46,855 nucleotides of DNA, taken from Roseburia sp. (GTDB lineage Bacteria; Bacillota; Clostridia; Lachnospirales; Lachnospiraceae). Below, one piece after another: positions 1 through 46,855 of the stretch (position 1 is the stretch's first letter; each line of letters begins with the position of its first letter). The notes under the pieces were generated by a model, which was not told where the DNA came from, did not search any database, and worked only from the letters and a program-made list of their open reading frames with translations. The position numbers and the translations under genes were made by a program. The stretch is taken from contig JAMPFC010000014.1 in assembly GCA_023664685.1 (NCBI GenBank), positions 1 to 46,855 of the forward strand. Reading direction: 5' to 3'.

Positions 1-70
1 AATATCATAAAGAGAAAAAGAATGGTAAGTTGCCAACGATTACTTGACACAAACAAATTTTTAACAGTAG

Positions 71-99
71 TTGCCTTTTTTAGAATAGTAAGGTAGAAT
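71..99 (+). promoter_or_regulatory. Predicted sigma-A promoter of the phosphatase gene
   Basis: TTGCCT (71-76) and TAGAAT (94-99) are separated by 17 bp, in an AT-rich region about 78 bases before the start codon. A TTGACA at 44-49 has no good -10 partner. Prediction by eye only. Confidence 0.45.
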
Positions 100-176
100 A
101 TATACTGATAAAATTAAGATAAAATTTCGATAAGAAAAGAAAAAGCCTTGACTAGATAAGGAGGGTTTGTAGGCTT

Positions 177-662
177 ATGAAGGAATATAACCATATGATA
201 AAAATACTTTTCGTCTGCCACGGCAACATCTGCCGCTCTCCTATGGCGGAATACTTATTCCGTGATAAAATCGAAAAACTGGGACTATCCTCCCGGTTTC
301 ACATTGCCTCTGCTGCTACAAGCACAGAGGAACTTGGGAATGCGCCCCATCATGGGACACAAAAAATTTTGTCTGACCTCGGGATCAGCTGTTATGGCAA
401 GCGGGCTGTCCAGATCAAAAAGAAAGACTATGATTCCTATGATCTTATTATCGGCATGGACGATCGGAATGTCCAGAACATGCAACGCATCTTTGGCGGC
501 GACCCGAAACATAAAATCTATAAATATCTCGATTTTTCAGAAAATCCGAGAAACATTGCCGACCCGTGGTATACCGGAAATTTCAAACGGACTTATGAGG
601 ATATACTGGAGGCCGGGGAGGCTCTTTTGGGGTATCTGGAAAAAGAGGGGATGATCTACTAA
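177..662 (+). CDS. Low molecular weight protein-tyrosine phosphatase
   Basis: Cytosolic phosphatase of the LMW-PTP/arsenate reductase-like family, 161 aa, the usual length. The catalytic P-loop C-x5-R is seen as CHGNICRS (Cys14 to Arg20), and the general-acid loop as DPWYTGNF near residue 129. The family hydrolyses phosphotyrosine through a phosphocysteine intermediate and often acts on bacterial tyrosine kinases, for example in exopolysaccharide control. No such kinase is visible here. The start at 177 is chosen because AAGGAGGG lies 11 bases upstream (158-165). An internal ATG at 195, which matches the usual family N-terminus, lacks an equally placed site. The gene stands alone and faces the toxin-antitoxin pair that follows. 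Function is confident; substrate unknown. Confidence 0.9.
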   Translation: MKEYNHMIKILFVCHGNICRSPMAEYLFRDKIEKLGLSSRFHIASAATSTEELGNAPHHGTQKILSDLGISCYGKRAVQIKKKDYDSYDLIIGMDDRNVQNMQRIFGGDPKHKIYKYLDFSENPRNIADPWYTGNFKRTYEDILEAGEALLGYLEKEGMIY

Positions 663-681
663 AACCTATCCTATCCACCTG

Positions 682-987
682 CTACCTCACATTTTCATAA
701 TGTGTCCACATTCTTACAACTTTCACAATTCCCTCATAAACCTCGCCGGTTTCATCGACAAGTTTATCCTCATTCGGCAATACCTGATAAACAAAACGAT
801 GCTGCATATTTATCCTCCTAGAATAAAATCCAGAAAGATTTCCCATCAATTTTTCGTACGTTGGCGGAGTTTGGTATGGGCATATTTTTACAATATCCAA
901 AAGTCGTATGACTTTCTTTTTAAGACCTGCTCTTTCAATCAATTTTCGATCTTTCATTGCCTGAGGCGAAAAAAATATTTTATACAT
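682..987 (-). CDS. yoeB: Type II toxin, YoeB/Txe family mRNA interferase
   Basis: Toxin of about 101 aa in the RelE superfamily, YoeB branch. Family members cleave mRNA in the ribosomal A site. Family features seen are the basic core with GFYSRRIN and HRFVYQV, and the C-terminal HY pair (MWTHYENVR), corresponding to the catalytic His-Tyr end of YoeB. The extra TTG-initiated codons upstream are rejected. The ATG at 987 overlaps the antitoxin stop by one base (TAATG), the coupling expected for this pair. The C-terminus carries a short tail after HY, slightly longer than classical YoeB. It is transcribed from the antitoxin promoter. Confidence 0.9.
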   Translation of the reverse strand: MYKIFFSPQAMKDRKLIERAGLKKKVIRLLDIVKICPYQTPPTYEKLMGNLSGFYSRRINMQHRFVYQVLPNEDKLVDETGEVYEGIVKVVRMWTHYENVR

Positions 988-1232
988 TACCAATCATCAC
1001 CATACTCTATACAATCCTCCAACTTCGTATTCCCGCCTTCAATAATAGATTCTGCCAGCCCGGGAATATTGTTTAAGTAAATGGTCTCCTGCAATGCCCT
1101 GTAATCATCTTCAGAGATCAAAACAGCATTTCCATTTTTTCCAACAATAAGTGTCGGATCGCTGTAGGTATTTACATTCTCTACTAACTTATATAAATCC
1201 TTTCTTGCATTCGTTATATTGATCGTTGGCAT
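987..1232 (-). CDS. yefM: Type II antitoxin, Phd/YefM family
   Basis: 81 aa antitoxin. The N-terminus (ITNARKDLYKLVENVN) is the Phd/YefM DNA-binding fold and VLISEDDYRALQET is the family signature. The acidic C-terminus (LEDCIEYGDDW) is the typical toxin-wrapping tail. It should neutralise the downstream toxin and repress the shared promoter. AGGAAAGGGG lies just before the ATG. Start at 1232 follows family length. Confidence 0.92.
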   Translation of the reverse strand: MPTINITNARKDLYKLVENVNTYSDPTLIVGKNGNAVLISEDDYRALQETIYLNNIPGLAESIIEGGNTKLEDCIEYGDDW

Positions 1233-1269
1233 CCTGATCCCCTTTCCTCATGTTATATTTATATGCTTT

Positions 1270-1298
1270 ATTGTAGCGTACGCAATATCGTACGTCAA
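1270..1298 (-). promoter_or_regulatory. yefM-yoeB promoter with twin CGTACG operator
   Basis: On the minus strand TTGACG (1298-1293) and TACAAT (1275-1270) are 17 bp apart. Two palindromic CGTACG hexamers (1289-1294 and 1277-1282) lie between and over them, 12 bp centre to centre. YefM proteins are known to bind paired palindromes with a TGTACA core at this position, so these are likely the autorepression sites with a variant core. Confidence 0.7.
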
Positions 1299-1328
1299 GC
1301 GCGAATTTAGAAAAAGGCTTCTCCCCTC

Positions 1329-2801
1329 TCACTCCTCCACCAAAACTCGTTCTTCCCCCGTTGACGTAAAAAAATATGTCCTTACATCCTCTTCTTCATC
1401 ATCAAACACAGCGTCAAATTCATAATATAGATCACTATCATATCCAAGTTTGAAAAACGCCGGATCCTCCCGGGTGATCCATGTAAAAGTTCCCATATCC
1501 AGATCATAACAAGCCATTCTTCCCTTGCGCTTTTCATGATCTGGCAGGCTTAGATAAACCGTTCCCTCTACCATCGCAATGCACTTGGCATCATTGACGA
1601 TCATATGCTCCGCATATACCGTTTCGTCGTCCTTGTCGCTGAGGCATTTTCCACTCCGTTGTTTTACATGGGATTTCATACATTCTGACAATTCCTTTTC
1701 ATAGCGGAGACCGGAACTGGCGCCATCCTTATTCTTCCCGGTGCTGAATATCATATACTCAAACTGATAGGTTCCCTGATTCAGCCACCCTGCCTCGACT
1801 TGGATATAAAGCCTCCCCTCTTGCCAGAATAACTGATCGGGTACACAAAGATCCATATTCTCAACCCCGGCTGCCTGTGCGGCTGCATCGTTTATCTGTT
1901 CCCATGTCACAAAACACTGTTCCTTTTCGCCATCATTTCTCCAGATCTGTTCTTCGGCCGCCCATGCGTCCTCTTCCGCCTGCATGATATAAAAAAATTC
2001 TTCTTCGTTTTGCGCTTTATTCAGTATGACCCAGCTATAATTGGAAAACTCCCTTCCTTTTTTCCATTTTGCAGAATCTTTTTTCTGCGTATACAATTCT
2101 TTGCCTTTTACCATGATATAATGGTCATTCACACGGAAAACATCAACAAACACCCTATATCCGCCATTCTCTTCTGAAACCTTTTTCTTTTTCTTCAGAT
2201 CATACTTGATCACCTTGTTCGCTTCTTCATGCCCCTCACAGAGATAAAAATAATAATCCGAATCTGCGTACAACGGAGACATCGCCTCCTCGATCACCAG
2301 TTTCTTTGCTTCAAAAAAACGGACGACATCCTGTCCATTTGTATCCTTCACGATTGGCGCGCGGTATGTAAGTTCTTTATCGGTCTCTGTAAATGACACA
2401 TGATAATACAGCCAGTCCTGATCTACATATACAATCTGCACATGTTTATTCTCTTCCCACTCACTGATACATTCGCGATGCGTGCCATCGATGCTTGCCT
2501 GCATAATCTTGCTGTCATCCTCCGTTACATAATACAGGTTCGTATCCGTGCAGAAACGGTGGCGGCTCATGTCCTGCCCTGCCTCTTTACGAGACGTTTT
2601 ATCATCTCTGTTCTCTACCGCAGAACCACTTACCGCATTTTCCTTTATGGCATCTCCGCTGACTGCCTCACCGCTCACTGCACTACCAGACACAGCATCT
2701 CCTTCTGTCAATCCGGCATACTCACCACCACAGCCGGTTATACAGCCAGTACACAAGACGGCACATAATAATAAAAGCGGCACTCTCCTTCTCCCCATCA
2801 T
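1329..2801 (-). CDS. Predicted lipoprotein with AVSG repeats, last gene of blaI-blaR1 operon
   Basis: 490 aa exported protein. The signal peptide ends in lipobox-like Cys residues (LCTGC or ITGC, then GGEYAG), so membrane anchoring through lipid is likely. Residues about 30-65 are a low-complexity tract of AVSG units. The rest looks like a beta-rich family of unknown function with repeated aromatic YYF and LYY motifs, probably a repeated-strand sensor or propeller-like domain (inference). It is a paralogue of the gene just upstream, from which it is separated by two bases. GGAGGA lies 9-10 bases before ATG 2801. The first about 80 residues are almost identical to the paralogue while the remainder is clearly diverged. 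Function unknown; operon position suggests it belongs to the stimulus detected by the membrane protease. Confidence 0.8.
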   Translation of the reverse strand: MMGRRRVPLLLLCAVLCTGCITGCGGEYAGLTEGDAVSGSAVSGEAVSGDAIKENAVSGSAVENRDDKTSRKEAGQDMSRHRFCTDTNLYYVTEDDSKIMQASIDGTHRECISEWEENKHVQIVYVDQDWLYYHVSFTETDKELTYRAPIVKDTNGQDVVRFFEAKKLVIEEAMSPLYADSDYYFYLCEGHEEANKVIKYDLKKKKKVSEENGGYRVFVDVFRVNDHYIMVKGKELYTQKKDSAKWKKGREFSNYSWVILNKAQNEEEFFYIMQAEEDAWAAEEQIWRNDGEKEQCFVTWEQINDAAAQAAGVENMDLCVPDQLFWQEGRLYIQVEAGWLNQGTYQFEYMIFSTGKNKDGASSGLRYEKELSECMKSHVKQRSGKCLSDKDDETVYAEHMIVNDAKCIAMVEGTVYLSLPDHEKRKGRMACYDLDMGTFTWITREDPAFFKLGYDSDLYYEFDAVFDDEEEDVRTYFFTSTGEERVLVEE

Positions 2802-2803
2802 CT

Positions 2804-4285
2804 CTAGTTATCCTCCACAAACCATCCGTCACCTTCTTTATCTGCAGATGGCGGATACTCCCATGCTTCAACGAAATCATTATAATCATAGTTTTCATAT
2901 GCATTGGCAAAGTCAGACCAATCGGCATAATCATATTTAAGCATATGAAATTCGGGATCCTTTTTACTGATCCACTGGAATTTCCCGGTGAAAAGATCAT
3001 AACATGCCACCCGTCCCTTATCCTTGTCATAGTCAAACAGGCTCAGATAAGCGTTTCCCTCAGCCATCGCAATGCACTGGGCTTCATTTACGAGCATATG
3101 CTCCACAAATACCGTTTCCCCATCCTCCGGAGCATCTTCATCGATATCCGTCCATTTTCCGCTCCGTTCTTTTACGTAGGATTTCATGCATTCGGTCAGC
3201 TCCTTTTCATAGCGAAGTCCGGAAGCCCCTTCTTTTTCTCCTTTACTAAATATCATATATCCCATATGATAGGTTTTTCCTTCCATCCAACCGGTCTGCA
3301 TCTGGAGATACAGCCTGCCCTCCTGCCAGAATATATTATTCAGCCTGCAGACATCCAGTTTTTCTACTCCTGTCGCTTCCTTTGCGGCGTGGTCTAACTG
3401 CTCCCATGTCACAAAATTTTGTACCTGAGTCCCATCATACCGCATGATCTCAATACGCAAATCCAGCTTCCCTATTGTGACATAGCGGGGATAGAAAATC
3501 TCCTCTTCATCCCTTTGTGCAATCATCCATACATCGCTGCTCCACCCTGTATAATCCGATAGCTCTTCCCACTGTCCGGAATCTGTCTTTTGGCTATAAA
3601 TCATGTTCTCGTCCGCCATGACATAATGCCCCTTTACCCGGAAAATCTCCCCCATAAGGTTTGTTTCTGAGACCTTTTCCTTTCTTTTCAGGTCATACTT
3701 TACCACATTGTCGTCGTAATCCTCGTAAAAATAATAATCCGAATCCGCATACCGCGGAATCAGCAGCTCATCTCTCACAAGCTCTTCCTCTTTGGAAAAT
3801 TGGACGACATCCTGCCCTTTTGCATCTTTCTCGATCGGCGCGCGGTATGTGACCTCATACTCCCAGTCAAAATTCACATCATAATACAGCCAATTTTCAT
3901 CGGCATATACGACTTCCACCATTATCTCTTCATTCTTTTTAAGCGGCCATTCCCGGATACATTTGCCATGCGTGCCATCGCCCCTTGCCTGCATCAGTTT
4001 TTCCTCATTCTCTGATACATAATACAGATTTGTATCCGTGCAGAAACGATGGCGGCTCATGTCCTGCCCTGCCTCTTTACGAGACATTTTGCCATCTCTG
4101 TTCTCCACCGCAGAACCGCTTACCGCATTTTCCTTTATGGCATCTCCGCTGACTGCCTCACCGCTCACTGCACTGCCGGATACAGCATCTCCTTCTGTCA
4201 ATCCGGCATACTCACCGCCACAGCCGGTCAACACGCCTGCACATAACATGATACAACATAAAATTAAGAGCTTGCATTTCCGCAT
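2804..4285 (-). CDS. Predicted lipoprotein with AVSG repeats, paralogue
   Basis: 493 aa. The start is placed at ATG 4285 (MRKCKLLIL), preceded by GGGAGGAAT; a 25-codon upstream extension has no signal. The signal peptide ends at lipobox LTGC, followed by GGEYAGLTEGDAV and several AVSG units. The mature part resembles the adjacent lipoprotein throughout: YRAPI, YADSDYYFY and LRYEKEL.ECMKS are shared. It adds an acidic, tyrosine-rich C-terminus (DYNDFVEAWEYPP). It lies 32 bases after the BlaR1-type gene and two bases before the second lipoprotein, so all four genes form one transcription unit. I recognise no enzymatic motif. Confidence 0.82.
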   Translation of the reverse strand: MRKCKLLILCCIMLCAGVLTGCGGEYAGLTEGDAVSGSAVSGEAVSGDAIKENAVSGSAVENRDGKMSRKEAGQDMSRHRFCTDTNLYYVSENEEKLMQARGDGTHGKCIREWPLKKNEEIMVEVVYADENWLYYDVNFDWEYEVTYRAPIEKDAKGQDVVQFSKEEELVRDELLIPRYADSDYYFYEDYDDNVVKYDLKRKEKVSETNLMGEIFRVKGHYVMADENMIYSQKTDSGQWEELSDYTGWSSDVWMIAQRDEEEIFYPRYVTIGKLDLRIEIMRYDGTQVQNFVTWEQLDHAAKEATGVEKLDVCRLNNIFWQEGRLYLQMQTGWMEGKTYHMGYMIFSKGEKEGASGLRYEKELTECMKSYVKERSGKWTDIDEDAPEDGETVFVEHMLVNEAQCIAMAEGNAYLSLFDYDKDKGRVACYDLFTGKFQWISKKDPEFHMLKYDYADWSDFANAYENYDYNDFVEAWEYPPSADKEGDGWFVEDN

Positions 4286-4317
4286 AAAACATTCCTCCCG
4301 TTGACGTAAGATATTGA

Positions 4318-6075
4318 TTACCCGAGTGCCTCCATTTTCGTGATCTCCCACACCGGCCACTGTGCATAAACGGACTGTGCCATAAACCGCTCACAAAGAT
4401 AACGGTATTTCTGTTTGATGACTTTCGACGATCCATCCGCATAAAAAACCCGAATTTTTTCTTTCGAACAGATTTCCACATGCGACGAGTCGATTTCTTT
4501 CAGCGAAGCCGCCGAAACGGACTTTACTTCCTCCCGGATCCCGCGTTTATGATAATTGGCAACGAGCGCGCACTGCTGTTCATACGCTTCACTTCCCACA
4601 GCCAGTACATGATCCATATTCGTAATGTCCCCTGTGTTTACCGCATTTGTAAAAATTTGTATGTAGTTTTTAAATGCCTCCTGCGGAGTTGCCGCATAGA
4701 CAGCCTGATTTTCTCCACCCGCCGGCTCACTCTCAAAAAACAGGGTTTTTGTTTCGTCTCCATAATCTCCGGTCTGGAATATCATGTCGGCAGTCTGGTT
4801 AAAATTCGGAGACCATCCCACATATGCACCTGACGGCACGCTTGTGTCCCGGTCATTTTCATAACCCCGTGCTGCGGTCGTTTTTTCGGAAACCGCATCT
4901 ACCGCTGACCCGCTGACCGCCTTTTCGCCCTGCTCATCCGATGCCTGCTTTTTCTCTCTGGCAAGAGGGTCAAGCCCGGTACTGCATGTGACACTGACTG
5001 CCGCAAGCAAAATAACGGTCATAGGAAAAAGAAGCCACTTCGGATACTTCTTTTTCCGGCTGATCGCCCGGATCCGCTGCTCCATCTCCTTTCCTCTTCT
5101 GCTCATTGGCATCATCGGATAAAGGAAATCTCCCCACGCACGGTTTCCAGCCAGACGGACTAGCATTTCCCCATAACAAAATCTCTTTTCTTCACCGAGC
5201 AGACGGATCGTCGTCTCATCACAGAAAAGTTCCGCATCTTTTTTAGAATACAGGGCAGCCAGCCACAAAAACGGATGGAACCAGTATACAGATACCAAAA
5301 GCATCCGGAGCATCGCCCAGATATGGTCTCCATGCCGGTAATGTACAAATTCATGGGCGATCATCTGTTTTAAATCCTCTTCATCCGCCTTCCCCGAAGT
5401 GATAAGCCCCTTGGGAATGTAGATCGCCGGACGGAAAAAGCCATACAGACACGGATTTTTCAGATCATATACCGTATATATTTTTATATTTTCCCGCTCT
5501 CCGTAAAACTTTCTGTTCTTTTTCAGGCGGCAGAGCAGACGGGCATTAGACAGAAAAACCATCAGAAAAAGAAATACCGCACCGGCAAGCCAGAGCCGGC
5601 ATAAAAATCGGCTTGTGTCCGCGCCGCCGGCTCCTCTTCCTGACTTCGTTCCGGAAGGCTTCCCCTCCCTGTATTGTTCTCCTGCAGAAGCTCCTTTTGT
5701 CATAACCTCCTGCGCAGAAAACTCCTGTGTATCGTCTCCCGCTGCCAAAGTTTCCTTCACCGCAAAATTTTCCGTATCGTTCCCAGAGGAATACTGTGAT
5801 ACCGGCACCGTCTCATTTCCTGTTCCGGACTCTGCCTCATAAACTTCAGGCTCCGCCCCGGCAGTTTCCTCTACCGGAAGCACCTCTGAGATAAAATTGG
5901 ACACACTGACCGGCGTTGATATAAAATTCACCGGTATGAGAAAGCGCACCAAAACCACGAGCCAGAGCGCATAAACTGCCACATATGGAATTTTTCCTGT
6001 AAACAATCTTCGAATGCCAAAAACCATCATGATCAGCAAAGAAGATTCGATCAGCCATGCTAAAAACCGTCCCAT
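4318..6075 (-). CDS. BlaR1/MecR1-type M56 membrane zinc peptidase with non-PBP outer domain
   Basis: 585 aa from ATG 6075, which has GAGGA five bases upstream; further upstream ATG 6087 and GTG 6117 are less well placed. The N-terminus has two membrane helices, then a Ser/Thr/Glu-rich loop, a third helix near 165-180, and the M56 zinc protease motif HEFVHYRHGDH (HExxH at 241-245) with the downstream Glu in KKDAELFCDE. A last helix sits near 350-365. In classical BlaR1 the outer domain is penicillin-binding. Here the C-terminal 200 residues lack SxxK/SxN/KTG motifs. They instead contain an AVSGSAV tract and a segment (EAFKNYIQIFTNAVNTGD and after) that looks like an NTF2/DUF4878-type fold. Likely role: sense an envelope signal and cleave the BlaI repressor. 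Beta-lactam sensing is not supported. Confidence 0.83.
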   Translation of the reverse strand: MGRFLAWLIESSLLIMMVFGIRRLFTGKIPYVAVYALWLVVLVRFLIPVNFISTPVSVSNFISEVLPVEETAGAEPEVYEAESGTGNETVPVSQYSSGNDTENFAVKETLAAGDDTQEFSAQEVMTKGASAGEQYREGKPSGTKSGRGAGGADTSRFLCRLWLAGAVFLFLMVFLSNARLLCRLKKNRKFYGERENIKIYTVYDLKNPCLYGFFRPAIYIPKGLITSGKADEEDLKQMIAHEFVHYRHGDHIWAMLRMLLVSVYWFHPFLWLAALYSKKDAELFCDETTIRLLGEEKRFCYGEMLVRLAGNRAWGDFLYPMMPMSRRGKEMEQRIRAISRKKKYPKWLLFPMTVILLAAVSVTCSTGLDPLAREKKQASDEQGEKAVSGSAVDAVSEKTTAARGYENDRDTSVPSGAYVGWSPNFNQTADMIFQTGDYGDETKTLFFESEPAGGENQAVYAATPQEAFKNYIQIFTNAVNTGDITNMDHVLAVGSEAYEQQCALVANYHKRGIREEVKSVSAASLKEIDSSHVEICSKEKIRVFYADGSSKVIKQKYRYLCERFMAQSVYAQWPVWEITKMEALG

Positions 6076-6093
6076 ACTAATCCTCATTTCTGA

Positions 6094-6220
6094 GCGATTT
6101 ATCGCGAAGAACCGCACGAGAAATCTCGAAGAGTTTCTCGTGTCGGATCAGAGCAATTTGCTTTCGCTCAGAAACAAATTGCCCTATGAAAAATTGGCAT
6201 ATCAATGCAATTTTTCATAG
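6094..6220. promoter_or_regulatory. Series of four hairpins between blaI and blaR1-type gene
   Basis: Inverted repeats read directly: GCGA 6094-6097 with TCGC 6102-6105; CACGAGAAA 6115-6123 with TTTCTCGTG 6134-6142; GCAATTTG 6153-6160 with CAAATTGC 6175-6182; and a perfect 13-bp stem, CTATGAAAAATTG 6184-6196 with CAATTTTTCATAG 6208-6220. They fill nearly the whole 151-base gap. They may uncouple expression of the repressor from the protease or protect mRNA ends. None ends in a clear U-tract. Confidence 0.6.
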
Positions 6221-6226
6221 TATCCT

Positions 6227-6628
6227 CTACTTTCTCTTGTTATCCTCTTTCGCGTTTTGTTCCGCTTCTTCTAAAATCTCCCGCAGCTCCCGGATATCCT
6301 CTTTTGACAGATCGTTCTGGTTCACAAGGGCACTCATCATCATCCCGATGCTTCCGTCATAAATCCTCTGCAGAAAATCCCTCGTCTCCTGTACGACCAC
6401 ATCTTCTTTTTTTACTTTTGGGAAGAAATACTTTGCCTTCCCTTTTTCCTTATATCCAAGCAGTCCTTTTTCTGTCATCCGGCGCACCATCGTCGCGCTT
6501 GTACTCTTACTCCAGCCCGCACGTTCCTCCAAAAGCGGAACGATCTGCATGAGCGACCGGGGGGATTCCTCCCACAGACAGTTCATGACGTGCCATTCGC
6601 TGTTTGTCACACGAATTTCTTTTTTCAT
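6227..6628 (-). CDS. blaI: BlaI/MecI/CopY family transcriptional repressor
   Basis: 133 aa from ATG 6628, with AAGGAG six bases upstream; an upstream codon extension is rejected. The N-terminal winged helix runs through VTNSEWHVMNCLWEE, SKSTSATMVRRMTEKGLL (recognition helix) and YFFPKV, followed by a helical dimerisation/cleavage region. Family members bind as dimers to TACA/TGTA-like dyads and are inactivated when the partner M56 protease cuts them. Its partner is encoded directly downstream. It should repress its own promoter within the 3' end of hydF. Confidence 0.92.
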   Translation of the reverse strand: MKKEIRVTNSEWHVMNCLWEESPRSLMQIVPLLEERAGWSKSTSATMVRRMTEKGLLGYKEKGKAKYFFPKVKKEDVVVQETRDFLQRIYDGSIGMMMSALVNQNDLSKEDIRELREILEEAEQNAKEDNKRK

Positions 6629-6670
6629 TGCAGTCTCCTTCCACACATATACCGATCCATGTGTTTTACT

Positions 6671-6710
6671 TTGTAAACCTCATTATACAATAGAAGGTTT
6701 ATCATGTCAA
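6671..6710 (-). promoter_or_regulatory. Consensus promoter and dyads for the blaI operon
   Basis: On the minus strand TTGACA (6710-6705) and TATAAT (6687-6682) are exactly 17 bp apart. AAACCT...AGGTTT flanks the -10, and GTTTACaaaGTAAAA lies just downstream of it, a plausible BlaI operator. The -35 hexamer is made of the last codons of hydF (TTG ACA), so the promoter is embedded in that gene. Confidence 0.75.
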
Positions 6711-7898
6711 CCGCATTTCTGAAAAAATCTCGATGCTCCGTTCCAAAATCCCCTTCATATAAGCGATCGTGATCCCATAATTCGTAAACGGAACCTTTTG
6801 ATCCACAGCGCATTTCATGCGGTACTTTACCTCACGCTCATTCAGCATACAGCCGCCACAATGGATCACGAGGGAATACGGTGACAGCTCCTCCGGAAAT
6901 TCCCTGCCGGAACTCAACTCGATCTGAAGTTCCTTTCCGGTGTACTTCTTTAACCACCGCGGGATTTTTACGCTCCCGATATCATTGCATTGTCTGTGAT
7001 GCGTACAGCCCTCAGAAATGAGGATCCGGTCGCCGTCTTTCAAGTGTTTTACTGCCTCCACACCCCGGACTGCGGTCTCCAGATAGCCCTTATACCTCGC
7101 CATCAGTATGGAAAATGAAGTCAAGGGAATCTCCGGCGGCACATCCGCCGAGACGGTCTCAAACACCTGACTGTCCGTGATCACAAGGGCAGGCTTTTTC
7201 CCGAGTGCCGCCAGCGTCTTTTTGATTTCATTTTCTTTTATGACGATCGCTGTTGCATCCGCCTCTAATATATCACGGATCGTCTGCTGCTGCGGCAGGA
7301 TCAATCTCCCTTTGGGCGCCGCTTCATCAATGGGAACGACAAGGAGGACAAAATCGGAAGGCTTGAGCAAATCCCCGACGATACGCAGTTTTTCCTCATC
7401 CACTGCTGTCATTTTCCCGATCCGTTCTTTGCATTCATGGATTCCCGCCCCGGTGACAGCGCTCACATACTGCTCATTTTTCGCCGGCTCCGGAAGCTCT
7501 TCCAACAAATCCGATTTGTTTTTCAAGATCAGATAAGGGAGCTTTTTTTCCTCGAAAATAGCAATCAACTGCCTGTCAGCAGGAAGTAAGCCCTTTGTGC
7601 TGTCTGTCACCAGTAACGCAAGATCGGTTCGGTTCAATATCGTTTTTGTCCGTTTTACCCGGAGTTCCCCCAACTCTCCCACGTCATCAAAACCGGGGGT
7701 ATCTATGATCATGACCGGCCCTAATGGCAACAATTCCATTGCCTTCATGACCGGATCGGTCGTCGTCCCCGGCGTATCCGAGACAACCGCCATCTCCTGT
7801 CCGGTTATCGCATTTACCACACTTGATTTTCCGGCATTGCGGCAGCCAAAAAAGCCGATGTGAAGCCGCTCTGCCGAAGGTGTATCATTGAGTCCCAT
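6702..7898 (-). CDS. hydF: [FeFe]-hydrogenase H-cluster maturation GTPase HydF
   Basis: 398 aa scaffold protein on which the 2Fe subcluster of [FeFe]-hydrogenase is assembled. A P-loop GTPase domain covers about residues 10-170 (GCRNAGKSS at 18-26, DTPGTTTDP, DTPGFDD, NKSD). A dimerisation domain follows, then the cluster-binding domain with CTHHRQC and HCGGC (346-350), matching the C-x-H...HCxxC ligand pattern of HydF. The start at 7898 gives the family N-terminus (MGLNDTPSAERLHIGFFG). HydE and HydG are not in this window, so the maturation genes are dispersed. The organism is therefore expected to make an [FeFe]-hydrogenase. Confidence 0.96.
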   Translation of the reverse strand: MGLNDTPSAERLHIGFFGCRNAGKSSVVNAITGQEMAVVSDTPGTTTDPVMKAMELLPLGPVMIIDTPGFDDVGELGELRVKRTKTILNRTDLALLVTDSTKGLLPADRQLIAIFEEKKLPYLILKNKSDLLEELPEPAKNEQYVSAVTGAGIHECKERIGKMTAVDEEKLRIVGDLLKPSDFVLLVVPIDEAAPKGRLILPQQQTIRDILEADATAIVIKENEIKKTLAALGKKPALVITDSQVFETVSADVPPEIPLTSFSILMARYKGYLETAVRGVEAVKHLKDGDRILISEGCTHHRQCNDIGSVKIPRWLKKYTGKELQIELSSGREFPEELSPYSLVIHCGGCMLNEREVKYRMKCAVDQKVPFTNYGITIAYMKGILERSIEIFSEMRLT

Positions 7899-7918
7899 GT
7901 CCTTTCATCTCCTCATGC

Positions 7919-7987
7919 TAACACGATGACGCCATCGTGTTACTCTATTTCTGATTCAGGTGTCAAAAGCCCCTTTTTATTAAGGGG
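7919..7987 (-). promoter_or_regulatory. Two small hairpins and TTGACA upstream of hydF
   Basis: TAACACGATG 7919-7928 pairs with CATCGTGTTA 7933-7942 (10-bp stem, 4-base loop) inside the hydF leader. CCCCTT 7970-7975 pairs with AAGGGG 7982-7987 and on the minus strand is followed by CTTTTGACA. That TTGACA may be the hydF -35, but no clear -10 follows. The second hairpin could be a terminator for transcription entering from the palindrome. Confidence 0.4.
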
Positions 7988-7990
7988 ACT

Positions 7991-8152
7991 GGCAATATAC
8001 ACAAAAAATAATAAGATGAGCAACATTCATGCACGATCGAGTTGAGACTCAGAGAATCGTGGAAGTTTCTGCTGAACACGATTCTCATGGGTTGAGGCTC
8101 AACGAAATGCTCCGTGCATGCGTTGCGAAGATATTATTTTTTGCATATTGCC
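7991..8152. repeat. Long imperfect palindrome of about 160 bases
   Basis: Nested arms pair across the segment: GGCAATAT 7991-7998 with ATATTGCC 8145-8152; CAAAAAATAATA 8002-8013 with TATTATTTTTTG 8132-8143; CATGCACG 8028-8035 with CGTGCATG 8113-8120; GTTGAGaCTC 8041-8050 with GAGgCTCAAC 8094-8103; AGAATCGTG 8053-8061 with CACGATTCT 8077-8085. The loop is GAAGTTTCTGCTGAA. It lies between divergent hydF and the DUF4317 gene and contains no credible ORF. It could be a MITE-like element or a structured RNA. Confidence 0.75.
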
Positions 8153-8211
8153 AACACATCTTAAAACTATTATAACCACATATTTTTTTGCTGTCAAATC
8201 CGCCAATTCTA

Positions 8212-8220
8212 TGTTATACT
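8212..8220 (+). promoter_or_regulatory. Extended -10 promoter of the DUF4317 gene
   Basis: TGTTATACT matches the TGn-TATAAT extended -10 pattern, 30 bases before the start codon. No good -35 is visible, which is usual for extended -10 promoters. Confidence 0.45.
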
Positions 8221-8250
8221 AAAGAAAATAACGTTGCGTGGAGGTTACAA

Positions 8251-9381
8251 ATGAATAAGACAGAAATCGCAGAAATCAAAAAATTATTAAAAAAAGAAGA
8301 CAATGGGATCACCCGGATCTGTGGGTGTTATGTGGATGCGGAGAAAAACCGCCGTTTGGAACTAAAAGAAGCCTTTTTCTCTCTTCCGGAGGAAGAAATG
8401 TTTAAGTATTCGGATCTGTTCCGGAAAACGCTTTCCGGTACGCTCGGAAAAAATCTGATGAATATGGAATTTCCTACGGAGCAGGAAACAAATGCAGATG
8501 GCAGACAGCGGTTTTTAATGGAGCTTCTCCAGAGCAAACTGGAAAATGATGAATTATTGGAACAATTCTATGATATGGTCATCAAAACCTACGATTATAC
8601 CGGAAACTTTTTTATCATCCTCATCCATGATGCCTATGACATTCCTTCTGTCACCGCAGACGGGGTTGAAAATTTTGACGCTTCCGACTATGTCTATGAT
8701 TTTATACTATGCAGTATATGTCCAGTCAAACTTTCCAAGCCGGGTCTCTGTTACAATCCGGAAAAAAACAGCATTGAAGACTGTATCCGTGACTGGCTCG
8801 TGCAGCCGCCGGAAAATGGATTTTTATTCCCCGCCTTTAACGACCGCAACACAGATATCCACAGCCTGTTATACTATGCCAAAAATGCCGACGACAGTGA
8901 TATCGATTTTTCCTATGATCTTCTCGGATGTACGCTTCCGCTTCCGGCAAAAGAACAAAAGGAAACCTTCCAGACGATTGTTGAGGAGTCCCTCGGAAAT
9001 ACATGCGATTATGAGGTGGTAAAAAATATCCATGATAATCTGAACGAGATGATCACGGAAAATAAAGAAAATCCGGAGCCGCTCGAACTTGATCGGGAGG
9101 ACGTCAAAAAGCTCCTTAATTCAAGCGGAGTTCCGGATGAAAAACTTGAAGTATTTGAAGAAAAATTTACAGAAAATGTCGGGGAATCACAAAAATTCAT
9201 GGCAGACAACATCGCCAATGTCAGAAAATTTGAATTAAAAACCCCGGATGTGACGATTCAGGTAAATCCCGCCCGTACTGACCTTATTGAGACAAGAGTA
9301 ATCGACGGTGTTCCCTGTATCGTGATCGAGTGCAACGATCAGGTCGCTGTCAATGGCATCCGTGTGGCAAATCCGACGTGA
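8251..9381 (+). CDS. DUF4317 family protein
   Basis: 376 aa soluble protein resembling the DUF4317 family, common in Lachnospiraceae and other Clostridia and of unknown function. The start ATG 8251 has GGAGG six bases upstream; a longer frame beginning at 8188 includes promoter sequence and is rejected. The N-terminus MNKTEIAEIKKLLKKE with CGCYVDAEKN is characteristic. The body is acidic and helix-rich with no signal peptide or membrane segment. Family assignment is from memory of the N-terminal pattern. It is transcribed divergently from hydF and ends 24 bases from the convergent PPK2 gene. Confidence 0.8.
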   Translation: MNKTEIAEIKKLLKKEDNGITRICGCYVDAEKNRRLELKEAFFSLPEEEMFKYSDLFRKTLSGTLGKNLMNMEFPTEQETNADGRQRFLMELLQSKLENDELLEQFYDMVIKTYDYTGNFFIILIHDAYDIPSVTADGVENFDASDYVYDFILCSICPVKLSKPGLCYNPEKNSIEDCIRDWLVQPPENGFLFPAFNDRNTDIHSLLYYAKNADDSDIDFSYDLLGCTLPLPAKEQKETFQTIVEESLGNTCDYEVVKNIHDNLNEMITENKENPEPLELDREDVKKLLNSSGVPDEKLEVFEEKFTENVGESQKFMADNIANVRKFELKTPDVTIQVNPARTDLIETRVIDGVPCIVIECNDQVAVNGIRVANPT

Positions 9382-9385
9382 TCGG

Positions 9386-9402
9386 GGCGCCAAGCGGGCG
9401 CC
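9386..9402. terminator. GGCGCC hairpin between convergent genes
   Basis: GGCGCC 9386-9391 pairs with GGCGCC 9397-9402 across a 5-base loop, in the 24-base gap between two convergent genes. There is no U-tract on either side, so termination is only suggested by position. Confidence 0.35.
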
Positions 9403-9405
9403 ACA

Positions 9406-10875
9406 CTAGACCAGTCGTTCCTCCAGAGCGGCAACTACCGTCTCTAACACTTTGATTCTGGCGTAATATTTGGAATTTGCCTCCACGACGATCCACGGTG
9501 CATTTTCTGTGGATGTCCGCACGATCATCTCATCGACTGCTTTTTCATACTCTTCCCATTTGGCACGGTTACGCCAGTCCTCGTCGGTGATCTTCCACTG
9601 CTTCGCCGGCGTGTTCTCCCTCTCGTGAAAACGCCTCTCCTGCTCTTCTTTGTCAATATGCATCCAGAATTTCAGAACAATATATCCGGCGTTTGTGAAC
9701 TGCTCCTCCATATTGTTGATCTCGCTGTAGGCACGGCTCCATTCCTTTTCCGAGGCAAACCCCTCGATCCGCTCAACCAGTACACGCCCATACCATGTGC
9801 GGTCAAAGATCGCCATATGCCCCGCCTTTGGTATTTTCTCCCAAAAACGCCATAGGTAATGATGTGCCTTTTCGATATCATTTGGTGCGGCGACCGGTAC
9901 AACCTCATATCCGCGGGGATCCATTGCCTGTGTCAGACGTTTGATCGCACCGCCTTTTCCGCCGGCGTCCCATCCCTCAAATGCCAGTATGACCGGAACC
10001 CGTTTCAGATACATTTTGTTGTGCAGCACAAGCAGGCGTTTTTGTAATTCCTTTTTCTTTCTTTTATATTCTTCTCTCGTCAATGTCTGCTCCAGATCAA
10101 TTCCCTGCAGTACGCCATTACGGAACTTTTCCGCCTCTGTTTCGGCTGCCGGAGCCGGCTGCTCTGTATCTTCTGCCGGCGACTTGGCTGCTTTTTTTGC
10201 TTCCCTGACTGCCTTCTCCATTTTTTCTACCATTGTAGTAACTATTTTGCATGTCGCATACAAGCGGTCTGTCGCTTCTACAACTGTCCACGGAGCATTT
10301 GCTGTATCCGTATGGACAAGAATGCGGTCATATTTTTTCAGGCACTTTTCATAATTTTTATTATTTTCTTTATCCTTCTGTGTCACACGCCAACTCGTCT
10401 CACTGCTTTTCTGAAGCTTATCCAGTCTTTTTTTCTGTTCTTCTTTGGAAATCATAAGAAAGAATTTCACGATCAGAGTACCGTCCTCCGTGAGCATTTC
10501 CTCAAAATCCAGCACATCTTTTTCCGATAAATCCTTCTCATAAAATCCCTTATACCAGCTCTGATCAAAAATATGCATTCTCCCCCGCTCTGCTGTCTTT
10601 GTAAAAAAGCGCCAGAAATACGGACGCATGACCTCATCCTCTTTTTCCCGCCCGAGGATAAATACCTTAAATCCACGCGGATCAAGAGACTGTATCATCC
10701 GGTTGATCAGCGTCCCCTTTCCCGACGCATCTAACCCCTCAAACACGACCATGACCGGTATCTTTTTCTCTTTGCACTCCCGCTGCAGTTCCCCAAAACG
10801 TACCTCCAACCGTTCCATCTTGGAATCATACGTTTTTTTGTCCATTGTCTTATTTACATCGATTTGTCCAAGCAT
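9406..10875 (-). CDS. Polyphosphate kinase 2 family, two-domain polyphosphate:AMP phosphotransferase
   Basis: 489 aa, two PPK2 domains fused head to tail. Walker A motifs are GLDASGKG (47-54) and GWDAGGKG (301-308), and the matching lid/substrate elements are MHIFDQSWYKGF and MAIFDRTWYGRV. An Ala/Glu/Pro-rich linker lies at about 225-255. Fused class II enzymes such as Pseudomonas PAP use polyphosphate to phosphorylate AMP to ADP. Both copies keep the catalytic-looking P-loop here, although in characterised fusions only one half is active. ATG 10875 has GGAGGTGG upstream; the longer frame is rejected. The charged protein upstream is probably co-transcribed (38-base gap). Function confident at family level; exact nucleotide specificity inferred. 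Confidence 0.9.
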   Translation of the reverse strand: MLGQIDVNKTMDKKTYDSKMERLEVRFGELQRECKEKKIPVMVVFEGLDASGKGTLINRMIQSLDPRGFKVFILGREKEDEVMRPYFWRFFTKTAERGRMHIFDQSWYKGFYEKDLSEKDVLDFEEMLTEDGTLIVKFFLMISKEEQKKRLDKLQKSSETSWRVTQKDKENNKNYEKCLKKYDRILVHTDTANAPWTVVEATDRLYATCKIVTTMVEKMEKAVREAKKAAKSPAEDTEQPAPAAETEAEKFRNGVLQGIDLEQTLTREEYKRKKKELQKRLLVLHNKMYLKRVPVILAFEGWDAGGKGGAIKRLTQAMDPRGYEVVPVAAPNDIEKAHHYLWRFWEKIPKAGHMAIFDRTWYGRVLVERIEGFASEKEWSRAYSEINNMEEQFTNAGYIVLKFWMHIDKEEQERRFHERENTPAKQWKITDEDWRNRAKWEEYEKAVDEMIVRTSTENAPWIVVEANSKYYARIKVLETVVAALEERLV

Positions 10876-10913
10876 AATGCCACCTCCATTTCCGTCAAAC
10901 AAAATCCATGATT

Positions 10914-11261
10914 TTATACTCCGCCATTCAATATTTTCAGCAGATAACTTTTATCCAGAATGTAAGAACTCCGAGGCGTCTTTACGTCATGGGAAGCTTC
11001 TCCCTCTCCCCGGATCTCCTCCAACTGCGCGATCCCCTTCTGATAAATCTCTTTCTGCAAAAGTTCCTGCTCTTTTTTCGCTTTCAACTGCTCCCGCTCT
11101 CTAAGTTTTTTATAGAATTTTTTTACACGCAGCTGTTTCTCGGCACGCAGTTCAAAATAAGTTTTCTGACGCTGCCTGCTGAACTCTCGCCGCCTGTCAC
11201 GTTCACGCCATTCCATTTCATTCATAAACTCATTTGTTTTTTCTGTTAAAACCATTTTCAT
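10914..11261 (-). CDS. Small highly charged helical protein of unknown function
   Basis: 115 aa from ATG 11261, preceded by GGAGGGTGAC. Residues about 5-85 are almost entirely Arg, Lys, Glu and Gln with regularly spaced Leu/Tyr (for example RRREFSRQRQKTYFELRAEK), predicting a long single helix or coiled coil. The C-terminal end (SYILDKSYLLKILNGGV) is hydrophobic. There is no membrane segment or known motif. It lies just upstream of the PPK2 gene on the same strand, so a role with polyphosphate metabolism is possible but unproven. Confidence 0.6.
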   Translation of the reverse strand: MKMVLTEKTNEFMNEMEWRERDRRREFSRQRQKTYFELRAEKQLRVKKFYKKLREREQLKAKKEQELLQKEIYQKGIAQLEEIRGEGEASHDVKTPRSSYILDKSYLLKILNGGV

Positions 11262-11393
11262 GTCACCCTCCATGATTGCTTCATCACTCTGAACCAACCG
11301 TTTCCATATACCTTATCGTAATTACAGCGTAATACAAAGTAATGGAATTGTCAAGTTCCCGTTGAAGTTTCCGTGTCATATGCAAAAAGACTA

Positions 11394-11448
11394 TTGACAA
11401 TGTTGAATGACAAGATTATAATATAGAATGACAATAATATTTGTCATT
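11394..11448 (+). promoter_or_regulatory. Consensus promoter with palindromic operator for the XRE operon
   Basis: TTGACA 11394-11399 and TATAAT 11417-11422 are 17 bp apart. Just downstream AATGACAA 11427-11434 and TTGTCATT 11441-11448 form a perfect 8-bp palindrome around TAATAT. A further GAATGACAA half-site (11405-11413) lies in the promoter spacer, 21 bp from its counterpart (11426-11434). This geometry suits autorepression by the XRE protein encoded next. Confidence 0.8.
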
Positions 11449-11481
11449 TTGTTAAATAATTTTGTCAGCAGGAGGTGTGCT

Positions 11482-11697
11482 ATGATACTACGTAATTGTC
11501 TGAAGGTACGCAGAGCCATGCTGAATGTCAACCAACAAGAAATGGGGCGATTATGTGGCGTATCAAGGCAGACGATCAGTTTGATCGAGCGTGGAGACTA
11601 TTCGCCATCCGTTACCCTTGCTCTGACGATTGCAAAAGTCTGCGGCACAACGGTAGAGGAAATATTTTATCTTCAGGAGGAAAATGGAAATGAATAA
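11482..11697 (+). CDS. XRE-family helix-turn-helix regulator, short Cro-like
   Basis: 71 aa, essentially one HTH_3 domain: LKVRRAMLNVNQQEMGRLCGVSRQTISLIERG, then PSVTLALTIAKVCGTTVEEIFYL. This short type commonly sits in front of small membrane proteins (YgzD-like regulators of DUF3169 or DUF2178 genes). GGAGGTGTGCT precedes ATG 11482; the ORF could be read further upstream but would include the operator. It overlaps the next gene by 8 bases. It probably represses its own promoter. Confidence 0.9.
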   Translation: MILRNCLKVRRAMLNVNQQEMGRLCGVSRQTISLIERGDYSPSVTLALTIAKVCGTTVEEIFYLQEENGNE

Positions 11698-12481
11698 TAC
11701 AGAAATAAAGAAAGCAAACCTAAAAGCTATGCCTAAATTCATACTTGTTTTAATTGTCAGCTTGATTGTAGGTGGAGGAGTAGGTTATTTTTCTGCAAAA
11801 TTTGGTCTTAATACTCTTTCTGACAGCATGAAAAACATCGGAGGGATATTTGGGACTCATATTGCCCCGTGGCTGCTGTTGATCTTGGCAATCATTCTTC
11901 CCATTATTTCAATTTTATTTTTTATAAAAGCAAAGAAATTACTGTCTGCTTGGGACGGTGAGGACGAAGCACTGCCGGATGCCGTTGATATAAAACTCTC
12001 TGCCATCCTTTGGATTTCAAGCACCGTTTTAATTGTTTCTTATTTTCTGATTGCCGCTTCTTATTCTGGCGGTTTCTCTACATTTGAAAATAAGGAAAAC
12101 ATTGTGCCTTTCTTTGTGGGCATATTTGCTTTCTTCGCTATATTGATCGAAACAGTCGTTATCCAGCAAAAAAGTGTCGATATGGCGAAGAAAATAAACC
12201 CAGAAAAGACAGCGTCTGTCTATGATATGAAGTTTCAAAAGAAATGGCTGGATAGCTGTGACGAGGCAGAAAAAATCCTGATCGGAAAATGTGCATCGAA
12301 AGCATTCAGCGCAACAAATACTGCGTGTACGTTTTTAGCGGTCGTACTTGCCATTGGTGCGCTTGTCCTTGAAATTGGTTTTCTACCTTCACTTGTCGTA
12401 TGTCTAATATGGATCGTCAACCAATCTGCATATTACAAAGAAGCGATGAAATACTCCAAGACTGGGAACCGAATTTCATAA
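11690..12481 (+). CDS. DUF3169 family membrane protein
   Basis: 263 aa. Six hydrophobic segments are visible (near residues 14-35, 58-78, 106-124, 138-160, 210-228 and 232-245), with a charged loop KAKKLLSAWDGEDEALPDAVD typical of the family. The function of DUF3169 proteins is unknown; they are usually encoded after a short XRE regulator, as here. ATG 11690 is 9 bases after AGGAGG and is preferred to ATG 11684, only 3 bases away. Overlap with the regulator indicates translational coupling. Confidence 0.82.
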   Translation: MNNTEIKKANLKAMPKFILVLIVSLIVGGGVGYFSAKFGLNTLSDSMKNIGGIFGTHIAPWLLLILAIILPIISILFFIKAKKLLSAWDGEDEALPDAVDIKLSAILWISSTVLIVSYFLIAASYSGGFSTFENKENIVPFFVGIFAFFAILIETVVIQQKSVDMAKKINPEKTASVYDMKFQKKWLDSCDEAEKILIGKCASKAFSATNTACTFLAVVLAIGALVLEIGFLPSLVVCLIWIVNQSAYYKEAMKYSKTGNRIS

Positions 12482-12502
12482 AGAGCAAATGGGAGGGTTA
12501 CA

Positions 12503-12844
12503 ATGGAATATTTATGGATCGTCATTTTGCTTCTCATTTTGTTTTTTATCATCAGGAGAACGAGACGAACGTCGGCAATAATACAACATATTCAAAACAA
12601 AAAAAATCAGGAGAAATCAACCATGAAAGAACTAGCAAAACAATTTATCGGAAAAGAGTGCATTATTTACACGATTACATCTATTGACGGAAGCTTACAA
12701 GGAATTATAAAAGAAATTTGTGATGGCGGAATGATCGTCGAGTCCCTTTCTGGGGAACGACAGGCGGTCAATCTCGACTTTGTAACTCGCATAAGAGAAT
12801 ATCCAAGGAAAAAGAACGGAAAGAAAAAATCTATTTTTGTTTAA
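12503..12844 (+). CDS. Small membrane-anchored protein, third gene of XRE operon
   Basis: 113 aa. A single N-terminal helix (YLWIVILLLILFFII) is followed by RRTRR, giving an N-out topology. A compact C-terminal domain of about 65 aa starts at MKELAKQFIGKECIIYT and resembles small Sm/SH3-like beta-barrel domains (GIIKEICDGGMIVESL), as in DUF6897-type proteins. An internal ATG at the start of that domain could give a soluble form. GGGAGGGTTACA precedes ATG 12503. It follows the DUF3169 gene by 21 bases. Confidence 0.7.
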   Translation: MEYLWIVILLLILFFIIRRTRRTSAIIQHIQNKKNQEKSTMKELAKQFIGKECIIYTITSIDGSLQGIIKEICDGGMIVESLSGERQAVNLDFVTRIREYPRKKNGKKKSIFV

Positions 12845-12871
12845 TATATTTTTTTATAAGAACTAGGATTA

Positions 12872-13267
12872 TTACTCCAACACTTTTTTTAAATCCATAA
12901 TGAATTGTGTTTGTTGTTTCTTTAAAAAAGATTTTACAAATGGTTTCATAAAAAACTTTTTAGCTGTTACATCTTCTGTAAAATCTATTTCTGTTTCTTT
13001 TCCTTTAGAAACAAAAATGCCGATCCAATGTCCTTTCATATTGCTGTTTTCCATATCAAACTCCCATCGTTTGTATGGTTCTACAACAGTAACCGTAAAC
13101 ACAGTAGAGTATCCATCTTTCGTATATTCGATAAACTTTTTTTCATTTATTACTTCTGTTTTACTCAAGTCACTTCGCCATGTGCTATACTTTTCAACAG
13201 CTAAAACAGTTTCCCAAACTTTATAAATATCACTACTAAAAGTTTCTTTTATATTTAAATTTCCCAA
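12872..13267 (-). CDS. SRPBCC (START/Bet v1-like) domain protein
   Basis: 131 aa single-domain protein. Family pattern: N-terminal beta strand and helix (IKETFSSDIYKVWETVLAVEKYSTWRSDLSK), central strands (EYTKDGYSTVFTVTVVEPYKRWEFDM) and the long C-terminal helix. Such polyketide cyclase/AHSA1-type folds bind hydrophobic ligands; the ligand here is unknown. TTG 13267 is taken as start because GGAGGGG is correctly spaced upstream and no ATG fits. Low GC, in the accessory stretch. Confidence 0.75.
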   Translation of the reverse strand: MGNLNIKETFSSDIYKVWETVLAVEKYSTWRSDLSKTEVINEKKFIEYTKDGYSTVFTVTVVEPYKRWEFDMENSNMKGHWIGIFVSKGKETEIDFTEDVTAKKFFMKPFVKSFLKKQQTQFIMDLKKVLE

Positions 13268-13289
13268 TCAAGCCCCTCCATTCTCTGCG

Positions 13290-13724
13290 TTATATCCATT
13301 GGATAAATGCTGTTTTATCGTCACTATTATACCCTGCCTTCCTGTAAAAATCCAAGGTGCTTTCTTTCTTAGATCCTGTGAGCAGCATCATTTTATAGCA
13401 GTTTTCTTTTATGGCAATCTCTTTAGCATAATTTAAGCACTGAGTTGCCAGTCCTTTATTTCTGTATCTTTCATCCGTTATCACATTTTCAATAAAAGCA
13501 TATGGCTGTTGGTTGTGCGTCAGATTTGGAATGATGACACAGACACAGGAAGATACGATTCCATCATTTTCTTCTGCGACAATTATATGATGGTTTTTAT
13601 CCTGAAAAACAGCATCCCAAATCTGCAATAGTTCAGTGGTCTTTTCCGGCATAGGATTATTATGTAACTGCATATAAAGTTTTAATAAACCATCTAAATC
13701 TTCTTTTACAATTTCTCTAATCAT
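13290..13724 (-). CDS. GNAT family N-acetyltransferase
   Basis: 144 aa. The acetyl-CoA binding motif A is VITDERYRNKGLATQCLNYAKEIA (pyrophosphate loop YRNKGLA), and motif B is KKESTLDFYRKAGY. It would transfer acetyl from acetyl-CoA to an amine; substrate unknown. AAAGGAAAA precedes ATG 13724. It lies 22 bases upstream of the SRPBCC gene on the same strand, possibly co-transcribed. Confidence 0.88.
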   Translation of the reverse strand: MIREIVKEDLDGLLKLYMQLHNNPMPEKTTELLQIWDAVFQDKNHHIIVAEENDGIVSSCVCVIIPNLTHNQQPYAFIENVITDERYRNKGLATQCLNYAKEIAIKENCYKMMLLTGSKKESTLDFYRKAGYNSDDKTAFIQWI

Positions 13725-13807
13725 ACATTTTTCCTTTTCTATTGTCCATTCTGGCTATTATTAAGTGGATATCTTTCATGGATTGGTTAAATAATTTCTT
13801 AATACAA

Positions 13808-14218
13808 TTACCCCGTATAAGCCTCCTCTGCACCATTTGCAAAATTCTGTTTTTCAAGCCACAGTTTTTCTTCTTCCGTTTCGGGAAGATCTATGCGCTC
13901 AATTTTAAAAATAACCGGGCGCGTACCATCATTACAGCAGGCAATCATCATTCGTTCATCATTCGTCCACTTGTGCATAATGGAACCGCCTTGAAGTGCT
14001 GTATATACATATCTGCTGATCGCATCCCACGCCTCACCACAAAACTTTCCATTCATTAGATGATAAAAGTCGTCCTGCTCATTCGTCCTTTTCAATAAAA
14101 ATGTATCTCCGGCCTTAAAGAATGGACAGGCTCCCGATTTAGGATCGGCCAGATATTTCTCTTGGTACTCAGGAAAAACCTTTGTCTCCAATACGGTTAT
14201 TTTACATTCGTGCTGCAT
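13808..14218 (-). CDS. TIGR04076-like small protein
   Basis: 136 aa. Begins QHECKITVLETKVFPEYQEKYLADP and contains GACPFFKAGDTFLL, FCGEAWDAISRYVYTALQGG and MIACCNDGTRPVIFKIER. These match the TIGR04076 pattern of a small Cys-containing fold in Clostridia, of unknown function. The start ATG 14218 has GGGAGGAAC upstream; an ORF extension to 14239 starts inside that site. Confidence 0.75.
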   Translation of the reverse strand: MQHECKITVLETKVFPEYQEKYLADPKSGACPFFKAGDTFLLKRTNEQDDFYHLMNGKFCGEAWDAISRYVYTALQGGSIMHKWTNDERMMIACCNDGTRPVIFKIERIDLPETEEEKLWLEKQNFANGAEEAYTG

Positions 14219-14315
14219 AAATTGTGTTCCTCCCTCCATTTATATTTTCTCTTAACTATATAACTTCCAACGATAAACTCTCCCATATATTAAAACCATC
14301 CTCACAACTTACAAG

Positions 14316-14804
14316 TTATGATTCTGTTTTAATTAAAATCGTACCAATGATATAACCACAATCCCATGACTGATAATCTTCTGTATCAAATCGGGTGACA
14401 GGATGTTTAAACACTACTCCAAAATCATCAATATCATAAGTAAGCAAATCATCTATGGTAGTCGTTTTCAAAAAATCAGGTAACTCTTCTTCAAATACTT
14501 CCCCATATATTTCTTTTTGAAAATTTGGTATTGCAAAAAATTTCCCACATATCATAAAATCAACTAATGTTTTATTGTTTTTAACAATTATTTCACTATC
14601 TGGAATATTGTAAGCCATTTCTTCTATTCTGATCTTCATAGGATTTACACCAACAGACATAAAAAAATCATTTTGTTTCTGGGATAGCTGTTTAATAAAT
14701 TTCGTATTAACCGCATTATCTATCGAGTAGTCATTTTTCAAATATAGTCGTTTTGTAGCCTCTACATCAACGTCAAGTACCCACGGAAAAAACTCAAATA
14801 CCAT
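14316..14804 (-). CDS. Unrecognised protein, immunity-protein-like
   Basis: 162 aa acidic soluble protein without signal peptide or membrane segment. GGAGGTG lies before ATG 14804. Short aromatic-rich motifs (FEFFPWVLDVDVEATKRLYL, CGKFFAIPNFQKEIYG, SWDCGYIIGTILI) suggest a compact alpha/beta fold. I do not recognise a family. Size, acidity and a neighbouring unknown protein of similar style resemble orphan immunity genes of polymorphic toxin loci. No toxin gene is visible, so this is only a guess. Confidence 0.65.
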   Translation of the reverse strand: MVFEFFPWVLDVDVEATKRLYLKNDYSIDNAVNTKFIKQLSQKQNDFFMSVGVNPMKIRIEEMAYNIPDSEIIVKNNKTLVDFMICGKFFAIPNFQKEIYGEVFEEELPDFLKTTTIDDLLTYDIDDFGVVFKHPVTRFDTEDYQSWDCGYIIGTILIKTES

Positions 14805-14830
14805 CTCTTTTTCACCTCCAAAATCTGGGT

Positions 14831-15463
14831 TTACTCATATAACTTCCCTAAAGAAATACTGCCCCTCTTGGATGCTGCCACAAATTCAGGCTGCTTTTGC
14901 ACCGATTGATAGAGCTTAGGGAGAACATCTTGGGCAAGATCAGTTGAAATGTTCAAATCAAGTCTCTTTGCCACTTCTTTTTGCAGTTCTGCATAGCTTG
15001 GCATTTCATCCCCATATGCATCTTCATATTGTTCACGTCCCTCGGCTTCCAATGATGGCGCTTCTTCTTTCAAAAGAGAACGATCCTTAACGTATTTTAT
15101 GTTCAAGTAATTATGCCACGAATATGCGCAGTTCAGTTCCAGTTCCAATAAATCCTTAACGCTGTCAGACACCCTGCCGCATTCGTTTTCCGAAAAGTTT
15201 ATATACCCAACACTTTCGTCGCATAGCAAAACATAATATCCGCCACAACCATCTTGAGCGAAAACATTTCCGTCTATGCTGTATGTGTATTTGTCATTAA
15301 GATCAGATAAAGATAGAAAGCACTCCAAAATATCCATAGAACATAACGCTGCAACACGCTCATAAAAAGCTCTTTCACTTAAAATAATATCAAAATAATG
15401 CCCCTGAACCTTTTTGGAAGAATCCGGCTCTTTGACTTTGAAAAATTTATCTAATATTCCCAT
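14831..15463 (-). CDS. Unrecognised acidic protein
   Basis: 210 aa soluble acidic protein. The N-terminus MGILDKFFKVKEPDSSKKV is followed by an alpha/beta domain with QDGCGGYYVLLCDESVGYIN, reminiscent of SMI1/KNR4-like or other immunity-type domains, and a helical C-terminus (MPSYAELQKEVAKRLDL, LPKLYQSVQKQP). AAAGGACG lies 11-12 bases before ATG 15463. It ends 27 bases before the next gene on the same strand (start 14804), so the two probably form one unit. No catalytic motif. Confidence 0.65.
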   Translation of the reverse strand: MGILDKFFKVKEPDSSKKVQGHYFDIILSERAFYERVAALCSMDILECFLSLSDLNDKYTYSIDGNVFAQDGCGGYYVLLCDESVGYINFSENECGRVSDSVKDLLELELNCAYSWHNYLNIKYVKDRSLLKEEAPSLEAEGREQYEDAYGDEMPSYAELQKEVAKRLDLNISTDLAQDVLPKLYQSVQKQPEFVAASKRGSISLGKLYE

Positions 15464-15544
15464 TGAGCGGCACGTCCTTTCAAAATTATATTTTATCTCC
15501 TGTTCCCAATTTCTGCCAAAGCTGTTTTTTCCTCTTTTATATGG

Positions 15545-16090
15545 CTAAATTATACCATAATTACCCCCGCTTTTCAATCGTTCCATGTCAACTTGGTATT
15601 CATCATCAATAAGAAGATAATTGACCTTATGTTTCTGACACTGTTCCAATATTTTGGCATTATCCCGAAGTACTGTCTCGATCGTACATTCCTCATCCTC
15701 CCCTCTATTTTCCACAACACTTGCATACTTTTTTATATCACTAAAATGATCCGTAATATATTTATTACTCATAACTAAGCAATAATATTTTATGTGTTGC
15801 AAATACTCCGGCTCAAAATCTTTCGCCCACTCAAACGGAATATAACATCCTTCAACAATAAGATTTTGCTCATTTTCAATCGCTGTTTTTACCATTTCAC
15901 ACACGATCGGCCATAAATAATCCGTCAGAGCTTTTTCATCACTAACAGGAATAAGTGTGGTGTTTCCGCTGCGAATAAGCCCCATCTTTAAATGGTCTAT
16001 GGATAGATACGGATACTTATATTCTTCAAGTAATTTTTGAGCAAGTGCGGTCTTCCCGGTGTGGGATGCTCCCATTATTAAAATGATCAT
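15545..16090 (-). CDS. P-loop kinase-like ATPase
   Basis: 181 aa. N-terminal Walker A GASHTGKT at residues 7-14, followed by the small-kinase pattern YPYLSIDHLKMGLIR (substrate-binding Asp-His) and NLIVEGCYIP (Walker B-like strand). The layout resembles adenylate/shikimate kinase-like and 2-phosphoglycerate-kinase-like small kinases. Substrate unknown. GGAGGGATCGA precedes ATG 16090. Single gene in the low-GC stretch. Confidence 0.75.
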   Translation of the reverse strand: MIILIMGASHTGKTALAQKLLEEYKYPYLSIDHLKMGLIRSGNTTLIPVSDEKALTDYLWPIVCEMVKTAIENEQNLIVEGCYIPFEWAKDFEPEYLQHIKYYCLVMSNKYITDHFSDIKKYASVVENRGEDEECTIETVLRDNAKILEQCQKHKVNYLLIDDEYQVDMERLKSGGNYGII

Positions 16091-16163
16091 TCGATCCCTC
16101 CTCTAAAAGCAAAGCATCTGGATCTTTATTCCAAATGCTTTTAAATAAATCGTATTTTTTTCT

Positions 16164-16490
16164 CTACATAAAACTAATGATCATTTCTTTTGCTTCATTC
16201 CATAAATCCTCTGGACACTCCTCTTTAAACTGAGCATTCCTTGCGCCAACATCCAGCATCTTTGCCTGATCACACAAAATCACTCCCGTTGTCTGTGTGC
16301 GTTCATCCAATTCTATATGAAACGGATGCTTTTTATTGGTGTTAGTGATAGGACAAACCAATGCCAATGAGCTGTGATGATTCAAAATATCATTACTCAA
16401 GACAAGTGCCGGTCTTCTTCCACTCTGTTCATGCCCCTTTTGGGGATTAAAATCCATAACGATTATGTCACCTTGTTTATAATTTACCAC
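16164..16490 (-). CDS. mazF: Type II toxin, MazF/PemK endoribonuclease
   Basis: 108 aa. MazF signature: YKQGDIIVMDFNPQKGHEQSGRRPALVLSND near the N-terminus and VCPITNTNKKHPFHIEL in the middle, with GVILCDQAKMLD. The family cleaves single-stranded mRNA at short motifs. GTG start at 16490 overlaps the antitoxin end by 7 bases; AGGG is 8 bases upstream. Full length. Confidence 0.94.
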   Translation of the reverse strand: MVNYKQGDIIVMDFNPQKGHEQSGRRPALVLSNDILNHHSSLALVCPITNTNKKHPFHIELDERTQTTGVILCDQAKMLDVGARNAQFKEECPEDLWNEAKEMIISFM

Positions 16491-16801
16491 TGTTCATTCC
16501 CTACTGGATCACCCACATCAACCTCTTGCGTACTTTCGACATAAATTTCGTCAATCGGTTTTTTGTAGAATGTTTCCAACCTTTCTTGTAAATTAAGATA
16601 TTTAGGCTTATTGACTTTTTCAATCGTCATTTTCCCATCACATACACTTATTCCTATCGTATCATCTTCTTTTAAATTCATTTGTGATAATACTTCTTTT
16701 GATAATCGGATTCCCTGACTATTTCCCCATCTCCTTACTGTAGTTTTTGTCGTAAAGTTTATAATTTTGTCGCTAGTCATCCCATTGATTTTCATTTCCA
16801 T
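16484..16801 (-). CDS. mazE: MazE-type antitoxin, AbrB/SpoVT fold
   Basis: 105 aa. The swapped-hairpin DNA-binding domain is visible as TTVRRWGNSQGIRLSKEVLSQMNLKEDDTIGI, a classic MazE core. The acidic C-terminus (EIYVESTQEVDVGDPVGNEQW) is the toxin-binding tail. About 18 N-terminal residues precede the core, slightly longer than E. coli MazE. The start at 16801 has AGGGATGAC upstream; a second Met two codons later is possible. Confidence 0.9.
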   Translation of the reverse strand: MEMKINGMTSDKIINFTTKTTVRRWGNSQGIRLSKEVLSQMNLKEDDTIGISVCDGKMTIEKVNKPKYLNLQERLETFYKKPIDEIYVESTQEVDVGDPVGNEQW

Positions 16802-16900
16802 GTCATCCCTGTCTCTCTGTTCGTTTGTATACTATCCTATGTGTACATTGGTATCTTTGTATTTTAACTTTATATATGATGGAATATATATCTTATCATA

Positions 16901-16929
16901 AGTATATACAAAGTATATCCGCATGTCAA
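16901..16929 (-). promoter_or_regulatory. mazEF promoter with ATATAC-aaa-GTATAT operator
   Basis: Minus strand TTGACA (16929-16924) and TATACT (16906-16901) are 17 bp apart. ATATAC 16904-16909 and GTATAT 16913-16918 form a palindrome in the spacer and -10, a likely MazE binding site. The leader to the start codon is about 100 bases and AT-rich. Confidence 0.7.
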
Positions 16930-16945
16930 TAAAATATTTAAAAAT

Positions 16946-17353
16946 CTATTTCAAAATAGAAATCGTCGCAGAAAGCTCATCCGTCACACCCGTCCCTGTC
17001 AGGGTATACATAAGAGGAAGTTCTTCTTTTTCTGCGGTTTCCTCTTCCTTCTCCTCATCTGCCAAAACACTCTTGGAGTCCCCATATTTTTCTTCTTTTT
17101 TGTCTTCCAATGCCTTTTCGCGTGCCTTTCGTTCCTGTTCCCGAAGTTCTTCCTTTTCCTCCTCCATGCCTCGCTCAGTTTCTTCTTTATAATCCACTGC
17201 TCTCCCTGTAAATTCTGTAACATAGCCCATTGCCCGGTTCATCGTCGAGATATCACCCCTTCGCTCCGCCTCACGGTATACCCGCATAGGAACCTCTGTC
17301 ATTTTTATATTTGTCCCAGCGCCTAACAGCCCCTCCATCGTTTTTAAATTCAT
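16946..17353 (-). CDS. Small Glu/Lys-rich protein, predicted target of the LytTR regulator
   Basis: 135 aa from ATG 17353, preceded by AAGGGGGAC. The N-terminal 55 residues look folded (MNLKTMEGLLGAGTNIKMTE, VPMRVYREAERRGDISTMNRAMGYV), the middle is an extended charged helix rich in Glu and Lys (about 60-100), and the end is LPLMYTLTGTGVTDELSATISIL. No signal peptide or membrane segment. I recognise no family, though the N-terminal pattern feels like a conserved Lachnospiraceae protein. A double LytTR box lies 74 bases upstream and matches the one before the adjacent regulator operon, so this gene is probably controlled by it. Confidence 0.7.
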   Translation of the reverse strand: MNLKTMEGLLGAGTNIKMTEVPMRVYREAERRGDISTMNRAMGYVTEFTGRAVDYKEETERGMEEEKEELREQERKAREKALEDKKEEKYGDSKSVLADEEKEEETAEKEELPLMYTLTGTGVTDELSATISILK

Positions 17354-17427
17354 ATCTATGTCCCCCTTTACCATATTTTTTGTAGTTATCTTCTATTTCG
17401 TCCTCTCAGCCCAGTGGATTAGAACAA

Positions 17428-17459
17428 TGTCTTATACGGTTGTTTTTATGTCATGAACG
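17428..17459 (-). promoter_or_regulatory. LytTR direct-repeat binding site upstream of the small Glu/Lys-rich gene
   Basis: Minus strand: CGTTCATGACA, 10 bases (TAAAAACAAC), CGTATAAGACA, giving a 21-bp repeat period. It matches the block at 19498-19529 in 26 of 32 positions, including the spacer. It overlaps the last codons of the kinase gene and lies 74 bases before the start at 17353. Confidence 0.8.
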
Positions 17460-18725
17460 CCCATCCGGAACAGACGGAGGGATGAGGATTGAAATAGAAA
17501 AAATACCGTTTTCTGTCTCCAAATCAGCAACTCCGTTATATTTCAGTACTGTATCACGGATATTCGATAATCCAATTCCTCTCATTCCCGTTTTTCTTTT
17601 CTTTGAAACATAAGTCTCCTGTATTTTCTGCAAATGAGTTCCATTCTTTATTTTTAATAGAAAAAAATGACCAGACATCCCGGCCTGTATCTCAACAAAT
17701 TTTTCCGATGGCTGGTTCAATCTACTGCACTCCTCGATGGCATTATCAAGAGCATTTCCCATTATGATACAAAGATCGATCTCCTCCAAAGGGCAGCTCT
17801 TCGGAATCTGCATATGGCAATCCCACCTGATCTCCTTCTCTTTGCACTCCCTTTGTTTTTGACACAACAGGGCATCCAAAGCCTTATTTCCCGTAACGGT
17901 TTCATCCGCCCCGAATGCTCCAAATACAGCCATCTGCTCCAGATAATGCGCCATCTTTTCATATTCCCTGTTCTTTAACAATCCCGACAGACTGATCACA
18001 TGGTTTTTTATGTCATGCCGCAATTTCTCCATCTGGTCATACTGGTTCTCAAGTGCCCGGTATCCCTTCACTTCCCATTCATACTGCTCTCGTTTTCTCT
18101 GCTCCCATTCAAGCTTTTCCATGCCAAAAAAACAGCCGCCCGATGCACATAAAAAAATCAGCGTCAACAGACAGACTGCACCATGACTGAAAAGTTGATT
18201 ATAATATAAACTGTAATTTTCGCCGCCCCAAAACAAAACTCCGCTGCTTGCCCCCTGATTGTAAAGATCGATAATAACAATCATGACCACAAACGGAACG
18301 GTCTGAAGGATATACCACTCCCTGCACTTTTTCTCAAAAACAGCATCAAACCATTTCAGCAGAAAAAGACTGCTCACTGCAGTAGTCACAGCTTTCACAA
18401 AAAATTTCTCATTTCCCTCCCAAATGTCTGGAAGCGGATTACTCTCCTGTTTTACAACATGCCGGAATACCAGAACAAAAATAGATACAAACGACTCCAA
18501 AAAATTCCATACGAGCATTTCCGTCAGAATCAAAAGGACTGCCAGCCATATTCTCTTTTCAAACTGCGTCTGAAAAAACAGCAGGATCATCCCTGTAAAA
18601 AATATATGCCATGACAGCGTGCAGATAATATAAGGAAGCCGCCCTGTTCCACTAAGATTTCCGAAAAAAATATACCCGAGAAAAAGCATCACCACTAACA
18701 CGATCTCCCTCATCCGAAGCCTCAT
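17451..18725 (-). CDS. GHKL-domain sensor histidine kinase, AgrC-like
   Basis: 424 aa. The N-terminal half has about six membrane helices (residues 8-20, 31-51, 58-88, 112-125, 140-153, 183-200), followed by a short helix and the H-box LRHDIKNH (His237). The GHKL ATPase domain shows NALDNAIEEC (N box) and MRGIGLSNIRD (G box). This architecture is the peptide-sensing AgrC/VirS class. The start overlaps the stop of the upstream response regulator by 4 bases (18722-18725). No agrB/agrD-like peptide gene is visible nearby, so the signal is unknown. Confidence 0.88.
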   Translation of the reverse strand: MRLRMREIVLVVMLFLGYIFFGNLSGTGRLPYIICTLSWHIFFTGMILLFFQTQFEKRIWLAVLLILTEMLVWNFLESFVSIFVLVFRHVVKQESNPLPDIWEGNEKFFVKAVTTAVSSLFLLKWFDAVFEKKCREWYILQTVPFVVMIVIIDLYNQGASSGVLFWGGENYSLYYNQLFSHGAVCLLTLIFLCASGGCFFGMEKLEWEQRKREQYEWEVKGYRALENQYDQMEKLRHDIKNHVISLSGLLKNREYEKMAHYLEQMAVFGAFGADETVTGNKALDALLCQKQRECKEKEIRWDCHMQIPKSCPLEEIDLCIIMGNALDNAIEECSRLNQPSEKFVEIQAGMSGHFFLLKIKNGTHLQKIQETYVSKKRKTGMRGIGLSNIRDTVLKYNGVADLETENGIFSISILIPPSVPDGRS

Positions 18726-19438
18726 AAAATCCCTCCGTTCCGCTTCATATAACAGAGCATTTTCTTACAAAATTCCGCATATCTCCTGCGTGAGATCAAG
18801 ATCCGTTCTTCATTATCTAAAACTGCCTCTTGGCGATCATAGCCGCTAATATGCCGGAGATTTACAAAAAAACTTTTATGGCACCGGAAAAAGTCTTTGT
18901 CACATAACCGGTTTTCAATACTCCCAAGCTGCTCATAACAGACAAAAACATCTTCTTTTCCGTGTATCAAAATCTTTCTCCCTCTCGCCTCAAAATAATA
19001 AATATCCTCCAAAAATAATTTCTTTTTTTCCCGCTCTTTCTTTATGATGATAAAGCCCTGCTCCTCCTGTCTGTCTTTCATGATTGCCCTCTGCAGTACA
19101 TGCCTCAGTTTTTTCTCATCGACTGGTTTTACCAAATACCAGAACGCATCCACCTCATATGATTCATATATATATTTCCTGCTTGATGACAAAAAGATTA
19201 AAATTTTTCCAACCGCTCTCTCTCGGCACACTTTTGCGACCTCAATGCCATCCATCCCCGGCATGATAATATCCAGAAAAATAATATCAAACTGCTCCGA
19301 TGCCTGCAACAGTTCCGCCCCGCTGTGAAAGCGGCGCATCACACATGGGATCTGCATTTCCTCAAGCACTCCCTGTATCTTTTTGCAAATTCCAATATTT
19401 TCCACTACCTCATCATCGCACACTGCGACTGCTAACAT
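18722..19438 (-). CDS. LytTR-family response regulator, AgrA-like
   Basis: 238 aa from ATG 19438 (MLAVAVCDDE), preceded by AGGTGGTCATA. The receiver domain has acidic CDDE (7-10), phospho-acceptor Asp56 in IIFLDIIMPGMDG, and KPVDEKKL with the conserved Lys. A C-terminal LytTR domain follows (IYYFEARGRKILIHG, FFRCHKSFFVNLRHI). LytTR regulators bind two direct repeats about 21 bp apart. Just such repeats lie 60 bases upstream and again before the gene at 16946, so positive or negative autoregulation is likely. Confidence 0.92.
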   Translation of the reverse strand: MLAVAVCDDEVVENIGICKKIQGVLEEMQIPCVMRRFHSGAELLQASEQFDIIFLDIIMPGMDGIEVAKVCRERAVGKILIFLSSSRKYIYESYEVDAFWYLVKPVDEKKLRHVLQRAIMKDRQEEQGFIIIKKEREKKKLFLEDIYYFEARGRKILIHGKEDVFVCYEQLGSIENRLCDKDFFRCHKSFFVNLRHISGYDRQEAVLDNEERILISRRRYAEFCKKMLCYMKRNGGIL

Positions 19439-19497
19439 TATGACCACCTGCCTTCCCATATTGATATCGGCAAAAACTGCCCTCTGTCTCTGCCGGA

Positions 19498-19529
19498 TGT
19501 CATAAACGGTCGTTTTTCTGTCACAAACG
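19498..19529 (-). promoter_or_regulatory. LytTR direct-repeat binding site upstream of the agrA/agrC-like operon
   Basis: Minus strand: CGTTTGTGACA, 10 bases (GAAAAACGAC), CGTTTATGACA. The 21-bp period and the GTTTATG core fit the LytTR consensus known for AlgR/AgrA/VirR-type regulators. It ends 59 bases before the regulator start codon. Confidence 0.85.
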
Positions 19530-19603
19530 AAAATAACCGGTAAGTTACAGGAACAGACACAGGTCGGTCTGCGAACGGTTTCCTGCGGTTTACCGGTTAT
19601 TTT
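19530..19603 (-). terminator. Terminator hairpin of the hydratase gene
   Basis: TTACCGGTTATTTT (19590-19603) and AAAATAACCGGTAA (19530-19543) form a perfect 14-bp base stem, with a second stem CAGGAA 19548-19553 / TTCCTG 19580-19585 inside. On the minus strand it ends in TTATTTTCG. It lies just after the hydratase stop codon and could also act from the other side. Confidence 0.7.
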
Positions 19604-19631
19604 ATGAAATAATAATTCAGCAAAAGCTGTG

Positions 19632-21920
19632 TTATGCCTTTTTGTTATAATTGATCAGGCAGCCTTTCAGGATGATCTCGCGCTCATCGTCTGTCAGCGC
19701 TCCGAGACGAAGCTCCATCTCTTTCATGCCTTTATTTGCCACATAAGCCTTTACGGTATCACTCTTTTCCTGAATTGCCTTTTTGATATCCTTTACAAAG
19801 ATATAATCGTCCTTGTCAAAAGGAAGTTCTCCGTCAAATACAAACGGAAGCATTCCCCAGTTGATCAGATTGGAACGGTATCTCTTTGTCGCATATTCCC
19901 TTGCAATATTTGCCATTCCGCCGAGAACCCTCTGGCAGCTCGCCGCCTGTTCTCTCGCCGAACCATCGCCCGGTTTTACCGCAAAGATCACACTTCCAAT
20001 TTCGGTCTGTTCCGGAACAACATCAAACGTTTCAGAAACTGCGGCATACACATTTTTCAACTCCGGATCGATAGCATAAATGTCTTCTCCGGCAAGACGT
20101 GCTTTCTCCGCCTTCTGCACCTCTTTTGCTTTTCCGACATATGCCGGATCTTTTCTGGAAAGCGTAAACTCCGCCAGACCAAGTGGATTGGAACGGTAAG
20201 AAGAAGTTTCCCCGGAAGGAATCAGCTCATCGGTTGTCGTAACCGGATCATGGATCATCGAAACCGCCTTTAACAGCACATGGTCGGTCAATGGGAACAT
20301 TTCCGGCCAGTCCACGATATTCGGGCCAAATTTGATTTCTACCGACGGATCTGCTTTTCCTGTGCCATCATAAACACGGTTTTCATAAATGCTCTTATCA
20401 AAGAAATATTTCGGCTTTTTGAAGTTCACATCGACGTCTGTCGCCGCCGTCAGATAGCCCTGATTTGCCGCTGTGGCTGCGATTGAACGAGCATCCATAA
20501 GCGCCACGGAGGCAATCTGTCCGCTCGTCACTTTCGACCCCTCACGGTTCGGGAAATTACGTGTCGAGTGGCGGATGCTGAGACCCTTATTGGATGGTAC
20601 ATCCCCGGCGCCAAAACATGGGCCGCAGAATGCAGTACGCACGGTCGCTCCTGTCGCCATCAGATCTGCGATCGAACCATTTTTCACAAGTTCCATAAAT
20701 ACCGGCTGGCTTGCCGGATATACACTCAATGAAAATTCATCCGCGCCGATAAATTTGCCGCGGAGGATATCTGCCGCATCACAGATATTTTCAAAACCGC
20801 CTCCGGCACAACCGGCGATCACGCCCTGCTCCACATACAATTTTCCGTCATGGATCTTATCGGTCAGGGTAAAATCAATATCTTTGTTATTATCAAGGCT
20901 CACTAACGCCTTCTTTTCCACATCACGCAAAACATCTTCAAGATTCTCATTCAGCTCTTCGATCGAATATACGTTGCTCGGATGGAATGGCATTGCGATC
21001 ATCGGTCTGACCGCCGACAGATCCACCTCGACAACACCGTCATAATATGCCACCTTCTCCGGTGCGATCTCAGCAAAATCCCCACTCCTGCCATGAATAT
21101 CATAAAATTCCTTCACCTGACTGTCTGTGCGCCAGATCGAGGAGAGGCAAGTCGTCTCCGTCGTCATTACATCAATACCGATCCGGTAATCCACACTCAG
21201 ATTATCGATTCCATCCCCGATAAATTCCATGACCTTATTATTTACATATCCATTTTCAAACACAGCGCCAATGATCGCCAGAGCAATATCCTGCGGGCCA
21301 ACGCCCTTCTCCGGCTTGCCGGTCAGATGAACCGCTACGACACCCGGCATCGGAATGTCATATGTCTGCTCCAAAAGCTGTTTTACGATCTCCGGGCCGC
21401 CCTCGCCCATCGCCATCGTACCGAGCGCCCCATATCGGGTGTGGCTGTCAGAGCCAAGGATCATTTTCCCACCGCCAGCCAGCATTTCCCTTGCAAACTG
21501 ATGGATCACTGCCTGATGAGGAGGCACATAGATGCCGCCATATTTTTTGGCGCAGGAGAGACCAAAGACATGGTCGTCCTCATTGATCGTCCCGCCTACT
21601 GCGCATAGGCTGTTATGGCAATTCGTCAGCACATAGGGTACTGGAAACTTTTCAAGTCCCGACGCTCTTGCGGTCTGAAGGATTCCCACAAATGTTATAT
21701 CATGGGAAGTCAGTTTATCAAATTTTATTTTCAACTGATCCATATTTCCGGAAATATTGTGCGCCTCCAAAATGTGGTATGCCATCGTACCTTTTGCCGC
21801 TTCTGCTTTGTCCGTTTTGGCACCAGTCTTTTTTTCCACTGCCAGAAGTGCCTCGCTGCCATCCGGAATCAATTCCGTTCCATTTACAAGATACGCCCCG
21901 CCTTCATATAAATTTATCAT
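19632..21920 (-). CDS. Aconitase-superfamily hydratase, YbhJ-like
   Basis: 762 aa iron-sulfur hydro-lyase. Cluster and active-site motifs: [12 protein letters not shown] (near 98), [41 protein letters not shown], the CxxC pair [11 protein letters not shown], and [32 protein letters not shown] swivelling C-terminal domain follows ([13 protein letters not shown]). All cluster cysteines expected for the family are present. The sequence style fits the monomeric putative hydratase YbhJ branch more than housekeeping aconitase, so the substrate is uncertain (citrate/isocitrate or a related tricarboxylate). AAGGAGAGAGACAG precedes ATG 21920. Monocistronic, with its own promoter and terminator. Confidence 0.88.
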
Positions 21921-21983
21921 CTGTCTCTCTCCTTTACTACAAAATCAATGGATTCATTATCCCTTTCAACATCCCGATTCAAT

Positions 21984-22012
21984 ATTATACTTCCAAACAC
22001 AAAATATTGCAA
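21984..22012 (-). promoter_or_regulatory. Promoter of the hydratase gene
   Basis: Minus strand TTGCAA (22012-22007) and TATAAT (21989-21984) are 17 bp apart, 63 bases before the start codon, in the gap after scpB. Confidence 0.65.
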
Positions 22013-22019
22013 ATAGATT

Positions 22020-22655
22020 TTAAAACTCCTGCATTACCTGCATTTCGCTCCCCGGCATCCCGCCCTCCTGCATTTCACGCATCACTTCCCGCTCAGCCTC
22101 CTCCTTAAAGCTGTCGATCGTCTCCTGATTTAAAATCGGAAGCTCATCCAGTGACTCAATGCCAAAATAGCGCAGAAACTCTTCCGTTGTAGCAAACAAA
22201 ATCGGACGCCCCGGCGCATCCAGACGCCCCGTCTCGCAGATCAAACCGTATTCGATCAGTTTATTGACTGCATGGTCACATTTGACCCCTCGTATCTTCT
22301 CGATCTCAAGCCTTGTGATCGGCTGCTTGTACGCCACAATGGAAAGCGTCTCAAGCATGACATCGGTAAGCACATGCTTCTTCGGGACATGCGCCACCTT
22401 GATCAAATACTCATACATTTCCGGCTTTGTACAGAGCTGAAACGAACCATCAAGCTCAATAATGCGGATTCCCCGGTCTTCCTCTTCATATTTTGTCATC
22501 ATATTCCGGATCAGCCGCCGGACGGTATCATCGTCATGTTCCACCGCCGCCGCGATCCGCTCTACCTCAACTGCCTCTCCCATCGTAAATAAAACCGCTT
22601 CAATTACCGCCTCTAATTCCTTTATATTCAAAATAATTTCCTCTCTTTCCGGCAA
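22020..22655 (-). CDS. scpB: Segregation and condensation protein B
   Basis: 211 aa. Two winged-helix domains of the kleisin-interacting ScpB family: LEAVIEAVLFTMGEAVEVERIA at the start, LSIVAYKQPITRLEIEKIRGVKCDHAVNKLIEYGLI (second WH), GRPILFATTEEFLRYFGI. It forms the Smc-ScpA-ScpB condensin for chromosome segregation. TTG 22655 is used, with AGGGG five bases upstream; TTG 22631, closer to the usual family N-terminus, is an alternative. It follows scpA by 15 bases. Confidence 0.94.
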   Translation of the reverse strand: MPEREEIILNIKELEAVIEAVLFTMGEAVEVERIAAAVEHDDDTVRRLIRNMMTKYEEEDRGIRIIELDGSFQLCTKPEMYEYLIKVAHVPKKHVLTDVMLETLSIVAYKQPITRLEIEKIRGVKCDHAVNKLIEYGLICETGRLDAPGRPILFATTEEFLRYFGIESLDELPILNQETIDSFKEEAEREVMREMQEGGMPGSEMQVMQEF

Positions 22656-22670
22656 TATATCCCCTGACCG

Positions 22671-23420
22671 TTACGCCTCTTCCCGGTATGTGATCAGAAT
22701 ATCATCAAAAATATTTTTCTGCACGATGGAAAGCTTCCCTACTTTCATCATCTCCAAAATACCAAGAAACGTCACAATAACATATGTTTTTCCTGCCCCA
22801 TTCTCCAACACTTTCCGAAAGCTGAACGTCCTGTGCTTTTTCGCATAGTCCTCAAGAAAGACAATGTGATCCTCCAGACTGATCTCCTCTTTTTCAATCT
22901 CGCCAAACTTACTGCGGATCGGGTCGATCTTGTCCACCTGTTTTTTCATTACCGAATTGAAAATCCCCTGCAGTTTTGCGAGAGTCACGTCACTCAGCAG
23001 TTCTTCAATCGGCACTTCCTCTTTAAAATCCCGGATCTCCTCCGGAATCGAAGGTTCTTTAAAGATCATTCTTCCGGCATCGATCTGCCGGTCTTTTAAC
23101 TCAAATGAAGCATATTTGTACATCTTGTACTCAAGGATCCTTTCCACAAGCTCCTGTCTTGGGTCCTCATATTCTTCTTCCTCTTCCTCCTCCGGCGGGA
23201 GAAGCATCTTGGATTTGATCCGGACAAGCGTCGCTGCCATGACGAGAAACTCACTCATCACATCCATGTCCCTTGTCTCCATCTGTTTTATGTAATCCAA
23301 ATACTGCTCGGTGATCAGAACAATCGGAATATCATAGATATCCACTTTATTTTTCTCGATCAGATGTAAAAGCAGATCAAGCGGCCCCTCAAAGACCTCC
23401 AGTTTGACCGGTATTCCCAT
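22671..23420 (-). CDS. scpA: Segregation and condensation protein A (kleisin)
   Basis: 249 aa. The N-terminal signature PVKLEVFEGPLDLLLHLIEKNKVDIYDIPI binds Smc. The acidic linker EEEEEEYEDPRQEL is typical of ScpA, and the C-terminal winged helix (ILEMMKVGKLSIVQKNIFDDI) binds the Smc head. ATG 23420 is chosen over the upstream GTG because AGAGGA is better spaced. It is the first gene of the scpAB unit; smc itself is not in the window. Confidence 0.95.
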   Translation of the reverse strand: MGIPVKLEVFEGPLDLLLHLIEKNKVDIYDIPIVLITEQYLDYIKQMETRDMDVMSEFLVMAATLVRIKSKMLLPPEEEEEEEYEDPRQELVERILEYKMYKYASFELKDRQIDAGRMIFKEPSIPEEIRDFKEEVPIEELLSDVTLAKLQGIFNSVMKKQVDKIDPIRSKFGEIEKEEISLEDHIVFLEDYAKKHRTFSFRKVLENGAGKTYVIVTFLGILEMMKVGKLSIVQKNIFDDILITYREEA

Positions 23421-23521
23421 GTTCCTCACTTCCTCTTTTCTTCCACAAATTATATCCCGTCCAAAAGCCTACGCACTTTAGTATAACTTATTTTGGTCAT
23501 TCAAGCAAGAAAAAAAACGGC

Positions 23522-23672
23522 CTGCAGCCACGGAAATCAATTTTAAATGACGACTGTTCTTGAAACAGGTAAACTTCGTACAAAAGCGGGAGTATTTTCC
23601 CTGCTGCTGTACGAAGTTTTACTAGTACTCCCTGAACAGCCGTCATCAAAAATTGATTTCCGTGGTCTGCAG
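23522..23672. repeat. Long palindromic element, copy 1
   Basis: 151-base imperfect inverted repeat. The outer stem is CCACGGAAATCAATTTT 23528-23544 with its exact complement 23649-23665, flanked by CTGCAG on both sides. ATGACGaCTGTTC 23547-23559 pairs with 23634-23646 (one mismatch), and GTAAACTTCGTACA 23569-23582 with 23608-23622. Its terminal about 29 bases match copy 2 at 26699 onward in 23 positions. It sits between scpA and the end of the secreted-protein gene and holds no coding potential. Confidence 0.85.
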
Positions 23673-23709
23673 CTGACTAAACTTGACAGACCGTTCATTT
23701 TTTCTATTT

Positions 23710-26580
23710 CTAATGAATCGTCACATAGAGATAAAGCAGATAATCCTTTTCGTTCTGGTGGATCGTCACCCTTACTAACGTACTTCCTTTCTTCTTTCCA
23801 GTGTACTTTCCTTTTTTATTCACCGCCAATATCTGTTTGTCGATCGGCTCATACGTTACTTTGGACGTTTTTCGCAAGTCATAGACATCGATCCGGCTGG
23901 ATTGGTTCAATAGCCTTTTCTTGGCAATAAGTACCGTCGGGGTGCGGATCACCTTCGACTTAAAGTTCGTCAGCTCATCGGCATTCTTGAACTTCTTCTT
24001 TACCCTCACGTCAACCACCAGACGGTTTGTGTAAATGCCCTTCACTGCCGCAAACGTAATCCTCGCCCGCCCCGGCTTTTTCGCCCGGATCACGCCCTTT
24101 TTGTTCACCGTGGCTACTTTCTTATTCGAGGAAACACAGACGATCTGGGCGCCTTTGCATTTCATGAGCTTGAGTTTCGCCTTCGAGTTCTTTTTCATGA
24201 ACTTAATGACCTTGAAGCCGGGAATCTTATATGCCTTTGCCAGTTTTAAAAGCTGTTCGTACGTGTACTGGCTTCCTGCCTCCCACAGCCTGACGTCGAC
24301 CGCTGTCTGGCTGTTCTCTGACAGTTTTTTCCACTCTTTCTCGCCGGACACCAAAATATCTCTGGTCAAATCTGTCACCTCGGTAATGATGTTCCCGCTT
24401 GGGTCTTTCACATGCTGATCCACAAATTCATCCGCCGCTGTCTGCTCTTCTTTGGTCAGATCTGGCGGAAGGGTCGGCGCCGGCTTCGGAGTCTGTCCGG
24501 AAATGTCCGGAGACGGGTTATCCGGCAGAACAGGGTTCTGCGAAATGGAAGGAATCACCGCGTTCTGGGTGACTACCGGCGGGGTCTGTGATGTACTACT
24601 GGCGGTAGCTATCGGCAGAGTAGGTGTGGCGACCGATGGAAGATTGGAACTAGCCGGTTCTGTCGGGGAAAGTTCCGGCGGAGTCGGCTGTGTCGGTTCA
24701 CTGCCTGAAGCCGGGGTCTTGGTGGCTACCGACGGGGTGGCTGTTGCATCCGGTTCCGGGGTAGGTGTAGGCGTCGGTTTTGGTGCAGGGGGCTGTTCAT
24801 TTATTGTTCCATTCGAACCCACAGTACCTGCCGGTGACCAGACTTGGGATGATAGATCTAAATGCAAAGCGGGACGCACCGTGACACTATAATTGCTAAC
24901 ACTGCTACCACTCTTATATACATACCCACTGAAATTCACATAGGATGCATAAGAACCACTAAGGCTGCCCGGCGACCGCAGCCACCATACTCCATTTCCA
25001 TTCGTCGTATTCGTCCCAGCACCTTGTGCCTTTGTATAAGCAGTATTTACCGCTTCCCTTGTATCTATGGCATCTACTGTTTTGGTAAAACCATAAGATG
25101 TGTTCGTTGCCTCGTTAAGAGAAAGCAGATACACTTTATCTACGGTATTGTTTCCGCCTTCTGTACCATTTGGATTATCCTCATTAACCACTGTCATATC
25201 TCGAATTGCTTCCTGCTCAGTTTGGTTAAATGCCTTGTTCAGAAAGTCATCTGCATCATAGCCATTCAGCCAACTGCGCATCGTACATGTCTCCCATGTG
25301 ACATTTGTATTTGTATCGTTATACTTCTGACAATCCAGATTCTGATCCGCTAACAGAAACGCATCATCCCCATCTACTGACAATACTCTCCATTTAATCG
25401 GCATTTTTTTATAATACTTTTCGTTCCGATAAATCATCTCCGTCCCATCCGAATCCAGATACACTTCCCCATCCACCGAATTTTCCGGAACTGATATTGG
25501 CTCATATTCGTCCTGCCAATAATTTCCAAGCCACACGCAGTCCCATGTAGTCATACCACCGGATATCTGAGGATTTTTTAGTCCATATTTTTCTGATTCT
25601 GATGCCAAAAGTTTCTCGGAACTTGTTCCATCGGAACTCACAGTACCTGCCGGAGACCAGACTGAGCGAGATGATAAATCTAAGTGCAGGACAGGACACA
25701 CACCATTTCCACCATTATTACCAACAAAAATCCCATCCTTTGCCAGATATCCTAAAGCATTCACAAAGCATGCGTGACCTTTGGTTTGGCCCGGCGATCG
25801 TAACCACCACGTCCAATAAGTCGTACTTTCGGCATTACTTATAGGACTTTGCTCCATCTCCCCTCCTACTGCCACATAATCTGTAATTAGCATCTTTCTT
25901 ACATCCGTAGCATTTGTCGCCAAGGAAAAACCATACTCCCTACTCAATGCTTCACTAATCGAGAGAAGATAAATTTTATCTGTCGTATCGTTTCCTCCTG
26001 CTATATTAAAATCCGGATTATTCTCATTGACCACGATCGTATCTCGAATTGCTGACTGCTCCGTTTGGCTGAATGCTTTGTCCCTAAAATTGTTACTTCT
26101 ATAATCCGTTCCGCATACATTTTCATTTTCGTCATAGCCATTCAGCCAACTGCGCGTTGTACATTTTTCCCACGTAACATCTGCAAATTTATCATTATAT
26201 CTCTGCAAATCTAAACATTTGTCAGCCATGAGAAACGCATCGTTCCCATCTACTGACAATACCCTCCATTTGATCGGCATTTTTTTATAATATTTTGATT
26301 TCCGATAAATCATCTCCGTCCCATTCGAATCCAGATACACCTTCCTATCCTCCGGATTTTCCGGAGCTGTTATTGGCACATATTCATCCTGCCAGTAACT
26401 TCCAAACTCCACACAATCCCATGTAACAATCCCCTGTTCATTCCGAACCGGATTACTAAGACCATAACTTCCTCCACCCTCTGCCGCACACACTTCCACC
26501 CCTCCCCCCGGCAGCAGCCCTGCCAACATAGCAGCTACCAAGATCAACGCACCCGGTTTGCGTATTTTCGCCCTTATCAT
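23710..26580 (-). CDS. Large secreted protein: two DUF6273-like repeats, Pro/Thr linker, Ig-like C-terminus
   Basis: 956 aa from ATG 26580, preceded by AAGGAGG. A signal peptide of about 33 residues ends at VCAA. Two homologous domains follow (about 39-325 and 330-600), each with WDCV.G.YWQDEY, MIYR..KYYKKMPIKWRVLSVDG, TRSWLNGYD, NQTEQ.AIRD and the hallmark WWLRSPG, as in DUF6273. A linker of about 110 residues rich in Pro, Thr and Ser (TPTPTPEPDATATPS) leads to a helical segment and two Big_2-like Ig domains (SSNKKVATVNKKGVIRAKKPG; ILAVNKKGKYTGKKKGST). No sorting signal. Probably an extracellular or wall-associated binding protein; function unknown. Flanked by two copies of one palindromic element. 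Confidence 0.85.
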   Translation of the reverse strand: MIRAKIRKPGALILVAAMLAGLLPGGGVEVCAAEGGGSYGLSNPVRNEQGIVTWDCVEFGSYWQDEYVPITAPENPEDRKVYLDSNGTEMIYRKSKYYKKMPIKWRVLSVDGNDAFLMADKCLDLQRYNDKFADVTWEKCTTRSWLNGYDENENVCGTDYRSNNFRDKAFSQTEQSAIRDTIVVNENNPDFNIAGGNDTTDKIYLLSISEALSREYGFSLATNATDVRKMLITDYVAVGGEMEQSPISNAESTTYWTWWLRSPGQTKGHACFVNALGYLAKDGIFVGNNGGNGVCPVLHLDLSSRSVWSPAGTVSSDGTSSEKLLASESEKYGLKNPQISGGMTTWDCVWLGNYWQDEYEPISVPENSVDGEVYLDSDGTEMIYRNEKYYKKMPIKWRVLSVDGDDAFLLADQNLDCQKYNDTNTNVTWETCTMRSWLNGYDADDFLNKAFNQTEQEAIRDMTVVNEDNPNGTEGGNNTVDKVYLLSLNEATNTSYGFTKTVDAIDTREAVNTAYTKAQGAGTNTTNGNGVWWLRSPGSLSGSYASYVNFSGYVYKSGSSVSNYSVTVRPALHLDLSSQVWSPAGTVGSNGTINEQPPAPKPTPTPTPEPDATATPSVATKTPASGSEPTQPTPPELSPTEPASSNLPSVATPTLPIATASSTSQTPPVVTQNAVIPSISQNPVLPDNPSPDISGQTPKPAPTLPPDLTKEEQTAADEFVDQHVKDPSGNIITEVTDLTRDILVSGEKEWKKLSENSQTAVDVRLWEAGSQYTYEQLLKLAKAYKIPGFKVIKFMKKNSKAKLKLMKCKGAQIVCVSSNKKVATVNKKGVIRAKKPGRARITFAAVKGIYTNRLVVDVRVKKKFKNADELTNFKSKVIRTPTVLIAKKRLLNQSSRIDVYDLRKTSKVTYEPIDKQILAVNKKGKYTGKKKGSTLVRVTIHQNEKDYLLYLYVTIH

Positions 26581-26613
26581 ATCTTGGTTTCCTCCTTTCT
26601 TCCGTCCAAAAAG

Positions 26614-26664
26614 AAAATGATATCTTATTCTATTATCATAGCATAAGATATCATTTTGTGTCAA
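26614..26664 (-). promoter_or_regulatory. Promoter embedded in a 15-bp inverted repeat
   Basis: Minus strand TTGACA (26664-26659) and TATGAT (26640-26635) are 18 bp apart. AAAATGATATCTTAT 26614-26628 and its exact complement 26643-26657 flank the -10 with a 14-base centre. The repeat covers the promoter spacer and the transcription start, a strong candidate operator for the secreted-protein gene 34 bases further on. Confidence 0.7.
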
Positions 26665-26699
26665 AACATATCAAGGTGAATCCACAGAAATGAATCTGC

Positions 26700-26964
26700 G
26701 GAAATCAATGTTGAATAACTACTATTCAGGAAATACCAGTAAAATCTTGTGTGGTAACAGGAATATTTTCAGATGAGAACCTTATAAACCGTCGGTTCTT
26801 AGGCTGCGAGGTGCGACTTTTGCACAAAGTGCGGAAGGCGCATCGTGCAGCCTTAGTACCGCTACGTGTTTATCTAGCGAAAGCGGGTTCGAGGCGGAAA
26901 ATATTCCTGTTACCACACAAAGTTTACCCATTTCAAAAATTGTAGTCACTCAACATTGATTTCC
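26700..26964. repeat. Long palindromic element, copy 2
   Basis: 265-base element. The outer stem GGAAATCAATGTTGA 26700-26714 pairs perfectly with 26950-26964, and TTGTGTGGTAACAGGAATATTTTC 26747-26770 pairs perfectly with 26897-26920 (24 bp). A further stem is formed by AGGCTGC and GCAGCCT near 26811 and 26846. The ends match copy 1. The right end lies inside the metallophosphoesterase gene and supplies its last codons and stop. Confidence 0.88.
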
Positions 26965-27821
26965 ATGAGGTGAACCACCGAGACTTCCGGCGGATTAAAA
27001 AAACGCAGGCGGATGTGGTGGGTTCCCAGTCCCCGCGAGAGAACCATATAAGCCCCGTTCTCCCGGAAAAGCCCGGCATCGTATTTGGGAAAAAGGCGGA
27101 GTGCCGGATCAATGACGCCGCCGAGCAGCGGAAGTTTGGCGATCCCGCCATGCACATGTCCCGACAGCACAAGGTCTGCCCCCCATTCACGATACGCCGG
27201 AAAATATTCCGGATCATGCGCCAGTAAAATACGCACTTCCTCTGTTCCGGCGGCGCCGAGCAGCATTTTCATATTCTCTGCGCCAAACTCCCGCTTCTGC
27301 CAGAACTTATGATAGAACTCCTCCCCAATATCAAGCCCGTAAATGCCGATTTTTCGGTTCTTTAAAAAAAGGAAGCTGCTGCTGTTACCGAGCCAGACGA
27401 CCCCCGCCTTTTTCAGCCGGTCGATATACTCCGGATATTCCGCCATCCGGATCTCATGATTTCCCGGCGCATAATAGACCGGGCAAAACGAAACAAGTTC
27501 TTTACACAAAGCAAGGCAAGAGTCCATCCCCTTGCCATTTTTTACCGTCATATCGCCCGCTATACAGATCATATCAGGCTTTTGCTCTCTCACCGCCCGG
27601 AGCAGTCTGCTGTTTTTCGTTCCAAATGTATTGGCATGAAGGTCGGTCAGCATAACGATCCGAATTTCTTCGCTTTCGCTTTTTTTTTCGCTTTTTCCCC
27701 CTCCGTCTCCCTGCCCGGCACCGATCTCATAGTGTTCTGTTTTCAGCATATAATTGGAACCGTACCCATACAGAAGCAAGCCTGCGATAAAGACTGCCAC
27801 AACCGTTATGATCACAACCAT
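26946..27821 (-). CDS. Membrane-anchored calcineurin-like metallophosphoesterase
   Basis: 291 aa from ATG 27821, preceded by GAGGAAGGT. One N-terminal helix (VVIITVVAVFIAGLLLYGYG) then a short charged linker. The metal motifs appear in order: MLTDLHANTFG, CIAGDMTVKNG, YYAPGNHEIRM, LLAHDPEYF and VLSGHVHGGIAKLP, so all ligands of the two-metal site are present. Similar to the YkuE/YaeI type, which acts outside the membrane on phospho-lipids or UDP-sugars; substrate unknown. Its final codons (MEINVE) are encoded by the right end of the palindromic element, suggesting the original C-terminus was altered. A longer upstream frame overlapping the next gene is rejected. Confidence 0.9.
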   Translation of the reverse strand: MVVIITVVAVFIAGLLLYGYGSNYMLKTEHYEIGAGQGDGGGKSEKKSESEEIRIVMLTDLHANTFGTKNSRLLRAVREQKPDMICIAGDMTVKNGKGMDSCLALCKELVSFCPVYYAPGNHEIRMAEYPEYIDRLKKAGVVWLGNSSSFLFLKNRKIGIYGLDIGEEFYHKFWQKREFGAENMKMLLGAAGTEEVRILLAHDPEYFPAYREWGADLVLSGHVHGGIAKLPLLGGVIDPALRLFPKYDAGLFRENGAYMVLSRGLGTHHIRLRFFNPPEVSVVHLMEINVE

Positions 27822-27843
27822 ACCTTCCTCATTCCTGAATCCT

Positions 27844-29481
27844 TTACAATTCCTCGTCGTCCTGCTCGGCAAACGCAATGTTCGTACCGTGGTCAGCCAC
27901 ACGTTCAAGATTGCTCAGAAGATCCGTAAAAATCATCGCCGCGTGCGGCTCGCATTTATTGTTCGCCAGACGGTGAACATGCTTTTTCTGGAGTTTCTTT
28001 TCCATTTTGTCGATTTCGTTCTCTAGCTGCAAAATATCCTCTGCATGCGTTTCATCGCCTGTCACGAACATATCGATTGAAAACTCAAGAAGCTGCGTGA
28101 CCTTCTCAAACATTTCCCGCAATTCATTCTGCGCCTTCTTCGTAAATTTCAGATTATTTGACATTGTCGTCTTGGCAAAATCTGCGATATTTTCCGCGTG
28201 ATCCCCGATCCGCTCGATATCGTTTACGACATGGAACATCGCACCAAGCTGCTTGCGGTCTTGGATCGGAAGGGATAACTGGTTTACCTTTACGAGATAA
28301 TTGGAAATTTCTGTATTTAAATAATCGATCACTTTTTCCTTTTTATAAACTTCCTTGAGTGCTTGCTCATTCTTATTTAAAAGCGCATCCATTGAACGTC
28401 CGAGATTGTTCACTGCCATCGTACCCATCCGCTGTACCTCACTGACCGCCTGCGGAAGCGCAGTCGTAAGATTGAAAATGGTATGCTTTCCGATGAATTT
28501 CAGCTCCATTCCGTGAACCTCTTCATCTTCACCCGGTACGAGAAGATACGAAAGACGGATCAAAAGCTTACTGCATGGGAACAGGACGATCACTTGGAAA
28601 ATCTTAATGATCGTATTGATATTTGCCACGTCACGTCCCGCACGAAGCCCGGCATTTGCGGTGGAAGCAGTGAGACTGTGGATCGCAGCCATGATCCCCT
28701 CTCCCCATAGTCCTAAGAGCGCCATGACAATGATCAAGCCGATGACGTTAAATGACAAATGGAGCATCGCAGCGCGTTTTGCATCTTTCGTTCCGCTCAG
28801 GCTTGCCAAAAATGCCGAACCACAGGCGCCGATATTACATCCCATAATGACATAATAACATATGTTCAGATCCATCAGCCCCGACGAGGCGAGGACGATA
28901 AGGATACCAACCGAAGCGGAGGCACTCTGTAAAATAGACGTCGCCACAAATCCGATCAGTACTGCAACAAACGGATTCGTCAGGCTGCCAAACATATTTT
29001 TGATCGCCGTCACTTCATTTAACTTGTCCACCGATGAGGACAGCGTAGACATGCCAAAAAACAATACGCCAAATCCAAGCAGAACCTCACCGACCCGTTT
29101 TACCATCGGTTTTTTGATAAACATGACCATGATCACGCCGATGATGATAAAAATCGGGGCGACCGCATCCAGTTTGAAAGACACAAGCTGTCCGGTCACA
29201 GTCGTACCGATATTCGCTCCCATGATCACACCGACAGACTGCGACAGGTTCATCAGCCCGCTGTTTACAAAACTGACAACAAGTACCGTCGTGGCATTGG
29301 AGGACTGGATGATTCCGGTGAACACAATACCAAGTAAAAGCCCCATAAATGGATTTGTCGTCAATTTCTCAAGTATGGTACGCATCTTTCCGCCGGCGAC
29401 CTTCTGAAGCCCGTCGCTCATAAGCTGCATTCCATATAAAAACAAACCAACTCCCGCCATGATCTGTAATGCTAATTCCAT
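27844..29481 (-). CDS. Na+/phosphate cotransporter family protein with PhoU-like domain
   Basis: 545 aa. Two Na/Pi-cotransporter repeats with hallmark QSSNATTVLVVSFVNSG and QSASASVGILIVLASSG motifs, and about eight membrane helices up to residue 310. A cytosolic PhoU-like helical domain follows (MGTMAVNNLGRSMDALL, NDIERIGDHAENIADFA, NLERVADHGTNIAFA). The family imports phosphate with sodium, with PhoU part as regulator. AGAGGAG precedes ATG 29481. It ends 22 bases before the start of the phosphoesterase gene, and the two probably form one transcript. Confidence 0.93.
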   Translation of the reverse strand: MELALQIMAGVGLFLYGMQLMSDGLQKVAGGKMRTILEKLTTNPFMGLLLGIVFTGIIQSSNATTVLVVSFVNSGLMNLSQSVGVIMGANIGTTVTGQLVSFKLDAVAPIFIIIGVIMVMFIKKPMVKRVGEVLLGFGVLFFGMSTLSSSVDKLNEVTAIKNMFGSLTNPFVAVLIGFVATSILQSASASVGILIVLASSGLMDLNICYYVIMGCNIGACGSAFLASLSGTKDAKRAAMLHLSFNVIGLIIVMALLGLWGEGIMAAIHSLTASTANAGLRAGRDVANINTIIKIFQVIVLFPCSKLLIRLSYLLVPGEDEEVHGMELKFIGKHTIFNLTTALPQAVSEVQRMGTMAVNNLGRSMDALLNKNEQALKEVYKKEKVIDYLNTEISNYLVKVNQLSLPIQDRKQLGAMFHVVNDIERIGDHAENIADFAKTTMSNNLKFTKKAQNELREMFEKVTQLLEFSIDMFVTGDETHAEDILQLENEIDKMEKKLQKKHVHRLANNKCEPHAAMIFTDLLSNLERVADHGTNIAFAEQDDEEL

Positions 29482-29497
29482 TCTTACTCCTCTTCTC

Positions 29498-29554
29498 CGG
29501 TATGAAAAGAAATCCGAGACAAAATCTGCCTCTGCCCCCTAGTCTTTCATACCG
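29498..29554 (-). promoter_or_regulatory. Leader hairpin adjoining the Na/Pi transporter ribosome binding site
   Basis: CGGTATGAAA 29498-29507 pairs exactly with TTTCATACCG 29545-29554 across 37 bases. On the mRNA the 3' arm abuts the GAGAAGAGGAG ribosome binding region, so folding could affect translation. It resembles no riboswitch I know. Confidence 0.45.
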
Positions 29555-29631
29555 TAATATCGTATCTCATTTTGTAACAACTCACATGCTTATACTTTAA
29601 ACTATTTTTACCATTTATACAAGACAATTTT

Positions 29632-30546
29632 TCATTTTCTGTCGAACGTGAAAGTATTTTTCTGCTGAAAGTAAATGGATGCCTTCTTTTTATCCTCCTC
29701 CATCTGCCGCATCAACGCCTCCATATCCGCAAATTTTCTCTCACTCCGCAAAAAAGCACACAATTCCACACAGATCGCTTCCCCATACAATTCCGAGTCA
29801 AACTCCATGATATGCGTCTCAGCCCCAACCTTATTTTCCCCGGGGATCGTCGGTTTTACTCCGAGATTCGTAACCCCATGATAAACCTGTCCGCGCGCAC
29901 GGATCTGAGAGGCATACACGCCAAACGGAGGCAGGAGTTTATCCGAAGAAATGATCTGGTTCGCTGTTGGCATATGAAGTCTTCTGCCGCCGATCTGGTT
30001 CCCGTGGCACACCTCGCCATAGATCAGGTACGGATGTCCGAGCAAGGCATTGACACGCTGGATATCCCCTTTTTTTAGTTCACTGCGAATCCTTGTACTG
30101 CTCACCACATCCCCATACATCCTCTTTTTCGGAAAAACATTCAGTTCATATCCATATCTTTTACTGTATTTTTGGAGAAGCGCCACGTCCCCTTCACGGT
30201 TATGCCCGAAGCGGAAATCCTCTCCGACCGAGATCACCTCTGCCCCGCACTCACCGGCTAACACCGTCTCCACAAACATTTCCGGAGACATATGGGACAG
30301 CGTTTCATCAAACGGACACTCGATATAAATATCGATTCCAAGCCGCTCTGCCAGATACCGTTTCTCGGCAGAAGTGTAGATCCCCGGCACATCCCCGAAA
30401 GAAAATGTAAATAAAACCTTTTTTAATTTATCATACCGGCTGATGGAATCGATCAACAGCCGGTGTCCGCTGTGCAAACCGTCAAACTTGCCGATACAGA
30501 CTGCTGTACCGTTCAGCGCAAAGGGTCTTTCCTTCAAAATCATCAT
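29632..30546 (-). CDS. ribF: Bifunctional riboflavin kinase/FAD synthetase
   Basis: 304 aa (303 if the second ATG is used). The N-terminal nucleotidyltransferase has VCIGKFDGLHSGHRLLI and later SSTRIRSELKKGDI. The C-terminal flavokinase has GRRLHMPTANQI (usually GFPTAN) and GVTNLGVKPTI. It makes FMN and then FAD from riboflavin in the cytosol. Last gene of the rimP-nusA-infB operon, 41 bases after truB. The ribosome binding site is weak, suggesting coupling. Confidence 0.96.
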   Translation of the reverse strand: MMILKERPFALNGTAVCIGKFDGLHSGHRLLIDSISRYDKLKKVLFTFSFGDVPGIYTSAEKRYLAERLGIDIYIECPFDETLSHMSPEMFVETVLAGECGAEVISVGEDFRFGHNREGDVALLQKYSKRYGYELNVFPKKRMYGDVVSSTRIRSELKKGDIQRVNALLGHPYLIYGEVCHGNQIGGRRLHMPTANQIISSDKLLPPFGVYASQIRARGQVYHGVTNLGVKPTIPGENKVGAETHIMEFDSELYGEAICVELCAFLRSERKFADMEALMRQMEEDKKKASIYFQQKNTFTFDRK

Positions 30547-30587
30547 CGTCTGCTACCATGCCTTTCCCTGTCTGCCTGCAGAAAGCC

Positions 30588-31532
30588 TTATCCTTCTATA
30601 TGATTAAAAAACATCTTTTCATTGATAAACGCACTCCGGGAGCTGTCATAACGGTAAAGCGCATAAAAACGCCCTTCTGCGTCATACATCCGCACCATAC
30701 TGCCATCGCAGGCACTGCTATAACCGGCACTGCCATGACTGGCAGGGGCAGAAACTTCGCACAACTCCTCCCCCAGAACATTTCCGTTCCGAAGATACCG
30801 AAGCCCCTCTGCCGATACGATGACTTTCGGAAAATTTTCAAACAATCCGTCCACCGGCATAAGGATTTCCTCAAGCCTTCCCGCCTGACAGAACTCTTCA
30901 ATCTGCGAGAGCGTATGCGCTTCGGAAAGGGAAAAAGGCTCCACCGCTGTCCTCACAAGAGATGCCATACAGGCGCCGCACGACAGCGCTTCCCCGATCT
31001 CATGACAGAGCGTCCGGATATAAGTTCCTTTGGAGCATGTTACCTCCATCGTAAATTCCTTGGTCTCCGGATGATATTCTGTCACCTCGCAGGAATAGAC
31101 CGTGATCTTTCTCTTCTTCCTCTCGACCTCGATTCCCTGTCTCGCCAGTTCATACAGCCGCTTTCCATTTACCTTTACCGCAGAGTACATCGGCGGAGTC
31201 TGCCAGATCTCCCCGGTAAACCCGGCCGCTGCTTCTTTGATCTCTTCTAAGTTTACCTCCGCCTCCTGCTCACGTATGACCGTTCCGGTCATATCCTGCG
31301 TATCCGTAACGATCCCAAGCTTTACGACCGCGGTATAGGATTTGGAGCGGTCTGTCAGAAGTTCGCATACTTTCGTTGCCTTGCCGATACATACCGGCAG
31401 TACTCCGGTTGCGTCCGGATCAAGCGTCCCGGTATGACCGATCTTTTTCTGATGAAGGATACCCCTAAGCTTCGCCACGACATCGTGGGAAGTAAATCCC
31501 TTTTCTTTATATACATTGATAATTCCATCCAT
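30588..31532 (-). CDS. truB: tRNA pseudouridine(55) synthase
   Basis: 314 aa from ATG 31532 (MDGIINVYKEKGFTSHDVV), preceded by GGAG; a 10-codon upstream extension is rejected. The catalytic block is KKIGHTGTLDPDATGVLPVCIGKATK, with Asp in the motif as nucleophile. It also has LGIVTDTQDMTG and CSKGTYIRTLCHEIGEAL. It modifies U55 in the T-loop of tRNAs. Canonical position after nrnA and before ribF. Confidence 0.97.
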   Translation of the reverse strand: MDGIINVYKEKGFTSHDVVAKLRGILHQKKIGHTGTLDPDATGVLPVCIGKATKVCELLTDRSKSYTAVVKLGIVTDTQDMTGTVIREQEAEVNLEEIKEAAAGFTGEIWQTPPMYSAVKVNGKRLYELARQGIEVERKKRKITVYSCEVTEYHPETKEFTMEVTCSKGTYIRTLCHEIGEALSCGACMASLVRTAVEPFSLSEAHTLSQIEEFCQAGRLEEILMPVDGLFENFPKVIVSAEGLRYLRNGNVLGEELCEVSAPASHGSAGYSSACDGSMVRMYDAEGRFYALYRYDSSRSAFINEKMFFNHIEG

Positions 31533-31565
31533 ATCCGGAACTCCTTTTATGCTGCAATGCAAAAA

Positions 31566-32525
31566 TTATTCTACATCTGTAGATTCTTTAAGCTGTCTCT
31601 CGATATGTTCCGTGATATTATTGATCACATCAAATGCAGAACCTTTCACCGTGCAGCCCGCCGCACGGATATGCCCGCCGCCGCCAAAAAAGGAAGCGAT
31701 CCGGCTCACATCCACGATCTGGTTTGAGCGCATGCTTACTTTATATTCTACCGTTTCTTTTTCCGTCAAAAGGATTGCGACCTCTACGCCCTCTGTCGTC
31801 CTCAACTGGTCGATGACCCCGTCAAGATCGGACGGTTTCGCTCCATAAAATTCCATGACCCGCTTTGAGACAACGGAAAACAGACACTTTCCATCCATCA
31901 CGCGGACGCTCTCGAGCAGACACCTTCCCATGATCTGGAGCTGACGGTATGTTTTCTGATAAAAACTCTCGTCGATGATCTGCCCAAAAGGGATGCCTTT
32001 TTGCATTAGTTTTCCGGCGGTCTCCATCGTCCGCATTCCCGTGTTGGAATGCTTAAATACGCCGGTATCATGGACGATGCCGGTGTAAAATGCCTGTGCG
32101 GCAAAAAAGCTGATCTTCTCCATATCAAGCAACGCACACAATACCTCGCTCGTGGAACTCGCCTCTGCCTCCACATGGTTTTTCTCTGCAAATTCCGTAT
32201 TGCTGATATGATGGTCGATATTTACTGTCCTTCCCGACTTCTCAAAAATCTTCTCGGCGTCGCCGAGCCGGTCTGGCGAACCGCAGTCAAGGGAAATAAA
32301 GAGTTCATACGTTTCACTCTTTTTTTCCAGTGCCTCATCCTTTTTCAGATACTCAAAGGATGCCGGAATGTCCTCCACAAAAACCGTGACCTCTTTTCCG
32401 GCATAATTATCCATGATATAACAATATAATCCCATGCAGGAGCCGATGCAGTCGCCATCCGGCCGCACATGTCCCCCGATGGCGATCGTTCCTGCCTTTT
32501 CAATTTCTTCTAATAAAAAACTCAT
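31566..32525 (-). CDS. nrnA: DHH-family oligoribonuclease/pAp phosphatase
   Basis: 319 aa from ATG 32525 with AGGGGAG upstream. The DHH domain has GGHVRPDGDCIGSCMGL, SLDCGSPDRLG, NIDHHISNTEFA and FYTGIVHDTGVFKH. The DHHA1 C-terminal domain ends in the glycine-rich SFFGGGGHIRAAGC. NrnA degrades short RNA oligonucleotides and dephosphorylates 3',5'-pAp. It lies between rbfA and truB, as in many Firmicutes. Confidence 0.95.
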   Translation of the reverse strand: MSFLLEEIEKAGTIAIGGHVRPDGDCIGSCMGLYCYIMDNYAGKEVTVFVEDIPASFEYLKKDEALEKKSETYELFISLDCGSPDRLGDAEKIFEKSGRTVNIDHHISNTEFAEKNHVEAEASSTSEVLCALLDMEKISFFAAQAFYTGIVHDTGVFKHSNTGMRTMETAGKLMQKGIPFGQIIDESFYQKTYRQLQIMGRCLLESVRVMDGKCLFSVVSKRVMEFYGAKPSDLDGVIDQLRTTEGVEVAILLTEKETVEYKVSMRSNQIVDVSRIASFFGGGGHIRAAGCTVKGSAFDVINNITEHIERQLKESTDVE

Positions 32526-32547
32526 CCGATTCTCCCCTTTTGCTCTT

Positions 32548-32904
32548 TTACTTCTTATGATTAACCTCATCGATCCGTTTTGACATAGATACTCCGTATT
32601 CAATGGAATTGTCAAGTATAAAAGTAAGTTCCGGCGTATTTCTGAGATTCATGCGTCTGGCAAGCTGGACTCTGGCAAAGGAGGCGCTCTTTTTCAACCC
32701 CTCCATCGTCTTTTGCTTCTCCTCCTCGCTGCCAAACACACTCACAAATACTTTTGCATACTTTAGATCCGGCGTCACCTCGACCCCCATGACTGAGGTC
32801 ATCGGATGCACTCTTGGATCCTTTATTTCTTCCCGTATGATCTGGCTCATCTCTCTTTGGACTTCGCTGTTGATACGGACATTTTTTACACTATTTTTTT
32901 TCAT
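32548..32904 (-). CDS. rbfA: 30S ribosome-binding factor A
   Basis: 118 aa. KH-like fold with RINSEVQREMSQIIREEIKDPRV, VTPDLKYAKVFVSVFG and RVQLARRMNLRNTPELTFILDNSIEYG, all family hallmarks. It helps 16S rRNA 5'-end maturation and late 30S assembly. ATG 32904 is used because GGAGGAGATC precedes it; an in-frame TTG upstream is rejected. It begins 22 bases after infB. Confidence 0.96.
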   Translation of the reverse strand: MKKNSVKNVRINSEVQREMSQIIREEIKDPRVHPMTSVMGVEVTPDLKYAKVFVSVFGSEEEKQKTMEGLKKSASFARVQLARRMNLRNTPELTFILDNSIEYGVSMSKRIDEVNHKK

Positions 32905-32925
32905 GATCTCCTCCAACGATGCATA

Positions 32926-35541
32926 TTAGCGGGGTACTTCCACCATTACATAGCATTCTACGCGGTCTTCCTCCATGATATCATTGAAGCCCTCAAAGAC
33001 AAGTCCGCACTCATACCCGGCCGCCACATCTTTTACATCATCCTTAAATCTCTTAAGGGAAGCAAGCTCACCTTCAAAAATCTGCTCCTCGCCGCGGAAG
33101 ATCCGGCACTTACAGCCGCGCTCTACCTTACCGTCAAGCACATAAGAACCGGCGATCGTACCGACACCGGATGCCTTGAACGTCTGGCGGACTTCCACAT
33201 GTCCGATCACCTTTTCCTCGTAGATTGGCTCGAGCATTCCCTTCAGGGCGTTTTCAATATCCTCGATCGCATCATAAATGACACGGTATAGACGCACATC
33301 GACATTTTCGCGGTCTGCGATCTCTTTGGCGGTGTTGTCCGGACGTATATTAAATCCGATGATGATCGCATTCGAAGCGCTCGCAAGAGACACATCCGAT
33401 TCGTTGATCGCACCGACTCCTCCGTGGATGATGCGCACTGCCACCTCTTCGTTTCCAAGCTTGAGAAGGCTCTGTTTTACAGCCTCCACCGAACCCTGTA
33501 CATCCGCCTTGATGATCAGGTTCAAGTCTTTTACATTTCCGGCTTGGATCTGGTTAAACAGTCCGTCGAGGGAAAGCTTCTTCGCCTTCGTCTCCTCCAG
33601 AAGTTTATCCTTGCTCTGGTCGATATAAGCCTGTGAAATCTGTTTTGCCTCTTTATCGCTCTCTGTCGCGATAAAGATTTCTCCGGCGTCCGGCGCACCG
33701 TTTAATCCAAGTATTTCTACAGGAGTAGAAGGCCCTGCTGTCTTCACCCGCTCTCCGTTGTGATCGATCATGGCACGTACTTTTCCGTGTGCGCTTCCGA
33801 CTGCCACATGGTCGCTGATGCGGAGTACCCCTTTCTGGACAAGCACCGTAGCCACCGGCCCTCTGCCTTTATCAAGCCTTGCCTCGATCACGATTCCTCT
33901 CGCCTTGCGGTCTGGATTTGCTTTCAGTTCCAGAACTTCTGATGTGAGGACGATCATCTCAAGAAGCTGCTCGATTCCCTCTTTGGTATGGGCGGATACC
34001 GGTACAAATACCGTACTTCCTCCCCAGTCCTCCGGAATCAACTCGTACTCGGCAAGCTCCTGTTTTACCCGTTCGATATTGGCTCCTGCCTTATCGATCT
34101 TATTGATCGCAACAATGATCTCGACACCGGCTGCTTTGGCATGGTTGATCGCTTCCACGGTCTGAGGCATCACACCATCATCCGCAGCGACGACAAGGAT
34201 TGCGATATCCGTCGACTGCGCGCCGCGCATACGCATCGAAGTAAATGCCTCATGTCCCGGCGTATCCAAAAATGTAATCTTTTCGCCATTGATCTCTACT
34301 ACATACGCTCCGATGTGCTGCGTGATCCCGCCCGCCTCGTGCGACGTCACATTTGCCTCACGGATCGCATCAAGAAGGGAAGTTTTTCCGTGGTCGACAT
34401 GACCCATGACACAGACAACCGGCGGACGTTTTTTCATCTTCTCTGCCGGCTCTTCTTCTTCTTTCAGAAGCTCTGCCACCATGTCGATCTTTTCTTCCAG
34501 TTCTGCGATGATATCAAATTCAAGGGCGATCTCCTCTGCCTCCTCAAAGGTGATATCCTGATTCAGTGATACGACCTGCCCCTGCAAAAACAGCTTCTTT
34601 ACAAGCGCAGACGCCGGCATCTTCATCTTATCTGCCAGTTCGCGGATCGTAAGGCTCTCCGGTATCGTAATCTGCTTGATCGTCTCCTCCGGCTCCTTCT
34701 TAACCGGCTCCGGCTTAATAAAGGCACCCTTTCTGTTCGGGTCTTTTTTACTCCGGATCCTGCTCATTTCCTCTTTACTGGACTTTTTATATGTTCCCTT
34801 TTCAGAAGCTTTTTTATTTCTCTTTCTGGAACTTTTCTGCTCCTGACGGATTCCGTCAAATCCGCTCTGTGCCTTCTCAAAACGCTCAAAAACACGCTCG
34901 CCGCCTCTTCCGTTTCTGCGGTCTCCGCCATTTGAATTTCGGCGGTCGTTGTTTCCGTAGCCTCTGCGCTCGCCGCCATTCTGATTCCGGCGGTCATTGT
35001 TTCCGTTTGCATGATTTCTGCGCTCGCCGCCATTTTGGTTCCTTCGGTCATTGTTCCCATTCCCGTTTGCGTGATTTCTTCGCTCTCCGCCATTCTGATT
35101 CCTGCGGTCGTTATTTCCGTTTCCGCCTGCGGTGCTTTTTCTCTCTCCGCTGTTTTGTGGTTTTCTGCCTGAACCCGCCGGTGCGCTCTTTTTATTCTCT
35201 CCTCTGTTATCTGTAGCCTTTTTCGGAGTTTCCTCTTTTACAGAAGCTTTCTCCTTTTTCTCCTTCTTTTCTTCTGCCGCCGGTTTTGCTTCCTCTGAAA
35301 CTTTCTTATCCGGCTTTGGCTCCTTTTTCTCCTCCGGTTTTTCTGCCTTCTTCGCAGGCTGTGCCGCTTTATTATTAAACGTCTTCAACAAAAATGCGAT
35401 TGCATCATCTTCAATATTGCTGTTGGCGCCTTTTACATCAAAACCGTTGTCATTTAAAAGCTTAACAAGATCTCCACTCTTGATTTCTTTGTTTGTTGAC
35501 TGTAAACTTCTTGCTATTTCAAATATTTTCATTTTCGCCAT
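32926..35541 (-). CDS. infB: Translation initiation factor IF-2
   Basis: 871 aa. The N-terminal IF2_N domain ([20 protein letters not shown]) is followed by a Lys/Glu/Ala-rich region, then a low-complexity part (about 130-230) of repeated [13 protein letters not shown] units. The second IF2_N domain ([21 protein letters not shown]) precedes the GTPase domain ([28 protein letters not shown]). Domains II-IV end with ...YVMVEVPR. It brings initiator tRNA to the 30S subunit. GGAGGAAATGTAGT precedes ATG 35541, immediately after the ylxQ stop. Confidence 0.97.
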
Positions 35542-35542
35542 A

Positions 35543-35860
35543 CTACATTTCCTCCAAATCTAAATTTTTACTTATCGATGATGCAAAGCCCGGATCAAGA
35601 ACAGCAAGCGAGGCCCGGAATCCTTTTCCGATCGCATTCCCAAGTGTATCTTTATCACCAAACACCGCAACCGGCACTTTATAATAGCTGCATGAATCCA
35701 AAAACTTCTTTTTTGTGTTCCCGGAAGCATCTCCCGCTATGATGACAAGCTTTGCTTTTCCTGAGCGTATCGCCTGTTCCGTGAGAAACTCTCCGCTTGC
35801 CACATTTCCTGATTTCATCGCCAATCCAAGTGTTCCAAGCATCTTTTTTTGCTGAATCAT
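35543..35860 (-). CDS. ylxQ: L7Ae/L30e-like ribosomal protein YlxQ
   Basis: 105 aa. L7Ae/L30e/S12e/Gadd45 fold: [43 protein letters not shown]. It binds kink-turn RNA in relatives. The start overlaps the ylxR stop by four bases (ATGA). Usual operon position between ylxR and infB. Confidence 0.94.
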
Positions 35861-36135
35861 TCACTCAACTGCCTTTCTAATTCATCATAAATCTCATCCG
35901 TCACATTCATTTTAAATGCCCTGCCAAGTCCATTATTTTTTCTCGCCTTTTCCAAACACTCCGGACTATCACAAAGATAAGCTCCTCTTCCGCTCTTTTT
36001 GCCGGTTCGGTCTACACAGATGACCGTCCTGTCGTTTTCCTCGTCCGTCGTCTTTACGATCCGGATCAGATGTTTTTTTTCTTTATTCTCCCTGCATCCT
36101 ACGCATTGCCGCATCGGGATCTTTCTGCTCTTCAA
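35857..36135 (-). CDS. rnpM: YlxR (DUF448) RNA-binding protein, RNase P modulator RnpM
   Basis: 92 aa. Family signature RKIPMRQCVGCRENKEKKHLIRIV and GRGAYLCDSPECLEKARKNNGLGRAF. Start is placed at TTG 36135, six bases after AGGAG that overlaps the nusA end; this gives the standard family N-terminus (KSRKIPMRQC). A further upstream TTG would lengthen it by seven residues. The protein is known to bind the RNase P RNA in Bacillus. Confidence 0.92.
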   Translation of the reverse strand: MKSRKIPMRQCVGCRENKEKKHLIRIVKTTDEENDRTVICVDRTGKKSGRGAYLCDSPECLEKARKNNGLGRAFKMNVTDEIYDELERQLSE

Positions 36136-36139
36136 ACGA

Positions 36140-37216
36140 TCACTCCTGTCCTTCAAGACTCTGCGTCTCGCTCTTGATATCGATCTTATATCCGGTCAGT
36201 CTCGCCGCAAGCCTTGCATTCTGTCCTTCTTTTCCGATCGCAAGGGACAGCTGGTAGTCCGGTACGACAACCAAAGCTGTCTTTTCCTCCACATCTACCG
36301 TGACAGATAATACGCGGGAAGGACTGAGCGCATGCTCAATAAAGACTGCCGGATTTTCATTCCATTCTACAATATCGATCTTCTCTCCCCTGAGTTCCTC
36401 TACAACCGTGTTTACACGGACGCCATTTACCCCGACACAGGCTCCGACCGGATCGACGTCCGGGTTTGAGCTGTATACTGCGATCTTGGAACGGGAACCG
36501 GGTTCTCTGGACACATTTTTGATCTCGACCACGCCGCTCTGTATCTCTGCCACCTCGGATTCAAACAAGCGTTTTACAAGTTCCGGATGTGTCCGGCTGA
36601 TCGTGATCCTCGGCCCTCTCGTCGTATCCCTTACTTCTGTCACATATACTTTGATCTTTTCATGAGACCGGAAATGCTCTGTCCGCACCTGCTCTGCCTC
36701 TGTCAGCACGGTGTCGATCTTGCCGAGGTTTACGGTATAATTGCCATTGGCATACCGCTGTACCGTGCCGGTGATGATGTCTCTTTCTTTTGTATAATAC
36801 TGGTCAAAGAGTACTTTTCTCTCTTCCTCCCTGATCTTCTGGACAACAACCTGTTTTGCCTTCTGTGCAGAAATACGACCGAAGTTTTTCGGTGTAACTT
36901 CCACGCTCACGACAGCCCCCGGCTCGGTGATGTCATACTTTGCCTCCGCTTCTGTGAGGGAAATCTGCAGCATCGCATCCTCTACTTCCTCCACGACTTC
37001 TTTATCCTGATATACATGAAATTCCCCGGTCTTGTCATCCAGTGTCACCCTGACGTTATCCGACTTTCCAAACTGGTCTTTGCACGCTGCAAGAAGTGAG
37101 TTCTGAATCGCATCAATAAGAATTTCCTTACTGATATCTTTTTCTTCCTCGATCGCCTCCAATGCCTCGATCAACTCCGGATTTCCATTTGTTACTTTGT
37201 TATTTTTCGCTTTCAT
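36140..37216 (-). CDS. nusA: Transcription termination/antitermination factor NusA
   Basis: 358 aa. N-terminal RNA polymerase-binding domain (LIEALEAIEEEKDISKEILIDAI), S1 domain (DIITGTVQRYANGNYTVNLG), KH1 (VGACVGVNGVRVNTVVEEL) and KH2 (LAIGKEGQNARLAARLTGYKIDI). It ends right after KH2 and lacks the acidic C-terminal repeats of proteobacterial NusA, as usual in Firmicutes. ATG 37216 follows GGAGGAAAAA; a TTG upstream is rejected. Follows rimP by 51 bases. Confidence 0.97.
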   Translation of the reverse strand: MKAKNNKVTNGNPELIEALEAIEEEKDISKEILIDAIQNSLLAACKDQFGKSDNVRVTLDDKTGEFHVYQDKEVVEEVEDAMLQISLTEAEAKYDITEPGAVVSVEVTPKNFGRISAQKAKQVVVQKIREEERKVLFDQYYTKERDIITGTVQRYANGNYTVNLGKIDTVLTEAEQVRTEHFRSHEKIKVYVTEVRDTTRGPRITISRTHPELVKRLFESEVAEIQSGVVEIKNVSREPGSRSKIAVYSSNPDVDPVGACVGVNGVRVNTVVEELRGEKIDIVEWNENPAVFIEHALSPSRVLSVTVDVEEKTALVVVPDYQLSLAIGKEGQNARLAARLTGYKIDIKSETQSLEGQE

Positions 37217-37267
37217 TTTTTCCTCCAATCTGCCGCAAACCGGCTCTGTCTTGTTTTCATCTATTGA

Positions 37268-37789
37268 TTAAAATTCGATCCATCTGCGAATGAGTGCAAT
37301 ATTTTTTATCTCAAGCTCCAACGCACCGTCCTCGTCTTCCCCAAAGGAAAGAAGGATTTTCCCGCCAGAGACGGAATCCTCTGCGGGAGCGTTATATTCT
37401 TTCAAAATACCGACAAACTCCTTATCCGAATATGTCTTTCCGTCCTGCTCCCATGTCATGGGGGCAAATAATTTTACTTCGACGTCATTTCCGAGATTTC
37501 TTATGTAATCTTTTGGCTTTTTAAAAGGCCTCGACAGCCCCGGGGAACTGACCTCGAGGATATACGACTCCTCGATAAAATCCTCTTCATCCATCCGGTC
37601 GCTGAGCGCACGGTTCACTAACGTAAGATCATCGATCGTGATCCCGCCCTCTTTGTCAATATACGCTCTTAAATGCCAGCTTCCTGCTTCCTTTACAAAC
37701 TCAACATCCACCAGTTCAAACTGATTCTCCTCAAGAATCGGAAGGATCAGCTGTTCTGTCCGCTTTTCATACTCCTGATGTTTTCCCAA
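37268..37789 (-). CDS. rimP: Ribosome maturation factor RimP
   Basis: 173 aa from TTG 37789, which has GAGGG seven bases upstream; the ATG at 37885 lies in a leader hairpin and is rejected. Family motifs: LILPILEENQFELVDVEFVKEAGSWHLRAYIDKEGGITIDDL, EEDFIEESYILEVSSPGLSRPFK, and the C-terminal SH3-like barrel. Needed for 30S maturation. First gene of the operon, with its own promoter at 37907-37935. Confidence 0.95.
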   Translation of the reverse strand: MGKHQEYEKRTEQLILPILEENQFELVDVEFVKEAGSWHLRAYIDKEGGITIDDLTLVNRALSDRMDEEDFIEESYILEVSSPGLSRPFKKPKDYIRNLGNDVEVKLFAPMTWEQDGKTYSDKEFVGILKEYNAPAEDSVSGGKILLSFGEDEDGALELEIKNIALIRRWIEF

Positions 37790-37860
37790 ATAACAGCCCT
37801 CTTTTCCTATTTCACTATCACGCAAACTACGAGCATCACGCTTTGCCTTCGCGCAAAAAC

Positions 37861-37886
37861 AATGAGTGGACTTTCGTCCACTCATT
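37861..37886 (-). terminator. GAAA-loop hairpin in the rimP leader
   Basis: AATGAGTGGAC 37861-37871 pairs with its exact complement 37876-37886. On the minus strand the loop reads GAAA and the stem is followed by GTTTTT, the form of an intrinsic terminator. It lies downstream of the predicted rimP promoter, so it could be an attenuator, or a stop for read-through from the ABC exporter gene. Confidence 0.6.
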
Positions 37887-37906
37887 TATCCATCAACAAC
37901 TATTTA

Positions 37907-37942
37907 AGAATAACACAATTTCTGTTAAAAAGCAAGCTTTTT
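37907..37942 (-). promoter_or_regulatory. rimP operon promoter overlapping a small terminator of the ABC gene
   Basis: Minus strand TTGCTT (37935-37930) and TATTCT (37912-37907) are 17 bp apart. The -35 lies in a hairpin AAAAAGC 37927-37933 / GCTTTTT 37936-37942 that follows the ABC exporter stop codon and could terminate it. Confidence 0.5.
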
Positions 37943-37977
37943 CAAAAAGTTTCCAAAAAAAGTTTTACAGCAGCATG

Positions 37978-39726
37978 TTACGCATCCCCGGACAGGGTAT
38001 ATAAATGGTAATACACCCCTCGTTTTTGCATCAGTTCGCTGTGGCTTCCCTCCTCGGCGATCCCCTCATCCGTCAGGACAAGGATGCGCCCGGCATTCCG
38101 GATCGTGGAAAGCCTGTGGGCGATGACAAATGTCGTCCGGTTCTTCGCCAATTTTTCCAAGGATTCCTGAACCACCCGCTCGCTCTCATTGTCAAGTGCG
38201 GACGTCGCCTCATCAAAAATAAGGATCGGCGGGTTTTTCAAAAATACGCGGGCGATCGAAAGGCGCTGCTTCTGCCCGCCGGAAAGCTTGACTCCCCTCT
38301 GCCCGATATTTGTCTCATACCCCTCCGGCAGATTCATGATAAATTCGTGGGCATTGGCGCTTTTTGCCGCCTCGATGATCTCTTCCCGCCCGGCGTCCGG
38401 TTTTCCATAACGGATATTGTCAATGACCGTCCCGGCAAAAAGATACACGTCCTGCTGCACCACACCGATATTTTTCCGGAGGCTCTTTAATGAGTACTCT
38501 CGGATGTCGACGTCGTCCACATAAACTGTCCCAAACGTGACCTCGTAAAATCTCGGGATCAGGCTGCAAAGCGTTGTCTTTCCCGCACCGGAGGAGCCGA
38601 CAAGCGCCACATATTCTCCCGCCCCCACCGAAAGGCTCACATGGCTCAGTACCTTTTCCTGATCCTCCTCATAACGGAAGCCGACGTCGTCGAACCGCAC
38701 ATTTCCTTTTATATCCTTCGCTTCGACCGGATGCGCTGCCTCTTTGATCTCCGGCTCGACAGCAAGGATTTCCCGAAATCTCTCATAACCGGAAATACCG
38801 TTTTGGAACTGCTCGGTAAAATTGATGAGTTTTTGCACCGGCTCGGTAAAGTTATTTATATAAAGAAGGAATGCGATCAGATCCGGGGCGTCTAACGTCC
38901 CCTGCGTCAAAAATACAGCTCCCACTACGATCACAAATACAGTGATCATCGTAATAAAAGCGGTCAGTCCGGCGTGATACTGGCCCATGTAAAAATAACT
39001 GTTTTTCTTGCTGTCGAGAAATCCCTGATTTCCCACCATGAATTTTTCTTTTTCCGTCTCTTCATTGGCAAATGACTTTACGACGCGGATCCCCGACAGG
39101 TTATCCTCGATACTGGCATTGATCTCCGCCACCTTCTCGCGGTTTCTCTTAAAGGCGCGTTTCATTTTCTTATTCAGCAGATACGCATACACAAACATGA
39201 CCGGAATGAGGACAAAGGCAGCGATGGCAAGCCGTCCGTTTACCCAGATGAGGATGCCGAGCGTCCCAAGAAACTTGATCAAAGAAATCACAACATCCTC
39301 CGGCCCATGATGCAAAAGCTCCGTGATCTCAAACAGGTCATTGGTGATGCGGGACATGAGCTGCCCCACTTTCTGATTATCGTAGAACGAAAAGGAAAGC
39401 TTCTGGTAGTGTTCAAAGATTTCCTTGCGCATATTGTATTCAATCTTCGCGCCCATGACGTGTCCATAATTTCCCGTAAAATAATTACTAAAGCACTGGA
39501 TGCCCACAAGAGCGACCATGACCACTCCCAATTTTAGGATCGTCCCCATGATCTCCCCAGATGGCATGTATACGACCGTTCCGGTTATGTAACGCACGAT
39601 CAGGGGAATGACGAGCGTAGCCGCCGCCCCGAGAAACGCAAAAAACATATCCGCTGCAAAAATCCCCTTAAACGGTTTATAATAACTCAAAAATTCATTC
39701 CATTTAAAATATTTTTTCTCGTCCAT
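37978..39726 (-). CDS. ABC exporter, fused permease and ATPase
   Basis: 582 aa from ATG 39726 (MDEKKYFKWNEFLSYYKP), preceded by GGAGGGAAAGC. The type IV exporter membrane domain has six helices in about 1-310 (coupling region SFSFYDNQKVGQLMSRITND). The nucleotide-binding domain has Walker A GSSGAGKTTL, signature LSGGQKQR, Walker B ILIFDEATSALD and switch His in IAHRLST. As half-transporter it should work as a dimer exporting lipid or drug. It has its own promoter and is downstream of, but separate from, the ABC-2 genes. Confidence 0.94.
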   Translation of the reverse strand: MDEKKYFKWNEFLSYYKPFKGIFAADMFFAFLGAAATLVIPLIVRYITGTVVYMPSGEIMGTILKLGVVMVALVGIQCFSNYFTGNYGHVMGAKIEYNMRKEIFEHYQKLSFSFYDNQKVGQLMSRITNDLFEITELLHHGPEDVVISLIKFLGTLGILIWVNGRLAIAAFVLIPVMFVYAYLLNKKMKRAFKRNREKVAEINASIEDNLSGIRVVKSFANEETEKEKFMVGNQGFLDSKKNSYFYMGQYHAGLTAFITMITVFVIVVGAVFLTQGTLDAPDLIAFLLYINNFTEPVQKLINFTEQFQNGISGYERFREILAVEPEIKEAAHPVEAKDIKGNVRFDDVGFRYEEDQEKVLSHVSLSVGAGEYVALVGSSGAGKTTLCSLIPRFYEVTFGTVYVDDVDIREYSLKSLRKNIGVVQQDVYLFAGTVIDNIRYGKPDAGREEIIEAAKSANAHEFIMNLPEGYETNIGQRGVKLSGGQKQRLSIARVFLKNPPILIFDEATSALDNESERVVQESLEKLAKNRTTFVIAHRLSTIRNAGRILVLTDEGIAEEGSHSELMQKRGVYYHLYTLSGDA

Positions 39727-39769
39727 GCTTTCCCTCCATTTAGCCAGCGACGCCGACCATACAATGCTT

Positions 39770-39798
39770 ATCATAGCATTGACCGTCATAAATTGCAA
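39770..39798 (-). promoter_or_regulatory. Promoter of the ABC exporter with dyad over the -10
   Basis: Minus strand TTGCAA (39798-39793) and TATGAT (39775-39770) are 17 bp apart. CAATGCT 39762-39768 and AGCATTG 39775-39781 form an inverted repeat around the -10, a possible operator. Confidence 0.55.
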
Positions 39799-39805
39799 GC
39801 GGCGC

Positions 39806-39860
39806 GGATCACGAATACGGAAATTCATTTTCAACACAGGGATTTCCGTGATCACGATCC
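39806..39860. repeat. Hairpin overlapping the ABC-2 permease stop codon
   Basis: ACGGAAAT 39817-39824 pairs with ATTTCCGT 39842-39849, and GGATC 39806-39810 with GATCC 39856-39860. The arm sequence CACGGAAAT recalls the ends of the palindromes at 23.5 and 26.7 kb, but it is short and may be a coincidence or a decayed copy. No U-tract. Confidence 0.45.
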
Positions 39861-40646
39861 ACTCGATTTATAATGCCGGACACCAAACCGCCAGAACCCA
39901 TAACACGGAAGGAGAAACAACACCGCTGCAAGCGGCAGGAACATATACAGTTGGTTTTCGGTTCGCCCAAGTACATACAAAAGCGGATAATACTGCACAA
40001 GCGCATATGGTACTACAAATGTAGTAAACAAAAGCATCTTTTTTCCATATACGCCGGCCGGATATTTCCCATATTCAACAGCCCCATTTGTAAACACATT
40101 TATTACCTCTAACCCCTCCAGTGTAAAAAAACAGAGCGCTGCATATATGAAAAAAATCCCTGTAAACAAAGTGATTCCGCCAAGCAGCATAAAAACAACC
40201 GTCACGATCCTTGCCGGCGACCATCGGATTTCCCCGAGCGTGACCCCATAAACAAACATCACAACCGCCTGCGATAATCTGCCGATACGGGTCAGTTCAA
40301 ACTTGCTTCCAAGCACTTGAAGAATCTCTCCTCTCGGCCTTACTAACACCCGGTCAAATTCCCCTTTTCTTACCATTCCGGAAAAAGAATCAAACCCCCG
40401 GGCATACATTTCAGCGATAGAAAATTCCAAAAGTACCATCGAAAAGCAAAATACGATCTCACGATAAGAAAATCCTTTTACCTCCGGGAAACGCTGAAAC
40501 ATAAAATAAACACCGAGAAACGTGCCAAATGACACAAGAAACTGTCCCATCGCAGCAAAAAAGAACGACGCCTTATACTGCATCATGCTCCGGATGTTGA
40601 TTGATACGTAAGATAAATAAAGATGCAGTCCCTTCCAAATTTTCAT
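39852..40646 (-). CDS. ABC-2 type permease (COG3694-like)
   Basis: 264 aa from ATG 40646, preceded by GGGAGG. About six hydrophobic segments (e.g. FFAAMGQFLVSFGTFLGVYFMF, FMLLGGITLFTGIFFIYAALCFF, LAAVLFLLPCYGFWRFGV). Contains the family motif GEFDRVLVRPRGEILQVLGS. It is the second permease of a transporter with the two preceding genes; substrate unknown. It starts two bases after the upstream permease. Confidence 0.87.
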   Translation of the reverse strand: MKIWKGLHLYLSYVSINIRSMMQYKASFFFAAMGQFLVSFGTFLGVYFMFQRFPEVKGFSYREIVFCFSMVLLEFSIAEMYARGFDSFSGMVRKGEFDRVLVRPRGEILQVLGSKFELTRIGRLSQAVVMFVYGVTLGEIRWSPARIVTVVFMLLGGITLFTGIFFIYAALCFFTLEGLEVINVFTNGAVEYGKYPAGVYGKKMLLFTTFVVPYALVQYYPLLYVLGRTENQLYMFLPLAAVLFLLPCYGFWRFGVRHYKSSGS

Positions 40647-40648
40647 AA

Positions 40649-41449
40649 TCAGCCTCCCTGAACAATGGCTTTCCGTTCCGCTAACCGGCACAAGCCCTTA
40701 CCACCTGCGATCAGTATCACAAGCCAGATCACCTGTAACAAAACCGCCCTTTTGATCTCTTCTCCGGACATACTGCCGCCATAAATACGAAGCGGTACAT
40801 TCTGCATTGACGCAAAGGGCAGTATTTCCAAAACCCGGCGGATGCCCGGCGGAAAAAAGGGAATCGGAATGAGCGCCCCGGAAAGAAGCTCCACGCCAGA
40901 GGTGATCAGTATCCTAAGCCCCTCCGGTGAAATCGTAAAAAAGGCGAGCGCATACACCAACATGCAAAAGGCAACTACCACCATCAGACCAAGAAATAAT
41001 GTGATGAAAAACAAAATAAGATCTGTGCCGGATGGTTTACCGATCCCATACGATTCCGGAAGAAATACCGCAAGGATAAGAATTGGAAAACAGCGCAGTA
41101 CTGCCCTTGCGATCCGATTCGCAACACTCCGGGAAAACCACATATTATAAATATGGATCGGCCGGCACAGCTCATAGGCGATATTTCCATCGATGATCGC
41201 CTGAAAAATGTCATTTTCCATCATCCAGACCACAAAAAATGCTAAAAATGCCTGCTGCAGCCAGACATAGGATACCGTAGCTGACAGGCTCATCGGAAAC
41301 TTCTCCGGCGCAGTCTCATAAAAGGCATGGAACGTCAAAATCTCCAGAAATCCCCACGCAAACTGCGTGGCAACCCCTGCCAGTGCCGCCACCCGGTACT
41401 GCAGACCCATTGTAAAGTGCAGCCGGAAAAATGCCAGATATTTTTTCAT
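40649..41449 (-). CDS. ABC-2 type permease (COG4587-like)
   Basis: 266 aa. Hydrophobic segments at about 17-36, 62-77, 112-130, 140-168, 175-198 and 235-250, with the cytosolic element MENDIFQAIIDGNIAYELCRPIHIYN characteristic of this permease pair. It pairs with the downstream permease and the upstream ATPase. GGGGGAAT lies upstream of ATG 41449. Confidence 0.88.
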   Translation of the reverse strand: MKKYLAFFRLHFTMGLQYRVAALAGVATQFAWGFLEILTFHAFYETAPEKFPMSLSATVSYVWLQQAFLAFFVVWMMENDIFQAIIDGNIAYELCRPIHIYNMWFSRSVANRIARAVLRCFPILILAVFLPESYGIGKPSGTDLILFFITLFLGLMVVVAFCMLVYALAFFTISPEGLRILITSGVELLSGALIPIPFFPPGIRRVLEILPFASMQNVPLRIYGGSMSGEEIKRAVLLQVIWLVILIAGGKGLCRLAERKAIVQGG

Positions 41450-41461
41450 CTCCCATTCCCC

Positions 41462-42250
41462 CTAAATCTCGTAAGTACGGTATAATTCAGCAACCGTCTC
41501 ATCAATCGTGCGGTCTCCCTTTTTGATATCCTCCAATGTTCCATCCAAGAGAACTTCCCCTTTTCCGATCAGTATGATCCGCTTTGTCAGTGCCTCGATA
41601 TCCTGCATGTCATGCGTCGTGAGAATAACGGTCGTGCCATGCTCTTCGTTCTGCCTGCGTATAAAATCGCGCACTGCCAGTTTGGATACCGCATCAAGGC
41701 CGATCGTCGGCTCGTCAAGAAAAAGAATTTTGGGATTATGCAAAAGAGAAGCGGCAATCTCACATCGCATTCGCTGTCCCAATGACAACTGTCTCGCCGG
41801 AGAACGCAAAAGTTCCTTGAGGTCGAGCAGTTCTGTTAATTCGTGTAAATTTGACCGATAGGCCGAATCCGGAATCGAATAGATTTCCTTCAAAAGTTCA
41901 AAGGAATCTGTGACCGGAACATCCCACCAGAGCTGAGAACGCTGTCCAAACACCACGCCGATCTCTTTTACATGGTGTATCCTGTCCTTCCACGGAACCC
42001 GCCCGTCTACCCGGCATATCCCGCTGTCTGGCGTCAATATTCCACTAAGAATTTTAATCGTTGAACTTTTTCCTGCTCCGTTCGGGCCAATATATCCGAC
42101 CATCTCCCCATCCTGTATCGTAAAGGATACATGGTTCAGGGCGCGGATTTCTTCGTATTCCCTGCGGAACAAAGCTTTGCAGGCTTCCCGAAAGCCCGCA
42201 TTCCGTTTTGCGATCTTGTACGTTTTGCATACATTTTCCATCGTTATCAT
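41462..42250 (-). CDS. ABC-2 type transporter ATPase (COG4586-like)
   Basis: 262 aa from ATG 42250, eight bases after GGAGG. The much longer open frame to 42466 runs across a tRNA gene and is rejected. Motifs: Walker A GPNGAGKSS, Q-loop FGQRSQLWWDVPV, signature LSLGQRMR, Walker B ILFLDEPTIGLD and switch LTTHD. The FGQRSQLWW signature is typical of ATPases serving the two-permease COG3694/COG4587 exporters, some of which export drugs such as viologens. Substrate not determined. Confidence 0.92.
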   Translation of the reverse strand: MITMENVCKTYKIAKRNAGFREACKALFRREYEEIRALNHVSFTIQDGEMVGYIGPNGAGKSSTIKILSGILTPDSGICRVDGRVPWKDRIHHVKEIGVVFGQRSQLWWDVPVTDSFELLKEIYSIPDSAYRSNLHELTELLDLKELLRSPARQLSLGQRMRCEIAASLLHNPKILFLDEPTIGLDAVSKLAVRDFIRRQNEEHGTTVILTTHDMQDIEALTKRIILIGKGEVLLDGTLEDIKKGDRTIDETVAELYRTYEI

Positions 42251-42346
42251 GTCTACTTCCTCCTTGGTAGTTATACATTGCGACATCGCCATCACATCAT
42301 ATCTTGCCAAGCCGGTCTGGTTTTCCTTGGATTTTGCCAATGAAAT

Positions 42347-42368
42347 AAACCGGCCTCTCTGCCGGTTT
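42347..42368 (-). terminator. tRNA-Glu terminator
   Basis: AAACCGGC 42347-42354 pairs with GCCGGTTT 42361-42368 across six bases, and on the minus strand is followed by ATTTCATT. It lies 17 bases after the tRNA 3' end. Confidence 0.7.
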
Positions 42369-42384
42369 GTTCTGATTCTGAAAA

Positions 42385-42456
42385 TAGTCCGTAGGGGAAT
42401 CGAACCCCTGTTTCTGCCGTGAGAGGGCAGCGTCTTAGCCGCTTGACCAACGGACC
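42385..42456 (-). tRNA. tRNA-Glu, anticodon CTC
   Basis: 72-base cloverleaf on the minus strand. The acceptor stem GGTCCGT pairs with ACGGACT (G-U closing pair), discriminator A. D-arm TGGTCAAGCGGCTAAGAC, anticodon stem CTGCC/GGCAG with loop CTCTCAC (CTC at 34-36, reads GAG), T-arm AGGGGTTCGATTCCCCT. CCA is not encoded. It lies between the APH-type gene and the ABC-2 genes, with its own promoter. Confidence 0.96.
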
Positions 42457-42471
42457 ATGTCAACATTTGAT

Positions 42472-42500
42472 ATGATACTATAATTTTCCCTCTGTGTCAA
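42472..42500 (-). promoter_or_regulatory. tRNA-Glu promoter
   Basis: Minus strand TTGACA (42500-42495) and TATCAT (42477-42472) are 17 bp apart, ending 15 bases before the tRNA 5' end. Confidence 0.75.
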
Positions 42501-42559
42501 CACTTTTTTCGTTTTTTATCAATTTTTTTTCAATTTCTTTTTGTCATCTCTTGCAAGCA

Positions 42560-43345
42560 TCAAAACAGTTCATCCATTAAAATAAAATACCGGATCTTCT
42601 CCCAGTCCGGTTCGATTTCAAGCTCTTCAAACAACCGCTCTGCCTCGAATCCGGCAACCGCCTTTCTGCCATATTTCCCATTCAGATTGTGCTTCAAACT
42701 CCGATAACACAGGGCAATATCCTGATAGCGGTCTGCAATCCCGCAGTCCCCTAGATCAATAAATCCACTCACCCTGCCATCCTCAAAAAATACATTGGGC
42801 AGACAAAAATCACCGTGAGAAAAAACCAATTCCTCTTCCGGCTGATGTTCGATAAGCCATTGCAGCAGTTCCGCCGGATCCCGAAATCCGCCTTCCCCAT
42901 AAGTCTCCGCTTCCGCATTCTCCATATCACATGCCCCATCCTCTACCTGTCTTTTTGCCAGACGGAGTTTATTTTGAATGTCATTGGTACAGGGACATTC
43001 CCGGATCTCCACTTTCCACAGCATTTTCAAGCCCTCAGCGAGCAGACGCACCAATTCCTCCGGCTCACGGTAATATTTATCCGAACACGCCATCTCCCCG
43101 GACACGCAGCCCATAAGCAGATAATCCATCCCATCTTCCACTTTGCGGCACAAAACCTCCGGAACCGGCAGACGGCCTTTCAACCATGCCATCATCTGGT
43201 GTTCATGATCCGGTCCCTCCCCGGATGGCCTTATTTTCAAGACCATGTCCTCAAAACGCAGGATCTTTGCACCGGACATCCCGACCTTGTCCATTTGATA
43301 AGATTTTCCCCTCGTATACGCTTTTATTGTAGCAGGAATATACAT
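42560..43345 (-). CDS. APH(3')-family aminoglycoside phosphotransferase-like protein
   Basis: 261 aa from ATG 43345, preceded by AGGGAGGATTT; a longer upstream frame is rejected. The kinase-like fold shows VLKIRPSGEGPDHEHQMMAWL (Lys and Glu for ATP binding), the catalytic loop FSHGDFCLPNVFFED, and GFIDLGDCGIADRYQDIALCYRSL (metal Asp and the APH(3') C-terminal pattern). All catalytic residues of APH(3') enzymes are present. It may inactivate kanamycin-type drugs, but chromosomal relatives are often unlinked to resistance, and context gives no sign of a resistance island. ATP-dependent phosphotransferase at family level is sure. Confidence 0.85.
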   Translation of the reverse strand: MYIPATIKAYTRGKSYQMDKVGMSGAKILRFEDMVLKIRPSGEGPDHEHQMMAWLKGRLPVPEVLCRKVEDGMDYLLMGCVSGEMACSDKYYREPEELVRLLAEGLKMLWKVEIRECPCTNDIQNKLRLAKRQVEDGACDMENAEAETYGEGGFRDPAELLQWLIEHQPEEELVFSHGDFCLPNVFFEDGRVSGFIDLGDCGIADRYQDIALCYRSLKHNLNGKYGRKAVAGFEAERLFEELEIEPDWEKIRYFILMDELF

Positions 43346-43440
43346 AAATCCTCCCTTTCTGCACACGCCTTTTATGCCAATGAATACCACATGATCCGCC
43401 ATGACAAGATTTGCGTCAAGTATATCAGAAAAAACTTTTC

Positions 43441-43469
43441 TTGACAACCTCACGTATATGTAATATATA
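43441..43469 (+). promoter_or_regulatory. Promoter of the HAD phosphatase gene
   Basis: TTGACA 43441-43446 and TATATA 43464-43469 are 17 bp apart, about 90 bases before the start codon. A small hairpin, GCACCG 43519-43524 / CGGTGC 43532-43537, lies in the leader. Confidence 0.65.
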
Positions 43470-43557
43470 CTTAATATAAATACTAACGCCGCCGCTCATT
43501 TTCAATTTTCACACCGTCGCACCGTCAAATCCGGTGCTTCACAGATTGGAGGAAGTT

Positions 43558-43956
43558 ATGGATCAGGAAAAGGAAATCCGCGTCTCACCGCTTGCCAAAA
43601 CATGGATACTGGATCTGGATGGCACCATCGTCGTACACAATGGACCATACATATATGGAACCGACCGCTTTCTTCCCGGAGCCAAAGAATTTCTCGACAA
43701 TATCCCGCCACAGGATATGATCATCTTCCTGACAGCAAGAAGCAATTATGAAAAACCACACACCCTGAAATTCCTAAAAGAAAATAACGTCCGCTATGAC
43801 CACATCATTTTCAATGCCGGCCACGGCGAACGCATTTTGATCAATGATAATAAGCCGGACGGCCTCGTAACTGCTATGGCAGTCAACACCATCCGGGATA
43901 CTTTCTGCGAAACTAAATTTGTCACCGATCACTCAATGGGAACGATGTATGATTGA
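43558..43956 (+). CDS. HAD-superfamily phosphatase, small
   Basis: 132 aa from ATG 43558, preceded by GGAGGAAGTT. HAD motifs: I, WILDLDGTIV (nucleophile Asp); II, IIFLTARSN; IV, ILINDNKPDG; with the Lys in motif III likely in TLKFLKENN. No cap insertion of note. Resembles short HAD proteins linked to capsule or sugar-phosphate metabolism; substrate unknown. Ends 10 bases from the convergent RloB-like gene. Confidence 0.85.
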   Translation: MDQEKEIRVSPLAKTWILDLDGTIVVHNGPYIYGTDRFLPGAKEFLDNIPPQDMIIFLTARSNYEKPHTLKFLKENNVRYDHIIFNAGHGERILINDNKPDGLVTAMAVNTIRDTFCETKFVTDHSMGTMYD

Positions 43957-43966
43957 GGAATGCTAT

Positions 43967-44623
43967 TTATGTATCAAAACTACGTATCACCTCAAAAAAT
44001 TCATTTATGTTTGAACCTTTCTTCCCTAATTTTTCCCAATCATAAATAGTGGAAGTTTTTATTTCATACTGTTTTTTCTTGATCGAATAATTGTTAATAA
44101 TAAAACAATTTTCTTTTCTTAAAGAGGATGACATTAGGTCGTAAGAATTTCCGTTTGTATTAAGAGCATGATAAACCTTTTCGTCCGCCTTAAACTCATC
44201 AACACTTTTATATCCCAATTCTTTAACAATATATTGTGTGACATCTTGTCCTTTATATTTTGGTGTATGCAGACATGCAATATATTCAAAATCAGGATAA
44301 TCAACAATTAGAAAATGCGGAACTCTTCCGCTTCGGTTTTGTAGAATACAGTATTCTAAAAGTTCTCGCAAATTTTTCTTCTCACCCTCTTCCTCTACTG
44401 CCCGGTCGCCATCAATAATTATGAATTTTGCCAAACAATTTGTAGTACCATCAATTTTAACCTGTTCTAGAAAGTTACTATACCCGCCACCTTTCATATT
44501 CACTGGTTTTAGAGAAATCGATAATCTTTTCTGCCGGCGCATTTCATTAATATAATTATATTCCGTATCACCTTCACAAAAAACTTTGAAGTTCTTTTTC
44601 GTCATACGTGTCTTTCTATTCAA
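43967..44623 (-). CDS. RloB-like TOPRIM-type protein, second gene of an AbiL-like pair
   Basis: 218 aa. RloB family with TOPRIM-like acidic residues: FKVFCEGDTEYNYINEM (Glu near residue 17) and AKFIIIDGDRAVEEEGEK (DxD). The later RVPHFLIVDYPDFEYIACLH and the C-terminal TIYDWEKLGKKGSNINEFF fit the family. RloB/AbiLii proteins are partners of AAA ATPases in abortive infection; a nuclease role is inferred from the fold. TTG 44623 is chosen since AGGGGG stands eight bases upstream and the gene overlaps the ATPase by eight bases; ATG 44605 is the alternative. AT-rich, probably acquired. Confidence 0.83.
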   Translation of the reverse strand: MNRKTRMTKKNFKVFCEGDTEYNYINEMRRQKRLSISLKPVNMKGGGYSNFLEQVKIDGTTNCLAKFIIIDGDRAVEEEGEKKNLRELLEYCILQNRSGRVPHFLIVDYPDFEYIACLHTPKYKGQDVTQYIVKELGYKSVDEFKADEKVYHALNTNGNSYDLMSSSLRKENCFIINNYSIKKKQYEIKTSTIYDWEKLGKKGSNINEFFEVIRSFDT

Positions 44624-45884
44624 TCGCTGTACCCCCTAAAATACCTTTCATGTAAAATTCATATATTTTAGTAGTTTCATACCGTATTTCCGGGAAATCT
44701 GCTAATGAATATAATTCCGACTCTAGCGTCTCCACATCTTTTGTGATAAAATAAATTTGTTCTTTCATATAATTCTTCAAATCGAGATGCAAAACATTGT
44801 GTGTGGTAAATATGAATTGTCCAAAGTGCTTTTTCCCACAGATAAAAGAAATCACTCCGTCGGATAAAACGGGGTTTAATACTCGATCCATTTCATCAGC
44901 AAAGACAATTTTATTTTCATATACTACTTTAAAAATCTGAACAGCCCATGCGAAGAACTCACGAACACCGCTTGAATCCTGTGCAAGTTCTCTGCTAAAG
45001 GTACTACCGTCTTTGTTCTGCCTAACTATGATTGTTTTTGAAAATGGCTTTTCTTCATCCACTTTGAAATCTATAATACTATAATCTATCATACGAAAAA
45101 TATCTAAATACCTCGGATCATGTAATATCTGCAAATCATCCTCTTCGTTTTCTAACGATTTGTAGATATCATAATTTATAATATTCGTCTCTGGACACAA
45201 ATCATTCTTCATCCAATTTGTGAAAGAAATAGCATGTTCATTTCCTAGCATTGCAAGCTTAGTTATCGTTAATCCAAGAGGTTTTTCCTTATTAAGAGCT
45301 TTTTCCACGGATTCTTCTAATTCATTCTGAGATCCAGATACAGCCAAAAAGTAGTCTGCCTTAACTTGGGTGCGGCATGTATTACCATTTTTACACGCAA
45401 CCTCATTTTCACATTCTAGCTTATAGTCAGCTCTTTCCATAGAAAATATTTTCTTGTATTTACTTTTCACCCGGTTCTTGAAATAAAACACCTCTTTTAC
45501 AATCCCCACAAAATCCACTTCTAAATGATAGCGGTATAGGATATTTTCTTTCATAAGAATTTCAAGATCAAAGGATTGTAAGGTCTTATTCTTTTTTGAG
45601 CAAAAATCTTTATTATTATTCGCATTTACAATATTTTTGTATGCCTTTACCGTTCCCGTTTTTACAAAGAACGATTGTAAATAAGATAAACTTGTAACAA
45701 AGTTTGATTTCCCGCCAGCATTTTCTCCAACTACTACAGCAGTTTTTAACACATTAATTCCGGCATCTGAAGTAATATAATTATTAGGAAATCTGTTTTT
45801 AACTTTTGTTTTTGGTGCCATCATCGAAAATTCTACATTTTCCCGAAAGGACATAAAGTTTTCAAATTTGTAATTAAGTATCAT
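44616..45884 (-). CDS. AAA/ABC-like ATPase (AAA_15/21), first gene of an AbiL-like pair
   Basis: 422 aa. N-terminal LNYKFENFMSFRENVEFSM, then Walker A GENAGGKS at 53-60. The middle region (about 95-300) is the variable part, with helical insertion ELEESVEKALNKEKP and SGVREFFAWAVQIFKV (ABC-signature-like position). Walker B is KIVFADEMDRVLNP, and the switch is FIFTTHNVLHLDL. This is the SMC/Rad50-related ATPase type found in OLD, RloA, AbiLi and PARIS AriA. GGAGGATACC precedes ATG 45884. With the overlapping RloB gene it forms a likely anti-phage toxin/trigger pair: ATPase as sensor, RloB as effector (inference). Confidence 0.87.
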   Translation of the reverse strand: MILNYKFENFMSFRENVEFSMMAPKTKVKNRFPNNYITSDAGINVLKTAVVVGENAGGKSNFVTSLSYLQSFFVKTGTVKAYKNIVNANNNKDFCSKKNKTLQSFDLEILMKENILYRYHLEVDFVGIVKEVFYFKNRVKSKYKKIFSMERADYKLECENEVACKNGNTCRTQVKADYFLAVSGSQNELEESVEKALNKEKPLGLTITKLAMLGNEHAISFTNWMKNDLCPETNIINYDIYKSLENEEDDLQILHDPRYLDIFRMIDYSIIDFKVDEEKPFSKTIIVRQNKDGSTFSRELAQDSSGVREFFAWAVQIFKVVYENKIVFADEMDRVLNPVLSDGVISFICGKKHFGQFIFTTHNVLHLDLKNYMKEQIYFITKDVETLESELYSLADFPEIRYETTKIYEFYMKGILGGTAIE

Positions 45885-45930
45885 GGTATCCTCCAGAAAC
45901 TATTTTTTGTTTTATATCATTTCCTTTTCC

Positions 45931-45959
45931 ATTATATCATACAAAATCAAATTAGTAAA
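45931..45959 (-). promoter_or_regulatory. Promoter of the AbiL-like pair
   Basis: Minus strand TTTACT (45959-45954) and TATAAT (45936-45931) are 17 bp apart, and TG precedes the -10 by one base (TGATATAAT, extended -10). 46 bases before the ATPase start. Confidence 0.65.
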
Positions 45960-46049
45960 ACCATTTTTTTGTTTTTATAAATATCTTTATGAGTATGTCC
46001 AATCTTTCGTTATATTATACCAAAAACTTCATACTGTCTGAAATCCCCC

Positions 46050-46855
46050 TCACCACGCCACAATCTTTACATACTTTGGCAGCCCTCCGTCCCAGAGCGC
46101 TTTTGTGTATTCCTTCCTCTTACTCTTTGGCACTTTGATCACCAGATCCTTCCTTGCGTTGCCAAAGATCTCCTCCCCCCACTTTTTGATCTTTTTGGAA
46201 CGGATCGTCACCTGTTTTAGTTTTCCCTGCTCCGGCGAAAAAGAGAAAAAAGCATGCTTTTCAATCGTCGTGACACTAGACGGGATTGTTACCGATTCAA
46301 AACCGCATAAAGAAAACATACTGTTACGGATTGTTTCTACCCCTTCTTCGATCGTTACCGTTTTCAAATCCTCACAACTAATAAAGGCATAACTTCCAAT
46401 CTCGCATCCAGCAGGGATCGTCAGGCTTTTTAACTTTGCCCCGGAAAACGCCTCCATTCTTACCTTCTTCACATTTTTCAGGGAAACTGCCTCAATCCCA
46501 GATCCATCAAACGCATCCCTTCCAATCCTTTTTAATGACGACGGAAACCGGATTTTTTTTAAGCTAAGTGTATCCACAAAAGCAGCATATCCGATCGAAA
46601 CCAGTCCCTCCGGAAGCACCACTTCCTCTATTTTTTGAAAGTTCATAAAAGCTCCTGCTCCGATATATGTAATTCCCTTTCGGAACACCACCCGTTTTGC
46701 TTTCATATTCCAACTGTTGGCTCTCCATCCCGGAGACAGACCCCAATGATCATCCATGTCTTCTAGTTTCCCCTTGCAGTCGATCGTCACCGTTTTTGTA
46801 TCCGTATTATAATACCATGTTGTACTTTTTCCATATTTTCCACTGTGTACTTTGG
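46050..46855 (-). CDS. BspA-like leucine-rich-repeat protein, partial (C-terminal part)
   Basis: The frame stays open from its stop at 46050 to the window edge, so the N-terminus is outside; the GTG at 46790 is internal. The visible part has the domain opening typical of BspA repeats (TTWYYNTDTKTVTIDCKGKL), then about eight LRR_5 repeats of 22-23 residues, for example ITYIGAGAFMNFQKIEEVVLP and LVSIGYAAFVDTLSLKKIRFP, and ends PKSKRKEYTKALWDGGLPKY. These are secreted or cell-surface proteins thought to bind host or glycan ligands. No signal sequence can be seen here because the start is missing. Confidence 0.9.
   Translation of the reverse strand, partial: KVHSGKYGKSTTWYYNTDTKTVTIDCKGKLEDMDDHWGLSPGWRANSWNMKAKRVVFRKGITYIGAGAFMNFQKIEEVVLPEGLVSIGYAAFVDTLSLKKIRFPSSLKRIGRDAFDGSGIEAVSLKNVKKVRMEAFSGAKLKSLTIPAGCEIGSYAFISCEDLKTVTIEEGVETIRNSMFSLCGFESVTIPSSVTTIEKHAFFSFSPEQGKLKQVTIRSKKIKKWGEEIFGNARKDLVIKVPKSKRKEYTKALWDGGLPKYVKIVAW

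Follow-up and report, generated by a model that had tools for sequence, protein, structure and literature searches.

A conserved predicted RNA structure, apparently uncatalogued, in palindromic repeats of Roseburia sp., candidate MITE-class mobile elements

Two related palindromes flank a DUF6273 gene

The window analyzed here, 46,855 nucleotides of contig JAMPFC010000014.1 from the Roseburia sp. assembly GCA_023664685.1, contains two related palindromes, denoted copies A and B, that bracket a DUF6273 ORF. An earlier note on this DNA had described this arrangement, with exactly one gene between the palindromes; direct reading and a repeat search confirm it, and one large ORF (23710-26664) lies there. 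The features of the locus are as follows.

23520..23528, no strand: left 9-bp direct repeat of copy A, GCCTGCAGC, 8 of 9 positions identical to 23665-23673
23529..23664, minus strand (RNA strand judged from the arms): copy A, core-less through internal deletion, ends CACGGAAATCAATTTTAA..CAAAAATTGATTTCCGTG
23665..23673, no strand: right 9-bp direct repeat of copy A, GTCTGCAGC, from the end-pair analysis
23710..26664, minus strand: 984-aa ORF with DUF6273 in two stretches (Pfam PF19789, E 6.5e-51) and a Big_2 match
26688..26696, no strand: left flank of copy B, AAATGAATC, a decayed direct repeat, 6 of 9 positions identical to 26968-26976
26697..26967, plus strand: copy B, full self-complementary element of 271 bp, from its ends, arms and folding
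26946..27908, minus strand: metallophosphoesterase ORF (Pfam PF00149)
26968..26976, no strand: right flank of copy B, AGGTGAACC, partner of 26688-26696 (6 of 9)

Of the limits given previously, 23522-23672 and 26700-26964, both palindromes stand, whereas the exact extents do not and, judged by the ends, become 23529-23664 and 26697-26967. Both copies carry CACGGAAATCAATTTT-like ends; in the repeat search, a 35-nt end is 80% identical between them, and TTGAAACAGGTAAACTTCGT and TTGAAATGGGTAAACTTTGT agree at 17 of 20 positions by eye. The same search pairs the arms of copy A (23528-23559 with 23634-23665; 32 nt, 91% complementary) and the outer arms of copy B (26700-26734 with 26930-26964; 35 nt, 83%), and the inner arms of copy B (26742-26781 with 26886-26925; 40 nt, 83%) include a perfect 24-bp stem. 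Folded as DNA, copy A reaches -51.1 kcal/mol (z -14.0), and copy B, folded as RNA, -131.1 kcal/mol (z -12.3), with none of 200 shuffles as good in either case. Related copies match copy B at 73-87% identity across much of its length. Alignment of copy A to a copy on contig C53 shows that the whole core, present in copy B, is missing. The last codons and the stop of the metallophosphoesterase ORF lie inside copy B, as judged by eye against relatives' sequences.

The core is probably a conserved structured RNA

The central ~130 nt of the full element are predicted to fold into a long outer stem, a three-way junction, a stem with a 2-nt CU/UU bulge and a GNRA mini-hairpin. The parts in copy B, all on the plus strand, are the following.

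26757..26915, plus strand: structured RNA core together with the inner portion of the outer stem (model R2, 114.6 bits, E 1.2e-27)
26758..26770, plus strand: 5' strand of P1, partner 26897-26909; two-sided changes at 12 of 12 pairs in alignment A2
26777..26782, plus strand: 5' strand of P2, partner 26885-26890, from mapping and A2 covariation
26784..26792, plus strand: 5' strand of P3, partner 26864-26873, from mapping and A2 covariation
26793..26861, plus strand: P4 stem with a variable tip, from mapping and A2 covariation
26862..26863, plus strand: conserved 2-nt bulge, here CU (CU in 57, UU in 16 and UG in 1 of 74 rows)
26877..26884, plus strand: P5, GNRA mini-hairpin GCGAAAGC (GNRA in 71 of 74 rows of A2 and 27 of 28 of A1)

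No row of alignment A1 (28 rows) went into model R2, whose only match in the window at E up to 1 is this core. Conservation was assessed in three alignments, linked via the models that found them: A1 comprises 28 cores hand-picked from an nhmmer list, excluding truncated and antisense rows; A2, all 74 matches from 55 loci; and A3, all 24 rows from genomes outside A2. Two rows of A3 score only about 30 bits, and one of these two is antisense to another row. With A2 and A3 fitted to the structure, standard pairs occupy 94.8% of the pair cells in A2 (0 of 500 shuffles) and 91.2% in A3, compared with 32-46% and 36-43%, respectively, in slid controls. Two-sided changes occur at 45 of 46 pairs in A2 and at 38 of 42 in A3. 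Of the eight possible GNRA loops, seven are represented among the P5 loops of A2. Across many genera, a single secondary structure is thus conserved through compensatory changes, and in one strand sense, as seen in the GNRA hairpin and the bulge.

These repeats could instead be ordinary palindromic MITEs, with a fold relevant only as DNA, that is, a cruciform or single-stranded hairpin read by the transposase, whose arms are kept complementary by template-switch correction while the RNA has no role. Such an account would accommodate the outer stems, which vary among copies yet mostly pair, the loss of the core from between the arms in copy A, and one row of A1 (L067:3082-3244) in which the internal loop is replaced by the mirror of the other arm, as correction would give. 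It is at odds with the purine at the third loop position, the strand-specific CU/UU bulge and the overall predominance of GU over the mirror mismatch AC (82:42 and 29:14, with two consensus-wobble columns of each alignment removed and L239, L246, L253 and L260 left out), which together point to one strand as RNA, although G-T wobble in single-stranded DNA is also compatible. Overall, GU outnumbers AC by no more than about 2:1; the ratio is 14:12 in P1 of A1 and is reversed in P3/P4a of A2 (11:15), so that some of the pairing may be maintained in the DNA. We regard a fold that matters only as DNA as rather unlikely.

The predicted RNA has no match in Rfam 15 and seems to be uncatalogued. Across the window, a tRNA was the only Rfam 15 match at gathering score; the interval 26600-27000, searched at E up to 10, gave six matches, every one below it, and 20 other loci, searched at E up to 0.5, gave two miRNA models, both again below it. 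No match was obtained with R2 against 71 loci of named records (490,871 bases) or with copy B in a blastn search of plasmids and phages, and none of the titles and abstracts listed for open-licence papers described this family. The type A internal loop (GATGAG/CGAAGC) resembles the hammerhead core; a hammerhead ribozyme was considered and dropped, the expected junction being absent by eye and the loop not being kept in most other copies.

Copy number, direct repeats and distribution

The core occupies at least 66 distinct places in the source genome (67 rows), a lower bound because 150 of 291 candidates were scored. Genome-wide, the end pattern gave 61 matches compared with 2 for the control; restriction of the termini to this locus, which the earlier note had named as a refutation, is not observed. 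Among 12 end pairs drawn from a subset of genome stretches under a length limit of 420 bp, and spanning 46-304 bp, six are flanked by direct repeats identical in at least 6 of 9 positions, compared with 2 of 132 controls, and identity is 0.53 at length 9 and 0.13-0.36 at the other lengths from 4 to 12. The remaining six show no in-register repeat; by eye, one is probably a chance pair, and in another an 8-bp repeat is shifted by a single base. In other genomes, with L246, L260 and L266 left out, exact repeats of 8, 10 and 11 bp flank three of eight copies in G089 (control maximum, 7), and direct repeats in G085, G078 and G046 were not above control. Target-site-type duplications measure 9 bp in the source genome; for a second genome, whose elements have different ends, about 8 bp is probable.

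All five close relatives that span the site have an interval that lacks both palindromes and has no room for the DUF6273 ORF, with flanks that do not align to the base. These three observations, many copies, 9-bp direct repeats and a block-free interval in relatives, support the MITE-like mobility without a transposase that was proposed previously. Like MITEs, the elements are short, lack a transposase of their own, and have terminal inverted repeats and a fixed-length target-site duplication. The end pattern, inspected by eye, revealed neither a transposase with matching ends nor an autonomous copy in the assembly; no end-pattern matches flank a transposase-sized segment, except for the A-B span, with its DUF6273 ORF, and a span on contig C54 that rests on a 2-mismatch hit. 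Given that the assembly consists of 131 contigs, a partner IS could be missing from it; nor does every MITE have a known partner.

Within the order, 62 of 392 genomes are carriers. The carriers found belong to the window's own family, Lachnospiraceae, apart from one genome of another class with five copies. Matches were found in 19 of 100 genera in one survey and 31 of 173 in another, and the same core sits between different ends in different genomes.

Taken together, these repeats are probably non-autonomous palindromic mobile elements of the MITE class, moved in trans and carrying an uncatalogued structured RNA that is kept by RNA-level selection. A cut-and-paste (DDE-type) transposase, acting in trans, would insert the element; the central domain, when transcribed, would fold into a compact RNA module. 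We infer a role for this RNA: selection would keep the module because it aids persistence or spread of the element, possibly through protein binding or through control of transcripts running across it. Copy A would have lost its core by deletion, and the two copies beside the DUF6273 gene would be separate entries.

According to PMC10969869, prokaryotic MITEs are likewise short, with inverted ends and direct repeats, and QMITE2 of Coxiella combines 7-9 bp direct repeats with stable hairpin transcripts; the elements described here differ from that general picture in a covarying fold common to many genera and unlike ends, and in that the partner IS was not found. By description, they also resemble the pneumococcal BOX, RUP and SPRITE repeats, which PMC3049150 describes from streptococci as interspersed, extensively structured at the RNA level and presumably mobile in a non-autonomous way; BOX has a modular make-up and a variable length, a variability that the P4 tip shares. 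The same paper reports that ERIC and Correia repeats act on transcripts after insertion, via RNase cleavage, a likeness again drawn from description (PMC3049150).

Gene context and neighboring copies

The 66 places of the gene-context set comprise 53 that were scored, 2 inside ORFs and 11 not scorable. By crude ORF calls, 53 of 55 scored places lie outside long ORFs, which, with the very stable folds of copies A and B, would fit RNA elements used by the host, such as terminators or processing or stability sites, whose mobility is merely historical. The RNA strand, however, has no clear preference relative to the flanking ORFs (same strand as the 5' gene in 22 cases and opposite in 31; 23 and 30, respectively, for the 3' gene), and match counts range from 0 to at least 20 per genome within one family. 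We consider host use alone to be an improbable explanation.

Close neighbors in the source genome are divergent in 11 of 12 cases, or 11 of 13 if C120 is counted. The C120 match (L131:1046-1169, minus strand, outside the 66 places) adjoins another minus-strand copy.

Copy A, on the minus strand by its arms, and copy B, on the plus strand, fit this divergent order, the whole block is absent from the relatives, and a second DUF6273 match (C43:210041) is enclosed by a divergent pair, all of which would suit a composite transposable unit consisting of both copies and the DUF6273 gene. The composite or recombinational unit suggested in the earlier note nevertheless finds weak support because each palindrome has its own 9-bp repeat (8 of 9 for A, 6 of 9 for B), contrary to a single repeat outside the pair, and the left flank of A agrees with the right flank of B at just 4 of 9 positions by eye, a level reached or exceeded in 17 of 132 controls. 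In addition, other wide pairs enclose other kinds of genes: the ORFs between wide divergent pairs, which from their translations include MarR-like, glutathione-peroxidase-like and acetyltransferase-like ones, revealed no common cargo, with Pfam run on ten ORFs of the window. We consider a composite unit very unlikely.

The comparison with RAYT/REP-like repeats fares worst, and we deem such an origin highly improbable. REP and REPIN repeats with RAYT (PMC3733652; PMC3116915) are likewise palindromes with predominating head-to-head dimers and CGTC/GTAG letters; in the core, CGTC precedes the hairpin and the opposite strand reads GTAG, and these tag-like letters and the head-to-head pairing resemble the REPs described in PMC3733652. 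In REPs, however, the GTAG or CGTC tag is unpaired and adjoins a hairpin of 20-40 bp, whereas here the letters lie in base pairs that show compensatory changes, the length is several-fold greater (about 130-300 bp) and the direct repeats have a fixed length. The RAYT/REP-like reading is unsupported because of this length and because PF01797 (IS200-like Y1 transposase) was not found in the source genome or in four of nine other carriers tested (no profile match in G000, G025, G019, G075 and G049; found in carriers G089, G085, G078, G046 and G054 and in four of six genomes without core matches).

A possible new class of elements

A further possibility, which we put forward tentatively and with low confidence, is that these elements form a new mobile class in which the RNA core does the work: spread or persistence would require it, in cis or in trans, and it would act in divergent pairs whose 5' ends face each other. 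If true, this would be the bacterial equivalent of a non-autonomous element that depends on RNA. The predicted RNA would tie bacterial MITEs to a defined, testable fold. An RNA with strong covariation, at no fewer than 66 places in the source genome and with matches in dozens of others, could be mutated cleanly at the GNRA loop, the bulge and the compensated stems to ask what reason a non-autonomous element has for keeping an RNA, and such mutants could show whether it steers mobility or the effect on host transcripts. The models from this analysis can be used to annotate the element in other genomes.

In such a class, one RNA domain would be common to elements with unlike ends and duplications of about 8 or 9 bp. 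Among the matches listed outside the source genome, the 18 neighbor pairs identified by eye comprise 15 divergent, 2 plus-plus and 1 minus-minus. Beside one of the plus-plus pairs lies a further minus-strand copy.

Palindromes of the window and their insertion

Both palindromes that the earlier note had described around a secreted DUF6273 gene are present in the window, as found by direct reading and a repeat search, and both fold far more strongly than shuffled sequence. With the bounds set by the element ends, the region comprises:

23529-23664, copy A, a palindrome without the core
23710-26664, minus strand, a 984-aa open reading frame (ORF) in which DUF6273 was found
26697-26967, copy B, a full palindrome with the core

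Aligned with another copy from the same genome, copy A retains both arms and lacks the entire centre. A separate 20-bp inverted repeat (26614-26657, 95%, 4-nt gap), perhaps an operator, lies close to where the DUF6273 ORF starts.

The genome of the window (3.0 Mb, 131 contigs) contains many copies of the element by DNA similarity, several of these at contig ends, and the termini recur throughout, with the end pattern GGAAATCAATTTTGA occurring 61 times (up to two mismatches) compared to 2 for the reversed control. Among the 12 end pairs in the genome stretches examined, the flanking 9-mers were identical at six or more positions in 6 pairs (9 positions in two pairs, 8 in one, 7 in two and 6 in one), versus 2 of 132 mixed pairings, and flank identity across the 12 was highest at length 9. 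The other six had no in-register repeat; one of these, at contig C98, is probably a chance pair. In all five close relatives spanning the place (their transporter protein from the same neighbourhood is 85-86% identical; a sixth, whose contig stopped short, is not counted), the aligned metallophosphoesterase and scpA blocks are 128-139 bp apart, versus ~3.5 kb in the window, and these relatives therefore lack the DUF6273 ORF as well as both palindromes. As a mobile element, the palindrome falls into the MITE class.

The metallophosphoesterase frame terminates within copy B, with its last codons and stop supplied by the element (26946-26967, by eye), so that the insertion is at the very 3' end of the gene; the relatives have a different 3' ending, without the element (by eye). 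A 47-bp copy (L057:4664-4710; C65:64663-64709) consists of barely more than the two ends, without the core or a 9-bp repeat, and further core-less copies are found in the genome stretches L076 (about 2796-2897), L059 (69-174) and L075 (about 2480-2545). The junctions of these core-less copies, read by eye, are near AATATT at the core base, as in copy A, and recurrent deletion across the hairpin seems a likely source. By eye, solitary ends (CACGGAAATCAATTTTG) without a partner occur at L058:3719 and L059:3646, one of them upstream of a sequence resembling a tRNA.

Possible composite unit and mover

The suggestion that the palindromes and the enclosed gene form a composite unit is weakly supported: each copy has its own flanking 9-bp repeat (8/9 for copy A, 6/9 for copy B), and other wide pairs in this genome surround other kinds of gene, so the flanking appears to be mostly incidental. 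Two DUF6273 loci of the genome sit between divergent pairs. DUF6273 is plentiful there (15 matches, 14 above the cut-off, ~11 open frames), and the matches at C37, C43 (two) and C124 are ~3 kb or less from palindromes.

The end-pattern search of the window's genome revealed no transposase with matching ends. The fixed length of the duplications points to a DDE-type enzyme that would act in trans. A search for Y1 transposases was negative in the window's genome and in 4 of the 9 further carriers tested; it was positive in the remaining 5 carriers and in 4 of 6 genomes that had no core match.

A conserved core, probably an RNA

The centre of the element is conserved among copies whose outer arms diverged. 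Aligning 28 cores (A1) gave 46 pairs, 17 of them changed on both sides, and a covariance model (R1). In a larger alignment (A2; 74 matches, 73 distinct, from 55 loci), 94.8% of pairs are standard and 45 of 46 changed two-sidedly, a result reached by none of 500 shuffles, with 32-46% pairing when partners were slid by 1-3 columns; in A3, with rows from genomes outside A2, the values are 91.2% and 38 of 42, the rows having been gathered with these same models and A2 and A3 fitted to the fold. P5 is a conserved hairpin of two pairs whose loop is GNRA in 71 of the 74 A2 rows (GAAA, GCAA, GAGA, GCGA, GGAA, GGGA or GUAA), and a conserved 2-nt bulge that separates P3 from P4 on the 3' strand reads CU or UU in 73. 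For a second model (R2), built without any of the 28 A1 rows, copy B (114.6 bits) was the sole match in the window with E of 1 or below; across the whole genome, R2 matched no fewer than 66 distinct places, with 150 of 291 candidates scored. No family in Rfam 15 matches this RNA, and no description of it was found in the literature searched.

If pairing involved only double-stranded DNA, G-U and A-C mismatches would be equally common. The observed G-U to A-C counts, without two consensus-wobble columns per alignment, are 82:42 (A2) and 29:14 (A1), with mixed values for individual helices (P1, 29:13 and 14:12; P3/P4a of A2, 11:15). Template-switch correction may contribute because the internal loop is mirrored in one copy. 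Comparison of copies inside each of four genomes shows less similarity in the outer 13-mer (mean 0.62-0.82) than in the core (0.87-0.95), but the 13-mer is nonetheless mostly paired inside each copy, most weakly in G078. On balance, the excess of G-U over A-C together with the GNRA rule favours pairing maintained as RNA rather than DNA.

Distribution, ends and arrangement

R1 matched in 32 of 145 genomes, that of the window included (19 of 100 genera). R2 matched 62 of 392 genomes sampled from the order (31 of 173 genera) and 10 of 391 sampled from the class, all in the window's family; of 398 sampled from the phylum it matched 5, of which four belong to that family and G1188 does not. The samples overlap, and few candidates were scored per genome, so these counts are minimum values. 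The closest relatives at the protein level carry labels such as uncultured Roseburia, Lachnoclostridium and Eubacterium, from which we infer that the window's family is Lachnospiraceae. R2 had no match in 71 loci of named records (490,871 bases). G1188, from another family and class, has five copies (L319-L323) with the fold and GNRA loops; in two of these, the CGTC stretch is CCTT, with the other strand changed to match.

The same core is found with different ends: read by eye, CACGGAAATCAATTTT (type A) and TTGCAG.TTTACAGTAT (type B) in the window's genome, AAACTGTAG.TTAAAGGAA in G075 and GGGGTGGGGAAA in G089, with further types in other copies. In G089, exact direct repeats were seen for 3 of 8 copies, with lengths of 8, 10 and 11 bp against at most 7 in the control; none above control were found in G085, G078 or G046. 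Thus, one RNA seems to occur between mobile ends of different kinds.

Neighbouring cores up to 4 kb apart in the window's genome are divergent (minus then plus) in 11 of 12 cases, or 11 of 13 counting an additional minus-minus neighbour at C120, compared to 3 of 15 for those farther apart; in other genomes, 15 of 18 pairs among the matches listed are divergent (by eye). In G075, the stretch between the two cores of a divergent pair is conserved in several copies (L150, L273-L276), so the pair itself may move there as one unit of about 500 bp. In the window's genome, the RNA strand shows no clear orientation bias with respect to the ORFs on either side; of 55 places scored, 53 fall outside long ORFs, which were called by a crude method.
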